Shown here piece after piece: positions 1 to 64,000 of a DNA stretch of 64,000 nt. Source of the stretch: Planktothrix serta PCC 8927 (GTDB taxonomy: Bacteria > Cyanobacteriota > Cyanobacteriia > Cyanobacteriales > Microcoleaceae); NCBI RefSeq assembly GCF_900010725.2, contig NZ_LR734832.1:85459-149458 (forward strand), in the 5' to 3' direction. The translations under genes were made by a program, and so were the position numbers. The notes under the pieces were generated by a model, which ran no database searches, was not told the origin of the DNA, and worked only from the letters and a program-made list of their open reading frames with translations. Each line of letters begins with the position of its first letter. The first letter of the stretch is position 1.

Positions 1-420
1 GTCGCCTTACCTTTGGTGATTTTAGTCTCTTTAATTAATCAGAAACTTTGGGATGGACAAGGCGGTAGTAATCCTTTATTACCAATTGCATTAGAAAGTC
101 AGGATACGGTGGCTTTAACTATCTTTTTTATCACCGCATCCATCGCCGCCCCCCTCTTTGAAGAAATTATGTTTCGAGGATTTTTATTACCGTCCTTAAC
201 CCGTTATCTTCCCTTGGGGAGTGCGATTATTTTAAGTGGGTTTTTATTCGCCGCAGCCCACTTAAATATTTCGGAAATTTTACCGTTAATGACGTTAGGA
301 ATTGTGCTAGGGTTTGTGTATACGCGATCGCGCAATTTATTAGCTCCAATGTTCATGCACGGCTTATGGAATAGTGGGACTTTGTTGAGTTTATATATTC
401 TCGGAAGTGGCGGAAGTTAG
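1..420 (+). CDS. CPBP family intramembrane metalloprotease (5' truncated)
   Basis: The frame is open to the first base of the window, so the true start lies upstream and only the C-terminal part (about 139 codons) is present. It carries the three signature motifs of the CPBP/CAAX-protease (Abi) family: EEIMFRG (EExxxR), FAAAH (FxxxH) and HGLWN (HxxxN), set in hydrophobic segments. These residues form the metal site of a membrane-embedded glutamic-type protease. Known members process prenylated proteins or leader peptides or act in bacteriocin immunity; in cyanobacteria most are of unknown substrate. The gene ends at TAG just before a short palindrome. A second, unrelated-looking CPBP gene lies at 60,426. 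The family call is solid; the substrate is unknown. Confidence 0.85.
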   Translation, partial: VALPLVILVSLINQKLWDGQGGSNPLLPIALESQDTVALTIFFITASIAAPLFEEIMFRGFLLPSLTRYLPLGSAIILSGFLFAAAHLNISEILPLMTLGIVLGFVYTRSRNLLAPMFMHGLWNSGTLLSLYILGSGGS

Positions 421-427
421 CGCAAAT

Positions 428-448
428 GGGGTTGGAAGACCCAACCCC
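428..448. repeat. Short palindrome ending CCCCTAC
   Basis: GGGGTTGG and CCAACCCC form an 8-bp perfect stem with a 4-base loop directly downstream of the CPBP gene. It lacks a T-run, so it is not a classic terminator. Its CCCCTAC edge is shared with other palindromes in this window (1,286; 4,466; 41,853; 44,100; 55,478; 57,890). Confidence 0.6.
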
Positions 449-474
449 TACAATAAAATATTACAACGTCAAGT

Positions 475-741
475 TTATTTTCTTCTTTCTGAAATTGTTG
501 ACAAGTAGTTGGGAAGTTCGTTAACAGATGTAGCTGGTTTTTTGCAACCTGCTAACATAAAAACCAACAGGAGAATAAATAGAACACAAATCACCCCCCA
601 AACCCCATCAAAATCCCATTCCCCTTTTCTGACAAATCTATCTTTGCAGTAATTACAAAAACTTTCTTGAGATCGGCCGGGATCGGGATGCTGTATGATT
701 TCGCAACATAGTTTTCCGTGTTTATCTCTAGGACAAGTCAT
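475..741 (-). CDS. Small single-pass membrane protein with Cys pairs
   Basis: I do not recognise a family. The 88-residue product starts at an ATG with a strong Shine-Dalgarno (AGGAGG) about five bases upstream. The N-terminal half is soluble and has Cys at residues 3, 12 and 13 plus a CNYC pair near residue 29, which together resemble a small zinc ribbon. One hydrophobic segment follows (residues about 48-65, GVICVLFILLLVFMLAGC). The sequence after LAGC would look like a lipobox if it were N-terminal, but its internal position makes lipidation unlikely. It is probably co-transcribed with the upstream minus-strand gene at 754-1,251, 12 bases away. Function unknown. Confidence 0.55.
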   Translation of the reverse strand: MTCPRDKHGKLCCEIIQHPDPGRSQESFCNYCKDRFVRKGEWDFDGVWGVICVLFILLLVFMLAGCKKPATSVNELPNYLSTISERRK

Positions 742-753
742 ATAACCTCCTGT

Positions 754-1251
754 TTAGCTTTCAATAGAAATCAATAACAAAACACTTCCTGATGCAAAAA
801 CACTGATCTCAATAGCGATCTCTTCTTGTTGGCACATTTTTCCCCAATAGTGAATACTAGCTAAGAGTTTTTCCCAGTTATTCGCTAAGTTTTTAACTTG
901 AGTAAAAGACTTGATCACAACCAATTGATCAGGGATAATTTCACCGTTTTGGTTTTTCCACCATCCCAGAAAATTGGGTAAGACTGTTGCACCGCCTAAA
1001 CTATCCGCAACATCCCTTGATAACCCTTGAATTTGATTAGAATACTGTTGAGGAAAAGGGATAGTAATACAGGATTCGCAACAGCTAATATTAGGGGGTG
1101 AAGACTGGATAATCTTTAAAATGGGGGAAACAACAACGGAGTTTTGGGGAAAGGCGATCGCATTTTGATTTAATTGTTCAAATGCTGTTTTTAAGGTGGA
1201 ATTATCTTGTGCCATTTCTAGCATAATCTGTTGAATGTGTTGCAGTGTCAT
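754..1251 (-). CDS. Hypothetical protein
   Basis: 165 residues, ATG start preceded by GGAGGAC at good spacing, so the gene is likely real. I do not recognise the family. There is no signal peptide. A hydrophobic C-terminus (IEISVFASGSVLLLISIES) reads like a final beta strand rather than a membrane helix. A CCESC motif lies near residue 60. Twelve bases separate it from the small Cys-rich membrane protein at 475-741, which suggests a two-gene transcription unit and possibly a functional pair. Function unknown. Confidence 0.55.
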   Translation of the reverse strand: MTLQHIQQIMLEMAQDNSTLKTAFEQLNQNAIAFPQNSVVVSPILKIIQSSPPNISCCESCITIPFPQQYSNQIQGLSRDVADSLGGATVLPNFLGWWKNQNGEIIPDQLVVIKSFTQVKNLANNWEKLLASIHYWGKMCQQEEIAIEISVFASGSVLLLISIES

Positions 1252-1285
1252 CTGTCCTCCTAATTCAGTTTACCGATAGCTTGTG

Positions 1286-1311
1286 TAGGGGCGAGGCGCG
1301 CCTCGCCCCTA
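1286..1311. repeat. Perfect 26-bp palindrome centred on GGCGCGCC
   Basis: TAGGGGCGAGGCG and its exact complement meet at an AscI-type centre (GGCGCGCC), with no loop. A second copy at 4,466-4,690 has been split by inserted DNA, which shows this palindrome is a dispersed repeat. It lies between two minus-strand genes. Confidence 0.75.
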
Positions 1312-1322
1312 TGGATTTAGGT

Positions 1323-1868
1323 TTAATAGGGAAGGCTTAAAACAAGTTTTTGTTCTTGAGGAAAATCCCCCAAATAAAGATAAGCTGCTGCCTGTAAAAT
1401 CAACTCGGAAAACAAAATTCTGTGATATAATCGATTGTTAGTCAGAGAGCAGAAATATTGACAAGCTGCTAACTCTCCCTCCCAAGAAAAATCCCACCCT
1501 CCTAAGATATGATGACTGTCATGAATAGCCCGATAAAAAAGGTTATATTCAGGAGTCAAAACAACCGGATCATTGAAATCAGTGCTAATCTTTAACACCC
1601 CTGTTTGACGCACATCCTCAGTCATTTCAGAAGCCGTTTTATAGGGCTGTCCCGCAACATATTCCACTAGAAACGGCAGTTTTTGATAAAGTAGGCGTAC
1701 CCATTCACTGAATGCTTTTTGATCACGACGGTTGAGGGTATGACCCTTGCACTCCAGATACCAAATAGCCAAGCGTTTCCGGTAGTTGGCGCTAGATTTG
1801 GCCCTTTGGAAATCAAAAAAGATCGATCGTTGAAATTGAGCCTGTGATGCTGTTAAGCTAGAAGACAT
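1323..1868 (-). CDS. Hypothetical protein with HxxHH and acidic motif
   Basis: The frame could extend to a TTG at 1,907, but the ATG at 1,868 (MSSSLTASQAQF, 181 residues) is the more ordinary start; no clear ribosome binding site decides it. The protein is soluble and mostly helical. A conserved-looking stretch near residues 115-140 (AIHDSHHILGG followed by WDFSWEGELAA) groups three His with Asp and Glu. This could be a metal site or a structural element. I do not recognise the family. It is the last minus-strand gene before the divergent conflict-system operon at 2,098, so the 1,869-2,097 gap should hold promoters for both directions. Confidence 0.5.
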   Translation of the reverse strand: MSSSLTASQAQFQRSIFFDFQRAKSSANYRKRLAIWYLECKGHTLNRRDQKAFSEWVRLLYQKLPFLVEYVAGQPYKTASEMTEDVRQTGVLKISTDFNDPVVLTPEYNLFYRAIHDSHHILGGWDFSWEGELAACQYFCSLTNNRLYHRILFSELILQAAAYLYLGDFPQEQKLVLSLPY

Positions 1869-2097
1869 AATAAGTAAATTTGTTTGTCGTTGGTCAATAG
1901 TGGTCAACGGCTTCCTTACTCTTACAGAGAGAGGTAAACCGTTTTTATGCAGTTTTCAAGGTTCGGTGACGTTGGCTCAAGACAGTGGGAAAACCCTTGA
2001 TTTGTCCTGATATTGATATGATCTTCGATTCGCTTTAATTAAAAAAGGATCTTCAAAATTCAACAATTTTGCAGATCGTTGACAAAATTCTGGTGCT

Positions 2098-3411
2098 ATG
2101 GTAGGGAAATTGAGAATTCGTGACGATCAGTTAAATAGGATTCAGACATTAATCAATTGCAGGGGTATGATTACGCTGCGATGGGAATTTGCCAAATATC
2201 GGATAGCAAAAGCTTTGGCTTTACGAGCAGGATATATTAAGGACAGAATAGGTCAAGAAGATTTTCAGTATTTACTTGAGAAAAAAATTATTTCTCAAGA
2301 ATCTGTAGAACTGATTATAGAAGAATTTCCTATATTCCAAACGGATCATTTATCTTTAGAAGATATCAGATCATATTATGTAGAAACTAAGCAATATTGT
2401 AATTTACAAGAATTTTTAGATGGTTATTTAACAATAAAATTTAATTCTCGCGGAATTTGGGATAATTTTAGAAACGGAAACGGCATTAGGGAGAGTGCTT
2501 TTAAGTTATTCTGTGAATTTCTGGGTGAAAATTGGCAAGAAATAGGATCAAGGGATCAACTTTTTGAAGATCTTCCTGATTTTGAACAATTAGAAATTGT
2601 ACTTTGTAAATTAGATCATAACTCACAAATTGAATGTTATAAAAACTTTTGTGAATCTCCACTGATCGGTTTTAAAATCCCTAATTTTCAAAGCAAAAAG
2701 TCAAATTATAATTTATATTTATTTTGGTTATTTAAAACATTTTTTAAGTCTATTGACCAACAATGGCAAACAATTCATATTGATTTTGACAATACGCTTG
2801 TTTTTTGCAACCGACAAGAGACAATTAAAAAGTTGATTTATGAGATTGGAATGCCAACAAAAAACCTCAATAAAAAAATAGATAAAGGAAGTATCAAGGC
2901 TCAAGAAATAGCCGAAGAAATTATTGAAGCTTTAAAGAGAGATAAAAGAAATATTATTATTTCTATAAAAACTTCTGACCTGAATCAAGTTAAAGACTTA
3001 GACGAGTTTGTGAGGTATATGGATGAACCACTCATCCAACGGTTAAAAAAATTAGATGGAAAATTATTTAAACCTAAAATAGTCTTTGTTTGGCTTGATT
3101 TGGCTTCTTGTCCTACAAGTTCTAACGTTGAGCTATTTCAAAATGAAATTCCTATTGTGTCGCATTTTTCCAAAACTGATGTCATTAACTGGATCGAGGA
3201 ACAAAACATTATCACTAAAATGTCTAAATGGAGAAAAGAGTTAAATTTCCCTGAAGATCCAGAAAAATTTTTAGAAGAAATTTGGAGGAAATCTGATGTA
3301 ATAATTCCTGATAACTCTGATATGATCAAACCGGAAATGGTTTTAGAAATCTTTTATAAATTTATATTAAATAACTGGGAGAACTACAAACAATCATGGC
3401 TGAAACTTTAG
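2098..3411 (+). CDS. Putative inactive-STAND-like / effector-associated protein
   Basis: 437 residues, soluble, ATG start with no obvious Shine-Dalgarno. The N-terminal ~90 residues are a helical, charged module. The region from about residue 225 has a P-loop-NTPase-like strand pattern (IHIDFDNT, then NIIISIKTSDL, then KIVFVWLDLASCP, then IPIVSHFSKTDVINWIEE) but no Walker A glycine-rich loop. Proteins of this shape directly precede MoxR and vWA genes in ternary conflict systems, where they are described as inactive STAND (iSTAND) modules fused to effector-associated domains. The stop overlaps the MoxR gene start by 16 bases, so translation is coupled. The iSTAND label is inferred from position and strand pattern, not from a diagnostic motif; it could be another degenerate ATPase-like sensor. 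Confidence 0.55.
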   Translation: MVGKLRIRDDQLNRIQTLINCRGMITLRWEFAKYRIAKALALRAGYIKDRIGQEDFQYLLEKKIISQESVELIIEEFPIFQTDHLSLEDIRSYYVETKQYCNLQEFLDGYLTIKFNSRGIWDNFRNGNGIRESAFKLFCEFLGENWQEIGSRDQLFEDLPDFEQLEIVLCKLDHNSQIECYKNFCESPLIGFKIPNFQSKKSNYNLYLFWLFKTFFKSIDQQWQTIHIDFDNTLVFCNRQETIKKLIYEIGMPTKNLNKKIDKGSIKAQEIAEEIIEALKRDKRNIIISIKTSDLNQVKDLDEFVRYMDEPLIQRLKKLDGKLFKPKIVFVWLDLASCPTSSNVELFQNEIPIVSHFSKTDVINWIEEQNIITKMSKWRKELNFPEDPEKFLEEIWRKSDVIIPDNSDMIKPEMVLEIFYKFILNNWENYKQSWLKL

Positions 3412-4433
3412 ATCCAATTAACCCTAAGTTTACCGGAGAACGTGAATTTCAACCTGATCCGGGAGAAAGAGATCCTGAGACTCAAGAACGCCTTTATCCC
3501 TATTTAGCGAAGATCAGTCCGGGGTTAATTGATGCGGTGAATTTAGCGATTAAACTCAAACGTCCGTTATTATTAGAAGGGGAACCCGGATGTGGTAAAA
3601 CTAAATTAGCTAAAGCGATCGCCTATGAATTTAGCAAGCGATCGCAAACAAAATGGCCCTATAAAGCTTGGTATATTAAATCAACGGATCAAGCGAAGAA
3701 TGGTTTATATTGTTATGATGCGGTCAGACGACTTTATGATGCTCAACTCGTAGCTACAGATCCCCAGGAAAAAGATAAGATTAAAGCTAGATTAAACGAT
3801 CCCTCTCATACAGCCTATATCAAATGGGAGGCTATTGGTGAAGCGTTTAAAGCCTCTCAAAATAAGCAACGGATGATTGTTTTAATAGATGAAATTGATA
3901 AGGCGGATACGGATTTTCCCAATGATTTACTATTAGAATTAGAAGAAAAAAAGCTCGTTGTTCGAGAAACTGGGGAAGAAATTTGCGCCAAGGAGGACTA
4001 TGCACCGATTATTTTAATTACCAGTAATGCTCAGAAAAAGTTATCCGATGCTTTTTTGCGTCGATGTTTATATCATTATATTGAATTTCCTAAACGTTCA
4101 GAATTAGAAAAAATTATTATAGCCAGATTTGGTGAAGATTGGTCAGATTCTCTGCTGAATTTGGCATTAAATCGGTTTTTAGCCATTAGAAAGCAGATGA
4201 CAGAGGATAAAGGAGATTTTGGTAAAAAGATTAGTATTAGTGAACTTATAGACTGGATAGCGGCGTTACGTTTTAAGTCAACGCAAGCCAAAATTGAAGA
4301 ACTTTTGAATCAAAGGAAAATTCCTTATGTCAGTTGTTTGTTAAAATCGAAAGAAGATGATCAAAAATATAGCGAAATTGCTCCCGATGATTCCGATGAT
4401 GCAATTGATGAGGATGACGATGATGATGTTTAA
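3396..4433 (+). CDS. MoxR-type AAA+ ATPase of a ternary conflict system
   Basis: 345 residues. Walker A is clear near residue 62 (EGEPGCGKTKLAKA), Walker B near residue 160 (MIVLIDEIDKAD), and sensor-1 (ILITSNAQKKL) and an arginine finger region (DAFLRRCLYHYIEFP) follow in the order expected for MoxR-family AAA+ proteins. The C-terminus is an unusual run of Asp and Glu residues ending in a string of Asp. MoxR ATPases work with vWA proteins as chaperone-like remodelers. The start overlaps the upstream gene by 16 bases. The expected vWA partner is downstream at 4,759, but 325 bases of repetitive DNA separate them. High confidence in family; the conflict role is from context. Confidence 0.9.
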   Translation: MAETLDPINPKFTGEREFQPDPGERDPETQERLYPYLAKISPGLIDAVNLAIKLKRPLLLEGEPGCGKTKLAKAIAYEFSKRSQTKWPYKAWYIKSTDQAKNGLYCYDAVRRLYDAQLVATDPQEKDKIKARLNDPSHTAYIKWEAIGEAFKASQNKQRMIVLIDEIDKADTDFPNDLLLELEEKKLVVRETGEEICAKEDYAPIILITSNAQKKLSDAFLRRCLYHYIEFPKRSELEKIIIARFGEDWSDSLLNLALNRFLAIRKQMTEDKGDFGKKISISELIDWIAALRFKSTQAKIEELLNQRKIPYVSCLLKSKEDDQKYSEIAPDDSDDAIDEDDDDDV

Positions 4434-4758
4434 TTCTATCTATAAAAAATACCGACCTTCGGTGTGTAGGGTCGAGGCGCGCCCATCAGTGTCAACAATC
4501 GTGCTAAAAGCCTTGAAATCAATTATTGCTACGCAACGCTGCGCGAACAGGCTCAAAGCTAAAACCCGTTAAAACGGGTTAATGAAGAACAGTTTTAGTC
4601 ATCTTTAGATGACTTTAGCTCTTAGCCCGAACTTTAGTTCAGGGCTTCGGAGGCTTAAGTTTACACTCCTTGGGTGCGCCTCGCCCCTACGATTATTCGG
4701 ATTTCCTACTTTTAAATAAAATTTTCGATTATATACAAACAATATTATAAAATGGAAT
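4434..4758. repeat. Insertion of hairpin-rich repeat DNA inside a palindrome, splitting the operon
   Basis: This gap between the MoxR and vWA genes holds no gene. The arms of the 26-bp GGCGCGCC palindrome seen intact at 1,286 are here 187 bases apart (4,466-4,484 and 4,672-4,690). The DNA between them has three stem-loops: AACCCGTT/AACGGGTT (4,563-4,580), AGTCATC/GATGACT (about 4,597-4,614), and AGCCC-GAAC/GTTC-AGGGCT (4,624-4,646). A HIP-like ACGCAACGCTGCGCGAAC motif precedes them. A chain of subterminal hairpins resembles ends of IS200/IS605-type elements, so a non-autonomous derivative is plausible, but no transposase is present. Confidence 0.6.
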
Positions 4759-5883
4759 ATGAATACTATCCTTGATTCTTATTATTACTTATTTACTCAA
4801 CTCAGAGATGGCGGGTTTCCTTTGGGAACACAGGATTATTTATTATTCATTGAAGCCATTAAAACAGAAATTTATCCGTTAGAAATCGATAAATTGAAAC
4901 AACTTTGTAGAACCCTTTGGGTAAAATCTCGCAGTCAACACCAACAATTTGAGGCAATTTTTAATCATATAATCCTTCCCCCTATTCCTGAAGAAATAGA
5001 TTCAAATCAACCTATACTGATTAAAAAAGATACTCCTAAATCTATCTCAACTCAAACCATAACCCCAAAAAACAATATTGAAAAACCCCCTAATTTACCC
5101 CCAAAACCTCAAGACAATAACGAATATTTCTTATTTCCCGCTTCCCCCCTCACCGACTCAACTACCCTGGAGGAAGATAGCGAAGTTGTTAAAGCAATGA
5201 AAGTCTCTCCTCAACACAATTGGATGAATTTTAAACCGCCCCAAAACCCCAGAGAATATTTCCCCGTCACCCCCGAACAAATGACCCAAGGATGGTATCA
5301 ATTAAAAACCAGTTTACAAACGGGAACTCGCTTAGAATTCAATATCCAAGCCACAATAGAACAAATCCAACGCCAAGGAAAACCCATTACCCCTGTTTTT
5401 AAACCCTGTCGTCAAAAAAACAGTAATTTAATGTTATTTATCGCCCAACGGGGGTCAATGCAACCCTTTCAAATATTATCACGAAAATTGGTAGAAACCG
5501 CTCAACAAACAGGTTGTTTAGACCCCAACCGATGTTATTATTTCCATCAACATCTCAGCGATAATTTTTTTAGAGATTCTGACTTTGAGGAAGAAATTCC
5601 CCTTGATGCTATCCTAGAATTAACCCAGCCTCAAAAAACCGTGATCTTAATTTTCAGTAATGGAGATGCGGGAGAAAAACGGTATTCTTCCTATCATTTT
5701 AACGCGACTAAAAACGTATTAAATCGACTACAATCTTCTGTAAAAGCGATCGCTTGGTTAAACCCCTTTCCTCAACCCGATTGGCGCTATACAACGGCCG
5801 ATCATATTGCTACACTGAAAACAGTTAAAATGTTTCCGATTGATCGTCAGGGATTCTATAATGCCCTTCAAATATTGCAATGA
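4759..5883 (+). CDS. vWA-like protein with eroded MIDAS, partner of MoxR ATPase
   Basis: 374 residues, soluble. The N-terminal ~75 residues are a helical domain (FTQLRDGGFPLGTQDYLLFIEA), followed by a Pro/Asn-rich linker. The C-terminal ~170 residues have a von Willebrand A fold pattern: LMLFIAQRGSMQPF at about residue 224 where the MIDAS DxSxS should be, then YYFHQHLSD, VILIFSNGDAG and IAWLNPFP. The first MIDAS Asp is replaced (AQRGSM), so metal binding is probably lost; this erosion is common in vWA proteins of MoxR-linked ternary systems. The stop overlaps the next gene by four bases (ATGA), so the FGE-domain protein is translationally coupled. Confidence 0.75.
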   Translation: MNTILDSYYYLFTQLRDGGFPLGTQDYLLFIEAIKTEIYPLEIDKLKQLCRTLWVKSRSQHQQFEAIFNHIILPPIPEEIDSNQPILIKKDTPKSISTQTITPKNNIEKPPNLPPKPQDNNEYFLFPASPLTDSTTLEEDSEVVKAMKVSPQHNWMNFKPPQNPREYFPVTPEQMTQGWYQLKTSLQTGTRLEFNIQATIEQIQRQGKPITPVFKPCRQKNSNLMLFIAQRGSMQPFQILSRKLVETAQQTGCLDPNRCYYFHQHLSDNFFRDSDFEEEIPLDAILELTQPQKTVILIFSNGDAGEKRYSSYHFNATKNVLNRLQSSVKAIAWLNPFPQPDWRYTTADHIATLKTVKMFPIDRQGFYNALQILQ

Positions 5884-7589
5884 CGAACCCTTCTCTCCTC
5901 AATTCTAACCCCCAAACCGAAGCGGCAAGAGAAACCATTGACCGCTTTCGTCAGCAATATGGAGAAATTTATTATCAATTTGCCTGTTATGCCGCCTTTC
6001 CCTTAGCATTAACTCCCGATTTTCTCTATCGTTTACGCGATAAATTCTATTCAAAATTACCTGTTCCTTGGCTGGCTGTTGCCCATTTATTGTTATCGGA
6101 TTTATGTCAGAATATTGGAGCAGAACTCTATGAAATGGATCGAACGGTTCGCGGTTTATTACTGCATCAATTAACCCCTGGTGAATTATCCCACCTTTCC
6201 CAATTTTCTCTCCACTACATCGAACATCATTTTCAAACGGATATTCAGGGACTTGAGAAAGCGCAACATTGGACAGCTTTAGCCTATGTTAACCCCGAAC
6301 CTGCGGCTCAAGAAATTGCCCGAGAACTGCGTAAATTATTGCAAAAACCCATTTCTAGGGACTGGTTGAGAATATCTTCTCTGGTGGAAACCCTAGCCGA
6401 ACCTCTGCAACAAGCTAATTTTCAACCCCTATTAACTTTAGCTGAAGCGATGGGAAAAGCCGCCAGGGGAAACTATACCGAAGCCGAACAACAATTTGCT
6501 AAACTTCGACAAAATAATAGTGTTAATATTGCGGGGGTTTCTGTCCCTTTACCTCCCCCTCCTATTCCAGCAAAAACCTTTGGTTTTGAAACCGTTACTG
6601 TTAATAAAAAGGGTAAAATTATCAAACGGGAAACCAAACAAGCCCGATATTTCACCGAAGACCTGGGGGATGGAGTCACGTTAGAGATGGTTTATATTCC
6701 TGGGGGGACATTCCTCATGGGTTCACCGAAGGGGGAAGGACACAAAAGGGAACGCCCCCAACATCAAGTTACAGTTCCTCCTTTTTTCATGGCCAAATAT
6801 CCCATCACCCAAGCTCAATGGCAAGCCGTGGCTAACTGGCCTAAAATTCAACGGGATCTCGACCCTGACTGTTCTCATTTTAAAGGAGATCCCCCCCAAC
6901 CCCCCTTAGAAAGGGGGGCTTCAGGAGTTTCCCCCCAAACCCCTTTAACAAGCGAGGCTTCAGAAAATTCCAGTTCCCCCCCTTACCAAGGGGGGGCTAG
7001 GGGGGGATCTAACCGACCCGTAGAAAAGGTTAAATGGTACGATGCCGTCGAATTTTGTGCCCGAATGTTCCAACGCACCGGACGCCCCTATCATTTACCC
7101 TCAGAAGCCCAATGGGAATATGCTTGTCGTGCTGGAACTCAAACCCCATTTTACTTTGGGGAAACCCTAACCAGTGATTTAGCGAATTATCGGGGAACTG
7201 AAACCTACGCAAACGAACCCGAAGGAATATATCGAGAGGAAACCACCCCCGTTGGTCAATTCCCTCCTAATGCCTTTGGGTTGTATGATCTCTATGGCAA
7301 TGTCTGGGAATGGTGCGCCGACCCTTGGCATGAAAACTATGAAGATGCACCAACACAAGGGGAAGTTTGGGATGAGCAGAATAAGAATGATAATCGTTAT
7401 AAGATATATAGTATTGAAAATTTAGTCAATTTATTAAGCAGCAATGAAAACCGGGTGATGCGCGGAGGTTCGTGGCTCTACTATCCCAGGTATTGTCGCG
7501 GTGCCTATCGTAACTGGGACGTGCCGGGCAGTCGGGTCAGGGGCTGCGGATTTCGTGTTGCTTCCTCCCCGCCTGCGTGGACTCTTTAG
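5880..7589 (+). CDS. FGE-sulfatase (C-type-lectin fold) protein with DGR-like variable C-terminus
   Basis: 569 residues. Residues 1-250 are a helical domain often seen in MoxR/vWA-linked proteins (QFACYAAFPLALTPDFLYRLR, then LLLSDLCQNIGAELYEMD). From residue ~266 there is an FGE-sulfatase/SUMF1 domain: EMVYIPGGTFLMGSP, PITQAQWQAV, WYDAVEFC, YHLPSEAQWEYACRAG, GLYDLYGNVWEWC, RVMRGGSW. The first of the two active-site Cys of true formylglycine-generating enzymes is Tyr here, so a binding role is more likely than oxidation. The final ~35 residues match the layout of DGR variable regions in this fold. A 40-codon in-frame repeat insertion (6,891-7,010) interrupts the domain between FKGD and NRPVEKVKW. 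It overlaps the vWA gene by four bases. Confidence 0.85.
   Translation: MTNPSLLNSNPQTEAARETIDRFRQQYGEIYYQFACYAAFPLALTPDFLYRLRDKFYSKLPVPWLAVAHLLLSDLCQNIGAELYEMDRTVRGLLLHQLTPGELSHLSQFSLHYIEHHFQTDIQGLEKAQHWTALAYVNPEPAAQEIARELRKLLQKPISRDWLRISSLVETLAEPLQQANFQPLLTLAEAMGKAARGNYTEAEQQFAKLRQNNSVNIAGVSVPLPPPPIPAKTFGFETVTVNKKGKIIKRETKQARYFTEDLGDGVTLEMVYIPGGTFLMGSPKGEGHKRERPQHQVTVPPFFMAKYPITQAQWQAVANWPKIQRDLDPDCSHFKGDPPQPPLERGASGVSPQTPLTSEASENSSSPPYQGGARGGSNRPVEKVKWYDAVEFCARMFQRTGRPYHLPSEAQWEYACRAGTQTPFYFGETLTSDLANYRGTETYANEPEGIYREETTPVGQFPPNAFGLYDLYGNVWEWCADPWHENYEDAPTQGEVWDEQNKNDNRYKIYSIENLVNLLSSNENRVMRGGSWLYYPRYCRGAYRNWDVPGSRVRGCGFRVASSPPAWTL
6891..7010. repeat. 120-bp in-frame palindromic repeat insertion within the FGE gene
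   Basis: C-rich and G-rich arms (CCCCCCCAACCCCCCTTAG with GGGGGG, and CCCCCCTTACCAAGGGGGGG) form two hairpins and encode a low-complexity stretch with PPQPPLERG and PPYQGGARGG. A GATC tetramer sits at each edge (6,888 and 7,006). Exactly 40 codons are added without a frame change, between two conserved FGE motifs. A related arrangement (TTAAGGGGGATTTAGGGGGA) occurs at 44,466-44,485. Peptides of this type recur in many cyanobacterial proteins. Confidence 0.8.
7455..7589 (+). other. Putative DGR variable region (VR) of the FGE protein
   Basis: The C-terminus runs RVMRGGSW-LYY-PR-Y-CRGAYR-NWDV-PGSR-VRG-CGFRV. The invariant frame (RGGSW, PR, CR, AYR, R, GFRV) is what is typical for lectin-fold DGR targets. 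The positions in between are those normally encoded by AAC/AAT in templates. The observed codons there are CTC, TAC, TAT, TAT, AAC, GAC, GGC, AGT, GTC, GGC and TGC, which is consistent with substitutions at A sites while the final C or T is kept. TGG, GTG and AGG do not fit this simple model without a differing template base. No template repeat or reverse transcriptase is in the window. Confidence 0.6.
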
Positions 7590-7938
7590 CCCTTTTAAAC
7601 CGTTTGCCCAAGGATCACAAATTCATGTTAGGCGATCGCATTATATCAGAAACCGGGTTTTTCAGTTAACTTAATACTAACAATCAAAATCTTTGTTAAA
7701 AACCCGGTTTCTTGACTTCACATTTGTTTTGCTAGGTTCTACCTAGCAATGCTGTCTTGCAGGCTCCGCCTGCTATGGTCAGAGGCAGAGCCTCACCTTG
7801 AAATTCCCTGGTAGAACCAGGGAACTAGGGATTACAATCTTTGTTAAAAACTCTGACAATAAGGGATGGATATCGTCAAGAAATGTTATTTTTTACTACA
7901 ACTAGAAAAGTATAATTGTACTGAGAGATATTAAAATA
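7590..7938. repeat. Intergenic repeats: AAACCGGGTT palindrome and loop-rich repeat
   Basis: There is no gene here. At 7,648-7,711 AGAAACCGGGTTTTT and AAAAACCCGGTTTCT face each other across about 35 bases; this is one of five copies in the window. At 7,731-7,830 four small palindromes follow in a row (TAGGTTCTACCTA, GCAGGCTCCGCCTGC, GAGGCAGAGCCTC, TTCCCTGGTAGAACCAGGGA), a composite repeat typical of filamentous cyanobacteria. The last ~100 bases before xisH are AT-rich and could hold its promoter. Confidence 0.7.
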
Positions 7939-8355
7939 ATGCCTGCCAAAGATATCTATCATGATGATGTTAAAATAGCCTTAGAAAAGGATGGCTGGAC
8001 AATTACCAAAGATCCCTTAGTCCTGCAATGGGGATCAAAAGATTTGTTTGTGGACTTAGGAGCAGAAAAATTACTAGCCGCCCAAAGACAGAATGAAAAA
8101 ATTGCGGTTGAGATTAAAAGTTTTGCGGGGAGTTCCCAAGTTAACGATTTAGAAAAAGCTGTAGGACAGTATATTGTTTATCGAAATATTTTAGAAGAAA
8201 TCGAAACCGATAGGATTTTATATTTGGCAATTCCTAAAAAAGCATTCCAAGATATTTTTTCTGAACCCCTTGGGCGTTTAGTCGTCAGAAAAAATCAACT
8301 CAATTTACTGGTTTTTCATCCTCAAACTCAGGAGGTCATGCAATGGATACCTTAA
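7939..8355 (+). CDS. xisH: XisH family protein (nuclease-fold, fdxN-element excision factor homologue)
   Basis: 138 residues starting MPAKDIYHDDVKIALEKDGWTIT, matching the XisH family by pattern: a conserved start, DLGAEKLLAAQR and VEIKSFAGSSQVNDLEKAVGQY. The Asp/Glu-x-Lys arrangement (VDLGAE and VEIKSF) is that of a restriction-endonuclease-like core. In heterocystous Anabaena, XisH and XisI are needed with XisF for fdxN element excision. Here no recombinase or fdxN element is nearby, and xisHI pairs are widespread in cyanobacteria without such elements, so a different (possibly defence or toxin-like) role is likely. It overlaps xisI by 13 bases. Confidence 0.92.
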   Translation: MPAKDIYHDDVKIALEKDGWTITKDPLVLQWGSKDLFVDLGAEKLLAAQRQNEKIAVEIKSFAGSSQVNDLEKAVGQYIVYRNILEEIETDRILYLAIPKKAFQDIFSEPLGRLVVRKNQLNLLVFHPQTQEVMQWIP

Positions 8356-8678
8356 CCCAATACCAAACCATTATTTATAAAATTTTAAGCGAATATGCTC
8401 AAATTCCCTATTTCTATGGAGAGTTAGAAAGGAGATTTATTATTAGTGAAGATAAAAATAGTTATTTATTAATGACGTTAGGATGGCAAGGAGATCAACG
8501 AGTACATGGCTGTTTAGTTCATGTAGAGATAAAAAATGATAAAGTTTGGATTCAACGGGATGGAACAGAAGACGGTATTGCTGAAGAATTAGTTAGGGCT
8601 GGAATTCCTAAACAAGATATTGTTTTAGGCTTTCACCCCCTAGAAATTCGTCCCTATACTGAATATGCAGTTAACTAA
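8343..8678 (+). CDS. xisI: XisI family protein
   Basis: 111 residues with the XisI family pattern: LTQYQTIIYKILSEYAQIPY, DRRxxY-like region (EDKNSYLLMTLGWQGDQRVHGCLVHVEIKNDKVWIQRDGTEDGIAEELVRAGIPKQDIVLGFH) and a closing RPYTEYAVN. XisI is the obligate partner of XisH. The 13-base overlap with xisH points to coupled translation. Two copies of the AAACCGGGTT palindrome follow directly after the stop. The molecular function of XisI is not established. Confidence 0.92.
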   Translation: MDTLTQYQTIIYKILSEYAQIPYFYGELERRFIISEDKNSYLLMTLGWQGDQRVHGCLVHVEIKNDKVWIQRDGTEDGIAEELVRAGIPKQDIVLGFHPLEIRPYTEYAVN

Positions 8679-8878
8679 TCCAGAAACCCGGTTTTTGAGT
8701 TAACTTAATACTCAGCATCAAAATCTGGATTAAAAACCCGGTTTCTCAACTTCGCAGTCAACTCTCAGAAACCGGGTTTTTGAGTTAACTGAATACTAAC
8801 AATCAAAATTTGGATTAAAAACCCGGTTTCTTGATTACTCTATATTAAGAACTGTTAAGCAATTGAGGATCAGCACGG
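8679..8878. repeat. Two tandem copies of the AAACCGGGTT palindrome family
   Basis: Copies at 8,681-8,747 and 8,766-8,832 each contain an AGAAACC(C)GGGTTTTT-type left arm, a middle with GAGTTAACTxAATACT, and a right arm TTAAAAACCCGGTTTCT. The right arm is nearly the complement of the left. The two copies share about the same middle sequence, so this is a local duplication of the dispersed repeat also found at 7,648. Confidence 0.75.
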
Positions 8879-10411
8879 GTGAACACGGGACGACGGGTGA
8901 TTGTGATAGGGGCGGGAATTGGGGGATTAACAGCCGGGGCGTTATTAGCTTATCGGGGATATTCTGTTTTAATCTTAGACCAAGCCATCGTACCCGGAGG
9001 GTGTGCTTCCACCTTTCAACGTCGGGGGTTTACCTTTGATGTCGGTGCGACCCAGGTAGCGGGTTTGGAACCGGGTGGCATTCATCACCGGATTTTCACG
9101 GAGTTAGGGATAGAATTACCCGCAGCAACTCCCTGTGACCCAGCTTGTGCGGTGTTTTTACCCGGAGAAAGCGAACCCATTCAGGTGTGGCGAGATCCGC
9201 AAAAATGGCAACAGGAGCGACAACGACAATTTCCGGGGAGTGAACCCTTTTGGCAGTTAATGGGGACGTTATTTCAAGCCAGTTGGCGGTTTCAAAGCCG
9301 TGACCCCATCTTACCTCCTCGGAATTTATGGGATCTGTGGCAATTGATACAAGCTGTTCGTCCCGATACTTTAATTACATTGCCTTTTACCTTGATGACG
9401 GTGGCTGATGCTTTACGGTTGTACAATTTACAGGATAATCTGCGCCTGAAAACCTTTTTAGATTTACAACTCAAGTTATATTCTCAAGTGGATACGGAAG
9501 AAACGGCTTTGTTGTACGCAGCAACGGCGTTAGGCGTGTCTCAGGAACCTCAAGGGTTATCCCATCTGCAAGGAAGTATGCAGGTGTTAAGCGATCGCTT
9601 AGTAGAAGCGTTAGAACGAGATGGGGGTAAACTATTAATGCGGCATACCGTTGAAGCTATTGAAACAGAAAAGGGTCAAGCCGTAGCCGTTAGAATTAGA
9701 AATCAAAAAACTGGGGAAGTGTGGCGAGAAAAGGGGGATCATATTGTTGCGAATGTCCCTATACAAAACTTAATTCAATTATTAGATGAAAATAGCAAAA
9801 ATTCCCGTCCCTTTTTATCAATTTCTTTGCCTGTTTATCAACAGCGAATTGAACAATTATCAGCCCCATCAGGAGCATTTGTGATCTATTTAGGGGTGCA
9901 AAAACAAGCGATTCCTCCGGGATGTCCACCCCATTTACAATTCCTTTATGATGATCAAGGGCCAATTGGAGAAAATAATTCTTTATTTGTGTCGGTGAGT
10001 CGTCCTGGAGATGGACGAGCACCTGAAGGACAAGCCACAATTATTGCTTCTAGTTTTACTGAAACTCAACAATGGTGGCAGTGTTCAGATTATCAAGGTT
10101 TAAAACAACAGTATACAGACACAGCCATCGCCCGTTTAAGGTCTTATTTTGAGTTATCGCCAGAAACCATTGTTTATCAAGAAGCAGCCACACCCCGCAC
10201 CTTTGAACGCTATACCGCCCGTGATCAAGGGGTTGTTGGGGGGGTCGGTCAACGAATCTCGACTTTTGGGCCTTTTGGGTTAGCTAATCGTACCCCAATT
10301 AAACATCTGTGGTTAGTGGGAGATTCGACCCATCCCGGTGAAGGAACCGCAGGAGTTTCTTATTCCGCCTTAACAGTTGTTCATCAAATTGAAGCCTTGA
10401 ATTCTTACTAA
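8879..10411 (+). CDS. crtD: CrtD-like carotenoid C-3',4' desaturase (FAD-dependent)
   Basis: 510 residues, GTG start. The N-terminal dinucleotide-binding motif (VIVIGAGIGGLTAGALLAYRGY) is followed by PGGCASTFQRRGFTFDVGATQVAGLEPGGIHHR, the pattern of the phytoene-desaturase/CrtD family. The C-terminus has the second FAD-contact motif (LWLVGDSTHPGEGTAGVSYSA). In cyanobacteria CrtD introduces the 3',4' double bond of myxol glycosides (myxoxanthophyll). It differs in motif context from the CrtH isomerase, which is the main alternative. The gene stands alone between repeats and the exopolysaccharide locus. The family is certain, the CrtD assignment likely. Confidence 0.75.
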   Translation: MNTGRRVIVIGAGIGGLTAGALLAYRGYSVLILDQAIVPGGCASTFQRRGFTFDVGATQVAGLEPGGIHHRIFTELGIELPAATPCDPACAVFLPGESEPIQVWRDPQKWQQERQRQFPGSEPFWQLMGTLFQASWRFQSRDPILPPRNLWDLWQLIQAVRPDTLITLPFTLMTVADALRLYNLQDNLRLKTFLDLQLKLYSQVDTEETALLYAATALGVSQEPQGLSHLQGSMQVLSDRLVEALERDGGKLLMRHTVEAIETEKGQAVAVRIRNQKTGEVWREKGDHIVANVPIQNLIQLLDENSKNSRPFLSISLPVYQQRIEQLSAPSGAFVIYLGVQKQAIPPGCPPHLQFLYDDQGPIGENNSLFVSVSRPGDGRAPEGQATIIASSFTETQQWWQCSDYQGLKQQYTDTAIARLRSYFELSPETIVYQEAATPRTFERYTARDQGVVGGVGQRISTFGPFGLANRTPIKHLWLVGDSTHPGEGTAGVSYSALTVVHQIEALNSY

Positions 10412-10631
10412 GAAGATTCTTGTTCTTTACAACCTTTAATGGATCTTGAATAACTTCAGATTAGGGTATAGCCAAAAATTCTTAAATAGCGTACAATAAA
10501 GATCGTGAAATAGTCATCTACCAGAAGTCAGATATTGGGTTGATATCAGCAGAGTACGTCTCCAGCCATCAGGATGGCATACTTACCTAAAACCATTGAG
10601 CAAATACCCAGATCGAGGGATTGATTTCAGA

Positions 10632-11780
10632 ATGGAAAAACACAATAAAGTAATTATGATTGGCCCTTCTTTGTCAGAACAAGGAGGCATGGGGACTGTA
10701 GAAACGCTGATTATGAACGCAGGATACACTGGGTTCACCATCAAGCATATCGCTACTTGGAATGGGAAATCAAGTTCTTTCGCTAAACTCAATCAGGTAA
10801 AAGTTTTTACTATAGCTTTTTTGACTTTGTTGGGATATTTCTCTCAAAATGAAGTTGATCTTGTTCATTTACATATCTCAGAACGGGGGAGTATTGTTCG
10901 TAAAGGAATCATCGCTTTAACCTGTCTTGTCGCCAGGAAACCTTTTATTTTCCATGCTCATGGCTGTGAATTTCATGAATTTTATGAAGCACTTCCTCAA
11001 CTAATTCAGAAACTGATTACTGCGCTATTTCGACGTTCTGCTTGTTTGATTGCGTTATCTGAAAGTTGGAGAAACTATTATCTTGAGACTTGTCACCTTT
11101 CGCCAGAAAAAGTGATTGTTCTGAATAACCCTGTAATCCTAGCTGATGAATGGCAAAAAGATCCTCATCCTGAAAAACTCAAATTCGTTTTTTTAGGGAA
11201 AATTAACAAACGTAAAGGAATTTATGATTTACTGAGAGCCTTTGCTAACCTGAAACCGGATTATCGGAATAAAGTTGAATTAGTGTTAGCTGGAAGCGGA
11301 GAGGTTGAAGAAGCTCAAAATTTAGTAACCCAATTAGGGATTCAAGAGCAAATTAGTTTTCCCGGCTGGCTTGATCAACAGCAACGAGATAAATTACTAG
11401 GCGAAAGTGATGTGATGTTGCTCCCCTCTTATAATGAAGGACTCCCTATGGCAATTTTAGAAGCCATGAGTTGGGGACTTCCAGTAATTACAACGCCCGT
11501 GGGAGGAATTCCTGAAGTGATTGAACAGGGAAAAACCGGATTATTGATTAATCCAGGTGATATTGAACAGTTAACAGAAGCAATGCAATCTTTAATTGAA
11601 AATCCATCTTTAAGATTATCTTTAGGTTTGGCTGCACGCAAAAAAGTTGAACCTCTATCGATTGAGTATTACAGCCAGGATTTATTCAATATCTATCATG
11701 AGATTATTCAACAAAACAGAACTGAACAAAGGGATACAGAAAACCTAAAATCAAATTCCTTGCAAAAACAAACGATGTAG
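10632..11780 (+). CDS. GT4 family glycosyltransferase
   Basis: The ATG at 10,632 (MEKHNKVIMIGPS) fits the usual N-terminal Rossmann strand better than a TTG 36 bases upstream. The 382-residue product has the GT-B layout: GPSLSEQGGMGTVETLI near the start, FIFHAHGCEFHEF, FVFLGKINKRKGIYDLLRAF at the domain boundary, and the nucleotide-sugar motif SYNEGLPMAILEAMSWGLPVI with the ExxxxxxxE pair. It probably transfers a hexose to a lipid-linked repeat unit. It opens a co-directional exopolysaccharide cluster; the next gene is the chain-length/kinase protein 204 bases on. Confidence 0.88.
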   Translation: MEKHNKVIMIGPSLSEQGGMGTVETLIMNAGYTGFTIKHIATWNGKSSSFAKLNQVKVFTIAFLTLLGYFSQNEVDLVHLHISERGSIVRKGIIALTCLVARKPFIFHAHGCEFHEFYEALPQLIQKLITALFRRSACLIALSESWRNYYLETCHLSPEKVIVLNNPVILADEWQKDPHPEKLKFVFLGKINKRKGIYDLLRAFANLKPDYRNKVELVLAGSGEVEEAQNLVTQLGIQEQISFPGWLDQQQRDKLLGESDVMLLPSYNEGLPMAILEAMSWGLPVITTPVGGIPEVIEQGKTGLLINPGDIEQLTEAMQSLIENPSLRLSLGLAARKKVEPLSIEYYSQDLFNIYHEIIQQNRTEQRDTENLKSNSLQKQTM

Positions 11781-11984
11781 GAGAAGTTCTATTAAGATCA
11801 GAGTAATGCTCGAAATGTCATGATGCTCAAGTTCGGCTTATACAATTGTCTTAACTGTAAGGCAACTGGGCATCCCATCTCCTGAAAAGTCTATTCTATT
11901 CAGGAATGCTTAAGGTGTCAAAGCCTTAAGCTTAGAGATGTAGCCGAGTGTGCATACACAAAATGGATAAGCTATTAAGCACCT

Positions 11985-14207
11985 ATGGAACCTCAAGATT
12001 ATCCAGAAGATATTGACTTTATAAAATACTGGCTGATTCTAAAGCGTCATTGGTTGCCAGCAGCCGGGGTTGCCTGTATTGCAATCATGTTTTCCCTTTA
12101 TTCAGCAATCAACAGTGAAAAAACCTATGGTGCTTTTGGGAAATTGCGGTTAAAAAAACTCAGCACCACGTCGGCATTGGTCACGGATGCCGGGGAGAAA
12201 ATTAGTACCCTTGATAGTTTAGATGCCAAAAATACTCCCATTGATACGGAAGCTGAAGTGATTCGTTCGGCTCCAATTATTGAGAGAGTCATTAAGGAAT
12301 TAAACTTAAAAGACAAAGACGGTGAAACGATTGGCTATGAAGATCTTCTCAAAAGTTTGGGGGTTTCCTTGATTCGAGGAACGGATATTTTAGGGATTTC
12401 CTATGAAAGTCCAGACCCAAAAGAAGCTGAAGCTGTTGTTAATAAAGTCATGGAGCTTTACATTGAAAATAATATTTTAGTGAATCGTTCTGAAGCTGCT
12501 GCCGCCCGCAAATTTATTAGTTCGCAGCTACCCAAACAAGAACAAGAACTGCAAGCAGCCGAAGCAGAATTAAGAGACTTTAAAGAAAAATACAATATTG
12601 TTAATTTAGAAGAAGAAATTCTATCCGTCGTCGGTACCATTGAAGCCTTAGATAATAAAATCGAAGAAATTCAGGCAGCGTTGGAAAAGGTCAATGGTCA
12701 AGTTTTGGAAATGCGCCAAAAAATGAACACCACCTCGGAGGAAGCGCTCGCTCGTAGCAGCTTAATGGCCTCATCCGGGGTACAACAGGTTTTAGCGAAA
12801 CTGGAGACAATTGAAGATCAATTAGCGGTTCTGAGAACTCGTTTCCTCGATACTAGCCCTGAAATCATGGCTTTAGAAAATGAAAAAGCTGCCCTGAAAG
12901 TAATTTTAGACGAACGGGTGAGAAAAACCATAGGGACTCAGGAATTACCCCCCGGAGGGTTACAGAATGGTTCTTTAGAACAAACATTGGTTCAACAATT
13001 AATCACTTATGAGACGGAACAAGAGGGCTTAATTAGTCAGTTAAAGTCTTTAGAAGCAGCTCGCAAAAAACAAACCGAACGAGCTTTACTTTTACCTCAG
13101 TTAGAACAAACTCAACGGAAACTTACCCGACAGGTTACCTCCTCTCAAACGACGTATGAAATCCTGTCTACTCGATTACAACAAGTCAGAATTGCTGAAA
13201 ATCAAAATGTAGGAAATGCTCAAATTATCAGTCAGGCAGTTATAGGTAAAGACCCAGTTTCTGGAAGTAAGAAGACAGTTGTGATTGGGGGTGTTGTTGT
13301 TGGTGTAATGCTCTATGTGATTATCTCATTTCTCCTAGAATTGATGGATCCATCGATTAAGACGATCAAGGAAATTAGAACATTATTTAGTCGATATACC
13401 CTATTAGCCATCATTCCTGCGGCTAAGAAAAAAATGCGCTGGTCGGGGATGAAGTTTGAACGGATTACCTCCTATCTTCCGGTGAAAGATGAACCCCATT
13501 CCCTGATTAGTGAATCCTACCGGATGTTGCAAGCTAACTTGAATTTTATTAGTCCCGATCAGGAATTAAAAGTAATTGTTGTTACCAGCATTGGGGCGAA
13601 GGAAGGAAAATCTAAGGTATCGGCGAATTTGGCTTTGGCGATCTCTCAATTGGGCAAACGGGTGTTAGTGATTGATGCGGATTTACGTCAGCCTCGACAG
13701 CATCATATTTGGGACTTAACCCATGAGTTAAACCCCAAGGGATTAAGTGATGTGATTGTCAATCAAGCGGAATGGGAGTGGGCTGTGCGGACTGTGATGC
13801 CCAATTTGGACGTTTTACCCTCCGGGGCCATCCCCCCCAACTCCCTGGCCCTTGTAGGTTCCAAACGGATGAATTTTTTAATGGAGGAGTTTCGGAAACA
13901 CTATGATTTTGTGATTTGTGATACCCCTTCCCTCCTGTTGGTGGCGGATGCGTTAACCTTAAGTAAATTCACTGATGGCATTTTATTAGTGATTCGACCG
14001 GGTACTATTGATACGGTTAGTGCCACCGCCGCCAGGGAACAGTTAGTCAAATCCAGTCAAACTGTTTTGGGTATTGTTGTAAATGATCTCGAAAGTAATA
14101 ATGAACCCGATAGTTATTTCCATCATGCCAAGGTATACTCTAATCACGATAAAAGCAGTCAAAAACGTCTAGCTTTAAAGAATAAAAGATTCAAAGCCAT
14201 GAAGTAA
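11985..14207 (+). CDS. Wzc-like polysaccharide copolymerase with BY-kinase domain
   Basis: 740 residues. An N-terminal Wzz domain begins with PEDIDFIKYWLILKRHWL and a first membrane helix (GVACIAIMFSLYSA). A long coiled-coil region (about 170-420) leads to a second helix at about 430-453 (VVIGGVVVGVMLYVIISFLLEL). The cytoplasmic tyrosine-kinase domain has Walker A at about 531 (SIGAKEGKSKVSANLA), Walker A' at 559 (VLVIDADLRQP) and Walker B at 641 (DFVICDTPS). The residue after GKS is Lys rather than the usual Thr. The C-terminus has few Tyr, so autophosphorylation sites are scarce. It controls chain length and export of the exopolysaccharide. Confidence 0.9.
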   Translation: MEPQDYPEDIDFIKYWLILKRHWLPAAGVACIAIMFSLYSAINSEKTYGAFGKLRLKKLSTTSALVTDAGEKISTLDSLDAKNTPIDTEAEVIRSAPIIERVIKELNLKDKDGETIGYEDLLKSLGVSLIRGTDILGISYESPDPKEAEAVVNKVMELYIENNILVNRSEAAAARKFISSQLPKQEQELQAAEAELRDFKEKYNIVNLEEEILSVVGTIEALDNKIEEIQAALEKVNGQVLEMRQKMNTTSEEALARSSLMASSGVQQVLAKLETIEDQLAVLRTRFLDTSPEIMALENEKAALKVILDERVRKTIGTQELPPGGLQNGSLEQTLVQQLITYETEQEGLISQLKSLEAARKKQTERALLLPQLEQTQRKLTRQVTSSQTTYEILSTRLQQVRIAENQNVGNAQIISQAVIGKDPVSGSKKTVVIGGVVVGVMLYVIISFLLELMDPSIKTIKEIRTLFSRYTLLAIIPAAKKKMRWSGMKFERITSYLPVKDEPHSLISESYRMLQANLNFISPDQELKVIVVTSIGAKEGKSKVSANLALAISQLGKRVLVIDADLRQPRQHHIWDLTHELNPKGLSDVIVNQAEWEWAVRTVMPNLDVLPSGAIPPNSLALVGSKRMNFLMEEFRKHYDFVICDTPSLLLVADALTLSKFTDGILLVIRPGTIDTVSATAAREQLVKSSQTVLGIVVNDLESNNEPDSYFHHAKVYSNHDKSSQKRLALKNKRFKAMK

Positions 14208-14214
14208 AAACTCA

Positions 14215-15540
14215 ATGCTAAATAAAATTACTAAGGCGATTCAAAAGAAGATTAAACCCGAACAGTTTAAAATTCTCACCAATATTGGTTGGCTATTGAG
14301 CGAAAGAGTATTCCGCATGATCATGGGGTTTTTCCTCCTGGCTTGGACGGCTCGTTATTTGGGAGCTAATCAGTTTGGGGAATTAAATTATGCGATCGCG
14401 TTTGGGGCAATCTTTCTTCCTTTGTTTCAACTGGCTTCCGATCAAATTATTTTTAGGGATCTCGTCAGAACTCCTAACTTAAAAGAAAGCATTTTGGGCA
14501 CGGGGTTTCTGATTAAATTATTGATTGGAATTATCGTTTTTATTTTAGCATCGGGATCAATTATTTTCTTACAGCCTAATGATCCCTTAACGATTAATTT
14601 GGTTATTATTGTCTCGATTCCCTCCTTATTTGGAGGAGTCTCAATTATTGAAGCATGGTTTCAATCCCAGGTAGAATTAAAGTATACCATCTGGTCAAAA
14701 AATATTGTTTTTGTCTTGGTTACCTTAATTAGAATTTTCTTATTACAAAATCAAGCCCATCTCATGGCTTTTGCCTGGCTCATAGTCATTGAAAATGCGG
14801 CTAACGCCATCGGATTTGTTTTGATTTATCGGCTCACCGGAAAAAATATTTTAGCTTGGCGAGGCAATTGGAAGCGGGCAAAAAAGTTAATGAAAATCAG
14901 TTGGCCATTGATTTTATCGAGTTTAGCGATTACCATTTATTTACGCATTGATCAAGTGATGTTAGGGCAATTAACAAATTCGGAACAGGTGGGGCTTTAT
15001 TCTGCTGCTGTGCGCCTTTCTGAAATCTGGCCCTTCGCTTCCACCGCCATTGTTAAATCCATTGCCCCTTCAATTATTGCAGCTAAAAATGAGAATGAAG
15101 AACTCTATTATAAAAAATTACAACGGTTGGCAACCTCTCAAGCCCTATTGGTTTACTGTATTGCTATCCCGATGACATTTTTATCCACCCCGTTTGTCGT
15201 TTTTGTATTTGGTAAAGAATATGCGGCCGCTGGTGGGGTGCTGGCAATTCATATTTGGTCTTCAATGTTTCTATTTTTAGGCTATGTTAAAGAAATTTGG
15301 ATTACCACCGAAGAATTAACCGTATTTGCCTTCTTCTTTAGTGTCGTGGGGGCTGTGAGCAATGTGATTTTAAACTTTTTATTGATTCCCAAATACCAAG
15401 CCATAGGGGCTGCGATCGCCACGGTAGTTTCCTATGGATGCGCGGATTATCTCGCTTGCTTTATCTATAAACCCGCGCGGAAGTTTGGTTGGATTATGAC
15501 CCAGGCTATGACCCTAAATTTAATCAAATATCGTCCTTAA
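14215..15540 (+). CDS. Wzx-type oligosaccharide flippase
   Basis: 441 residues, almost entirely membrane helices (about 12-14), with the N-terminal pattern NIGWLLSERVFRMIMGFFLLAWTARYLGANQFGELNYA typical of polysaccharide biosynthesis (MATE-like) exporters. It starts only seven bases after the Wzc-like gene, so the two are one transcription unit. Wzx proteins flip undecaprenyl-linked repeat units across the inner membrane. Its neighbours (Wzc, glycosyltransferases, polymerase/ligase) support a Wzx/Wzy-dependent export system. Confidence 0.9.
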   Translation: MLNKITKAIQKKIKPEQFKILTNIGWLLSERVFRMIMGFFLLAWTARYLGANQFGELNYAIAFGAIFLPLFQLASDQIIFRDLVRTPNLKESILGTGFLIKLLIGIIVFILASGSIIFLQPNDPLTINLVIIVSIPSLFGGVSIIEAWFQSQVELKYTIWSKNIVFVLVTLIRIFLLQNQAHLMAFAWLIVIENAANAIGFVLIYRLTGKNILAWRGNWKRAKKLMKISWPLILSSLAITIYLRIDQVMLGQLTNSEQVGLYSAAVRLSEIWPFASTAIVKSIAPSIIAAKNENEELYYKKLQRLATSQALLVYCIAIPMTFLSTPFVVFVFGKEYAAAGGVLAIHIWSSMFLFLGYVKEIWITTEELTVFAFFFSVVGAVSNVILNFLLIPKYQAIGAAIATVVSYGCADYLACFIYKPARKFGWIMTQAMTLNLIKYRP

Positions 15541-15644
15541 TCACTCTTGCCATTGAGCCTAAAAAAGATTAAATTAGGTGGTATAATAAGAACACCATCA
15601 GGAATGAAAGACTATACTAACTTATAACTCTTGAGGAAAGTTTT

Positions 15645-16553
15645 GTGTCCCATACCCCTCCTTTGGTCAGTATTCTGATTAATAACTATAACTATGGTCG
15701 TTTTCTAACTGAAGCCATTGATAGTGCCTTAAATCAGACCTACTCTAATCTGGAAGTCATTGTGGTTGATGATGGTTCAACGGATGATTCTCGGTCTATT
15801 ATTGCCAATTATCAGCAAAAAATTATTCCGATTTTAAAAGAAAATGGCGGCCAAGCAACCGCTTTTAATGTGGGGTTTGCAGCCAGTCAAGGAGAGATTA
15901 TTTGTTTTTTGGATTCTGATGATTTATTTGAACCGCAAAAAATCGCAGAAATTGTACAAATATTTGAACAAAATCCTGAAGTGGGTTGGTGTTTTCATCC
16001 CTTAACTTATGTCGGAGAGCCAATAAATACTGAAGTCTTAGAAACGATTACCGGCACGGAGGGAATCTACGATTTACGTGATTCGATACAACGGGGAAAA
16101 CTCAAAGGAAAACTTTCTTTTGGAACCGCTACCTCTGCCATGAGTATGAAACGATCACTCCTAGAAAAAATTCTGCCGATGCCCGAAGTGATCAAAATTA
16201 CCAGTGATGATTATATTAAATATTTAGCATTAGGATTAACCCCAGGATTTGTCCTGTTAAAAAAATTAGCCCTTCAGAGAATTCATGGTAATAACGCCTA
16301 CACTTTTAAACTCGATAAAACTGATTTAAGAATTAAAATTCTTTGTCTGACTGCTTACTGGATGAAAAAGGAGTTTCCCCAATTTGAAAAATTCTCCAAT
16401 AATATGTTAGCTTTAGCTATGGGTTTAGATTGGCGCTACGGTAGCAGAACTGAAGAAAATAGTCAACTCATGCAGGATTATATCGCATCAACCCCGATGG
16501 TTTCCCTCGTAGAAATCTATCTCAGAGCCACCTATTACCGAATCAAACCATGA
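15645..16553 (+). CDS. GT2 family glycosyltransferase
   Basis: 302 residues from a GTG start with GAGG about ten bases upstream. The GT-A signature is complete: VSILINNYNYGRFLTEAIDSALNQTYSNLEVIVVDDGSTDDS, then the metal-binding DSDD near residue 90 (IICFLDSDDLF). The acceptor domain has SDDYIKYLAL. The stop overlaps the following gene by four bases (ATGA), coupling it to the O-antigen ligase-like protein. Donor and acceptor sugar are not predictable. Confidence 0.9.
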   Translation: MSHTPPLVSILINNYNYGRFLTEAIDSALNQTYSNLEVIVVDDGSTDDSRSIIANYQQKIIPILKENGGQATAFNVGFAASQGEIICFLDSDDLFEPQKIAEIVQIFEQNPEVGWCFHPLTYVGEPINTEVLETITGTEGIYDLRDSIQRGKLKGKLSFGTATSAMSMKRSLLEKILPMPEVIKITSDDYIKYLALGLTPGFVLLKKLALQRIHGNNAYTFKLDKTDLRIKILCLTAYWMKKEFPQFEKFSNNMLALAMGLDWRYGSRTEENSQLMQDYIASTPMVSLVEIYLRATYYRIKP

Positions 16554-17848
16554 ACCCCGGCTTAAATTTTTTTGAAAAGCGATTTGCCATTTTTTCCTTC
16601 ATGTTTTTGACGGGTGTATTTCGACTGGCTAGTTTTTTTACGAGTCCTGATGCCACTAATGATGCAGTCCCTAGCTATAATCCCTTTGATAAAGTCTCCT
16701 CATTATTTCAACAATTTGTTTATTTAACCTCATTCTTTTTACTACTAGCTCGACCCAAAGGTTCAGTTCGGGCTGCCATTCGAGATCCTTGGATCTGGCT
16801 ATTAGTCTTAATGTCTATATTTTCTTTTCTCTGGTCAGACTATCCCGCTATTTCCAAAAGAAGGGGAATTACAACCTTCCAAACCAGCTATTTGGGACTC
16901 TATCTAGCCTCCCGTTTTACCCTAAAACAACAGTTACAAATGTTGTGTTGGGCTTTTGGAATTATTACGGTTTTTTCGTTTTTATTTTCCCTCGCCTTTC
17001 GGGGTGTGGCGGTGGAAGCGGGTGCGAATGCGGGATCTTGGCGGGGGCCATTTACTCAGAAGAATCTATTGGCTCGACTCATGGTTTTAGCGGCGATTAT
17101 TTTTATTTTAATTGCCCTAGATAAGCCGAAACATTATAAGTTGGCTTGGGGTTTGTTTGGAAATGCGGTGCTGATGATTCTGTTAACCGGATCAAAAACC
17201 GCTCTATTATTATTACTAACAATCCTCATGGTTTTACCTCTCTATAACCTCCTCCGAAAAAAAGATACAATCTTGATTCCAGTCCTAGTTTCGGTGATTT
17301 TAATCGGGGGGAGTTCTTTGATTTTTATTACAGAGAATTGGTTAAATATTTTAGCCTCCCTCGGTCGAGATCCCACCTTAAGTGGTCGAACTACGCTGTG
17401 GGAAATTGCGATCGAAAAAATCAATGAACGCTACTGGTTAGGCTATGGATATCAAGCTTTTTGGCTCGAAGGTGGTGGTGCTGAAATCATCTGGAGACAT
17501 GAAGGTTATAAACCGCCCCATGCCCATAATGGCTTTGTGAATATGGCTCTTGATTTTGGGGTTTTGGGTTTAATAATATTTTTAACGATCATTATTGTCA
17601 CCTATGCTCGTGGTGTGATTTGGTTGCGCGCTGGAAACACATGGGCTGAACTCTGGCCGATTTGCTATGTCACCTTCTTTTTCATGTACAATCATACTGA
17701 AAGTACAATTATTGAGCATAACTCGATTTTTTGGACTTTATTAGTTTCCGTTGCGCTGTCAATGAAACGGGTTAAACCTACAAGAAATCTGTCCCTTCCA
17801 CCGGATGTCCACTTAGTTGATAAAAAAGTCAAGCAAAACTCAGAATAA
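16550..17848 (+). CDS. O-antigen ligase / polymerase-like membrane protein (Wzy_C)
   Basis: 432 residues with about ten membrane helices. The periplasmic loop motif is typical of the O-antigen ligase/Wzy family: GRDPTLSGRTTLWEIAIEKI, YWLGYGYQAFW and HAHNGFVNMALDFGVLGL, with the conserved His pair. In an exopolysaccharide cluster with Wzx and Wzc the protein most likely acts as the Wzy polymerase; ligation to another acceptor is the alternative. It is coupled to the GT2 gene upstream by a four-base overlap. Confidence 0.87.
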   Translation: MNPGLNFFEKRFAIFSFMFLTGVFRLASFFTSPDATNDAVPSYNPFDKVSSLFQQFVYLTSFFLLLARPKGSVRAAIRDPWIWLLVLMSIFSFLWSDYPAISKRRGITTFQTSYLGLYLASRFTLKQQLQMLCWAFGIITVFSFLFSLAFRGVAVEAGANAGSWRGPFTQKNLLARLMVLAAIIFILIALDKPKHYKLAWGLFGNAVLMILLTGSKTALLLLLTILMVLPLYNLLRKKDTILIPVLVSVILIGGSSLIFITENWLNILASLGRDPTLSGRTTLWEIAIEKINERYWLGYGYQAFWLEGGGAEIIWRHEGYKPPHAHNGFVNMALDFGVLGLIIFLTIIIVTYARGVIWLRAGNTWAELWPICYVTFFFMYNHTESTIIEHNSIFWTLLVSVALSMKRVKPTRNLSLPPDVHLVDKKVKQNSE

Positions 17849-17902
17849 TCGTCTTGGGGTTTTTTGTATTGATATTGACTAATCATTAATTGATTCTCAG
17901 CC

Positions 17903-18997
17903 ATGACAGATATTGCAATTTTTTTAATGGATTTAGGAGGAGGCGGTGCTGAACGGGTAATGATCAACTTAGCTCAAGGTTTTGTTGATCACCAACTCAG
18001 CGTTGATCTGGTTTTAGTTCAAGCGAAAGGCCCTTATCTTTCCCAACTTCCTGCTGGAGTTAACGTTGTTACCTTAAATTCTTCCCGATTACTGTTGAGT
18101 ATTCCTAAGCTGATTCAATACCTGAAAAAAAAGCAACCTAAATTTTTACTTTCCGCCTTAGATGATACTAATTTTATCGCTATTTTAGCCGGAAAAATTG
18201 CAGGAAATTCAACAAAAGTAGCGGTAACAGTACATAATAATCTTTCCCAGGAATCCCAGAATGCACCCCAACTCAAACGACGTTTAACCCCGACTTTCGT
18301 GGGTTGGTTTTATCCATCGGCGGACTATGTGATTGGAGTTTCAAATGGAGTAACCGATAACCTAATTACCTTGGGATCTCCCCCAGAAAAAACCCACTTC
18401 ATTTATAACCCGATTGTGAGTGCGGAATTATTAGAAAAACTCCAAGAATCCGTTAACCATCCTTGGTTTGCTTCCGGTCAACCTCCGGTTATTTTAGGAG
18501 TAGGACGCCTTAGTCCTCAAAAAGATTTTGCGACTTTAATTCGAGCTTTTGCTCAAGTCCGAAAACAGCATCAAGCCCGACTAATAATTTTAGGAGAAGG
18601 GAGCAAACTGGATTATTTAAAAGGTTTAGTCCAAGACTTCGACTTAACAGAAGATGTTGCCTTTCCCGGGTTTGTCGATAATCCCTATTCCTATATGGCG
18701 CGTGCCGGGGTACTGGTGTTATCCTCAGCTTGGGAAGGGTTTGGGAACGTTTTAGTTGAAGCTATGGCGGCGGGGACTCCGGTGGTTTCTACCGATTGTG
18801 AAAGTGGCCCTGCGGAAATTTTAGCCCAGGGAAAATATGGCAAGTTAGTTCCCGTTGCTGATAGTCAGGCGATGGCTGAGGCTATTCTTGCCACCCTCAC
18901 AGAACCTACAAATCCTGAACCCTTAAAACAACGGGCGATGGAGTTTTCTCTGGAAAATTCTGTTAACCAATACCTGCGGATTTTACGGATGGATTAA
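17903..18997 (+). CDS. GT4 family glycosyltransferase
   Basis: 364 residues, ATG start. N-terminal FLMDLGGGGAERVMINLAQGF is the GT4 acceptor-domain motif. The domain junction is VILGVGRLSPQKDFATLIRAFAQV, and the donor-binding motif is EGFGNVLVEAMAAGTPVVSTDCESGPAEIL. It resembles N-acetylgalactosamine- or galactose-type transferases of polysaccharide loci, but the sugar cannot be read from sequence. It lies 54 bases after the Wzy-like gene on the same strand. Confidence 0.9.
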   Translation: MTDIAIFLMDLGGGGAERVMINLAQGFVDHQLSVDLVLVQAKGPYLSQLPAGVNVVTLNSSRLLLSIPKLIQYLKKKQPKFLLSALDDTNFIAILAGKIAGNSTKVAVTVHNNLSQESQNAPQLKRRLTPTFVGWFYPSADYVIGVSNGVTDNLITLGSPPEKTHFIYNPIVSAELLEKLQESVNHPWFASGQPPVILGVGRLSPQKDFATLIRAFAQVRKQHQARLIILGEGSKLDYLKGLVQDFDLTEDVAFPGFVDNPYSYMARAGVLVLSSAWEGFGNVLVEAMAAGTPVVSTDCESGPAEILAQGKYGKLVPVADSQAMAEAILATLTEPTNPEPLKQRAMEFSLENSVNQYLRILRMD

Positions 18998-19142
18998 GTT
19001 GTTAAATGATTTAACATCCGTGAAAACCATGATAATATATTGTTAATATTAAATCCTCTCGGTGTATCCACAACAGATGAACTTAAAATGGGTTCATCGG
19101 CTTCGCTAAAATTGCACTCCAGTTGTTTTAGGACAATTTAAG

Positions 19143-19940
19143 ATGATCGTGTTTATTATTCCTGTCAAGAGTAAAAAAGTTGCCACCTCTTGGCCCGATC
19201 TGTGTAAACTGTTTGATCGGTCTTTGCGTGCGGTTTGTAACCAAACTTCACCGGATTTTAAAGTAATTGTGGTTTGTAATGAAAAACCGACCACTTCTTT
19301 TGAGCATCCCAACGTTGAATATTTATGCGTTGATTTCCCACCTCCAGGGGAAGGATATGGGGTAAAAGTTGATGACCGAGCTAAGAGAGTTGTGGCTGGA
19401 CTGTTTGCGGTTAAAAATTTACAGCCTTCCCATGTGATGTCTGTCGATGCGGATGATTGTATTAGCAAACATATTGCTGAATTTGTCAATAAAAATCCCG
19501 AAAAAAATGGTTGGTATGTAGATCAAGGCTATGAATATGATGAAGGTAGTTCTAAAATAGCCGTTAAAAAAGAAGGGTTTTATCGCATTTGTGGGACTTG
19601 TAATATTGTTAATTATCGCCTGTTTACATTGCCACCTGAAATGATGCAATATGATCAATTAACAGGTTATGATCGATTTTTAGGAGGACATCCTTTAGCG
19701 AAGGGAGATTTGGCTGAAAGAGGAACTCCTCTGGAAGCCTTGCCTTTTCCTGGTGTGGTATTTGTGCGCGATCAAGCGGGGGAAAGTGTATCTATGCAGG
19801 AATCATTTTTGGAGAAATGGAAGCGGAACCCGAAAGAAACATTAAGAGGGGTCAAAAAAAGACTGTTGGCTCCCTTTAAGGAACAGGTTTTAACCGATAG
19901 TATTCGAGAAGAATTTGGGCTATATCCCTTGAGTCGTTAA
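19143..19940 (+). CDS. GT-A-type glycosyltransferase-like protein (paralogue 1)
   Basis: 265 residues. The start MIVFIIPVKSKKV, the SWPDLCKLFDRSLRAVCNQTSPDFKVIVVCNEKP core and a DADD metal site (HVMSVDADDCIS) show a GT2-like GT-A fold. The acceptor half is shorter than usual. It is clearly paralogous to the next gene (19,967), sharing the N-terminal half, the CNQTS and CxEKP motifs, DADDC and the NGW-GYEY motif. The two are likely sequential or alternative transferases of the same polymer. Confidence 0.75.
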   Translation: MIVFIIPVKSKKVATSWPDLCKLFDRSLRAVCNQTSPDFKVIVVCNEKPTTSFEHPNVEYLCVDFPPPGEGYGVKVDDRAKRVVAGLFAVKNLQPSHVMSVDADDCISKHIAEFVNKNPEKNGWYVDQGYEYDEGSSKIAVKKEGFYRICGTCNIVNYRLFTLPPEMMQYDQLTGYDRFLGGHPLAKGDLAERGTPLEALPFPGVVFVRDQAGESVSMQESFLEKWKRNPKETLRGVKKRLLAPFKEQVLTDSIREEFGLYPLSR

Positions 19941-19966
19941 CTTTTGATTTATTTTAGGAATCCATC

Positions 19967-20749
19967 ATGTTAGTTTTTATTATTCCTTTAAAAAGTTCCC
20001 GACTTTCCAGTTCTTGGGAACGAGTCTGTCAGTTATTAGAACGAACTTTAAAATCGGTCTGTAATCAAACTTCATCTAATTTTGAAGTAATTATTGTTTG
20101 TCACGAAAAACCGGAGTTATCTTTTTCTCCTCCTAAAGTTCGCTATTTGAGTGTTGATTTACCCCTTCCGGGTGATGATTATGTCAGTAAAGAAAAAGAC
20201 AAAATGTGTAAAATGCTGTTAGGGATGATAGAAGCTGACAGCATGAATCCCTCTCATCTCATGTTTGTGGATGCAGATGATTGTGTAAGCAACCGTTTAG
20301 TTGAATATGTGGATCAAAATATTGATCAAAATGGTTGGTTTATTGGTAAGGGTTATGAATACCGAGAAGATATTCAACAACTTAAATATAGAAGTAAAGG
20401 TTTGCATTTGAGAACTAATACCAGTCATATTATCAGAATGGATTTACTCAAACCCGATCTAACAATTCCCTTAGCAGAGGTGAGACGGGATAATTTTATT
20501 TTGTACCATCGAGATACGGCGGATATCTTAGAACGTCGGGGAACGCCCTTAAAAGAATTACCCTTTCCAGGGATGGTTTATATTACAGATAATGGGGAAA
20601 ATATGTGGTGGAGTCAAGATCAACTTTCCCAGGCAAAAAAAGGGTTTGACTTAAAAAATAAGTTACAACTTTATCTGAAAACAGCTTATCAAAAGATGAT
20701 TACTCGTCCTTTAACTCCAGAAATTCAACAGGAGTTTTACCTGTATTAA
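19967..20749 (+). CDS. GT-A-type glycosyltransferase-like protein (paralogue 2)
   Basis: 260 residues starting MLVFIIPLKSSRL, a tandem paralogue of the gene ending 27 bases upstream. It shares the CNQTS, VCHEKP, DADDC and NGWFIGKGYEY landmarks and ends with a conserved ELPFPGMVYI segment (ALPFPGVVFV in the neighbour). Divergence is spread along the length, so the duplication is not recent. A GT-A fold with a DxD metal site is visible; donor and acceptor are unknown. Confidence 0.75.
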   Translation: MLVFIIPLKSSRLSSSWERVCQLLERTLKSVCNQTSSNFEVIIVCHEKPELSFSPPKVRYLSVDLPLPGDDYVSKEKDKMCKMLLGMIEADSMNPSHLMFVDADDCVSNRLVEYVDQNIDQNGWFIGKGYEYREDIQQLKYRSKGLHLRTNTSHIIRMDLLKPDLTIPLAEVRRDNFILYHRDTADILERRGTPLKELPFPGMVYITDNGENMWWSQDQLSQAKKGFDLKNKLQLYLKTAYQKMITRPLTPEIQQEFYLY

Positions 20750-20779
20750 CTTGGGAAAAATTATTGAATTGTAGAGACA

Positions 20780-21373
20780 ATGTTAGAAGACTATAAAGCC
20801 GATATTGATCGGTATGTTGTAACTCAAAGTGGATCTTGGCTCTATCTTGTCTTAACAAAACAAGGGCTATGGGCTTTAGCGGAATATCGTTTTAGTCATT
20901 GGGTGAGAACGAAAGTTCAGATTCCTATGATTAAACAAATTCTCAAAACCGTGGGATTTATTTGGCACAAAATTATTGAGATTATAGCGGGGATTGATAT
21001 TCCGGCTACAACCCAAATTAGCAAAGGGTTTTATATTGGTCATTTTGGGGGGATTATTATTAATCAGGATGTTAAAATTGGGGAAAATTGCAATATTAGT
21101 CAAGGAGTAACCATTGGGGTTGGAGGTAGAGGAGAAAATTCCGGTTGTCCTGTGATTGGCGATCGCGTTTTTATTGGGCCAGGAGCCAAAATTTTTGGTA
21201 AGATTAAGATCGGGAATGATGTGGCAATTGGAGCAAATGCCGTCGTTACCAAAGATTTACCAGATCAAGCCGTAGCCGTGGGAATTCCTGCTAAAATTGT
21301 TAGCTATAAAGGCTCAAAAGATTTTATTCTCTATAGAGATTCTATCAGCAAGATTGAGAGTAAAAATGTTTAA
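20780..21373 (+). CDS. Hexapeptide-repeat O-acetyltransferase (serine acetyltransferase-like)
   Basis: 197 residues. A helical N-terminus (LYLVLTKQGLWALAEYRFSHWV) leads into left-handed beta-helix hexapeptide repeats: IGENCNISQGVTIGVGG, CPVIGDRVFIGPGAKIFGKIKIGNDVAIGANAVVTKDLPDQAVAVGIPAKIV. The catalytic His is in FYIGHFGGIII. The family includes CysE, but the short N-terminus and location in a glycan cluster favour a sugar O-acetyltransferase of the EpsC/colanic acid type. It is the last plus-strand gene of this run, 31 bases after the paralogous transferase. Confidence 0.82.
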   Translation: MLEDYKADIDRYVVTQSGSWLYLVLTKQGLWALAEYRFSHWVRTKVQIPMIKQILKTVGFIWHKIIEIIAGIDIPATTQISKGFYIGHFGGIIINQDVKIGENCNISQGVTIGVGGRGENSGCPVIGDRVFIGPGAKIFGKIKIGNDVAIGANAVVTKDLPDQAVAVGIPAKIVSYKGSKDFILYRDSISKIESKNV

Positions 21374-21454
21374 AAAAGTTGATTAAGGCAACACCATGAA
21401 ATTCCGAAGAATTTTCCATTTTCTGGGATTTTACCTGGGAAGGTGCATCTGGTT

Positions 21455-22174
21455 TTACTCCACACGGCTAGGAGTAAATAGATATTTTTGAATAGATAAT
21501 ATTCCTGTTCTGGAAAAATAAATTAACCAACTGACAATGCCCAAAAACTTAGGTGTTTTTTCAAGCAGATATTTTCCTGAAAATGCAGTATCCGAGATCA
21601 AGGTATCAATAGCAATAGAAAAAGCAAATAAGCCAAATGCTAAAATCAAAAACAGATACTCGGTTCGTTGAATATGCTTTCTGAAGTAGACGGTATAAAC
21701 AACAAATAAGCCAAAATAGATGATAAAAACCACACCTTCTAAGAGGTTGTCCAGCAGGGGGTTATTAGCACCTGCCAACTCCCCCAGAAATTCGCCAATA
21801 GACTCATGAATTTGTAGCAAATCATCTAAACCTAACCAAGTGCTAAAGATACCAGAAATTAGAAAAAATTTGAACCATCGCTGATAGAAATATTCGTTTA
21901 ATTGAGTCACAAAGGCGGTAAATATACAAATCGCCGCACTAGCACCCCAACCTAAAATACATAAATTAGAAATTAATCCGGTATAAGGCGATAAATGGTT
22001 GCTTTCAGCCGGGTCAGAAATTAAGACATAAGAAGTCAGACCCGCGATTCTACCGACAATTATAGCAATCATCAGTACGACAACAGCACTGATATAAATC
22101 TTGACCATACTCGGCCATGCCACTTTTGCCTGCTGACGCAAATTTAAAATTAAGTTTCCTAAATTAAATTCCAT
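21455..22174 (-). CDS. Polytopic membrane protein of unknown function
   Basis: 239 residues from an ATG at 22,174, chosen over a TTG six bases upstream because AGGAG lies eight bases before it. About six membrane helices are visible (for example IYISAVVVLMIAIIVGRIAGL, ISNLCILGWGASAAICIFTAFV, VVFIIYFGLFVVYTVYF, FLILAFGLFAFSIAIDTLI). A polar LGLDDLLQIHES motif lies in the third loop, with charged residues that could be functional. I do not recognise a family. Its position between exopolysaccharide genes, but on the opposite strand, suggests a role in the locus without proof. Confidence 0.6.
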   Translation of the reverse strand: MEFNLGNLILNLRQQAKVAWPSMVKIYISAVVVLMIAIIVGRIAGLTSYVLISDPAESNHLSPYTGLISNLCILGWGASAAICIFTAFVTQLNEYFYQRWFKFFLISGIFSTWLGLDDLLQIHESIGEFLGELAGANNPLLDNLLEGVVFIIYFGLFVVYTVYFRKHIQRTEYLFLILAFGLFAFSIAIDTLISDTAFSGKYLLEKTPKFLGIVSWLIYFSRTGILSIQKYLFTPSRVE

Positions 22175-22486
22175 CCTCAAATCTCCTAATTTAGGAAATC
22201 ATTATAACCCAAATTTAACCTAATTTAAACCTAATTTTAACCCAAGTTTAATCCAACTTAAATCTAATCATTTAGGCGGGTACGAACTATCACGCAAGGA
22301 GTAAGGCACCAGGCGCGAAGCCTGCGCTCCGTCGCAGAGAGTGCGGGGTGCTGACATCCGTTGAATGTAGTTGAGTGCTGGAAACAATTACCATCTCAAC
22401 GATCTTCTGTCAAACTAGGGTTAACAATCGTTTAACCCTAATAGAATTTTAAAACAAATCTCTGAAGTCCCGTTCCCCAAAAAAGA
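22175..22486. repeat. Intergenic: degenerate 11-bp repeats and GC-rich repeat
   Basis: There is no gene here. At 22,211-22,270 an AT-rich motif (AACCTAATTTA-like) recurs with a period of 11 bases about five times, near the start of the membrane protein gene. At 22,295-22,355 lies a GC-rich segment (GGCGCGAAGCCTGCGCTCCG followed by GTGCGGGG) of a kind seen in degraded form at 41,022. Confidence 0.5.
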
Positions 22487-23467
22487 TTAACTTTTTGGCT
22501 CAACTCGCGGGTCAGGACAGGATATTTGCTTTTTCAGACCTTGAATGACAGAATTGGAAAGATTACCGGGTAATAATCGTTTGATCAGTAATTTAATGAT
22601 CAATTTTTGAGCATATCTTTCCTGAAGAATTTGGGGATAGAGTTTAACAGCTTGCCATAAATTCTTCTGAGCAGCATCAAGTCCTTTGGCATCTGTATCA
22701 TGGGCTAAACATAAGTCAGCCAGATATCGATGCAGAAAGGCTAGACTACGATTTTTGAGATGTTGTAATTCTGGGGGTGCTGTCTGATAGGCTCGTTCTA
22801 AAGCGCGTAAACCTTCTTTCTCCATTGCATCAAGTTTAGAACTCATCGAACCCGCTATTTTCCGATACAAAATTTGGGGTTTAGGAACAACGACAAACTG
22901 AAATTTAGCAGCCACTCGCAAACAAAAATCCCAGTCGGAAAATGCGAGATTAGGTTCATATCCACCGACAACATCAATCACTTCCCGACGAACCAAAATA
23001 TTAGAACCACTGCCGATAAAATTACCTAACAATAAATCAGGATAAATATTTCCTTCCACCGTTGATTCGGTGCCTTGGACAAAGGAAATGGATTCTCCAT
23101 CATCCATCATATTCACCGTCCAACTATAGACAGCACTGGCTTCAGGATGTTGTTCTAAGGCGGCAATTTGTAACTCTAATTTATCTTCTGTCCATAAATC
23201 ATCATTATCAATAAAGGCAATAAATTCACCCTTCGCCTGTTCAATACCCCGATTTCTAGCGACGGAAACCCCACCATTCGGATAAGCAAATACCTGAACT
23301 CGTGGGTCAGTAATTTGCTTAACTAGCTCTATGGTTTTGTCTTTAGAACCATCATCAATCACTAGCACTTCAAAATCTGAAAGCGTTTGTTTTTGAATCG
23401 ATTCGATTGTTTCTACAATCGTATTTTCCGCATTATAAGCCGGAATAATTACAGAAACTTTAGGCAT
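22487..23467 (-). CDS. GT2 family glycosyltransferase
   Basis: 326 residues. Full GT-A signature: VSVIIPAYNAENTIVETIESIQKQTLSDFEVLVIDDGSKDKTIEL, then VARNRGIEQAKGEFIAFIDNDDLW, where the DxD is DND. GGYEPNLAFSDWDFCLR is the acceptor-side motif with the catalytic-base region (DWD). It lies downstream of the aminotransferase gene at 23,546 on the same strand, with 78 bases between, and may transfer the aminosugar that enzyme makes. Confidence 0.9.
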   Translation of the reverse strand: MPKVSVIIPAYNAENTIVETIESIQKQTLSDFEVLVIDDGSKDKTIELVKQITDPRVQVFAYPNGGVSVARNRGIEQAKGEFIAFIDNDDLWTEDKLELQIAALEQHPEASAVYSWTVNMMDDGESISFVQGTESTVEGNIYPDLLLGNFIGSGSNILVRREVIDVVGGYEPNLAFSDWDFCLRVAAKFQFVVVPKPQILYRKIAGSMSSKLDAMEKEGLRALERAYQTAPPELQHLKNRSLAFLHRYLADLCLAHDTDAKGLDAAQKNLWQAVKLYPQILQERYAQKLIIKLLIKRLLPGNLSNSVIQGLKKQISCPDPRVEPKS

Positions 23468-23545
23468 AAATTTCCCCCAGAAATCAAATGAAATTATACT
23501 ACAAACAATCGTAGTTGCCTGTTCCGTTATTCATAAGAACAAAAT

Positions 23546-24760
23546 TCACAGAACAAGATTAGGATTGAGGTGTTTTTTTTCCAAGCCTTCTTTTATAGCT
23601 TGGCCGTTAGCAACCGATAATCTAATAATGTTACAGATCTTTTTGATGTCTTCTAAGCTGACTCCCGTACCCGTAGGCAGGACAATAATTCGTTGAGCTA
23701 ATTTTTCAGTCTCAGGAAGCAGTAATCCCGCATGGGGAAAATAGGAACGATAGGGTTCCATGCGATGACAACCCGGATAAAAGTAACGGCGAGCTATTAC
23801 ATTTTCAGCATGAAGAATATCCACTAACTGATCACGACTGATTTGAGTTAGGGATTCATCAACTTCTAAAACAACATATTGATAGTTACATTTTTCATTT
23901 TTTTCATAAGCAAATAAAGAAATACCCGGAATTCTTTCTAATTCCTGCTGATATTGTTCATAGTTATGTTGGTTAATAGTGATAAACTTTTCTAAACTTT
24001 CTAAAGATGTTAATCCCATTGCGGCTGAGGGTTCATCCATTTTGCCATTGGTGCCGATATAAATAACATTGTCATAACCAGCAGCAAAGCCAAAGTTTTT
24101 CATCAGACGAATTTTATCTGCTAATTCGTCATTATTGGTGACAACAGCACCCCCCTCAAATGTATTAATAAACTTGGTGGCATGGAAACTAAATACTTCC
24201 GCCTCACCAAAGTTGCCAATCATCCTGCCTTGGTAAGAACATCCTAGGGCATGGGAAGCATCAAATAGGAGCTTGAGGTTGTGTTTCTGAGCAATTTGAG
24301 TTAGGGCTTCTACATTGCAAGGTTGACCCCATAGGTGTACTCCCATAATTGCTGTGGTGCGGGGAGTAATCAAAGCCTCGACTCGCCAGGGATTAATCGT
24401 ATGGGTTTTGGGGTCTATGTCACAAAAAACGGGTGTGATTTCTTGCCATTGTAGGGCGTGGGCGGTGGCAACAAAGGTGAATGAAGGAATGATCACTTCA
24501 CCTTTAAGTCCCGTTGCCCGGATTACGATTTCCAAGGCAATTGTTCCATTACACATAGCAATACAGTGTTTGACTCCCAACATTTCAGCAATACGTTGCT
24601 CTAACTCTTGGACGTACACACCGTTGTTGGTCAGCCATTTCCTATCTAAAAGGTCGTTAATCCGTTGTAAAAAGCGATCGCGGTTCCCAATATTTGGACG
24701 ACCGACATAGAGTTTTTCGCTAAAGGCTGGTGGATAGCCGAAAATAGCTAATTCATTCAT
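23546..24760 (-). CDS. DegT/DnrJ/EryC1/StrS-type PLP-dependent sugar aminotransferase
   Basis: 404 residues. The family's PLP motifs are all present: CNGTIALEIVIRATGLKGEVIIPSFTF, the Asp-x-x-His cofactor motif LLFDASHALG and the PLP lysine in FSFHATKFINTFEGGAV. The opening GYPPAFSEKLYVGRPNIGNRDRFLQRINDLLDRKWLTNNG resembles aminotransferases acting on dTDP-4-keto-6-deoxyglucose (VioA-like). It would supply an amino-dideoxy sugar for the exopolysaccharide. No partner 4,6-dehydratase is in the window. It is transcribed with the GT2 gene downstream, and divergently from the gene at 25,254. Confidence 0.88.
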   Translation of the reverse strand: MNELAIFGYPPAFSEKLYVGRPNIGNRDRFLQRINDLLDRKWLTNNGVYVQELEQRIAEMLGVKHCIAMCNGTIALEIVIRATGLKGEVIIPSFTFVATAHALQWQEITPVFCDIDPKTHTINPWRVEALITPRTTAIMGVHLWGQPCNVEALTQIAQKHNLKLLFDASHALGCSYQGRMIGNFGEAEVFSFHATKFINTFEGGAVVTNNDELADKIRLMKNFGFAAGYDNVIYIGTNGKMDEPSAAMGLTSLESLEKFITINQHNYEQYQQELERIPGISLFAYEKNEKCNYQYVVLEVDESLTQISRDQLVDILHAENVIARRYFYPGCHRMEPYRSYFPHAGLLLPETEKLAQRIIVLPTGTGVSLEDIKKICNIIRLSVANGQAIKEGLEKKHLNPNLVL

Positions 24761-25253
24761 GATTGATAATTGCTTACTTAAATAGAGTTAACTCGCATTT
24801 TAGGGTAAATACCCACTTTCTATTTTTTGTTTTTGGCCCAATTTTCCTTAATTTCAGCTTGATGGATTTGAGGAGAGGCAAAAACTAAAGATGTTTCTCT
24901 CATTTGTTTATCAGTCTGGTAATATATTACTATAGACAACCAAGGCTGGTTCTTCTTAGCGAAAAACCAGAGTTAACTATGAACACCCTGGAACTCAGCA
25001 CCCCAATTCTTAATTTTAATCGCAGTCCAGATAGCAATTCTCTAAAATTGCTATTATGATCTGCTTGAGTTGAATAACGATCACTAAAGACAAAGTTAAA
25101 TTCATCTGTTCAAACATAGTACATTTTCATCAACTTGTCAATTGCCTGTTGCAAAATGAAACAATCAGAAGTATTGTCCCTGTTCCCGATTCTCTTCCTG
25201 ACATTAGCATCTACTTTTTTAACTTGAAACCCAGTTCTGAAGGAAACATAAAC
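24761..25253. other. Divergent intergenic region, no gene seen
   Basis: 493 bases between the divergent aminotransferase and GT2 genes. Stem-loops occur at 24,945-24,970 (CTGGTT/AACCAG) and at 25,031-25,054 (ATAGCAATT/AATTGCTAT, six-base loop). AT-rich stretches could hold promoters for both directions. I see no reading frame with a credible start. Confidence 0.5.
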
Positions 25254-26327
25254 ATGAATATTAGTATTGGCATATTAGCTTATAATGAAGCTGATTTCAT
25301 CCCTAAAATGCTGGATTCTTTATTTCAACAAAGTTTATTTACTCAGCCTAATCCCGATCTCGATATTAAAATTTATGTCATTCCTAATGCCTGTACAGAT
25401 CAAACAGCCAGCATTGCGGCCACAACCTTAGAAAATCTGGTCAAGCCTGATATTCACACCCACGTTAAATGGTCTATTTATGAAATAGAACGCCCAGGAA
25501 AATCCAATGCTTGGAATGAATTTGTCCATCGTTTTTCCAATCCGAATGCGGATTATTTATTTTTAATGGATGCTGATATTACTATCCTCAATCCCCAAAC
25601 TTTGACCTCCATGCTGCAACTGTTAGAAACCAGTTCAGAAACCTGGATAGCCATGGATAAACCAATCAAAGATGTTAGCTTAAAAACCAATAAAAATCCG
25701 TTAGAATTTCTTTCAGAAAAGGTGTCTAGTCTATCTGGAAATAAAGCAAGTGAAGGTAAGCCTTCCTGGTTGTGTGGTCAGCTTTATCTGGGTCGTGCTA
25801 ACATTATGCGTCGGATTTGGCTACCCAAAACCCTGCCGACTCAAGATAGTTTTTTATATAGTATGATTGTCACAAATGGTTTCAAAGAAGCAGAAAATCC
25901 AGAGCGGGTAATTCAAGCACCATCAGCTTCCCATATCTTTGAAGCCTATACCAGTATTTCGAGTTTACTCCGGCATCAAAAATGGTTGATGATTGGACAA
26001 ATAGTTGGTGAATTGGTTTCTGAGTCCTTCTTAAATCAGAAAGATCAAGAGGATATTGGAACAATGATTAAAAATCATAATGAAAAAGATCCTTTATGGC
26101 TAGATGAAATGGTTCAAAAGATGATTGCTAATAAAAGTTGGTGGTTAATTCCTAATTTCATTTTGACTCGAAGATTTAAAAGTTTAGCGAATAAATCCTT
26201 TTTCAAGGCGATATTATTCTTACCTTTAGCTTGTGTTGCTTTTGGGGTTGATTTATGGGTAGCATTTCAAGCAAATTCTGCACTTCATAAGGGAGAAGCA
26301 CTAGGCCATTGGAAAAAAAGTCAATAG
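25254..26327 (+). CDS. GT2 family glycosyltransferase
   Basis: The frame is open from a TTG at 25,149, but the ATG at 25,254 has AAGGAAA about eight bases upstream and begins exactly at the family's first strand (MNISIGILAYNEADFIPKMLDSLFQQ), so it is preferred; 357 residues. Asp-rich metal site: YLFLMDADITIL. Two hydrophobic stretches near the C-terminus (FFKAILFLPLACVAFGVDLWVAF) suggest membrane anchoring. The N-terminal pattern with IYVIPNACTDQTASIA resembles processive or poly-sugar synthase-like transferases. Likely part of the exopolysaccharide locus. Confidence 0.82.
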   Translation: MNISIGILAYNEADFIPKMLDSLFQQSLFTQPNPDLDIKIYVIPNACTDQTASIAATTLENLVKPDIHTHVKWSIYEIERPGKSNAWNEFVHRFSNPNADYLFLMDADITILNPQTLTSMLQLLETSSETWIAMDKPIKDVSLKTNKNPLEFLSEKVSSLSGNKASEGKPSWLCGQLYLGRANIMRRIWLPKTLPTQDSFLYSMIVTNGFKEAENPERVIQAPSASHIFEAYTSISSLLRHQKWLMIGQIVGELVSESFLNQKDQEDIGTMIKNHNEKDPLWLDEMVQKMIANKSWWLIPNFILTRRFKSLANKSFFKAILFLPLACVAFGVDLWVAFQANSALHKGEALGHWKKSQ

Positions 26328-26461
26328 CAATAGAGGGAATAAGTTATAACTCTGACAATATGGGTTAGAATTGGGTGCAGGGTCTAAGGAATTAAGTATA
26401 ACCCCATGGAAGTGTCTAACAGCTTATTTCCTTTGGTAACAGCTAATTGAGTCCCCTAGCT

Positions 26462-28738
26462 ATGAAACCGATTGAAAATTGGCGATTAAACTCTAAGCAA
26501 TTGATTTTAGCAACTTTCATTTTTTTGAGTGTCATTTTTATGCAAAATATTTTCACTGCTTCAGAACAACAGCAACCCTGTTCACCTGCGCCGGAATTTG
26601 CCATATTTAAAACATCCACCGGAGAAAGTTATCAATGGACTAACCTCAGAATGGGGGGAGGAGGATTTGTGACTGGAATAGTCATTCATCCCACAATTGC
26701 GAATTTAATTTATGCGAGAACTGATGTCGGCGGGTTATATCGTTGGCAACCGGAAAAACAAACCTGGATACAACTGATCCAATCAGATACTGTGCCTCAA
26801 GAAGTGCCGTTAAATATTGAAAGTGTTGCCCTTGATCCCCAAAATCCTAATATTATTTATGCCGCTACAGGTGCTTACACCCAGTCTAATAATAAATTAA
26901 AACCCGGTATTCTCTTAAAATCAGAAAATCAAGGACAATCTTGGCAGATTCTTAACCTGGCTTTACCAATGGGAGGAAATGAATTTTGGCGATGGACAGG
27001 AGAACGTTTAGCTGTAGATCCTAAAAATAGTAATATCGTTTATTTCGCTTCCCGTTTAAATGGACTTTGGTATAGTCAAAATGGGGGAGAATCTTGGAGT
27101 CAAATTAACTCTGAACAAGTCCCTATTGGGGAAGCACACCCGGAAACCAATCAAAAAGCTGGGGTGAGTTTTGTAACTTTTGACCCAACATCAGAAACCC
27201 TAGAGGGAAAAACAAAAACGATCTATGTGGGAGTTTCAGGAAAAGGAATTTATCGCAGCCAAAATGCGGGTCAAACCTGGGAATTATTAAAGCATAATTT
27301 TGATATTAAATTAGTCCCTCAACAGGGAGTTATTAATAGCAAAGGTGAATTAATTGTCAGTTTCTACCACAGTCAAAAACAACCCGAAGGCAAGGTACTA
27401 AAATATACGAATAATACCTGGGAAGATATTACTCCAAAATCAGGAAGAAACTATTCTCCGATCGCGGTCGATCCGCAAAAACCCGATACTATTTTTGTCA
27501 GTAGCTATCCCATGACTCCTAATGATATTTATCGTTCAACCGATGGGGGAAAACAGTGGACGAGCTTAAAAAATCAATTAAATAAAATTTCTTGGTGGCC
27601 CGATTGGAGTTTTTATACTTTAATCGGTGCGATCGCAATTTCCCCGCAAAATTCCCATCACGTTTGGTTAACTAATGGGTTCGGAATCTGGAAAACAGAA
27701 GACGGATCAAAAGATCAAATTACCTGGTCAGGAATGGTCAATGGATTAGAGGAAACCGTAGCTTTTGATGCGGTGAGTCTTCCAGGGGATAAGGGTGTAA
27801 TTACAGCGATCGCTGATTTAGATGGACTTCGCCATGAGTCTTTTTGTGAGATTCCCAAAACCTCCCATGCTCAAGGAACATTCAATACCACAACCCAATT
27901 AGCCTATAGTTTTAATCATCCTAATTTTGTGGTTTCCGTGGGAGCAAATCATCACGAACCCCATAAAATTAGAGCCGGATTTTCTCAAGATCAGGGGAAA
28001 ACCTGGCAGCAATTTGACTCGATCAAGAATAAAACCCATCCTCCAAAATTAGTCTTTGGAAATGTAGCGGTTTCTGCCACTAATCCCGATCATATTGTTT
28101 GGCAACCCACCAATGATCAACCTCCCTACTATACCCAAGATCGGGGAAAAACCTGGACTAAAATCGATTTTTTTGAACAACCAGACATCGCAGGTGGTGC
28201 CCATACCCATTTATGGAACCGACAACAAACCTTAGCGGCGGACTCCATAAAAGCCGATACATTTTATCTTTATCATCACCGCAAAGGCTATTTTCTCCGT
28301 AGTGAAAATGGGGGCAAAACTTGGATAATTGCTAATCAAACCCTACCCAGTGGCATCTGGAATGGTGCTAATGTTAAAACCGTTCCCGGAATAGCGGGAG
28401 AAGTCTGGGTGAGTCTCAAAGAAAAAGGACTGTATCGCTCCAGTGACTTTGGAGAAAATTTTAGCGGTCTGGCGGGGGTAGAGGAGGCTCAAGTGTTAAG
28501 CTTTGGCAAAGCTGCACCAGGGGCGAACTATCCTACAGTGTTTATTCATGGACGGATCAAGGGTGAAAGCGGTATTTTTCGTTCTAGTGATTTTGGTGAA
28601 ACTTGGGTTAAAATTGCCGACCATCCGATGAACTCTTTTGCGAACCCGATGGTCATTGTCGGGGATATGAACACTTTTGGACGGGTGTTTATTGGAACAG
28701 GGGGAAATGGATTTATTTATGGGCAACCTCAAGCTTGA
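26462..28738 (+). CDS. Large Asp-box (BNR) repeat beta-propeller protein, GH74-like
   Basis: 758 residues from the ATG at 26,462 (a TTG lies 15 bases upstream). An N-terminal membrane/signal segment (LILATFIFLSVIFMQNIFTA) predicts export. At least nine Asp-box motifs of the S-x-D-x-G-x-x-W type follow, for example SENQGQSWQIL, SQNGGESW, STDGGKQW, SQDQGKTW, TQDRGKTWTKI, SENGGKTWII and SSDFGETW. Sialidase-like and GH74 propellers are built from such repeats. GRTDVGGLYRW near the start resembles xyloglucanase-type GH74 enzymes. It sits at the end of the exopolysaccharide cluster and may trim or bind the polymer. The catalytic Asp residues were not assigned. Confidence 0.75.
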   Translation: MKPIENWRLNSKQLILATFIFLSVIFMQNIFTASEQQQPCSPAPEFAIFKTSTGESYQWTNLRMGGGGFVTGIVIHPTIANLIYARTDVGGLYRWQPEKQTWIQLIQSDTVPQEVPLNIESVALDPQNPNIIYAATGAYTQSNNKLKPGILLKSENQGQSWQILNLALPMGGNEFWRWTGERLAVDPKNSNIVYFASRLNGLWYSQNGGESWSQINSEQVPIGEAHPETNQKAGVSFVTFDPTSETLEGKTKTIYVGVSGKGIYRSQNAGQTWELLKHNFDIKLVPQQGVINSKGELIVSFYHSQKQPEGKVLKYTNNTWEDITPKSGRNYSPIAVDPQKPDTIFVSSYPMTPNDIYRSTDGGKQWTSLKNQLNKISWWPDWSFYTLIGAIAISPQNSHHVWLTNGFGIWKTEDGSKDQITWSGMVNGLEETVAFDAVSLPGDKGVITAIADLDGLRHESFCEIPKTSHAQGTFNTTTQLAYSFNHPNFVVSVGANHHEPHKIRAGFSQDQGKTWQQFDSIKNKTHPPKLVFGNVAVSATNPDHIVWQPTNDQPPYYTQDRGKTWTKIDFFEQPDIAGGAHTHLWNRQQTLAADSIKADTFYLYHHRKGYFLRSENGGKTWIIANQTLPSGIWNGANVKTVPGIAGEVWVSLKEKGLYRSSDFGENFSGLAGVEEAQVLSFGKAAPGANYPTVFIHGRIKGESGIFRSSDFGETWVKIADHPMNSFANPMVIVGDMNTFGRVFIGTGGNGFIYGQPQA

Positions 28739-28812
28739 TTTGATATTTTCCGATTAAATAACGCACAATGACTTTATGGTGACACCCATCGAATTGTGTC
28801 AAAATCGAAGTC

Positions 28813-31800
28813 ATGTTAATTTACACAACCCCGACATTCGACGTACAAGCGAAACACCAGGGCATCCAGAGTCAAGTGGCGGAATTGCTCGTCACCCTCA
28901 AGACTCAAGGGACGGTGGCGGTACAGGCTCTGTTTGAGTGGAATTTTCCCTACTTAAAGCGGCCTGTGCGAAATTTGCGTTTGCTCGGAAAAATTCTTTG
29001 GGTCAAAAATGATCCCATTTTATGTTTATTAGTAGTTTTTCCCAGAGGAGGAAAAGAATATGAAGCATTTTTGAGAAATCCTGACGACTATGGCAGAGAT
29101 TATCTTGATTCATTAATTGATCAAAAAGAATTAGAAAATAGTATTAACGCGCAACGGGAGGAACAAAAATCCTTTCCTCGTCGCCCTAGTTTACCGGAAG
29201 ATTTACGTCAGATTTGGTTAAAAGGGCCAGATTGGATTAAAAATACGACCGATGCGGTCATTTGTGAAAGTGAAATTTGGCTAACACAATTTAAACAACA
29301 AGACACTCAACTGCATTGGCGAACTTATTATGACCTTGTAGATAGTTTAGTTGAAGATAAACAGAGTATTGAAATTACAAAAACCAACTTTTTTAATATT
29401 GAAATTGCCGGGAAACCGGGTCAAAATCGCTATATTCTCTATAGTTGGATTCTCACGTCCGATACTCCCAACCGCAGCGTTTTATTTCTCCTCTCCACCT
29501 TTGATCATTATCCCAACTCAGAGGATATCCTAGAAGTCGGTCAAATTACTCGCCTGTTTAATCTAACGCCTGTAGAAACAGGTTCAGCAGAATTATTATT
29601 AACAGATTCTCTGGAAAATTCAAACCAAACTAATATTTTAGCCCAAGAATTAACCTTAGAAGATTTAGCTCGGTATACCCGCCGCTCCTATCCTGATTAT
29701 TTATTAGGAGATTCCGAAATTTGGTTAGAAATTGAACAGGAATTCGGGATTAATTGGGCTTTATCGATGGAAGAAGAAAAAATTCTTCATGAATTATCTA
29801 CGCCAGAAATTAGTAGCAGTTCCCTCCCCGTTTTTATTAACGGACGGGCGGGAAGTGGCAAATCTACTATGTTATTTTATTTGTTTGCTGATTATTGTTA
29901 TCGATATCAAAAATATTATTTACAACATCGTCAAAAATTAACCCAAGTTCCCCATCCTTTATTTTTAACTTACAATGAACAATTATTAGGAAAAGCCAAG
30001 GAAGGAGTCGAAAAACTTCTCAAAAGTCACCATAAGTTTTTATTAGAAACCAATGGACAAGTAAATAAACCCTCGATTGATCTTTGTTTTAAATCCTTTC
30101 AGCAATTTCTATTAAGTTTATTACCCCCAGAAGAAAGCGATAAATTTGATCCCGATAAATATATTTGTTTTCATGAATTTAGACAACGCTGTAGTCGCCG
30201 TTATAGTCGCTATTCTCCTGAATTGTGTTGGCATATTATTAGAACGTTTATTAAAGGCTATACCCTAACAGGACAAAATGAAGGGTATATGACCCCGGAT
30301 GATTATCAAGAAGTTCCTCGACGGGAACGCAGTTTATCTGATGATATTTTTAAAGCGATTTATAAACAAGTTTGGCCTTGGTATTATCAATTAACGACCA
30401 GAGAAGGCTATTGGGATGATCAAGATTTAATTAGAAAAGTATTAGAAGTCCGTCGAGATAAATTACCCGTTTATACAGCGATTTTTTGTGATGAAGCTCA
30501 AGATTTTACCAGTTTAGAACTGCGATTAATTATGCAGTTATCAATTTTTTCCCATTGTGATTTATATCCGCCTGTGTGGTGTTTACCTTTTGCCTTTGCG
30601 GGTGATCCTTTTCAAACTTTAAACCCCACGGGGTTTCGCTGGGAAAGTGTTAAAGCGACCTTTTTTGATCAAGTCATAGCCGCCCTAGACCCGACGCGAC
30701 AACTGAATTTAACCATAACGTTTTATGAACTTGAATCTAATTATAGATCGAGTCCTTCTATTGTTAAAGTCACTAATTTAATTCACCTGTGGCGACATAT
30801 TTTATTTAAAATTCAAGAGTTAAAACCTCAAGATTCTTGGCAATCTTATCTGGAGTCTCCCATTCCTCAAAAGTTTGTTTTTGGACAGAATAATTTTTCC
30901 GCAGAAGCGTTAAAACAACATATTGAGAAATCTCCGATTTTTATTGTTCCCTGTGAAGCCGGAGGGGAATTAGACTATATTCGACGAGATGAATTTTTAT
31001 CCCCTTTGTTTCCTGATGCTACCGAAGAACATCCCCCCAAGAATATTTTAAGTGCGATTCAAGCGAAAGGATTAGAATTTCCCTTAGTTATTTTATATAA
31101 ATTTGGCGATCAATTTGCCAAGGAATTTAAGCAACGTCCGTTAATTGATTATGTTCAAAAAACCGGAAATCATCCTTTAGAATTAGAATACTTTTTTAAT
31201 AAACTTTATGTCGCCGCTAGTCGAGGAATGTTAGATTTAGTAATAATTGATACAGAAATTGGCGATCGCTGTTTATGGCAATATGCTACCGTTGAAACAG
31301 ATCCTGATCAGTCTCTCCATTATGATGAATATTGGTTAAATCAAGTTGACATTCGAGAGAATTGGCAAACCTATATTGGGGGAGTGCGTTGGGGGGATAA
31401 TTTAGGAGGATTACAACGAGATAACCGCAATTCCCAAGCGCAAAAATTTGAAGAAAATGGTCGTAATCAAAAAGATGCAACTTCGATGCGACGGGCGAAA
31501 CAATTTTATCGAGAATTAGGCTATTTAGAAAAAGCTGATGTCTGTGAAGCCTTCGCTCTAAAATTCGATAAACGCTTTCGAGAAGCGGGGCGTTTATTCC
31601 TGAAAAGAGGTCAAGAATTAGAAGCCTGGGATTGTTTTTGGGATGGAATGTGTTGGCAAGCTTTAGCAGAATGGTATGGTCAATTTCCTCAGAAAAAAAC
31701 TGTAGAACAGCCCTTAGTCGAATTTATGGCACAAACCTCAAAAACCTTACCCCATATTCGACAATTTACCCAATTTTTAGAAGAGAGTTTAAGCAGTCAA

Positions 31801-33135
31801 ATTTCAACCGAAAACCGTTTAGTAAAAGCCTGGAAAGCTGCGGTGCAAGATTATACCCGTCAAATTCGGGTATTAATGCGGGAAAAAATCTTAGACCCCG
31901 AAGAATGGCAACGGTTTGCAGAAGTTTTAGAAGGATTAGATGAAGCCAAATATAACGGCGTTTTAGAAGTAGCGGGAGATTGTTATTATCGAGCTAGAAA
32001 TTTACGTCGGGCGGTACGTTGTTGGCAGGAAAGTGGCGCCACGCAAAAACGAGAATATAATATTGCTCAAGCGGAATTATCAGGCTTTCCCGAAGGATTA
32101 CCCTATTTAGAAAAAGCCGGAGATTTTGAACGAATTATCGTGGAATGGGAAAAATCAGGAAAGTCGGGAAGTCAACAATGGCTGAAACATTTAGATTGTC
32201 TAGGACGCGCCTTAGAACGACAAAATCGCCTGCGAGATTGGATTGATTATTTAATTAAAATTAAACACTGGATTGATGCGATCGCAGCGATTGAAAAATG
32301 TAGTAAACTAGAAGCTATTCTGTTTAGGTTTGAACTAATTCGTCAAATTTCTCGCTCCAATTTAACCCCCGAACAAGCCCGCGAATTTCGCAGTCGCTAT
32401 TTAGCTTTAATTGAAAAAGCCTTATCCGCTTCTAACTGGCGGCAAAAGTTAGCAGTGGTTGAAGTCGGAATTACCTTAGAAAAAATTGGAGAATTAGTTC
32501 CAACTCTCAAATTTTATGAACGATTTATTAATAATAGTGAACTTGTCCTACAACGCTTTGCAAAAGAACGATGGTTAGCCACGAAACTCAAACAAAAAGA
32601 TTATGCGTTAATTTCTGAACCCATTCGAGCAGAAGAAATTCACCAAGATATTATTAGAAAAGCCAATGATTGGAACATCAATCCCGCCACTCTCAACGCC
32701 GACCCTCCCCGTTTAGATTTAATCGAAAGTCCCGAACTATTACAACTTTACCCCCCCGACCCCGCTAATGCTTCCGAGAACTTACCCGATAATGCCATTC
32801 AAGGTTTACCTCCGGGTACAAAAATCCGCCTTTTGGGGCCAGAAGCCGATGCGTTTAGTTTCCAAATTGGCCATATCCAAGTCAAACGGGCCAAACGAAA
32901 CAATAGTTTATGGGTACTCTTGACCGATATTTATAGTTCCAAAGCCTTACAAATTGATGTGGATGGGAAACAGGGAAAAGTCAGAATTGGAGAGTTAACG
33001 TTAGAAGTCGCAGATGGTCATCAACTGTCGTTTAATAGTACCACTGGGGATTATCGAGGGACTGTTTTTTATCGAGATGAAAAGCCGAGGGTCGAGTTGC
33101 ATATTCGGGGTATTTCTAGTATTATTTCTCTTTAA
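28813..33135 (+). CDS. SF1 (UvrD/Rep-like) helicase with long helical/TPR-like C-terminus
   Basis: 1,440 residues, ATG start. All helicase motifs are visible: I GRAGSGKSTM (~345), II FCDEAQDF (~558), III FAGDPFQTL (~594), IV ESNYRSSPSI (~640), V IQAKGLEF (~750), VI YVAASRGM (~798). The first ~110 residues (MLIYTTPTFDVQAKHQ, then VRNLRLLGKILWVKNDPILCLLVVFPRG) have a beta-alpha-beta pattern reminiscent of RelE/ParE toxins, which is only a hint. Residues ~860-1,300 are repeated helical pairs (TPR-like). The NYRS and QAKGLEF context resembles the eukaryotic TRANK1 helicase region. Function unknown; a defence or nucleic-acid-stress role is a guess. Confidence 0.82.
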   Translation: MLIYTTPTFDVQAKHQGIQSQVAELLVTLKTQGTVAVQALFEWNFPYLKRPVRNLRLLGKILWVKNDPILCLLVVFPRGGKEYEAFLRNPDDYGRDYLDSLIDQKELENSINAQREEQKSFPRRPSLPEDLRQIWLKGPDWIKNTTDAVICESEIWLTQFKQQDTQLHWRTYYDLVDSLVEDKQSIEITKTNFFNIEIAGKPGQNRYILYSWILTSDTPNRSVLFLLSTFDHYPNSEDILEVGQITRLFNLTPVETGSAELLLTDSLENSNQTNILAQELTLEDLARYTRRSYPDYLLGDSEIWLEIEQEFGINWALSMEEEKILHELSTPEISSSSLPVFINGRAGSGKSTMLFYLFADYCYRYQKYYLQHRQKLTQVPHPLFLTYNEQLLGKAKEGVEKLLKSHHKFLLETNGQVNKPSIDLCFKSFQQFLLSLLPPEESDKFDPDKYICFHEFRQRCSRRYSRYSPELCWHIIRTFIKGYTLTGQNEGYMTPDDYQEVPRRERSLSDDIFKAIYKQVWPWYYQLTTREGYWDDQDLIRKVLEVRRDKLPVYTAIFCDEAQDFTSLELRLIMQLSIFSHCDLYPPVWCLPFAFAGDPFQTLNPTGFRWESVKATFFDQVIAALDPTRQLNLTITFYELESNYRSSPSIVKVTNLIHLWRHILFKIQELKPQDSWQSYLESPIPQKFVFGQNNFSAEALKQHIEKSPIFIVPCEAGGELDYIRRDEFLSPLFPDATEEHPPKNILSAIQAKGLEFPLVILYKFGDQFAKEFKQRPLIDYVQKTGNHPLELEYFFNKLYVAASRGMLDLVIIDTEIGDRCLWQYATVETDPDQSLHYDEYWLNQVDIRENWQTYIGGVRWGDNLGGLQRDNRNSQAQKFEENGRNQKDATSMRRAKQFYRELGYLEKADVCEAFALKFDKRFREAGRLFLKRGQELEAWDCFWDGMCWQALAEWYGQFPQKKTVEQPLVEFMAQTSKTLPHIRQFTQFLEESLSSQISTENRLVKAWKAAVQDYTRQIRVLMREKILDPEEWQRFAEVLEGLDEAKYNGVLEVAGDCYYRARNLRRAVRCWQESGATQKREYNIAQAELSGFPEGLPYLEKAGDFERIIVEWEKSGKSGSQQWLKHLDCLGRALERQNRLRDWIDYLIKIKHWIDAIAAIEKCSKLEAILFRFELIRQISRSNLTPEQAREFRSRYLALIEKALSASNWRQKLAVVEVGITLEKIGELVPTLKFYERFINNSELVLQRFAKERWLATKLKQKDYALISEPIRAEEIHQDIIRKANDWNINPATLNADPPRLDLIESPELLQLYPPDPANASENLPDNAIQGLPPGTKIRLLGPEADAFSFQIGHIQVKRAKRNNSLWVLLTDIYSSKALQIDVDGKQGKVRIGELTLEVADGHQLSFNSTTGDYRGTVFYRDEKPRVELHIRGISSIISL

Positions 33136-33218
33136 TCAGTAATCAGTAAATATAGCAATCCTAATATGTCTGTAGTTGAGTCAAATTAATGATACTATAA
33201 GAAAAAATTAATCACCCT

Positions 33219-33581
33219 ATGTCAACACAATTTTTTGTTCAACCCATTCCCGAAATTAGCGTTGAAGAGTTAGACGAGTTACTCCAAAACGTTCCTAGTA
33301 TCCAACTTCAATTAATTGATGTCCGCGAACCCCAAGAAGTTGCGATGGCAAAACTTGAGGGATTTATTAACTATCCCCTGAGCGAATATAGTCAATGGTC
33401 TGAGCAAATTTTAGTTCAGCTTGACTTGGAGCAAGAAACTTTGGTTCTATGTCATCATGGTGTTAGATCTGCCCAAATGTGCCAATGGCTGGTAAAACAA
33501 GGCTTCACCAAGGTTAAAAATATTACTGGGGGTATTGATGCTTACTCGGTTTTGGTTAATTCCCAAATTCCTCGATATTAA
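33219..33581 (+). CDS. Rhodanese-like sulfurtransferase domain protein
   Basis: 120 residues, single rhodanese domain. LQLIDVREPQEVAMAKLEGFINYPLSEY is the first signature, and the active-site loop is CHHGVRSAQMCQWLVKQGF with catalytic Cys at about residue 77. It closes with NITGGIDAY. Such single-domain proteins transfer sulfane sulfur or bind thiols. It lies 50 bases upstream of the desaturase gene on the same strand, but no functional link is evident. Confidence 0.9.
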   Translation: MSTQFFVQPIPEISVEELDELLQNVPSIQLQLIDVREPQEVAMAKLEGFINYPLSEYSQWSEQILVQLDLEQETLVLCHHGVRSAQMCQWLVKQGFTKVKNITGGIDAYSVLVNSQIPRY

Positions 33582-33631
33582 ACTCCCCTTAATAAAATGC
33601 GTTTTATTCTTCAGGATGAATTGAAATTATA

Positions 33632-34753
33632 ATGATAGGAACCCCGATTAAAAAATCTGATTTTGTCCTCTCTCCCTACATGAAAAGTAACAACTTATGG
33701 GCGACTTATCAAATCTTAAATACAGTTGTTCCTTATGTGCTTTTATGGATTTTAGCTGTTAAAGCCGCTACTATTTCCTTGTGGTTGCTGCCGCCGATTA
33801 TGGTGTTAATGACGCTGTTTTCATTGCGTTGTTTTTCCTTAATGCACGATTGCGGACACTATTCATTGTTTAGTTCAAAAAAGGTTAATCGGGTTGTTGG
33901 TTTTCTGTTGGGTGTGATTAACGCTATTCCTCAATACCCCTGGTCAAGAGGACACGCTTATCATCACAAAACTAACGGAGATTGGGAACGCTATCGGGGG
34001 CCCTCTGCTTTAATTTCGACAGAGGAATTTTCCCAACTCAGTCCATCGGCTCAATGGTGGTATGAATTTCTTAGACACCCTTTGATGATTTTTCCGGGTG
34101 GTTTTTTCTATCTAGCAATTAAACCCAGACTGGCTCTAGTCGCCGGAATTTATGGCTTTTTCGGTCATCTATTAACTTACTTGAAACAATATCCAGACAT
34201 TAGTTTGAGCGGGTGTTTTTCATCTTATCAATCGAAAAATTGGTATACAACGGGTGAGTTTTGGGATCTGCTTTTCAATAATATTTGTGTTGTGGGAAGT
34301 TGGATTTTTCTCAGTTATTATCTAGGAGTGGGTTTCTTCTGGAGTGTTTATTCAATCACTCTAACTTGTGCCGCAGCCCTGTTTATTTGTGTGTTTTTTG
34401 TCCAACATAACTTTGAAGGTTCCTATGCCCATAAAACCGAAGGTTGGGATTATTTACGAGGAGCAATTGAAGGCAGTAGTTACTTAGAATTACCTCCAAT
34501 TTTGAAGTGGTTTTCCGCAGATATTGGCTACCATAATATCCATCATCTCTGTGAAAAAATTCCTAATTACAACCTCGAAGCCTGCCATCATCAAAATATT
34601 CACCTCCTAACAGGTGTAAAAACCCTGCGAATTGCAGATATTTCGGGTTGTTTCAAGTTTATCCTGTGGGATTCTGCTTCAAATCGCCTTGTCTCGATAC
34701 CCTCATTTCGTGAGGCTTCCGAGCCTAAATGCGTGGAGATGGCGGTTCACTAA
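33632..34753 (+). CDS. Membrane fatty acid desaturase
   Basis: 373 residues with four predicted membrane helices. The three His boxes of the membrane di-iron desaturases are present: HDCGH (MHDCGHYSLF), HxxHH (HAYHHKTNGD) and HNIHH (GYHNIHHLCEKIPNYN). An extra HNFEGSYAH precedes the last box. The overall spacing resembles the DesA/omega-6 group. It would insert a double bond into a membrane-lipid acyl chain using ferredoxin. The position of the bond cannot be told from sequence alone. Confidence 0.88.
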   Translation: MIGTPIKKSDFVLSPYMKSNNLWATYQILNTVVPYVLLWILAVKAATISLWLLPPIMVLMTLFSLRCFSLMHDCGHYSLFSSKKVNRVVGFLLGVINAIPQYPWSRGHAYHHKTNGDWERYRGPSALISTEEFSQLSPSAQWWYEFLRHPLMIFPGGFFYLAIKPRLALVAGIYGFFGHLLTYLKQYPDISLSGCFSSYQSKNWYTTGEFWDLLFNNICVVGSWIFLSYYLGVGFFWSVYSITLTCAAALFICVFFVQHNFEGSYAHKTEGWDYLRGAIEGSSYLELPPILKWFSADIGYHNIHHLCEKIPNYNLEACHHQNIHLLTGVKTLRIADISGCFKFILWDSASNRLVSIPSFREASEPKCVEMAVH

Positions 34754-34871
34754 CTCACTCATCGTAACAGAGGCGGATAGCTCCAACTCCGCTCTTAGCT
34801 TGATCAGATCGGTAGATCGTTGAACCGCTTCGTTAAAATAGGAATTACTGGAAAGTAGGAGCCGATCAATT

Positions 34872-35948
34872 ATGGTAACAACGTCCGTTGGGTCTAATTT
34901 TTCAGATGCGATTGATCAAGGATATTACTTAGATCGGGACTGCACAACCCTATCTCGTCATGTTCTGCAACAACTACATAGTTTTTCCCCCGATGCTCAA
35001 GATATTAGCGCCTTAATGAATCGCATCGGACTGGCGGGAAAACTCATTGCTCGCAGGTTATCCCAGGCGGGTTTAGTGGATGATGCGTTAGGGTTTACAG
35101 GGGCCGTAAACGTTCAGGGAGAGTCCGTTCAAAAGATGGATGTTTATGCTAACTCCGTGTTTATTTCGGTGTTCAAACAAAGCGGTTTAGTCTGTCGTTT
35201 GGCATCGGAGGAGATGGAAAACCCGTTTTATATTCCCGAAAACTGCCCGATTGGACGCTATACCCTGCTTTATGATCCGTTAGATGGTTCATCGAATTTA
35301 GATACTAACTTAAATGTGGGGTCAATTTTTGCCATTCGTCAGCAAGAAGGCAATGATGAAGATGGAGCGGCGGCGGATTTATTGCAAAATGGACGCAAGC
35401 AAATTGCCGCCGGATATATTCTTTATGGCCCTAGTACAATGTTAGTTTATTCCATTGGAACAGGGGTTCATGCTTTTATTCTTGACCCTAGTTTAGGAGA
35501 ATTTATTCTAGCGAAAGAGAATATTTCAATTCCCAATCACGGGCCGATTTATAGTGTCAATGAAGGGAATTTTTGGCAGTGGGATGAATCGATTCGGGAT
35601 TACACTCGTTATGTTCATCGTCATGAAGGATATACGGCCCGTTATAGTGGGGCTTTAGTGGGAGATGTGCATCGCATTTTATATCAAGGCGGTGTGTTTT
35701 TATATCCGGGGACTGTTAAGAAACCAGAGGGAAAATTACGGTTATTATATGAGTCTGCACCGATGGCATTTTTAATCGAACAAGCCGGAGGACGGGCTTC
35801 AACAGGAACTCAAGAGATTTTAGATATTATTCCTGAAAAATTGCATCAACGCACTCCTTTAGTAATTGGAAGTAAAGAGGATGTCGCCTTAGTTGAATCC
35901 TTTATTCAAGATCGCAAACGTCGGGAACAAGAAGGCAGTATTGAGTGA
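34872..35948 (+). CDS. fbp: Fructose-1,6-bisphosphatase, class I
   Basis: 358 residues, ATG start. Class I FBPase motifs are intact: ASEEMENP metal-site segment, [32 protein letters not shown] and [25 protein letters not shown]. It removes the 1-phosphate of fructose-1,6-bisphosphate in the Calvin cycle and gluconeogenesis. A class II (GlpX-type) F/SBPase is encoded 4 kb away, so this strain has both. Class I in cyanobacteria is usually the minor form and is redox-regulated in some species. Confidence 0.96.
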
Positions 35949-36259
35949 ATCATCCCGATGATTGTTACAATCGTTTACATAGGTAGGCTCCATAAAACCT
36001 CCCTATGTAAACGATTGTAAATCGTTCTAACGCGCTCTAATGGCTGACTTGCTTAGGGATTGCAAGCTCAATAATTTTAATGTTCTCGGCTAAATCTGAT
36101 CGCCCTTTCTACAGGGTATTCTGGCTTGATTCTCAATTAATGATGTTCTGTCAAACTGGGGTGAAACCTTGGTTCTTCGTGGGCTGTAATCTTTAAATTT
36201 CGTTCAATTTTGGCCGTCGTTAACCTGCTCAAAGCTGATCTTCCAAGTCACTCAAATTT
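35949..36259. repeat. Intergenic region with a 19-bp perfect inverted repeat
   Basis: TTACAATCGTTTACATAGG at 35,965-35,983 faces its exact complement at 36,002-36,020 across 18 bases. There is no T-run after it, so it may be a dispersed palindrome rather than a terminator for fbp. The remaining ~240 bases hold no gene that I can see. It separates fbp from the convergent HEPN cluster. Confidence 0.65.
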
Positions 36260-36646
36260 CTACTCACTGAGTAAACCGGATAAATACTCAAAGTTATTCT
36301 TTGCTCGTTGATGAGCTAGTTCAGCTTGTCCACGAGTAAATATGCAATTTAGGTTGTAATCTGCCTTATTTCTTTGTCTCCGTAAATCTTGTAATTCTGT
36401 TCCAACAAGTTGATAGTTGTTATCGTCAGAGTTAAGAAAATGGTCTTGAACTTGTTTATGCGCTTCACTACCTCTTAAACAAATAAAACCTTCGCTCTCC
36501 ATAACTTGTCTAGCTATAAGAAAAAGGCCATAATACGAACGGCTTATAGAAGATCGAAAATAAGCCTCTGTACTTAAATCGGGAGACTTAGAACAGCTTA
36601 TTAGCTCCTCTGCTAATTGTAAATAACACTTACACGAAAATCTCAT
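36260..36646 (-). CDS. HEPN domain protein (putative RNase toxin)
   Basis: 128 residues, all helical. The HEPN signature is visible: SISRSYYGLFLIARQVMES in the first helix pair, and RRQRNKADYN (R-x4-6-H-type position, here R-N-x-x-D-Y) near residue 95. HEPN domains are RNA-binding and often RNA-cleaving, usually as toxins paired with an antitoxin. The catalytic His of the Rx4-6H motif is not obvious; the motif reads RQRNKADYN, so activity is unproven. It overlaps the upstream gene by four bases, so the two are coupled. Confidence 0.75.
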   Translation of the reverse strand: MRFSCKCYLQLAEELISCSKSPDLSTEAYFRSSISRSYYGLFLIARQVMESEGFICLRGSEAHKQVQDHFLNSDDNNYQLVGTELQDLRRQRNKADYNLNCIFTRGQAELAHQRAKNNFEYLSGLLSE

Positions 36647-37272
36647 ACTGACTCAATGGTAACACTAAAAATTGACAATATTTCTGGAGGAACTTTATCT
36701 AAAAGCCAATCATTTTTTAGTCGCTTCAAGCGAGAAAGTCCATCCTTGGGTAGTAAATTTGTTTTCACTATTAAAAATAAAGTTATTATATCTTCTTCTG
36801 GGTCTTCGTGTAAATCTAAGCATAGTTCTTGTATACTTTCATTAAATATTTCCTTGATTTTTAAAAGGCTTTCATCCAGTAATGAAATCAGGATTTTATT
36901 TTCTTTTAAAAACTCAACAACAGATTTTTGGTTTTCATTTTCAATACTAAAATTTTTTAAGCTATTTTCAATTTGATTTTTTAAGCGAAGTTCAACATCC
37001 CTTACTTTTACTTTTTGATAGTCGAAAGAATAAGTAGGTATTTTTTTACCCTTATAGTTGCTAATTTTTAACCATACAGCTTTGTCAGGAGCATCTGTAT
37101 TTTCAGGGTTTCTATCAATATTTATTTTTTTTTGACTAATAATGCTATCAAACTTATCTTTATAGCAACTATACTCTTTAATACTACTATCTGTTTTCAT
37201 GTCCTTCTCCAAGGTCAAACTATTAAAAAACTCAAGCTTTGCGTTTTTTTCTTCTTCTTGTATTATTGACAC
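36643..37272 (-). CDS. Hypothetical partner of HEPN protein
   Basis: 209 residues from a GTG at 37,272. GGAGAGG sits nine bases before it, which favours this start over the ATG at 37,200. The N-terminus is charged and likely flexible. The C-terminal ~100 residues (LLDESLLKIKEIFNESIQELCLDLHEDPEEDIITLFLIVKTNLL then KRLKNDWLLDKVP) look like a small alpha/beta domain found next to HEPN genes. The four-base ATGA overlap with the HEPN gene supports an antitoxin or partner role. Family not recognised by name. Confidence 0.6.
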   Translation of the reverse strand: MSIIQEEEKNAKLEFFNSLTLEKDMKTDSSIKEYSCYKDKFDSIISQKKINIDRNPENTDAPDKAVWLKISNYKGKKIPTYSFDYQKVKVRDVELRLKNQIENSLKNFSIENENQKSVVEFLKENKILISLLDESLLKIKEIFNESIQELCLDLHEDPEEDIITLFLIVKTNLLPKDGLSRLKRLKNDWLLDKVPPEILSIFSVTIESV

Positions 37273-37309
37273 TCTTTATACCTCTCCTTTCAAGAATTTA
37301 ACCATCAAC

Positions 37310-37978
37310 TTAAGAAATAAAATATGGAATACCCGCCTTTTCAATTACAGAAAGCAAAGATTTTTTTTGCTCCTGCGCTTTTTTGACTTGTTCCTCTAAT
37401 TCTTTTAAGTCTGATTCATCTAAAGCTATAAAAAACTCTTTCTCCCCGGATTTATCTAAATAATTTAGTTTTAATAAATGAATTATTAATGTACCTTCTA
37501 CACTATCACTCAATTCCTCCTTAAAAATTGGCCTTACATCTGTTATAATTTTAGCTTTTAAATATAAACGCTCGTATTCAGATAATAGAATTCGCGCTTT
37601 AGATGTAGAGCCAAGAGTGCCTTCTAAAAGATTTAGAGCTTTTAATATAAGTTCTTTTAATTGTTGTTGCTGTTCAAAAGATAAATCTTCTAAGTCAGTA
37701 ATAATAGATTCGCTCAAGTCTTCAGACAATTTATCATTGTCGTATTGAGTATATTCACGAAGATCATATATAGAAGCTAAAGCAAGTATAATTTGATATA
37801 CATTTTGAGGATCTATTTCTGGAACAACCTTAGAAACTTCAGTAGCTATCTCTTTATTTTTTAAAGATGGTTTTGATTCAGCTACTGCTTTTAAAACAGA
37901 TTCTACTACTTTCTTATCAAGTGTAGCAATTAGTTGTAGACCTGGAATATATCGATCAGGGATTTGCAATACAGCCAT
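37310..37978 (-). CDS. Hypothetical protein, third gene of the HEPN cluster
   Basis: 222 residues from the ATG at 37,978 (MAVLQIPDRYIPGLQ); the frame extends to a TTG at 38,020 but that adds no conserved-looking sequence. Helical N-terminal two-thirds (VESVLKAVAESKPSLKNKEI, then LSFEQQQQLKELILKALNLLEG) and a C-terminal alpha/beta segment (VRPIFKEELSDSVEGTLIIHLLKLNYLD, then EFFIALDESDLKELEEQVKKA). That last part faintly recalls the COMM domain of COMMD proteins. It lies 37 bases upstream of the next gene and on the same strand, so one operon of three genes is likely. Function unknown. Confidence 0.55.
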   Translation of the reverse strand: MAVLQIPDRYIPGLQLIATLDKKVVESVLKAVAESKPSLKNKEIATEVSKVVPEIDPQNVYQIILALASIYDLREYTQYDNDKLSEDLSESIITDLEDLSFEQQQQLKELILKALNLLEGTLGSTSKARILLSEYERLYLKAKIITDVRPIFKEELSDSVEGTLIIHLLKLNYLDKSGEKEFFIALDESDLKELEEQVKKAQEQKKSLLSVIEKAGIPYFIS

Positions 37979-38171
37979 TTCAAACCTACTCTCTCTTATA
38001 CCTAAAGAATAATTATACAACTTTAAACATTTTTTTGTTTAAAGTTCAGCTAAACATATAGGGATAAGCATGGATCAGACGACTGCTATAACTAAAATCT
38101 AAGGCGATTGCTATCAATCCCGCTAATACCCCAACAAAACTGCCCATATCTCCTTAGACAGATAGGGTTAA

Positions 38172-38200
38172 CGGGGATCAAAAACTATTTTTGATCCCCG
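38172..38200. repeat. Hairpin downstream of hemA
   Basis: CGGGGATCAAAAA and TTTTTGATCCCCG form a 13-bp perfect stem with a three-base loop. It sits 40 bases past the hemA stop on the minus strand. No T-run follows the stem, so terminator function is only possible. Confidence 0.5.
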
Positions 38201-38239
38201 CGTTATTAGTAGAAAAAATTCAGGACAAACAGAGCCAAC

Positions 38240-39538
38240 CTAACTATATTGCTGACTCGAATTCTTTTCCGGCTCTAAATTAAACAAAGTTTGTAAGGTT
38301 TGCATCGCACGACGTCGAGCTTCAATATCCTGTTGGGCGCGAAGTTGTACCATTGGGTCATGGAGAATTTTATTCACAATTCCCCGTGTTAAAGCTTCAA
38401 TCACTTCTTGATGTTTATCAGCAAATTCTGAACCTAAACGAGATAAAGCTTTTTCTAATTCCTGTTCTCGGATCGTTTCAATTTTATCGCGTAAACAGTT
38501 AATTACCGGAACAGTTTCTAAACTGCGCCACCAAACATCAAAAGCTTGTACTTCTTCGTCTAATAGAACTTCGGCTTCCTGTGCCATTTGACGGCGACTC
38601 TCATGATTTTGGGCGACAACGGCTTTTAAATCATCCACATTATAGGCTTGAACATTCGCTAATTCACTCACGTCTGTAGCAATATTTCGGGGTACAGAAA
38701 TATCCACTAACATCAACGATTGAGAGGGGGTTAAAATCGTTTCCAATTTAGCTCGATCTATAATTGGTTCTGTAGCCGAGGTACTCGTAAATACAATATC
38801 AGAATCCGCCATTACCGACATCATTTCCGACATTGTATAAATCTGTAAATTAGCATCGGGAAATTGATTGGCTAATTCTTTTGCTCGTCCTAAAGTTCGA
38901 TTTAAAATTGAAATTTGGTTCGCACCTTTAGAGATTAAATGCTGAACTAATAAGCGAGACATTTTCCCCGCTCCTAAAATCGCAACGCGATGATTCCCTA
39001 AATTCTGCACCTTCATCTGAACTAATTCCACCGCAGCCGAACTAATAGAAACCGCACCTGTGCCAATACTGGTTTCGGTTCTCACCCGTTTTCCGGCGGT
39101 TAATGCTTGGGTAAATAAACGGTTAAGAATTCGACTAATCCCTTTATGTTGTTGACTTAATTTATGAGTTTGTTTAACTTGAGATAAAATTTGCCCTTCC
39201 CCTAAGACTAAACTATCTAAGCCAGAGGCTACTCTCATTAAGTGCATGATGGCATCATCATGAAGCAGAGTAAATAAATGGGGACGTAATTGATGTAAAG
39301 ATAACTTACTTTTTTCTGATAAAAACTGAGTCACTTCCCGAATTCCGGGTTGAGTTTCGGTAGCAACTAAATAAATTTCTAAACGGTTACAAGTGCTAAG
39401 AATCGCCACTTCTTCAAGATGAGGATAACTCAATAAATGAGCGATCCCACCTTCTAATTGAGGTTCGGGAATACTCAATTTTTCACGAACTTCAACGGGC
39501 GCGGTCTTATGACTCAGACCTACAACAGCAATATTCAT
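38240..39538 (-). CDS. hemA: Glutamyl-tRNA reductase
   Basis: 432 residues. [22 protein letters not shown] opens the catalytic domain; the active-site Cys is in [11 protein letters not shown] (~50). [18 protein letters not shown] and the NADPH-binding domain [19 protein letters not shown] follow, then a C-terminal dimerisation helix. It catalyses the first committed step to 5-aminolevulinate for chlorophyll, haem and phycobilins, normally heme- and GluBP-regulated. It is separated from the F/SBPase gene by a heptamer-repeat tract. Confidence 0.97.
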
Positions 39539-39579
39539 ACAACAGTTGTTATAAATACGGGTTTAAAAATGGGTAATTA

Positions 39580-39717
39580 AACAGTAAACAGTTATCAGTA
39601 AACAGTTATTAGTCGTTAACCGTTTATCGTTAATCGTTATCGTTATCAATGGGTGGATAAAAACCAATAATTGATAACTGATAACTGATAACTGATTACT
39701 GATTACTGATTACTTAG
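39580..39717. repeat. Heptanucleotide short tandem repeats (STRR)
   Basis: Arrays of seven-base units: AGTAAAC/AGTTATC variants at the left, then GATAACT repeated three times, then GATTACT three times. It fills most of the hemA-F/SBPase gap and reaches the last codons of the latter gene. Such STRRs are typical of filamentous cyanobacteria. Confidence 0.85.
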
Positions 39718-40751
39718 TGCAACTGAATTGCCTTCGGTTTATCAAACATATGGACAGTATCGACAAAACGAGCAGTCTTAGACAGAGAAGAAATGACTAA
39801 ACTTTGAGTCCGAGCGCCACCACTAAAGAAGCGCACCCCTTCCATCAAAGTACCCGGTGTAATCCCACAAGCTGCAAATAACACCGTTTCACCGGAAGCC
39901 AATTCATGGGAATTATAGACTTTATCAGGATCATTAATTCCCATTTCTTTGAGGCGAGCCAGATTACCCTCTCTGCTTTCCCCAATTAATCCTGTTTTCA
40001 CCACTTCTGGATCATAGATTAACTGGCCTTGGAAGTGACCGCCTAAAGCCCGCATCGCCGCAGCCGAAATCACTCCTTCTGGTGCAGCCCCGATCCCCAT
40101 GAGTGCGTGAATATTAGTTCCCGAAAATGCACAGGAAATGGCAGCCGAAACGTCACCATCACTAATCAAACGGACACGCGCACCCGCCTTGCGAATTTCT
40201 TCGATCAGTTCTTTATGACGGGGACGATCCATGACCACCACCACTAAGTCCTCAACGCTGCGGTTCATGCAGTCCGAGAGAATTTTCAGGTTTTCAGTGG
40301 CGGATTTGTTAATATCAACGTGATCCTTAGCCACCGCAGGAGCCGCTAATTTCTTCATGTAGAAATCAGGAGCCGCGAATAATCCGCCTTTTTCAGAAAT
40401 CGCTAACACCGCCATCGAGCCATTTTGACCGTAGGCGACTAAGTTAGTTCCTTCGCAGGGGTCAACCGCAATATCAATTTCCAGCAGTTCGTCAGGGTTA
40501 CAATATTTAGCCGCATCTTCTTGGGTACAGATCCCGACTTGCTCACCAATATAAAGCATGGGGGCTTCGTCCCGTTCCCCTTCCCCAATTACGATCCGTC
40601 CTCTCATGTGAATTTGGTTCATGCGTTTACGCATGGCTTCCACCGCCACATGGTCGGCTTCATTTTTGTCGCCTTTCCCCATCAAACGAGCAGAAGCAAT
40701 AGCCGCTTGCTCGACGACTTCAATAATCTCTAATCCAATGACATTATCCAC
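39714..40751 (-). CDS. glpX: GlpX-type fructose-1,6-/sedoheptulose-1,7-bisphosphatase (class II)
   Basis: 345 residues from a GTG at 40,751 with GGGAGGAG eight bases before it. A longer frame to 40,799 exists, but the family starts at [22 protein letters not shown] and 345 residues is the usual length. Key motifs: [14 protein letters not shown] (metal and phosphate binding), [16 protein letters not shown], and [20 protein letters not shown]. In cyanobacteria this bifunctional enzyme does both Calvin-cycle bisphosphatase steps. It is next to hemA on the same strand. Confidence 0.95.
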
Positions 40752-41081
40752 AGAATTTTCTCCTCCCAACAGTTTGAGATTGCCGGATTGATTACACACT
40801 CCCAGTGTTCCAGTCTATCAGAGGGGGGGATTTCCTTTTCATTTAGCCCAGCATAGTTTTTGTTAATTTTTACTGCGGGTTAGGGGATTAAGTTTGAGGG
40901 GTTATCGAAAATGGGAGCAAGAAGGAACAAAAACCATCAGGAACGTTGGTGTCGGGATGAATGGCGACGATCTAGTGCAGAATTCACTTACAAGAGTAGT
41001 AAAGTCTATCTGGCTAAGTGCCCCGCACCATTAGCGAAGCTTGGGTGTGCGGGAGTATGTCAAGATCCAAATTCCCATTTC
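40752..41081. other. Intergenic region, no credible gene
   Basis: 330 bases between two minus-strand genes. CCCGCAC (41,022-41,028) and GTGCGGG (41,047-41,053) form a 7-bp stem, similar to the GC-rich repeat at 22,295. A 70-codon frame on the plus strand (40,911) has Cys/Arg-rich, non-protein-like content and is not called. Confidence 0.5.
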
Positions 41082-41753
41082 TCAACTCAGATCGGATGCG
41101 GGACGTTGACTGCTGACCGTTGATTTTTGACGGTCTGTTTCCCGGTTATTGCTAAATTTATTAAAAACGAAATCTTCAGGGCGGTCAACATCTGATAACA
41201 GGGGTAATTCACCGACAGACAAATTGAGCATTTTAGAACGGTTAATGGTTTTTTGAAAGACTTCTGCGGTTCCCCAAGAAATTCCTGAGAATAATTCGGG
41301 AAAATAATCCTTTAACCCAATTAAATAATATCCCCCATCTTGAGCAGGGCCGAGAACAATATCGTGATGTTTGAGAGATTCAAACCCCTGAGCTAAAATA
41401 TCTACAGTTAAACTAGGGCAGTCTGTACCAATGGTAATAATATCGGTTTTTCCTTCATGAAATGCGGTTTCAAAGGCTTTGCTCATGCGTTCACCTAAAT
41501 CCCCAAAACATTGAGCATCATAAATTAAATCAGACCCCAACCAATTCTGCATAACATCTAAATTTCCTCCGGTAAACCTAACCTCAATGGATACAGAATT
41601 TAACGCCTGTAATTGTCGGGCAATTTTTAGGGTTTTTTCAGTCATTTGACGATGAAGATTAGCCGCGCCGATTTCTCCCAAAACTGGAATTAACCGTGTT
41701 TTTGTTTTTCCCGGTTCAGGATAGCGAGTAAAAATAATTAAATGTTTTTTCAT
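41082..41753 (-). CDS. TIGR04282-type (DUF2064) glycosyltransferase, arsenosugar-linked family
   Basis: 223 residues. It opens HLIIFTRYPEPGKTKTRLIPVLGE, then FGDLGERMSKAF, ITIGTDCPSLT and VLGPAQDGGYYLIGL, the family hallmark series of nucleotidyltransferase-like GT-A proteins. Members are linked to arsenosugar biosynthesis in cyanobacteria. The last ~15 residues (RQKSTVSSQRPASDLS) look like read-through into repeat-derived DNA. It lies 140 bases from nadA on the same strand. Confidence 0.85.
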   Translation of the reverse strand: MKKHLIIFTRYPEPGKTKTRLIPVLGEIGAANLHRQMTEKTLKIARQLQALNSVSIEVRFTGGNLDVMQNWLGSDLIYDAQCFGDLGERMSKAFETAFHEGKTDIITIGTDCPSLTVDILAQGFESLKHHDIVLGPAQDGGYYLIGLKDYFPELFSGISWGTAEVFQKTINRSKMLNLSVGELPLLSDVDRPEDFVFNKFSNNRETDRQKSTVSSQRPASDLS

Positions 41754-41852
41754 AGGGTATGGGTATCCGTTTATTGATTGTTTTAAGGAAAAAAGGTTTC
41801 CTGGTTTTGCTTTAATCGGGAATTAGGGTTATTTTAAATTTGATCATCTCAG

Positions 41853-41876
41853 GGCGGGGAAACCCTGCCCCTACGA
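41853..41876. repeat. Short palindrome with CCCCTAC edge
   Basis: GGGCGGGG, a short AAA-centred loop and CCCTGCCCCTAC form an imperfect stem between the glycosyltransferase gene and nadA. It belongs to the CCCCTAC-edge palindrome group noted elsewhere in the window. Confidence 0.45.
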
Positions 41877-41893
41877 CATAAAAGATTTGTCTG

Positions 41894-42868
41894 TTATTTA
41901 CTCATTTCTAACATTCGTTGAATCGGACGCAAAGCGGCGATTCTGATTTCTTCAGAAATCGTAATTTCCGGCGTGCGATTTTTCATGGATAAATACAATT
42001 TTTCCAGGGTATTTAACCTCATGTGAGGACATTCATTACAGGCACAGCTACTCATTGGAGGCGCCGGAATAAAAGATTTACCTTGGGTTTCCTTTTCCAT
42101 TTGATGAATAATTCCCGGTTCAGTCGCCACAATGAAACTAGACTTAGGGCTATTCTTAGCATACCTTAATAAGGCCGTTGTTGAACCAATATAATCGGCA
42201 TGACGCAAAACCGGAGGTTCACATTCAGGATGAGCAATAATTTCTGCTTCTGGATGTTCAATTTTCAGTTGGACTAACTTTTTCTCAGAGAAGTTTTCAT
42301 GTACCAGACAAGCCCCTTGCCATAGTAACAGGTCTCGCCCGGTTTCTGCGATTACATATCGTCCGAGATTGCGATCGGGGGCAAAAATAATCGGTTGATC
42401 TTCGGGAATTTGTCGGACAATATCCACCGCATTAGAACTGGTGCAAATAATATCACTCATGGCTTTAATTTCAGCCGTACAGTTAATATAGGACACCACC
42501 AGATGATCTTGATGTTCGGCTTTAAATTCAGCAAAAGCATCAGGGGGACAACTTTCTGCTAAAGAACACCCCGCATTTAAGTCAGGTAACAACACTAATT
42601 TATCAGGATTCAAAATTTTAGCTGTTTCTGCCATAAAGTGAACCCCCGCAAACACAATCACATCAGCATTCGTCTGGGAAGCTTGGCGAGATAACCCCAG
42701 AGAATCTCCAATATAGTCAGCAATATCTTGAATATCGGGATCTTGATAATAGTGGGCTAAAATAACCGCATTTAACTCTTGTTTCAAGACTTGAATCGCT
42801 GCAAACAAATCTTCGGGTAAATCCGTAACTTGAGAACCGTTTTGTCTGGGAAGTGTTGATGTAAACAC
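41894..42868 (-). CDS. nadA: Quinolinate synthase
   Basis: 324 residues, GTG start. Motifs: [71 protein letters not shown], and [12 protein letters not shown] near the C-terminus; the three cluster-ligand Cys are in those last segments. NadA condenses iminoaspartate with dihydroxyacetone phosphate to make quinolinate for NAD synthesis, using a [4Fe-4S] cluster. It is divergent from the metallophosphoesterase gene. The start could be a nearby alternative codon, since no strong Shine-Dalgarno is seen. Confidence 0.96.
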
Positions 42869-42996
42869 AGTGAGAACCTTCTAGGAAGCGTGATTGATCT
42901 TGAATTGTAGCTCCTAATTATAGTCGAATTCACCAAAAAGGGGGCTTCACTCTTCCCTCAGAATTGCTTATCCTAGATTCAGAAACCTTTGAAATC

Positions 42997-43929
42997 ATGA
43001 CCGTTGTGAATATTAAACCGATTAAAATTGCCGTTGTTGGAGATGTTCATGATCAATGGGAAAACGATGACACCCTAGCGTTGAAGTCTTTAGGGGTTGA
43101 TTTAGTGCTGTTTGTCGGGGATTTTGGCAATGAGGCGGTAGAGGTCGTGAGAAAGATCGCCTCGGTGGATATTCCCAAAGCGGTCGTTTTTGGCAACCAT
43201 GACGCTTGGTACACCGCAACGGAATGGGGCCGCAAAAAATGCCCCTATAATCGCAAAACGGAAGATTGGGTACAAGAACAATTGGATATTATCGGGGCGG
43301 ATCACGTTGGTTACGGAAAACGGGATTTTCCCCACCTGCAATTAACCGTTGTTGGCGGTCGTCCCTTTAGTTGGGGTGGCCCAGAATGGAAATATAACGG
43401 TTTTTACGAGGAACGATTTGGGGTTAATGGTTTTGCAGCATCCACTCAGCGCATGATTAAGGCGGTTCAAACCGCTACTTTTGACCGGATTCTGTTTTTG
43501 GGTCACAACGGCCCAACGGGGTTAGGAGAGGCTGCTGAGGCTCCCTGTGGCAAGGATTGGAGCCCGATCGGGGGAGATTATGGTGATCCTGATTTGGCGG
43601 AGGCGATCGCCTACAGTCGGACTTTGGGTAAAACCATTCCCCTAGTTGCTTTTGGTCACATGCACCATACCCTTCGCCATACCAAAACCCGTCCCCGTCA
43701 ACGGTTAATTACCAGCCCGGAAGGGACGGTTTATCTGAATTCCGCTTGTGTGAGTCGGATTCGAGAAACGCCCCAAGGGAAGCAACGGAATTTTTCGATG
43801 GTGATGTTAGACCAAGACCAAGTATCGGAAGTCTCGTTAGTTTGGGTGGGTGAGGATTTTCAGGTGATTGAAACGGAATTGTTGTATTGCTCAACTCAGC
43901 ACTTGGCACAATCGACATCCATGCTATAA
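42997..43929 (+). CDS. TIGR04168-type metallophosphoesterase
   Basis: 310 residues from an ATG at 42,997; the frame extends 33 bases to a TTG that adds nothing conserved. Calcineurin-like motifs: VVGDVHDQWE (GDxH), VLFVGDFGN (GDxxD-like), VFGNHDAWY (GNHD), FLGHNGP and LVAFGHMHHTLRH (GHxH). The metal-site residues are all present. Substrate unknown; this family is conserved in cyanobacteria and plants. It lies just upstream of tRNA-Ser. Confidence 0.85.
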   Translation: MTVVNIKPIKIAVVGDVHDQWENDDTLALKSLGVDLVLFVGDFGNEAVEVVRKIASVDIPKAVVFGNHDAWYTATEWGRKKCPYNRKTEDWVQEQLDIIGADHVGYGKRDFPHLQLTVVGGRPFSWGGPEWKYNGFYEERFGVNGFAASTQRMIKAVQTATFDRILFLGHNGPTGLGEAAEAPCGKDWSPIGGDYGDPDLAEAIAYSRTLGKTIPLVAFGHMHHTLRHTKTRPRQRLITSPEGTVYLNSACVSRIRETPQGKQRNFSMVMLDQDQVSEVSLVWVGEDFQVIETELLYCSTQHLAQSTSML

Positions 43930-43954
43930 TTATTTAGCTCAACGGTGAGCAGTT

Positions 43955-44039
43955 GGAGAGGTGGCAGAGTGGTCGAATGCGCCTGACTTGAAATCAGGTG
44001 AACTGAAAGGTTCCGGGGGTTCGAATCCCCCCCTCTCCG
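43955..44039 (+). tRNA. tRNA-Ser (UGA)
   Basis: 85 nt. Acceptor stem GGAGAGG pairs with CCTCTCC, discriminator G. The anticodon loop CTTGAAA in stem CCTGA/TCAGG gives anticodon TGA at 43,989-43,991. A long variable arm (class II) and the T-arm GGGGGTTCGAATCCCCC are present. No CCA is encoded. A MITE-like repeat begins three bases downstream. Confidence 0.96.
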
Positions 44040-44042
44040 TCC

Positions 44043-44424
44043 CAGGGCTGTTTCATTCTCGGATCTAAAATGCGATCGCCTGAGAATAGAGGGCGGGTTT
44101 AGGGAGATAATTACTGATCATTAAAGCTCGTCTCGGAACCCGCCCCTACGGTTTAATTGTTGATTACTGCTCAAATGCGATGCCGCAAGGCGGCGGCTAC
44201 GCGAGCAGATTTTTTCAACAACAAAATGTAGGGGCGGGTTCTGTAATTATCTTCAATTCTAACCAATAATCTGACTAAACCCGCCCCTCTAAACCCGCCC
44301 CTCAGATGATGAGATCGCCTTTTTACTATTAATATGAAATCATATTTTCTGTTTAAATGTTGTCTAAAACTTGCCCCAGATCAAAGGTTTAGCGATCGCA
44401 AATTTTGAGAATGAAACAGCCCTG
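44043..44424. repeat. MITE-like element, copy 1 (18-bp terminal inverted repeats)
   Basis: Terminal inverted repeats CAGGGCTGTTTCATTCTC (44,043-44,060) and its complement (44,407-44,424) bound 382 bases without a gene. Inside are TGCGATCGC copies near both ends and two GGGCGGGTT...AACCCGCCCC palindrome pairs. A second, related copy is at 57,841-58,094. The interior matches it over most of its length with small changes. Confidence 0.8.
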
Positions 44425-44550
44425 CCTTAACAAGGGGGGGACACGAGATCAAAGTCCCCCTTTTTAAGGGGGATTTAGGGGGATCTAATCTCGGCTGTAA
44501 TCAGGGGTTTTCGGCTTAAGTTAACACCGATGGCGAGAAGCTTACCCAGC
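44425..44550. repeat. G-rich palindromic repeat (AGGGGGATTTAGGGGGATCT type)
   Basis: Downstream of the MITE, AAGTCCCCC and AAGGGGGATT with a second GGGGGATCT form a hairpin at 44,451-44,486. It is similar to the arms of the in-frame insertion in the FGE gene at 6,891. No gene is seen in this stretch. Confidence 0.55.
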
Positions 44551-46734
44551 TTACAAGTTCTTAATGATTAATTGTTGTAAAATATCATATAAATTCTGAG
44601 CAAATTGTTGAGGATTCCAAAGAGGAGCTAAAGGTTCAGATTGTTTGGATTGAATTAACTTTTCTTGAACTGATTTTCTCAAGCTTTCATCCTGACCCAA
44701 ACGTACCCCCCAGTTAATATAATCCTTCCAAGACTCAGCAATTCCTTCTGGAATCGATAATCCTTGCAAGAAAGAATAACCCATCCGCGATAAAAATTGT
44801 TCGCCTTTTCGAGTCACCACCGGAACATTAAACCATAACGCTTCTAAGGTATGAGTGCCCCCATTATAGGGATAGGAATCTAATAGAATATCGGCGATCG
44901 CATAAATTAAACGGTGTTCTTCCTCCTTGGGAAAACGAGATAAGAATTTAATCCGATGTTTCCCCACTCCTAAAGCATCACAAGCTTGACGATAAGTTGA
45001 AATCACAACCTCCTGATCCCCCAAGCCTTTATAAATTAAAAGACTATCGGGAACTTGCTTAAGAATTTCAATTTGAGCTTTCGCTAAATCCGCATTAAAT
45101 TTGCGACCCGATGCTACGGATAAATACACGATTTGATCAGAACTAATTCGATAAGATTTGCGCGCTTGAATGAGATCAACCTCAACACGATTAAATCCCG
45201 AAACCGCCATAAACGAATTAGGCATCCGCAACAACTGTTCAGTATAATATTTTTCTGTTCCTTTGGGGTGAGTGTATTCATCTCCTAAAAAATAAGTTTG
45301 ATCAGAAATTTGGAGCGCATCAAATCCTAACCAAGAAATACAAATCGGGGCGGGTTTTTGATAAAAAATATCCCCATGAATGGGTAAACTTAAAGCATCT
45401 AAATCTAAAATAATATCAATTTCATCGTTAGTAATTTCTTGAATAATTTCTTCCGGTGTGGGTAAGCCATTGGGATAGTGTTTGGGAATAAAAAATTTAT
45501 GGGCGATCGCTTCAAATAACGGGGTGCGATCATCCGCTTGTAGACGATCCGTACAATAAAGATAGAGATTAACCGATAAATTCGATAACTCGCGTAAAAC
45601 ATCCAAACTGCACCACCCGACAGAATGACGATTAAAGTGGCTGGATAAAATCGCAATTCTTAAGGGAGAATGGGGAAATGTAGCAGGAATAGAAGTAGAA
45701 ACTTGTTGATATTTAGGTTTAAGAGTCGTCTCAATATACTGTTTAGTAACCCGATGATGGAGCTTTGTATTTTTACTCAAATCATCCCTTAAATAGGGCA
45801 TACTAAATAGTAAATTAGAGTAGAGAGATTTAATTTCTACTAATGTGGTTCGATTTAATTTAGAATATAATTGAGATTCTAATTTTAAAAACCGATCTTT
45901 AGCAATATGATTTAACCCCGATACTTGATAGATGCTAATGCTATAAATCGCCGACATAATCGGATCAATTTCGCCACAACATTCTACATACCGATCCACC
46001 GATTTACGCGCGGCTGCTAAGTTACTACTATCGCGGTAAATTCCACATAAATGTTGATGAGCTAAGGGCAAATTCGGCTTGAGTTCAATGGCTTTTTCTA
46101 ATAAGGGAATTGCCTCTTTATATTTGCCCTGATGTCGTAACACCATCCCCATTTGACCATAGACTTCGGCAAAATCTGGCTTCAAGGCGATCGCTTTTTG
46201 CCAAGTGGCGATCGCTTCTTCAACTTTACCTTGGAGTGCCAATTGATTCCCTTGATTAAATAGAACTTCAGCCCCACCCAACTGAGGATTTAAAGCTAAG
46301 GCTTGTTGTTCAGAAGCTTGCGCTTCTGCATCCTGTCCTAAGTGTTTTAAAACTTGCGCTAAGTTCCAATGAACTGCCGCTAAATCCGGTTGTAAATTGA
46401 CCGCCTGACGATAACTTTTAATCGCGGATTCAAATTGTCTTTGTCGGTAAAACATACTTCCCAAATTAGCATGAGCTTGGGCTAAATTGGGGTTATTTTG
46501 TAATGCTTGTTGATAAGAACGAATCGCCTCTTCAATTTGACCCTGTGCTTGGTAAACATTCCCCATTGTCACATAGGCTAATGCCCAGTTTGGTTCTATT
46601 GAAATCGCTTGTTGACAAGCTGCGATCGCCTCAGTATACAATTTCTGAGCATAATAACTTTCCGCCAGTTCTGTCCACCCTTGGGGACTATCAGGCTGCA
46701 TTAAAACAGGATCAGAGGATTGATTCGGATTCAC
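44551..46734 (-). CDS. TPR protein with GT41 (SPINDLY/OGT-like) glycosyltransferase domain
   Basis: 727 residues, GTG start (an ATG 33 bases in is an alternative). Residues ~15-240 contain six or seven TPR units, for example ALAYVTMGNVYQAQGQIEEAIRSYQQAL. The C-terminal half has the GT41 pattern: RIAILSSHFNRHSVGWCSLDVL, IDIILDLDALSLPIHGDIF, PICISWLGFDA, IVYLSVASGRKFN and SYPYNGGTHTLEALWFNVPVVTRKGEQFLSRMGYSFL. Such proteins add GlcNAc or other sugars to proteins. It lies just upstream of a long heptamer-repeat tract. Confidence 0.85.
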   Translation of the reverse strand: MNPNQSSDPVLMQPDSPQGWTELAESYYAQKLYTEAIAACQQAISIEPNWALAYVTMGNVYQAQGQIEEAIRSYQQALQNNPNLAQAHANLGSMFYRQRQFESAIKSYRQAVNLQPDLAAVHWNLAQVLKHLGQDAEAQASEQQALALNPQLGGAEVLFNQGNQLALQGKVEEAIATWQKAIALKPDFAEVYGQMGMVLRHQGKYKEAIPLLEKAIELKPNLPLAHQHLCGIYRDSSNLAAARKSVDRYVECCGEIDPIMSAIYSISIYQVSGLNHIAKDRFLKLESQLYSKLNRTTLVEIKSLYSNLLFSMPYLRDDLSKNTKLHHRVTKQYIETTLKPKYQQVSTSIPATFPHSPLRIAILSSHFNRHSVGWCSLDVLRELSNLSVNLYLYCTDRLQADDRTPLFEAIAHKFFIPKHYPNGLPTPEEIIQEITNDEIDIILDLDALSLPIHGDIFYQKPAPICISWLGFDALQISDQTYFLGDEYTHPKGTEKYYTEQLLRMPNSFMAVSGFNRVEVDLIQARKSYRISSDQIVYLSVASGRKFNADLAKAQIEILKQVPDSLLIYKGLGDQEVVISTYRQACDALGVGKHRIKFLSRFPKEEEHRLIYAIADILLDSYPYNGGTHTLEALWFNVPVVTRKGEQFLSRMGYSFLQGLSIPEGIAESWKDYINWGVRLGQDESLRKSVQEKLIQSKQSEPLAPLWNPQQFAQNLYDILQQLIIKNL

Positions 46735-46748
46735 GGATATTTATTAAT

Positions 46749-46893
46749 CAGGGAACAGGGAACAGGGAACAGGGAACAGGGAACAGGGAATAAATAGTAA
46801 TCAGTAATTAGTAATTAGTAATCAGCTTAATAGGGAACAGCTTAACAGTCAACAGCCAACCGTCAACCGTCAACCGTCAACAGTCAACTGTCA
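46749..46893. repeat. Heptanucleotide STRR tract with three different units
   Basis: GGAACAG is repeated about five times, then AGTAATT/AGTAATC units, then CGTCAAC/AGTCAAC units. Each is a seven-base period, and they are adjacent. The tract separates the GT41 gene from the muramidase gene and lies in the 5' regions of both. Confidence 0.85.
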
Positions 46894-46949
46894 ACTTATC
46901 TGCTATCCTAGACTTTAACTTGTCGGTCACGACTGCCCTAAATAGCGTT

Positions 46950-47651
46950 ATGGTAACTTTGATCCCCTCTAAACTGATGAATTGGAATTGGCAGCAAATG
47001 CTTCCTAAACAACTCCGAGCCAAACTCAAACCCCAAGCGATCGCCGGAATGGTGTTACTCACCTTAGCATTTTCGGTGGCGATTGGTAGCCAAAGTTGGG
47101 CAAGAAATAAAATTAGAAGTGATTACGAAACCAAATTATTTAATGCTGCTTTGGGATTTACGCTTTATTTTGAAGGAGGATTGAGCGATCATCCCTCCGA
47201 TGTTGGAGGCAGAACCTATCGAGGAATTACCCAAGCTGAATATAATGCCTATCGCTCTGTCAGAGGATTACCCGGCTTAGATGTTAGCCAAATGTCTGAA
47301 ACAGAATTAATCGAAATTTATAATAGTTATTGGCAGGGAAGTGAATCAGCAAAAATGCACCCGGCTTTAGCAATTGTGATGTTTGATACTGCGGTTAACT
47401 TTGGAATTAATAACTCCATTACCTTTTTACAACAAGCATTAGGACTGCCTCAAACCGGAACCTTTGATCAACAAACCCGTGAAGCCTTAGAACGAGGAAA
47501 TAATCAATATACTGCATTACAAATCATTAATGAACGGATTTTATACCGTTATAAACGGGTTCAAGAAAATCCGAGTCAAATGGCATTTTTTCACGGTTGG
47601 TTAAGTCGGGATTATAGTTTATGGGGTTATGTCGAAAAGGTTAAAAATTAA
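46950..47651 (+). CDS. Secreted GH108-type muramidase with peptidoglycan-binding C-terminus
   Basis: ATG at 46,950 is chosen (a TTG at 46,920 and ATG at 46,977 are alternatives). A signal-like segment AIAGMVLLTLAFSVAIGSQSWA is near the N-terminus. The GH108/phage-lysozyme-like active-site Glu is in FTLYFEGGLSDHPSDVGGRTYRGITQAEYNAY. The C-terminal half (HPALAIVMFDTAVNFGINNSITFLQQALGLPQTGTFDQQTREAL) fits the peptidoglycan-binding domain linked to this family. It probably cuts peptidoglycan during growth or secretion. Confidence 0.8.
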   Translation: MVTLIPSKLMNWNWQQMLPKQLRAKLKPQAIAGMVLLTLAFSVAIGSQSWARNKIRSDYETKLFNAALGFTLYFEGGLSDHPSDVGGRTYRGITQAEYNAYRSVRGLPGLDVSQMSETELIEIYNSYWQGSESAKMHPALAIVMFDTAVNFGINNSITFLQQALGLPQTGTFDQQTREALERGNNQYTALQIINERILYRYKRVQENPSQMAFFHGWLSRDYSLWGYVEKVKN

Positions 47652-47954
47652 GGCAATTGGGACTGAATTATGCAAAGAAACCGGGTTTTTAGATAACTTT
47701 TGCTTCTTAACCGATATCTTGTTTAAAAACCCGGTTTCTGAACCCACAAGCGGTCATAAGTTTAGCATATCAGCCGAAATTGTAGGTTGAGACTCAGCTA
47801 TGCGTAACTGAAAATTAGACAACCGAAAAAACCAAGGTGCAGCACGTTCAACCACACTTTAATGAAATGCCATTACCCTTATCATTTTGCTAAGATGTAA
47901 GCAGTCACAAATATCAGTACCACAGATAAATCTATTACAAGGATTAAGAAGTCA
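47652..47954. repeat. Intergenic region with one AAACCGGGTT palindrome copy
   Basis: 47,676-47,739 holds AAACCGGGTTTTT and AAAAACCCGGTTTC around a middle containing TTCTTAACCGATATCTTG. The rest has no gene that I can support, and would carry the promoter of the small gene at 47,955. Confidence 0.7.
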
Positions 47955-48185
47955 ATGCGTAAACAGACCATTCAATATACATCACCCTTAGATGCTTTAG
48001 TTGCTGTTGCTAAACGACTCAGCTTGTATGAAAACCAGCAAAAAATGGATTCAGAAGAATTCTTTAACCAATATAATCGAGGACTCGTATCAGATGATCG
48101 TCTATTTATAGAATGGGCTAATGATTATCGTCATTACCTAGCTTTACATCAAGAACTAGCCCAAAAATTGAACAATGTTGCTTAA
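47955..48185 (+). CDS. Small putative antitoxin of a TumE-like pair
   Basis: 76 residues, helical (PLDALVAVAKRLSLYENQQKMDSEEFFNQYNRGL, then DDRLFIEWANDYRHYLALHQELAQKL). It is followed by the TumE-like toxin gene with an 11-base overlap, which is the standard arrangement of a toxin-antitoxin pair. The sequence resembles small antitoxin-like proteins that precede TumE in cyanobacteria. Family is not otherwise recognised. Confidence 0.6.
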   Translation: MRKQTIQYTSPLDALVAVAKRLSLYENQQKMDSEEFFNQYNRGLVSDDRLFIEWANDYRHYLALHQELAQKLNNVA

Positions 48186-48558
48186 CATTTTATCAGATTA
48201 TCTAGCGCAAATTGAACAAACTATTTTACAGTATAGCAATATTTATGTAGAACGTTATGAGGAAGAAATTTTAACCCCAAAACGAGCTAATCTGAGAATT
48301 AGATTGCGTTTTAATCAGACCTATTTACTAGAAATTAACGAGGCAATTATCATTACAGATAATCAATTAGAATTTCTTGATTACCGTTATCACTTTCAAG
48401 ATGAAAATAATTGCTTGATTTTTCGCTATGACAGCACGCCACATTTTCCCAATCTCCAAAATTTCCCCCATCACAAGCACTTACAGAATGATGTGATTGC
48501 TTCGGAAAAACCAGAAATTAGCCAAGTTTTAAAAGAAGTAAATCAGATGTTCCCTTAG
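48175..48558 (+). CDS. TumE-like (DUF6516) toxin
   Basis: 127 residues with the TumE/DUF6516 pattern: an alpha/beta sequence with YLLEINEAIIITDNQLEFLDYRYHFQDENNCLIFRYDSTPHFPNLQNFPHHKHL. Conserved RYD and PHHKH motifs suggest a nuclease-like active site. Such proteins are paired with an antitoxin; the 11-base overlap with the gene at 47,955 supports this. Activity is not proven here. Confidence 0.65.
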   Translation: MLLNILSDYLAQIEQTILQYSNIYVERYEEEILTPKRANLRIRLRFNQTYLLEINEAIIITDNQLEFLDYRYHFQDENNCLIFRYDSTPHFPNLQNFPHHKHLQNDVIASEKPEISQVLKEVNQMFP

Positions 48559-48653
48559 TCTGCTTAAAAAAGGTGGGGGACAAGATGTTAAGAAGAATTT
48601 GTGTTAAAGGCGCGATCGCTCTTTGGGAATCAATCAAAAAGTGCCCAAACAAA

Positions 48654-48718
48654 AGAAACCAGGTTTTTCAGATCACCTTTACGTCTTAACCGATATCTTG
48701 TGTAAAAGCCCGATTTCT
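48654..48718. repeat. Degenerate AAACCGGGTT palindrome copy
   Basis: AGAAACCAGGTTTTT and TAAAAGCCCGATTTCT flank a middle sharing the GTCTTAACCGATATCTTG segment with the copy at 47,676. The arms have two mismatches, so this is a decayed copy. Confidence 0.65.
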
Positions 48719-48735
48719 AAGCCGCCCTCAAGTTC

Positions 48736-50079
48736 TCAGTTAATCTGTTCCCTATATTCATCCATTTCTACCTCATTTAATGTTGCTATTTCTTCAATGG
48801 GAGGAAAGGAGGAGAAAGCGGGACTCAATATTTTTAATCCTCTGGAAACACATTTAACTTCTATCGGTGTTGTCCCAATAATTTCACCATCTAAAACTAC
48901 TTTTTGGGGCGGATTTGTTGTAATTTTAATACTTTGAGTCCGAAACCCAATCATATTATCCCGTTGAAGTTCTGTTTTCAGTAAACCCGCACCTAATAAA
49001 CGCACCATTCCCGCCAGAGCTTGCATTTTATCGACCGGAGACGTATACATTAAGACTTCTAATAATCCATCATCAGGAATAACCTGTCCCAATCCTTGTG
49101 CTAAAACCGAAGTTGCAGGAGCGACATTGGCAACCGTAATCGCGGCGGCTTCAAATTGACTCATTTCGCCATTAATTTCAATTTCAGTTTCAAAGTCGGT
49201 TTGTTCATTTAATTGTTGCCATCCTGCCATAATATAAGCTAACGGCCCCCAGCGTTTTTTAGCATCTCGATCCGCTTTACTCACGGTTTCCGCTTCAAAC
49301 CCAATTCCGGCTAATAAAATCATCGGTAAACCATTGCAATAGGCAGCATCAATCGTGCGGATTAATCCAGCAATAATCACTTCACAAGCGCCCTGAGTAT
49401 TAGTCGGAATTCCCAACGCCACCGAAAAGGCGTTAGCTGTTCCTCTGGGGATAATTCCTAATGGAATATTGGTATTAATCACGGCTCCTGCTACGGCGGA
49501 AACCGTCCCGTCTCCCCCCGATGCAATTACTAAATCAACTTGTTGTTCTAACGCTTCCCGTGCTAATTCCGTTGGATCAGTTTCGGGCGTTGTTAAGTAA
49601 ACTTTTAAGTGAAAATAGGGTTCTAATAATTGTCGAATTAATAATAAATCTTGATTAGCATTTCCCACCCCTGAAACGGGATTAAAAATTAAATAAGCAG
49701 AACGAGTTCGTCGCAGTTGAACAATAATTGCTTCGGCGGTTCCCGTATTAGTAGCAATCGGAATATTATGAAGGTTACAAACTCTAAATAAGGTTAATAA
49801 AGGGAGTTCATAAAGGGTCGTTTTGATCGGGTCTACCCAATAAATGACGGCTACAATTTCTTCCCCGGTAATGATTTTAGAGGCGATGACAATATCCCCT
49901 CCTTGTTGCAACGGTAAAACAGTCTCAACGTTTAACCAGGTCTTTTGTTTTAAAGAACCTGCGAGATTGTCTACACCAATGAGGCGGTAATGGGAGAGAA
50001 CATTCTCGTGTTGTGTGACAAAGTTTACGAGAGTTTCTTGCTGAGTCTCATCAGCCAGCAGTACAATAATCGCCGACAT
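48736..50079 (-). CDS. Methylglyoxal synthase-like domain fused to YegS/DagK lipid kinase
   Basis: 447 residues. Residues ~1-120 align by motif with methylglyoxal synthase: LLADETQQETL, GGDIVIASKI, YWVDPIK, NIPIATNTGTAEAII. The usual His of HDxxK at the start is absent, and the PHDPD segment is LYELP, so catalysis is doubtful. Residues ~130-430 are a diacylglycerol-kinase-type lipid kinase: SAYLIFNPVSGVGN, LVIASGGDGTVSAVAGAVINTNIPLGIIPRGTANAF, and VVLDGEIIG. The fusion resembles proteins in cyanobacteria in which the MGS domain may regulate the kinase. Confidence 0.85.
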   Translation of the reverse strand: MSAIIVLLADETQQETLVNFVTQHENVLSHYRLIGVDNLAGSLKQKTWLNVETVLPLQQGGDIVIASKIITGEEIVAVIYWVDPIKTTLYELPLLTLFRVCNLHNIPIATNTGTAEAIIVQLRRTRSAYLIFNPVSGVGNANQDLLLIRQLLEPYFHLKVYLTTPETDPTELAREALEQQVDLVIASGGDGTVSAVAGAVINTNIPLGIIPRGTANAFSVALGIPTNTQGACEVIIAGLIRTIDAAYCNGLPMILLAGIGFEAETVSKADRDAKKRWGPLAYIMAGWQQLNEQTDFETEIEINGEMSQFEAAAITVANVAPATSVLAQGLGQVIPDDGLLEVLMYTSPVDKMQALAGMVRLLGAGLLKTELQRDNMIGFRTQSIKITTNPPQKVVLDGEIIGTTPIEVKCVSRGLKILSPAFSSFPPIEEIATLNEVEMDEYREQIN

Positions 50080-50552
50080 AATTTACCCACTCTTATTGGA
50101 ATGATGAATATGATATCGTGAATTGGCTTGAATATGCTTCTACACTCATGCTAATACAACCGTACAGTCTGTCAATATTATCCCCTAAAAAAGAAAAAAC
50201 TCCGTGATTCCACAAAGGTGTGATGTCACGGATTTTTGTCCCCTGGTATAACAATCGGTGAATTTACTAATATGTTTGCATATCCATCCGGGTATGCTCG
50301 GAGTAATTCATCGATTTCACGAAATCTTTACAAAAAATCCCGCTTATATCAATTTTTGATAAAATTCTCCTCCGAAAAGGGGATAGGGGAAATGCTTCTG
50401 GTGATTTCATCCACCCGTTTAAGGATTACAACTCCTACGTTTCGGCTTATAACCCTAGATAGATGACAATTGAACCCTATAATTTCACGCTATTAAAGCA
50501 GGAAGGAATTGATTTCGATTCCAGCTTGGGGCTAACTGATTAAAAGGTAATT
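50080..50552. other. Intergenic region with a bidirectional terminator-like hairpin
   Basis: TCCGTGA (50,201-50,207) pairs with TCACGGA (50,226-50,232). It has an A-rich left flank and TTTTT on the right, so it could terminate in either direction, although both flanking genes read away from it. A 77-codon frame at 50,236 has no family resemblance and is not called. Otherwise nothing is seen. Confidence 0.5.
50201..50237 (+). terminator. Rho-independent terminator-like hairpin
   Basis: A 7-bp stem (TCCGTGA/TCACGGA) with an 18-base loop is followed by TTTTT. The loop is long, so strength is uncertain. No plus-strand gene ends immediately upstream, hence it may end a transcript not recognised here. 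Confidence 0.35.
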
Positions 50553-50969
50553 ATGCAGCGTTTAATTCTTCGCTTAAAGCAAGTGAGTGTCCGATGGGCG
50601 ATCGCTCTTATTTTAACAGGATTAATAGGGGTGGGATGGGGAATATTCATGACTCCTGTTGTTGCTGAATCACTCACCCCAAAAGCCAACTTTTATAACA
50701 TCCCCGGCAAAAATACTGAGAATTTGGATTTACAAAAAGCCTCTGATGCGGCTAAAAATGCCTCGGAAAAAGTGTTTGATCAACTCGATACCACTAAAAA
50801 GGTAGTCGGTAAAACCGAAAAAAGAAACGAAGCCATTGAAAATGCTAGAAACATTGCTCATAAAAACTTAAATGATCAAGCAGACCGAGCCAAAGCAGCA
50901 GAAAATCCTGATGTTCCTTTAGGGCCGAATGAAAAGCTATTTTATAAAGGATTACAAGGAGAATTATAA
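50553..50969 (+). CDS. Small exported or membrane-anchored protein
   Basis: 138 residues. A membrane/signal segment (WAIALILTGLIGVGWGIF) is followed by a possible cleavage at VVAES. The mature part is hydrophilic, rich in Lys, Ala, Asn and Glu (ASDAAKNASEKVFDQLDTTKKVVGK, ENARNIAHKNLNDQADRAKAAE). It looks like an extended helical, LEA-like sequence. I do not recognise a family. It is convergent with ruvB, ten bases apart. Confidence 0.6.
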   Translation: MQRLILRLKQVSVRWAIALILTGLIGVGWGIFMTPVVAESLTPKANFYNIPGKNTENLDLQKASDAAKNASEKVFDQLDTTKKVVGKTEKRNEAIENARNIAHKNLNDQADRAKAAENPDVPLGPNEKLFYKGLQGEL

Positions 50970-50978
50970 ACTCCAACT

Positions 50979-52112
50979 TTAACGATTTTCAGGATGATCA
51001 AATCCTAAATGTTTCCAAGCCGCAGGCGTCGCAATCCGACCCCGATTTGTGCGTTGAATAAACCCAATTTGCATTAAATAAGGTTCATAAACTTCTTCAA
51101 TAGTTTGGGTATCTTCCCCGGTCATTGCCGCCATTGTTTCTAATCCTACTGGCCCCCCTTTAAATTTCTCAATAATGGCGGTTAACATATTTCGATCCGT
51201 CCAATCTAATCCCATCGGATCAACATTAAATACTTCTAAGGCAATATTAGCAATTTCCGCATTAATTTCTCCCGTACTTTTGACTTGCACATAATCTCGA
51301 ACTCGACGTAATAACCGATTAGCAATTCGAGGTGTTCCCCTAGCACGTTGAGCAATTTCTACAGATCCTTCTAAGGTAATGGGAGTATTTAATAATTTGG
51401 CAGTCCGTTGGACAATTAAACTTAATTCATCGATTTCATAAAAGCGTAATCGTTGAATAATTCCAAAGCGATCGCGTAACGGAGCCGTTAAAGAACCCAC
51501 CCGTGTTGTCGCTCCTACAATCGTAAACGGTTTAAGCGGAATACTGCGAGTTTTCGCCGATCGCCCTTGACCAATGGTAATATCTAATCGGCAATCTTCC
51601 ATCGCCGGATATAAAATTTCTTCAGCGACTTTTGATAACCGATGAATTTCATCAATAAATAACACTTCTCCCGGCTTTAAACTTACTAATAATCCCGCAA
51701 TATCACGCGGTTTTTCTAACGCCGGAGCCGTCGTAATTTTACACGTTACCCCCATTTCTGATGCTAAAATCAGGGACATGGTGGTTTTTCCCAACCCCGG
51801 AGGGCCATATAATAATAAATGATCTAAGGGTTCCTGACGAGATTTTGCGGCTGCGATCGCAATCGATAAAACATCTTTTAAATCTTTTTGTCCAATATAA
51901 TCTTCTAACCGATGGGGACGAATTTTTTCATCCTGTTGACGATTAATTTCTTCCTGGGGTGTGGCTTCGGCTTCTAATAAATAATCCAACTCATCAATCG
52001 GCTCAGTAGTTTTAGATTTTCGGGATTTTTTAGCCGTTGGAGTCGCCAACCCAGAGAACTCATCGGAGGGTTCAGGTTCAGGGGACTGCTTTTTTGAAGA
52101 AATAATCGCCAT
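50979..52112 (-). CDS. ruvB: Holliday junction branch migration ATPase RuvB
   Basis: 377 residues. [22 protein letters not shown], Walker [18 protein letters not shown], Walker [18 protein letters not shown], and the winged-helix C-terminus ([34 protein letters not shown]) are all as in RuvB. A ~70-residue N-terminal extension with charged residues is longer than in E. coli but common in cyanobacteria. RuvB drives branch migration with RuvA. No ruvA or ruvC is nearby. Confidence 0.97.
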
Positions 52113-52243
52113 AATAGACTTACGCTATATAAGGGCTATAGGTTACAGGTTAGCAGGTTTGGGGATGAATTAGTTCTGATCCTCTCCTGTTCTTCCCTTT
52201 AATATTTAACCATTAATTGTCAATAGATTTGAGGAGTTCATTC

Positions 52244-53659
52244 ATGTCTTCCAATTACATCGGTGATCATGCTTTAGTCATGGGTGGGAGTATGGCTGGG
52301 TTATTCACCGCTAGAATATTAGCCGATCATTTTGCTCGTGTTACCTTAGTTGAACGGGATCAATTTCCTGAACAGCCTCAACTCCGTTCGGGAGTTCCTC
52401 AGAGTAGCCACACCCATATTTTATTACTCAAAGGGCAACAAATTCTTGAGCAATTATTTCCCGGTTTCCAATCTGAATTAATCGCTAGAGATGCAACTTG
52501 GGTTGATTGGATTAATGAGGGTTTAATGTTAAGTCCTAGCGGTTGGCAACCCCGTTTTCCGTCAGCATTTCAGACTGTTCCCTGTAGTCGTCCCTTATTA
52601 GAATGGGTGATCTATCAGCGATTAAAAACGATTCCCAATATTAAGATTATAGAAAATGCTCAGGTTAAAAGTCTTTTAACCCAGGCTGAAATTCATAAAA
52701 TTACCGGAGCAAAAATACAATTTAAAGACTCAAATCATTCTCAAGAGTTAATGGCTGATTTAATTGTAGATGCCACTGGTCGTCAATCCAAATTACCCCA
52801 ATGGTTAAAAGAATTGGGTTATCCAACTCCACCGGAAACCGTGATTAATTCATTTTTAGGTTATGCCAGCCGTTGCTATCAACAACCTCAAGACTTTAAA
52901 GCAGATTGGAAATCAATTTATATTTGGGCTAAACCGCCATTTGATAAACGGGGAGGTTTAATTTATCCGATTGAGAAAAAACGTTGGATTGTTACTGTAG
53001 TAGGCAATAATCGAGATTATCCTCCCCAGGATGAAACAGGCTTTTTAGACTTTACTCGGAGTCTGCGAAGTCCCGTAATTTATGAAGCGATTAAAACGGC
53101 TCAACCCCTTTCCCCAATTTATACTTATCGAGGCACAGGAAATCATCGCCGTTACTATGAACAATTATCGGATTTACCCGACGGTTTAATTGCCCTTGGA
53201 GATGCCGTTTGTACCTTTAATCCGGTTTATGGTCAAGGAATGACTGTTGCTGCTTTAGGCGCGTTAACCTTAGATCAATGCCTGCGCGAACACTACCCCC
53301 AGACTCAATTTCCTCAACAGTTTTATCGCCAACTCGCTAAAGTTCTGAATCAGCCTTGGTTAATGGCAACAGGTGAGGATTTTCGTTGGCCCGCTACCGA
53401 AGGCGGAAAACCGAATAGGATGACAAAATTATTGCACCAATATTTAGATCAGATTTTGGCGTTAGGAGTCAAGCATCCTAAAATTTATCAGTCTTTTGTA
53501 GAAGTCATGCATATCACAAAACCAGCCTATACATTATTTCATCCTGAATATATTTTAAGGGTATTCGGACGATGGATTGTTTCACAGGAAGCTCAAGAGG
53601 TTGCTGTTGAAGACCAACCGATCCCAAAACTGGTATCTGAATCTAGCAGATCGAGATAA
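52244..53659 (+). CDS. FAD-dependent monooxygenase-like oxidoreductase
   Basis: 471 residues. ATG at 52,244 is chosen because TGAGGAG lies about eight bases upstream; a TTG 27 bases upstream is the alternative. N-terminal dinucleotide-binding motif ALVMGGSMAGLFTARILADHFARVTLVERDQF, then a second motif GLIALGDAVCTFNPVYGQGMTVAALGALTLDQCL that completes the FAD site. The family includes geranylgeranyl reductase- and squalene-epoxidase-like flavoproteins. Substrate unknown. No redox partner or pathway genes are adjacent. Confidence 0.8.
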   Translation: MSSNYIGDHALVMGGSMAGLFTARILADHFARVTLVERDQFPEQPQLRSGVPQSSHTHILLLKGQQILEQLFPGFQSELIARDATWVDWINEGLMLSPSGWQPRFPSAFQTVPCSRPLLEWVIYQRLKTIPNIKIIENAQVKSLLTQAEIHKITGAKIQFKDSNHSQELMADLIVDATGRQSKLPQWLKELGYPTPPETVINSFLGYASRCYQQPQDFKADWKSIYIWAKPPFDKRGGLIYPIEKKRWIVTVVGNNRDYPPQDETGFLDFTRSLRSPVIYEAIKTAQPLSPIYTYRGTGNHRRYYEQLSDLPDGLIALGDAVCTFNPVYGQGMTVAALGALTLDQCLREHYPQTQFPQQFYRQLAKVLNQPWLMATGEDFRWPATEGGKPNRMTKLLHQYLDQILALGVKHPKIYQSFVEVMHITKPAYTLFHPEYILRVFGRWIVSQEAQEVAVEDQPIPKLVSESSRSR

Positions 53660-53790
53660 AATCAAGATTAATCTAATTAAAGTTGACGGTTGATCGTTAA
53701 CTTTCAAGAAAAACGCCAGTCTGTCCTCGTGTTGACCTTTCTCCCTAACTCCCCTTTCTTCCCTTGCTTCCCCTGGTTTCACCCAATTTA

Positions 53791-55404
53791 ATGACTAATT
53801 TCTCCGATGTTGAAATCCTGAAAACACGGCTGTATCAGTTGAGTGATGAACAACTCAAACAAGACTATTTGCGAGGTGCATTAACTTTTGATTTTCTCGC
53901 AAAAGTGTTGGCAGAAGTTGAGTCCGAAGAATTGATGCTGCGCCTGGTGAGTTTGGCTTTAAAATTCAATGTCATTCAAGGAACGTTGTTAACAAAAACC
54001 GTTAAACCTGAATTTCAAAACAAAGCCTTTTCTCTGGTGATCCAATTAAATCTCCCGCTTCCTTTAAAAATTCGTCTATTAGGACAAACTCGTTCACCTC
54101 TGTTAATTCCTTGGCTTCTCAAAGGATTAAATCATCCGAATGAACCGATCAATGCTTGGTCAGCTTGGGCACTTGTTCAAATCGGTCAAGCGGCCGAACG
54201 TTCATTATTAAAAGCGTTAAAAGATCCTGTACAAAAAATCCGCCTTTGGGCTATTTGGGGATTAGGACAAATTGGCAGTGATCGAGCAATTCGAGGATTA
54301 ATTCTTGCCCTTAACCATGAAGATAGTCAAGTTCGTTGGCGAGCCGCTGCGGCATTAGGAAAAATCAAAAATCGTTTAGCGATCACAAAATTAAGAGAAA
54401 TTTTAGTATCTGATCCCGATCATTATGTTCGAGGTCGGGCGGCTACTGCTTTAGGATTTTTAGGAGGAGCCTCGGCAATTACGAGCTTAAAAAATGCCTT
54501 AGATGATCGAGAATTTTATGTTTATACGAATGCCGTTTATGGATTAGAAACGATTAATGATTCTTTTGCTATTAAGGTACTTTTACAAGCACTTAATCAT
54601 AATAATGCCGATGTCAGAACCCGTGTTGTTGAAGTATTAGGTCGAATTGGCGATGAATTTGTTGTTAATAAACTGCTGAAGAGAATTCATGATCCCGATC
54701 CTTTTGTCCGGGCAAAAGTTGTGGAAACTATTCAATCTATGAATACGCCTTCGGCAATTAATGGACTCAAAACAGCATTGAATGATACCGATATGTATGT
54801 TCGTTCATGGGCGGAAACTGCTTTAGAAAAATTAGATTCTTCTCAATCAACTACGTTCTTAAAAACCTTATTAAATCCTGATATTGTTTCGCCCTATTCT
54901 AATTTACCTAAACTTTGGATTGCTTCTAAGGTACAAGCGAGTAACTATATTTTAGAGCAATTTCAAGGGGCAAATATTCGCTATTTAATTTCGATTGGGA
55001 GTCCGGGTAGTGAACTTCCTGAAGGGTTTAATCGGGTTCAGACGCGGTTGCGATTAGAATTTGATGATATTGATACGCCTTATCATGATCCTGAATATAT
55101 TTTACCCAGTCTTAAACATATTTTAGAAGCTCTGCATTTTATGAAATCTGTTCATGCTAAACAAGGGGATTTATTAATTCATTGTCAAGCGGGTATTAGT
55201 CGTTCAACTGCGATCGCATTCGTTCTTTATGCCTATCGTTTAGGGATGGGAAAAGAAGAAGAAGCTCTTAAGTATATTGTAACGGTTCAGCCTCAAGCTA
55301 TTCCTAATCAATGGATTGTAGAATTAGCTGATATTGCCCTGAAACGAGGAGGGCGGTTAATTCAAGCTTTACGCAATTATCGCCGTTCTTTTCAGAATTC
55401 TTGA
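53791..55404 (+). CDS. HEAT-repeat protein fused to dual-specificity-type phosphatase
   Basis: 537 residues from an ATG at 53,791 (a TTG 27 bases upstream is less likely). Residues ~100-360 are PBS-lyase-type HEAT repeats (for example SLLKALKDPVQKIRLWAIWGLGQIG, ALNHEDSQVRWRAAAALGKI, ILVSDPDHYVRGRAATALGFL). Residues ~370-520 are a cysteine-based phosphatase: the P-loop HCQAGISRST at ~464 matches HCxxGxxRS. HEAT repeats of this type occur in phycobilin lyases, but the phosphatase makes this something else. Substrate not known. Confidence 0.8.
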   Translation: MTNFSDVEILKTRLYQLSDEQLKQDYLRGALTFDFLAKVLAEVESEELMLRLVSLALKFNVIQGTLLTKTVKPEFQNKAFSLVIQLNLPLPLKIRLLGQTRSPLLIPWLLKGLNHPNEPINAWSAWALVQIGQAAERSLLKALKDPVQKIRLWAIWGLGQIGSDRAIRGLILALNHEDSQVRWRAAAALGKIKNRLAITKLREILVSDPDHYVRGRAATALGFLGGASAITSLKNALDDREFYVYTNAVYGLETINDSFAIKVLLQALNHNNADVRTRVVEVLGRIGDEFVVNKLLKRIHDPDPFVRAKVVETIQSMNTPSAINGLKTALNDTDMYVRSWAETALEKLDSSQSTTFLKTLLNPDIVSPYSNLPKLWIASKVQASNYILEQFQGANIRYLISIGSPGSELPEGFNRVQTRLRLEFDDIDTPYHDPEYILPSLKHILEALHFMKSVHAKQGDLLIHCQAGISRSTAIAFVLYAYRLGMGKEEEALKYIVTVQPQAIPNQWIVELADIALKRGGRLIQALRNYRRSFQNS

Positions 55405-55723
55405 GGGAACAGGGAACAGGGAACAGGAGGAAAAACAGTTTATTATAGCAATCCTCAATGATTTGTGATCAAAACCTGTAGGGGTGGCGTCCCTCCCAAC
55501 CCTCTTTGTGCCTGGGTTGGGAGGGACGCCACCCCTACGATAAAATATTATATGAAGTTCTTAAATGTTTGCTACAAATACTTGATCGGGTGGCTATTTC
55601 CTATTCCCTCCTGTTCCCTGTTCCCTGTTTCCTGTTCCCTGTTCCCTGTTCCCTGCTATAAAAAAATCTGTGGAGACGCACACCGGGTACGCCTCTACAG
55701 ACACCTCAAACCCATGCTTAAAA
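55405..55723. repeat. Intergenic repeat cluster: STRR heptamers and a 25-bp perfect inverted repeat
   Basis: GGGAACA heptamers follow the phosphatase stop (55,404-55,427). At 55,478-55,538 two 25-base perfect arms, beginning GTAGGGGTGGCG and ending CGCCACCCCTAC, face each other across an 11-base loop. At 55,609-55,656 lies the complementary-strand heptamer TGTTCCC repeated about six times. The two heptamer tracts are inverted copies flanking the hairpin. No gene. Confidence 0.8.
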
Positions 55724-56209
55724 TTAGGACATGGCTTGAATGATAAAGTCAAAGTAGGGGGCTGCTTCTGTAGCATCTTCGTCATCGAGTAACGCCAGAG
55801 ACGCTTCTTTGAGACAACGGACGGCTTCCACCATTCCGGGCATGGGAACGCCTAAAGAGTTGTACATTTCTTTGACGCCGACCAAACCAATGCTTTCAAT
55901 CGGATCTTTGTCACCTGACAGAATCCCATAGGTAATTAAGCGCAGATACCAACCATAATCCCGAATACATAAAGACCGTTCCCGTGAACCCGACGCATTG
56001 CCACCGGGGGCAATAAAGTCAGGACGTTTTTTCCAAAGTTGGTTACTAGCACGGTCTACAATCTTTTTTTCATTATCGGCAAGTGTCGAAGCAATCCGTA
56101 CACGCTGTTCACCCGTCTTTAAAAAGTCATTGATGCTTTTGAGTTCACCAACACTCGGATAACGGAGTTCATCATCAGCTTTGAGAATAACTTGGCTAAC
56201 TACTGTCAT
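55724..56209 (-). CDS. apcD: Allophycocyanin alpha-B subunit
   Basis: 161 residues, ATG start. It matches ApcD rather than Apc[90 protein letters not shown] and a C-terminal [12 protein letters not shown]. The phycocyanobilin-attachment Cys is in [12 protein letters not shown]. ApcD is a terminal emitter of the phycobilisome core that passes energy to photosystem I or II. The gene stands alone, as it often does. Confidence 0.95.
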
Positions 56210-56375
56210 CTAAAACCTCAAGAGCTATTAAAGTTTTTCAAGATACCATTAAGTAGTTTAGCGACTCAGGGGGATCTGGGGAAGCAGTTAATTGTAAATC
56301 GAGAGTTATCTGCCTAGATCGGCATGAATAATCACCCCTGAAGCGTTAACAATTCTTAATTTTTAATGCTTAATA

Positions 56376-57797
56376 ATGATGTGGCAGCAAGGACAACAAG
56401 TTGAAGTCGAAATTACCGATTTGACCGATGACGGGAATGGAGTCGGTCGTTATCAAGATCGGGTCATCTTTGTCCCTGATACGGTTCCAGGCGACCGGGT
56501 GTTGGTGCGACTGGTGCGCGTCAAAAGCAAATATGCAGAAGGGAAGTTACAGGATATTTTAGCAGCCTCTCCCGCTCGCATCACTCCCCGATGTATTGTA
56601 GCGGACAAATGTGGGGGCTGTCAGTGGCAACACGTTGAGTATGAGACTCAATTACAGGCTAAACGGGATTTAGTGGTTAAAACCTTAGAACGCATTGGGG
56701 GATTTATCCAGCCTCCGGTGGATCAGATGTTAGCCGGAGAGTCGGCGTTAGGATATCGCAATAAAGTCACCTATCCCCTAGGACGTTCTGCAACGGGTCA
56801 AGTCCAGGCGGGTTATTTTCAGAAACAGAGTCATCGTTTAATCAACTTAAATCAATGTCCGGTACAGGATCAACGTCTAAATCCGTTACTGGCTAATATT
56901 AAGCTGGATATTCACAACCGAGGCTGGTCGATTTATGATGAATCCCAACACCGAGGAAAAATTCGCCATCTGTCCTTAAGAATTGGACGACGCACTGGGG
57001 AAATATTATTAACTTTAATTGCGACTCAGGCAAGTTTACCCGGACTCAACGAACAAGCGGAAACTTGGTTAGAACAATATCCTTCTTTAAAGGGAGTTTG
57101 TTTAAATCTGAATCCTGATCAAACGAATATGATTTTTGGTGAGCAAACACGCTGTTTAGCGGGTCAACCTTATTTACAAGAAGAATTTGGGGGATTAACG
57201 TTTTTTCTCAGACCCGATACGTTTTTTCAAATCAATACAGAAGTGGCGGAAGCGTTATTACAAATAATGCTACAACAACTTAATTTACAAGGCACTGAAC
57301 GGATCGTTGATGCCTATTGTGGAATTGGGACGTTTACCTTACCTTTGGCTCAGGATTTACTGCAAAAACAAGCAGGTTCTATGCAGTCGTTAAATCTTCC
57401 TCAAGTTATGGGTTTGGAAGTACAAGAAAGTGCTATAGAACAAGCTCGACAGAATGCTATTTTTAATCGAATTGACAATGTTGAGTTTAAACTGGGAACG
57501 GTGCAAAAGTTGTTACCGCAGTTAGGATATAAACCTGATCTTGTTTTACTTGATCCTCCTCGCAAAGGATGCGATCGCACTGTATTAGAAACTTTGTTGA
57601 ATTTGCAACCGCAACGACTGATCTATATCAGTTGTAAACCTGCAACTCTAGCACGGGATCTGAAGATTTTATGTGAAACGGGAGTCTATGAATTAATCCG
57701 GGTACAACCTGCGGATTTTTTCCCGCAAACTTCCCATGTTGAATCGATGGCTTTCTTGCAGTGTTCATCGCCCGAAAATAGCTTAACTGCAAATTAG
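56376..57797 (+). CDS. rlmD: 23S rRNA (uracil-C5)-methyltransferase RlmD
   Basis: 473 residues. An N-terminal TRAM domain (GQQVEVEITDLTDDGNGVGRYQDRVIFVPDTVPGD), a [4Fe-4S] motif (CIVADKCGGCQW), the SAM domain (IVDAYCGIGTFTLPLA and VLLDPPRKGCDRTVLETL) and the catalytic Cys in LIYISCKPATLARDLK are all present. It methylates a specific uracil in 23S rRNA. Two ATG codons begin the frame; either may be used. In cyanobacteria this family also includes RlmC-like members, so the exact target base is inferred. Confidence 0.88.
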   Translation: MMWQQGQQVEVEITDLTDDGNGVGRYQDRVIFVPDTVPGDRVLVRLVRVKSKYAEGKLQDILAASPARITPRCIVADKCGGCQWQHVEYETQLQAKRDLVVKTLERIGGFIQPPVDQMLAGESALGYRNKVTYPLGRSATGQVQAGYFQKQSHRLINLNQCPVQDQRLNPLLANIKLDIHNRGWSIYDESQHRGKIRHLSLRIGRRTGEILLTLIATQASLPGLNEQAETWLEQYPSLKGVCLNLNPDQTNMIFGEQTRCLAGQPYLQEEFGGLTFFLRPDTFFQINTEVAEALLQIMLQQLNLQGTERIVDAYCGIGTFTLPLAQDLLQKQAGSMQSLNLPQVMGLEVQESAIEQARQNAIFNRIDNVEFKLGTVQKLLPQLGYKPDLVLLDPPRKGCDRTVLETLLNLQPQRLIYISCKPATLARDLKILCETGVYELIRVQPADFFPQTSHVESMAFLQCSSPENSLTAN

Positions 57798-58354
57798 AGT
57801 GTCAGTTATTACATAAACAACTGACTATTGAGATCGGGTTACTCGGATCTAAAATGCGATCGCTGCTCAGAAGAAAGAAAGGGCGGGTTTAGGGAGATAA
57901 TTATTGATCATTAAAGATGGTCTCGGAACCCGCCCCTACGGTTGTTAATTATTCTTGAAATGCGATCGCGATTTTTTCAACAACAAATTGTAGGGGCGGG
58001 TTCTGTAATAATATTGAATTCTAATCAATAATCTGGTTAAACCCGCCCCTCTTCAATGCGATCGCATTTTAGATCCGAGAATTAAACAGCCCTGGCTTGT
58101 GAGGGGTGACTCGGTAACGGGCGTGAATCCTGATGTGTAATTTTTTGACATAAAAATTTGTTAACTCACGATCAGATTCATAATATAATAGAAAAAAAAT
58201 AACGCTAAATTCGGGCTAAGGTCGTTCTCCTGGATCAACTAGGAAGTGTTAGTCAATATGTGGTTCATCATGGGCCTGTGGGAGTGTTAATCGTACAATC
58301 CCATCCGTCTTAAAAATATCTTAAAATTTGTTGCCCCTGCCCTTGTTTCTAAAA
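57798..58354. repeat. Intergenic region with MITE-like copy 2
   Basis: A second copy of the element at 44,043 occupies 57,841-58,094. Its inner inverted repeats CTCGGATCTAAAATGCGA and complement are present at both ends, and it keeps the two GGGCGGGTT palindromes, but the left outer CAGGGCTGTTTC end is missing. The 260 bases after it lead into lpxD and should hold its promoter; nothing else is seen. Confidence 0.75.
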
Positions 58355-59401
58355 ATGAAGTTTAGTGAACTGGTTGAAAAACTCAACTCGGAAATTGCTG
58401 GTCAGAGTTTGACCCAAAACCCCGCCCTCAACCCGGATATTTATGGGGTGGCCGCGGTGGATGCAGCCCCATCTGGAACCCTGAGCTATATTGAAGGGTT
58501 AAAATTTGCTTCCTTTGTACAGTGTTCAGACGCGAGTGCGTTGATTTTACCCTTGGATGAATCGTTACAAATTCAAGCTACAGAACAGGGTAAAGCGTGG
58601 ATTTCCGTGGCAAATCCTCGGCTGGTTTTTGCCGAAGCGATCGCTTTATTTTATCGACCTTATCAACCCCAACCCCAAATTCATCCCACAGCAGTTATTG
58701 ACAGAAGTGCCCAAATAGGATCAGAGGTTTATATTGGCCCCCATGTTGTAATTCAAGCGGGGGTAACGATTGGAAATCGGGTGTGTTTACATCCGAATGT
58801 GGTGATTTATCCAGAGGTAAAAATTGGCGATCGCAGCATTCTACACGCCAATTGTACGATTCATGAACGGACTCAAATTGGTTGTGATTGTGTGATTCAT
58901 AGCGGGGCGGTGATTGGCTCCGAAGGCTTTGGTTTTGTTCCTACAGCTTCGGGTTGGGTGAAAATGGAACAATCAGGAATTACAGTCTTAGAAGACAGTG
59001 TGGAAGTTGGATGTAATAGTACGATTGATCGTCCGTCCGTGGGAGAAACTCGCATCGGAAAAGCCACGAAACTAGATAATTTAGTTCATATTGGTCACGG
59101 TTGTACTGTTGGGCAGAATTGTGCCTTTGCGGGCCATGTCGGATTAGCCGGGGGTGTCACCGTCGGGAATGGGGTATTACTGGCGGGTCAAGTCGGTATT
59201 GCTAATCAAGTTAAAGTTGGAGATCGAGCGATCGTTACGGCTCAATCTGGAGTTCATAGTGATATTCAACCCGGAGATATCGTTTCTGGTTCTCCGGCTC
59301 TTGCTAATCGGCTTTATTTAAAGACTTGTGCGGTTTATAAACGATTACCTGAACTGTACCAATCCTTAAAAGCTTTGGAACGTCGTTTCAAGGATTCTTA
59401 G
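58355..59401 (+). CDS. lpxD: UDP-3-O-acylglucosamine N-acyltransferase
   Basis: 348 residues from an ATG at 58,355 (a TTG 27 bases upstream is an alternative). N-terminal uridine-binding domain (MKFSELVEKLNSEIAGQ, then ALILPLDESLQIQA), then a left-handed beta helix of hexapeptide repeats (IGSEVYIGPHVVIQAGVTIGNRV and so on) with the catalytic His in DNLVHIGHGCTVGQN. LpxD adds the second acyl chain to lipid A precursors. Other lpx genes are not in this window. Confidence 0.94.
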   Translation: MKFSELVEKLNSEIAGQSLTQNPALNPDIYGVAAVDAAPSGTLSYIEGLKFASFVQCSDASALILPLDESLQIQATEQGKAWISVANPRLVFAEAIALFYRPYQPQPQIHPTAVIDRSAQIGSEVYIGPHVVIQAGVTIGNRVCLHPNVVIYPEVKIGDRSILHANCTIHERTQIGCDCVIHSGAVIGSEGFGFVPTASGWVKMEQSGITVLEDSVEVGCNSTIDRPSVGETRIGKATKLDNLVHIGHGCTVGQNCAFAGHVGLAGGVTVGNGVLLAGQVGIANQVKVGDRAIVTAQSGVHSDIQPGDIVSGSPALANRLYLKTCAVYKRLPELYQSLKALERRFKDS

Positions 59402-59599
59402 GGGTTGGCTGTTGACGGTTGGCTGTGTAGAGACTAAGCATGGCTAGTCTCTACTGAGTGATTACTGATTACTATTTATTCCCTGTTCCGGTGTTAAGCT
59501 GTTCCGGTGTTAAGCTGATTACTGATTACTGATTACTGATTACTGATTACTGACGCAAGCGTGAGATTTTTTTGAAGTGTAATCACGGATGTATTGATC

Positions 59600-59827
59600 T
59601 GTCTTGACGGCGGATCTTTTTTAATGGTATGGAGGAAGGCCACAGGGATAATTTTGATCAGGGGGAGAGGACTTCCTGAAAAAATTGCTTCCGGTGACTC
59701 TGTAGAAATAAAATCGGACGACTATGAAATTTTCAAGACACCAGACCAGGTATGAGTTCAAGTACCACCGAATAAGTCGATCTTCCCCTGTTCAATCTCA
59801 ACGGGATTTTTAAGTCCCGTTTTTTTT
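59600..59827 (+). ncRNA. Candidate structured ncRNA ending at a strong terminator
   Basis: TGTCTTGA (59,602) pairs exactly with TCAAGACA (about 59,741), enclosing about 130 bases with further pairing such as AGGAAG/CTTCCT. A terminator hairpin ACGGGA/TCCCGT plus seven T ends the stretch. No frame here resembles a protein. The identity is unknown: I cannot match it to 6S RNA, tmRNA, SRP RNA or RNase P RNA by motif. It could instead be a leader or attenuator. Confidence 0.45.
59801..59827 (+). terminator. Rho-independent terminator
   Basis: ACGGGA and TCCCGT form a 6-bp stem with an 8-base loop, followed by seven or more T. It ends the plus-strand transcript before the cyAbrB gene. Confidence 0.75.
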
Positions 59828-59989
59828 CTCTAGGGAGAGATGCTGATTTCTGTATGGAAAGATTTGTAACTTAGAAAAAAAAATATTTGTCAAATTGATG
59901 AATTTAAGTATATATTATTTTTTATAAGTCCAAAAAGTTGAATTGGATAAAAATTACCTGCGTAGAGAAGTAAGGAGATTAAGAACAAG

Positions 59990-60391
59990 ATGAATAAACC
60001 TGCACCAACTCCCTTAACCGGAAAGGCTCTGCTTCAAAAAGTAAAAGAACTGTCTCATATGCCCCGGCGTGAAACAGCAAAGCTGTGCGGTTATTACAGC
60101 ACCACAAAGGACAACCAGGTGCGTGTCAATCTCACAGATTTTTATGACGCAGTGCTCAAAGCACGGGGTATTCCGCTTAGTCCCGATGGTACAAAAGATG
60201 GTCGGGGTCGGGAAGCAACTTATATGGTGAGCGTTCACAAAAATGGTCAAATTGTGATTGGCTCAACCTACACCAAAGAAATGGGTCTTAAACCCGGTGA
60301 TGAGTTTGATATCAAGCTGGGATACAAGCATATTCACCTGATTCAAGTCGAAAATGGGAAAGACGCCAGCAGTGGCGATGAAGAAGAGTAA
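59990..60391 (+). CDS. cyAbrB-type transcription regulator
   Basis: 133 residues, ATG start with TAAGGAG upstream. The family pattern is clear: PLTGKALLQKVKELSHMPRRETAKLCGYYS, then VRVNLTDFYDAVLKARGI, then DGRGREATYMVSVHKNGQIVIGSTYTKEMGLKPGDEFDIKLGYKHIHLIQ. The C-terminal part is the AbrB-like DNA-binding domain. It is probably the cyAbrB1/CalA type (MPRRETAKLCGYY). In cyanobacteria these regulate carbon/nitrogen and stress genes. An AT-rich stretch precedes it. Confidence 0.92.
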   Translation: MNKPAPTPLTGKALLQKVKELSHMPRRETAKLCGYYSTTKDNQVRVNLTDFYDAVLKARGIPLSPDGTKDGRGREATYMVSVHKNGQIVIGSTYTKEMGLKPGDEFDIKLGYKHIHLIQVENGKDASSGDEEE

Positions 60392-60425
60392 ATTCCCTGA
60401 TCTGAGCCATTAGAATGACATTTTC

Positions 60426-61319
60426 ATGCTTGCAAATGCGCCAACCCTGATTAAAATTGCTATTTTTTTTGGGGTGTGGATGGGTTTATGGATGCCAATT
60501 GCTGTTATCACTGCTTTAGCTCTCAATTGGCGTCCTCCTAGGCCCCTAAATGAAACCCAAAAGTTGACGTTGCTGGCGCCACTTTATGGAATTGCTCCCC
60601 TAGTTTTGTGGAAAATTAGCCAAGTTGAGGGTCGATCCTTCTGGGATTATGGTTTAGCTTGGCGATCAGAGTTTTTTACATCAATTTCCATTGGTTTCGG
60701 TCTGGCTGTTATCAGCCTAATCGTCTTATTTGGTTTTCAATTTACCCTCGGTTGGATCAATTGGCGACAACCACACTGGGGACAAAGCGATCAACAGTCC
60801 TCTGGCTTAAATTCCGATCTTCCCCCTGAAAACGGGTGGATTAGGTTAGGGCAAAAGGCCTCGATTTTGTTTCCAATTTTGCTAATTGCTCTCTGGATTA
60901 GTAGCACAGAGGAGTTAGTGTTTCGAGGGTTTCTGCAAAAACAATTACAGCAAGATTATTCAGGGTTTGTCGCGGCGGCAATTGTCAGCTTAATTTTCGC
61001 GCTCACCCATTTAATTTGGGAAGTCCGCAACACATTCCCCCAATTACCCGGATTAGGGTTAATGGGGATGGTGTTGACCTTCGCTTGTTTTTGCAATGGC
61101 GGGTCTTTAGGACTTGCTATTGGACTGCACGCGGGTTGGATTTGGGGAATCAGCAGTTTGGATACCGTTGTCGGTGTGAACCCCACTGGGAAGGTTCCCG
61201 AATGGGTGACGGGACTCGCAGGTAAACCCTTAGCGGGTGTGTTGGGAATTGTGATGTTGTTAGTGGTGGCTGGCTTTTTAGGAATATATTTCCTGTCTAA
61301 TTTCCCGGTAACTTTTTAA
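60426..61319 (+). CDS. CPBP family intramembrane metalloprotease
   Basis: 297 residues with about seven membrane helices. The family motifs are EELVFRGFLQKQL (EExxxR), FALTH (FxxxH) and a third HAGW near the C-terminus. It lies 35 bases after cyAbrB on the same strand. It has little motif context in common with the truncated family member at the left end. Possible roles include protein processing; substrate unknown. Confidence 0.87.
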   Translation: MLANAPTLIKIAIFFGVWMGLWMPIAVITALALNWRPPRPLNETQKLTLLAPLYGIAPLVLWKISQVEGRSFWDYGLAWRSEFFTSISIGFGLAVISLIVLFGFQFTLGWINWRQPHWGQSDQQSSGLNSDLPPENGWIRLGQKASILFPILLIALWISSTEELVFRGFLQKQLQQDYSGFVAAAIVSLIFALTHLIWEVRNTFPQLPGLGLMGMVLTFACFCNGGSLGLAIGLHAGWIWGISSLDTVVGVNPTGKVPEWVTGLAGKPLAGVLGIVMLLVVAGFLGIYFLSNFPVTF

Positions 61320-61353
61320 TCTTTTCTTAACATTAATATCAAAAAACTGTGTT

Positions 61354-63435
61354 TTGATCTATTTAGAGGGTTATAGGGACATTTCAGTTGAAATCGTGGA
61401 ACACCGTGAGTTAACCCATCAATTGGATCAGTTCTTAGTCTGTGGTTTAGGAAACCTTGGACAACATTGTGTATTTGCCCTCAAAGAATTTGGAGTTCGG
61501 GTGAATGGTATTAACCTTGTTGCTCCTACACACTGGGATATTCCCGGTATTCCAGAGCAGTTGGGGCAACTGGTGATTGGAGATGCTCGTCAGGAGTCGG
61601 TGCTAAAGCAAGCCAATCTTGATCAATGTCGCGCTGTGTTAATTGTTACCAGTCAGGAGCGGATCAATGCTGAAACAGCTTTGGCAATCCGTAAACTGAG
61701 TCCTAATGTGCGGTTGGTGGTACGCTCCTCGAAGGAGAATCTCAATCATTTATTAGCCGAACATCTAGGAAACTTTATTGCTTTTGAGCCCACCCAACTT
61801 CCGGCATCTGCTTTTGCAGTTGCTGCTCTGGGAACAGAAGTTTTGGGATTTTTCAGCTTGGATGATTCCCGACTTCAGGTAATTCAGCGTCAATTTAATC
61901 CGGGTGATTCCTGGTGTTATCGAGGCTCACTTCAAGAATTCAACAGTCGCACCCGGCGAATTCTTTGCCATCGTCGGGGGAGCGTTCACCCGATAGTTTC
62001 CCTCCCGGATTGGGAACCCGAAACCCAACTTCAAGCCGGAGATCAAGTCATCTATATCGAAGTAGCTGATCGCGCCTATACGGGTACTGTCTCTGTCCCC
62101 AATTCTGACTTATCTCCTGTGAGGAAACGATGGGGTAGATGGCGACGACTCCGGTGGGAAAACGTGAAGCATTGGGTGCTAGAGATGTGGCAATCTCACC
62201 AACAGCAGCCTGTCCGCCAAGTGGCAATTGTTTGCGGTGCTGTGGTTTTGGCTTTGTTAGCGGTTGGAACAGTAGTCTTTGCTCGATACTATCCGGGAGC
62301 TACTCCTCTGGGAGCCTTCTACGGAGTAGCAATTCTGTTGTTAGGTCAATATGGTGAGTTATTTGGAGATTTTGAAATCAATCCCAATATTCCCGGCTGG
62401 TTGCAGTTTTTTGCCTTTGTCCTGACTCTGGCGGGGACTGCCTTAGTCGGGGTACTGTATGCGTTACTCACCCAAGGGATGCTCAGTACCCGATTTCAAC
62501 TCACCCCTCGTCGTCCACCCATTCCCCTTCACCATCATACAGTTGTTGTTGGACTCGGACGAGTGGGTCAACAAGTTGTGAGACTGTTACAGGAGTTCCG
62601 ACAACCCCTTGTCGGAGTTACATTTACCCCCCAGTTTGATCTGAATGTTTTGTCGGATATTCCGATTGTTAGAGGTAGTCTCAAGGAAACCCTCAACCAG
62701 GTGAATTTGGCAACTGCCCGGAGTGTGGTCGTGGTGACAGACGATGACATCTTGAATTTAGAAATTAGCCTGATGGCTCGTTCTGCTAATCCTAGCTGCC
62801 ATCTAGTGATCCGCACAAAGGAACAGAGTCTTACAGATAGTCTTAACCGTTTGTTGCCGGGAACCCATGTCATTTGTGCTTATGGGGTGACAGCAGAAGC
62901 CTTTGCAGCAGCAGCTTTTGGGGAAAAAATTCTGGGTTTGTTTCGCTGTTGCGATCGCACCATCTTAGTCACCGAATATGAAATTGAAGTCGGGGATACC
63001 CTTGATAACTTACTGCTCACCGAGGTTGCTTATGGTTATGGAGTGGTTCCAATTCTACATCAACGAAAAAATCAGCCCCCTCGGTTAATGCCTCCTGATG
63101 AGATTCAGTTAACAGTGGGCGATCGCATGGTGGTTTTAGCAACGATTGAAGGGTTGCGTGCAGTAGAAGATGGCATTTTTGTCACCGCAGCCCGTTGGCA
63201 AGTTCGCATTCAGCAGGCTTTAAGTGCTGAAGCTGTTTTTGAAGGGGCTAATCTGATTGTGCGGATTTGTGGTTGTCCGTTAAATGTAGCCAGGAATCTG
63301 ATGTCAGACCTACCCGTCCTCTTACCCCGATTATTGTTTAAGCATCAAGCTTACCATTTGATTGTAGAATTGAAGCGAGTGCTGGTCATCGCTCAGATGA
63401 TCCCCCCAGATCAGCCTGAAAACCACTATAAGTAA
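61354..63435 (+). CDS. Double RCK (TrkA-N/TrkA-C) protein with two membrane helices
   Basis: 693 residues. The TTG start is uncertain. First NAD-binding TrkA-N domain at ~28 (FLVCGLGNLGQHCVFALKEFG), a TrkA-C-like segment, two membrane helices at ~289-370 (VAIVCGAVVLALLAVGTVVFA and WLQFFAFVLTLAGTALVGVLYALL), then a second TrkA-N domain at ~395 (VVVGLGRVGQQVVRLLQEF) and TrkA-C. Between the helices is LLLGQYGELFG, where a potassium channel would have TVGYG. The filter is not conserved, so ion selectivity is doubtful. Confidence 0.8.
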   Translation: MIYLEGYRDISVEIVEHRELTHQLDQFLVCGLGNLGQHCVFALKEFGVRVNGINLVAPTHWDIPGIPEQLGQLVIGDARQESVLKQANLDQCRAVLIVTSQERINAETALAIRKLSPNVRLVVRSSKENLNHLLAEHLGNFIAFEPTQLPASAFAVAALGTEVLGFFSLDDSRLQVIQRQFNPGDSWCYRGSLQEFNSRTRRILCHRRGSVHPIVSLPDWEPETQLQAGDQVIYIEVADRAYTGTVSVPNSDLSPVRKRWGRWRRLRWENVKHWVLEMWQSHQQQPVRQVAIVCGAVVLALLAVGTVVFARYYPGATPLGAFYGVAILLLGQYGELFGDFEINPNIPGWLQFFAFVLTLAGTALVGVLYALLTQGMLSTRFQLTPRRPPIPLHHHTVVVGLGRVGQQVVRLLQEFRQPLVGVTFTPQFDLNVLSDIPIVRGSLKETLNQVNLATARSVVVVTDDDILNLEISLMARSANPSCHLVIRTKEQSLTDSLNRLLPGTHVICAYGVTAEAFAAAAFGEKILGLFRCCDRTILVTEYEIEVGDTLDNLLLTEVAYGYGVVPILHQRKNQPPRLMPPDEIQLTVGDRMVVLATIEGLRAVEDGIFVTAARWQVRIQQALSAEAVFEGANLIVRICGCPLNVARNLMSDLPVLLPRLLFKHQAYHLIVELKRVLVIAQMIPPDQPENHYK

Positions 63436-63551
63436 AATTAGCTTTCTAACTATAGCAAGTTTCCACGGCAGCTTTATGCAGCTAAGTTCATAGAAAAATG
63501 GGATAACCTGAAGATCTGTATTCCTGTGGCGTTGTATCACAGTGGAGAATC

Positions 63552-64000
63552 ATGACAACCGCAACACCCTCTAGCCTGACCTTTACCCCCGTTTATGGCC
63601 CTGTATGGTCGTGGCGTTATGGGAAATCCTTGGGTATTGATCCCATTGGTGAGATTTCCACCTGTTCTTTTAATTGTGTTTATTGTCAACTGGGAGAAAT
63701 TGAAGTTAAAACCCAGCAGCGTCAAATTTATGTTCCAACGGATCAAATTTTACAAGCCTTAGCAAAGTTTGCCCTTTGGAATATTGATGTAATTACTTTA
63801 AGTGGCAGTGGAGAACCCACTCTGGCGGCGAATTTAGGGGAAATTTTAATCGGAATTAAAACCCTGACTCAGCGCCCGACTTTAGTTTTAACAAACGGGA
63901 CAACTTTAGGTGATCCTCAAGTTCGAGAACAATTGGCTTTAGCTGATAAAGTCTCTGTGAAATTGGATGGGGTTTCAAAAGTACAACTACAACGGATCAA
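63552..64000 (+). CDS. Radical SAM protein (3' truncated by window)
   Basis: ATG at 63,552 with AGTGGAG eight bases upstream; the frame stays open to the end, giving 149 codons. It reads MTTATPSSLTFTPVYGPVWS, then the cluster motif CSFNCVYC (CxxxCxxC) in EISTCSFNCVYCQLGE, and SGSGEPTL, the SAM-binding GGE-like motif. It resembles the wyosine-type/organic radical-activating family. The C-terminal part lies outside the window. It is not listed as a complete frame because no stop is present. Confidence 0.85.
   Translation, partial: MTTATPSSLTFTPVYGPVWSWRYGKSLGIDPIGEISTCSFNCVYCQLGEIEVKTQQRQIYVPTDQILQALAKFALWNIDVITLSGSGEPTLAANLGEILIGIKTLTQRPTLVLTNGTTLGDPQVREQLALADKVSVKLDGVSKVQLQRI

Follow-up and report, generated by a model that had tools for sequence, protein, structure and literature searches.

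A variable region of the DGR type in a MoxR/vWA operon of Planktothrix serta PCC 8927, probably frozen after deletion of the reverse transcriptase and template

The type of system considered here, in which FGE proteins of VMAP or MoxR-vWA ternary conflict operons are diversified by a DGR, has already been published, according to an excerpt of PMC7159879, and degenerate DGR loci are likewise known from Thiohalocapsa PB-PSB1, as described in an excerpt of PMC10907252. The same paper proposed a role for the DGR target in detecting an invader and in signalling via MoxR, which by its own account was still to be tested. For cyanobacteria, a passage of PMC7517822 describes C-type-lectin variable regions (VRs) that are scattered over the genome at a distance from a reverse transcriptase (RT); it also reports a VR remnant without a nearby RT in Nostoc PCC 7120 and suggests that the machinery was removed. 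A description of DGR loss in Planktothrix was not found in the open-licence literature.

We analysed a window of 64,000 nucleotides from the P. serta PCC 8927 assembly (G000:C13:85459–149458, where G000 denotes this assembly and other G numbers denote genomes of relatives). Measured against the DGR-associated VMAP and MoxR-vWA systems, as presented in the excerpts of PMC7159879 and PMC10907252, the window locus shares a MoxR-like ATPase, a vWA-like protein, an FGE/C-type-lectin protein with a C-terminal VR, and its occurrence in a genus of filamentous cyanobacteria. Unlike in those excerpts, the vWA and FGE parts of G000 are encoded by separate genes, no VMAP domain is recognisable, and the RT and the template repeat (TR) were not found in the genome. 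C-type-lectin VRs far from the RT are also a feature of the cyanobacterial remote variable proteins; however, the genome in the PMC7517822 passage still has DGRs, whereas the G000 assembly lacks the RT and TR and carries a visible deletion scar. With Thiohalocapsa PB-PSB1, as far as the PMC10907252 excerpt goes, G000 has in common loci with missing machinery near MITE-like repeats, but one complete locus per class was kept there and none was found in G000.

The target gene (5880–7589, + strand) is a single intact open reading frame of 569 amino acids and the last in a run of four genes on the + strand. Its N-terminal part had no Pfam match; residues 269–561 matched Pfam FGE-sulfatase (E 4.9e-58), and sequence relatives of this domain include T. 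denticola variable protein 1 (E 3e-14). When the target was aligned to solved FGE, Tyr was found at the position of the first active-site Cys, while the second Cys was kept; two solved FGE chains in the alignment have Ser at the first position, where the native residue is presumably Cys. The target does not contain both active-site cysteines of a catalytic formylglycine-generating enzyme, in agreement with the loss of the first one noted in the first-pass annotation. Judging by its sequence, the FGE domain is most likely a ligand-binding lectin fold. At about 6890–7010 of the window, a proline/glycine-rich, repeat-like in-frame insertion (PPQPPLERGAS ... PPYQGGARGG) was seen by eye within the domain.

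Upstream of the target lie genes for a vWA-like protein of 374 aa (4759–5883, +; weak matches to VWA_CoxE and the SAV_2336 N-terminal family, both below the cut-off), a MoxR-like AAA ATPase of 345 aa (3396–4433, +; AAA_5 with E 1.3e-10, MadB_ATPase below the cut-off), and a 437-aa protein (2098–3411, +). The last occupies the place expected for VMAP and has a counterpart in G006 C43 (42% at the amino acid level), and no family match to it was found in Pfam, NCBIfam or PADLOC. The MoxR-like ATPase and the vWA-like protein adjoin the target gene as in MoxR-vWA-VMAP ternary conflict systems, and the operon is most likely of the MoxR/vWA sensor-effector type, in which the target would bind a ligand and the operon would signal and act in defence. 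An XisH/XisI gene pair is located directly downstream (7939–8678).

The first-pass annotation had proposed a DGR-type VR at 7455–7589, at the end of an FGE/C-type-lectin protein of a conflict-type operon. VR-type homology spans 7447–7595 in the window, in good agreement with those limits, and both the RGGSW..PR.C...R..GFRV frame and the codons ending in C or T that it had listed are present in the target. The VR thus stands at the 3' end of a C-type-lectin-fold gene, whose FGE-sulfatase domain runs to residue 561 of 569. For comparison with templates, a core was chosen from CGGAGG to just before CGTGTT (7463–7553, +). Two template classes were distinguished, class I from the TR of G001 and class II from the TRs of G006 and G007. 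Against the G007 TR, which is the template of a sister genome and not of G000 itself, the core differed at 16 of 28 template adenines and at 2 of 63 other positions (one-sided Fisher 1.3e-8); over a longer alignment, the values were 17/30 and 7/100. A VR-shaped pattern, derived from the VRs themselves, had a single match in the window, and 100 shuffles gave none.

Comparison of the class I template with the class II template revealed no bias toward adenines (9/30 A, 38/100 non-A). VRs set against the wrong class showed some bias (22/30 A and 45/106 non-A, p 0.004, for the window against the G001 TR; 23/30 and 31/100 for the G006 C43 VR against the G007 TR), which is due to the abundance of AAC in both templates. 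Therefore, it is the low number of non-A differences, and not the A count alone, that ties the window to the class II template. Two further VR copies were detected in G000, both at the 3' termini of FGE genes: C57:237449 (84% nucleotide identity) and C58:97051 (79%). The core of the former differed from the G007 TR at 16/28 A and 2/63 non-A positions, whereas the fit of the latter was poor (9/28 and 7/63; p 0.019, weak), which points to either a different template or drift. Pooled over 20 VR rows, with the row of the G006 template left out, 274 of 558 A cells and 71 of 1258 non-A cells differed; as the rows are related, this figure is only descriptive. The A-specific differences from the templates of sister genomes strongly support the first-pass assignment, and window positions 7463–7553 are a genuine DGR variable region.

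Directly behind the stop codon of the VR, a remnant of an avd gene, overlooked in the first-pass annotation, was identified by nucleotide and protein matches (7590–7644, +). Over 55 nt, it shares 94.5% identity with an internal part of the G001 avd (92.7% for G003 C137 and 90.9% for G002), and its translation matches Avd at 15 of 19 residues (E 1e-7). The avd gene that G000 itself carries on C57 gave no nucleotide match to 7590–7644. This mismatch, which had not been predicted beforehand, fits a remnant of a separate cassette. A dispersed repeat adjoins the remnant (7644–7700, no strand assigned; matches of 89.5% and 87.3%), and copies of it abut or lie near avd fragments in G003 C137 and G006 C43. 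The repeat is palindrome-like (aaccgggttttt ... aaaaacccggttt), and a similar sequence was noticed by eye near 8680–8830 of the window.

The related operon in G001 has avd, RT and a class I TR, and the operons in G002, G003 C137 and G006 C43 are followed by avd fragments. The VRs of all four loci belong to class I and are A-biased against the G001 template, with differences at 16/31, 18/31, 15/31 and 20/30 A positions and at 4/120, 11/120, 12/120 and 12/118 non-A positions, respectively. In the G001 cassette (L117), where avd, RT and TR are present, the match to the FGE part of the target is split into two overlapping segments, and upstream of the VR only 178 codons stay open in its frame; this target therefore looks frame-broken.

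The class II VR on a body of the class I type indicates that the VR in the window changed its class, by homing or by recombination. Recombination would mean that a class II VR end was grafted onto a class I gene and that its diversity was made elsewhere and not by homing at this locus, a possibility that we consider less likely. It would agree with the nearest orthologue, G006 C43 (83% at the amino acid level in the N-terminal part), having a class I VR, with the stop codon of the class II VR being joined to the middle of avd, and with the FGE body matching that of G001, a class I target, at 84.9% over 901 aligned positions. However, similar FGE bodies are combined with class II VRs in G006 C11 (82.7%), G009 C47 (86.0%) and G004 C119 (80.4%), which suggests that such a graft may be old and that homing may have followed it. 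A graft concerns the origin of the VR at this locus and is compatible with a later loss of the RT.

The first-pass annotation had reported no RT in the window, and tblastn with a sister DGR RT indeed gave no match there; it had concluded that a remote DGR would be needed for this VR. In the G000 draft genome (6,270,183 bases, 155 contigs, completeness 99.91%), no DGR RT and no template could be found for that role. The RVT_1 profile search detected five RTs, none of them DGR-like. Four have open frames of 542–605 aa and were read as group II intron type from their length and sequence. The fifth (L008; G000:C56:12755–13222), the sole G000 RT unlike those of group II introns, was rejected as a DGR RT: a 156-aa piece of it is AbiP2-like (E 1.6e-81), as in defence reverse transcriptases. 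A DGR RT query matched the same five places, at best with E 7.5e-12 and 32% identity, and none at E ≤ 1e-30. Searches with VR, inferred-template and TR queries did not reveal a template repeat of either class in the draft. A match on C65 to the VR query (17 bases, E 5.2) and 16 weak matches to the inferred-template query (14–32 bases, E 0.36 or higher) were rejected as templates.

Of the RT, template and Avd that make up the machinery of a complete DGR, only Avd was found in the G000 draft. The Avd of C57 is encoded by an intact ORF and scored 141 bits against a cut-off of 80 for NF033474 and 70.6 against 40 for bAvd. In a survey of 61 genomes of the family, G000 was the only one of 12 genomes with Avd above the cut-off to have no RT match at the threshold of E ≤ 1e-30; RT without above-cut-off Avd was observed in three (G020, G055 and G056). 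The absence of RT and TR throughout the genome had been named by the first-pass annotation as grounds for giving up the VR. While both are indeed missing from the draft, the VR itself stands, since its template class survives in sister genomes.

The site at which the machinery was lost was recognised on C57. In G006 and G007, the cassettes have the order VR gene, avd, RT and TR. The best match of the G006 RT among solved structures was 8ub7 (E 1.3e-49), which we take to be the DGR RT of a Bordetella phage; in NCBIfam the G006 RT had no DGR RT match, the best being a group II intron RT below the cut-off. The G006 cassette has its G000 orthologue on C57, with 92% nucleotide identity over a stretch comprising most of the VR gene and 90% in the downstream flank. 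The match runs through L055:6498 of the G006 cassette and then jumps to L055:7830–7863, with 12 nt of C57 shared by the two matches. The missing sequence of about 1.34 kb wholly contains the RT (L055:6502–7557) and the TR (L055:7579–7697), while the VR gene and avd are still present on C57. At the join, 34 bp of sequence from beyond the TR are preserved (91% to G006 and 94% to G007), which makes a loss in G000 likelier than a gain in G006 and G007. In both intact class II cassettes, the beginning of avd recurs as a partial second copy downstream of RT-TR (L055:8683–8736 in G006, and L054:6025–6114). The scar could be a misassembly, and the TR, as a repeat, could have been collapsed in a draft of 155 contigs, but no collapse is expected for an RT gene, which is unique and 1 kb long.

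The distribution of VRs was compared among 10 genomes of the genus, one per species, using a VR query inferred from the three G000 copies. It gave 22 matches at E ≤ 0.001 in eight genomes; two of them, in G006 and G007, lie just behind the RT gene and are the real class II templates. VRs of either class were present in nine of the ten genomes, the exception being G005, which is 73% complete, and a DGR RT was found in three (G001, G006 and G007). Thus, six of the nine VR-bearing genomes had no detectable DGR RT (G000, G002, G003, G004, G008 and G009), five of them being drafts. In the near-closed G002 (five contigs), no DGR RT was found and three coding class I VRs were detected (C1:1165064, 3367598 and 4026068), with differences at 14/28, 13/26 and 15/28 A positions and 2/111, 3/111 and 6/109 non-A positions. 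G001 combines a class I template with a class II VR, and G006 a class II template with a class I VR; genomes therefore keep VRs of template classes that are not found in them. In G003, which is without a detectable DGR RT, two class II VRs are situated about 0.9 kb apart on C160 (L068:7195–8214).

VRs on contigs other than the RT contig were observed in both G006 and G007. The G006 TR lacks 4 nt present in the G007 TR, and the G006 C11 VR (L056:8330–8448) lacks the same 4 nt, with a shifted reading frame. Seven substitutions separate this VR from the G006 TR over the core, each a template A replaced by G, and this pattern is direct evidence of copying from a template to a remote VR. The repeated deletion also demonstrates that a damaged template can shift the frame of its target.

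Such cassettes acting in trans, the G006 C11 copy and the 155 contigs of the draft would all be consistent with a DGR that is still active in G000, its RT and TR residing in the unassembled part or on a missed plasmid and rewriting the three VRs from there. We nevertheless consider this improbable, given the high completeness of the genome, the negative outcome of HMM, protein and DNA searches for a DGR RT and a TR, and the orthologous cassette site, which was assembled within a contig of 641,688 bases and lacks both. A GTDB contig scan yielded 246 confirmed relatives of the target protein; among the 80 loci kept, a DGR RT was within the fetched stretch in three and avd in four, values that say little on loss rates because many of these loci lie on short contigs. 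Although FGE genes are so numerous, ordinary divergence of FGE paralogues without a DGR is rejected with near certainty by the concentration of differences at template adenines, with 2/63 elsewhere and no such bias between the templates themselves, and by the real templates, RT and Avd of sister genomes.

The explanation that we consider highly probable is that the window contains a genuine VR within a MoxR/vWA operon, written from a class II template, with the RT and template since deleted at C57. An avd-RT-TR cassette of a different template class would once have belonged to the locus from which the window operon derives. The VR of the window would last have been written by a class II template of the kind still present in G006 and G007, and the writer was most likely the cassette deleted at C57. 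The RT and the class II template would have been removed together from that cassette, with its VR gene and Avd retained. After this loss, the window VR is most likely frozen, and it would represent an inherited variant of a ligand-binding sensor whose rewriting has ended and whose specificity is fixed. The present inactivity of the DGR and this order of events are suggested by the genome comparisons.

It is conceivable, although on balance we doubt it, that mutator loss is a recurrent and selected step, in which sensors are diversified, RT and template are then deleted together, and the winning variants, here together with Avd, are kept. Template damage such as the 4-nt deletion in G006 may be one trigger of that loss.

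In conclusion, P. serta PCC 8927 provides a new and clear case of an assembly without RT and template that has three VRs and Avd, and the deletion scar on C57 and the fossil avd sequence behind the window VR are likewise new. Related genomes contain present, damaged and lost DGRs at homologous loci. This set of genomes makes it testable whether diversified sensors are useful, and under selection, after the loss of the mutator, and whether the freezing of a repertoire is drift or a strategy.
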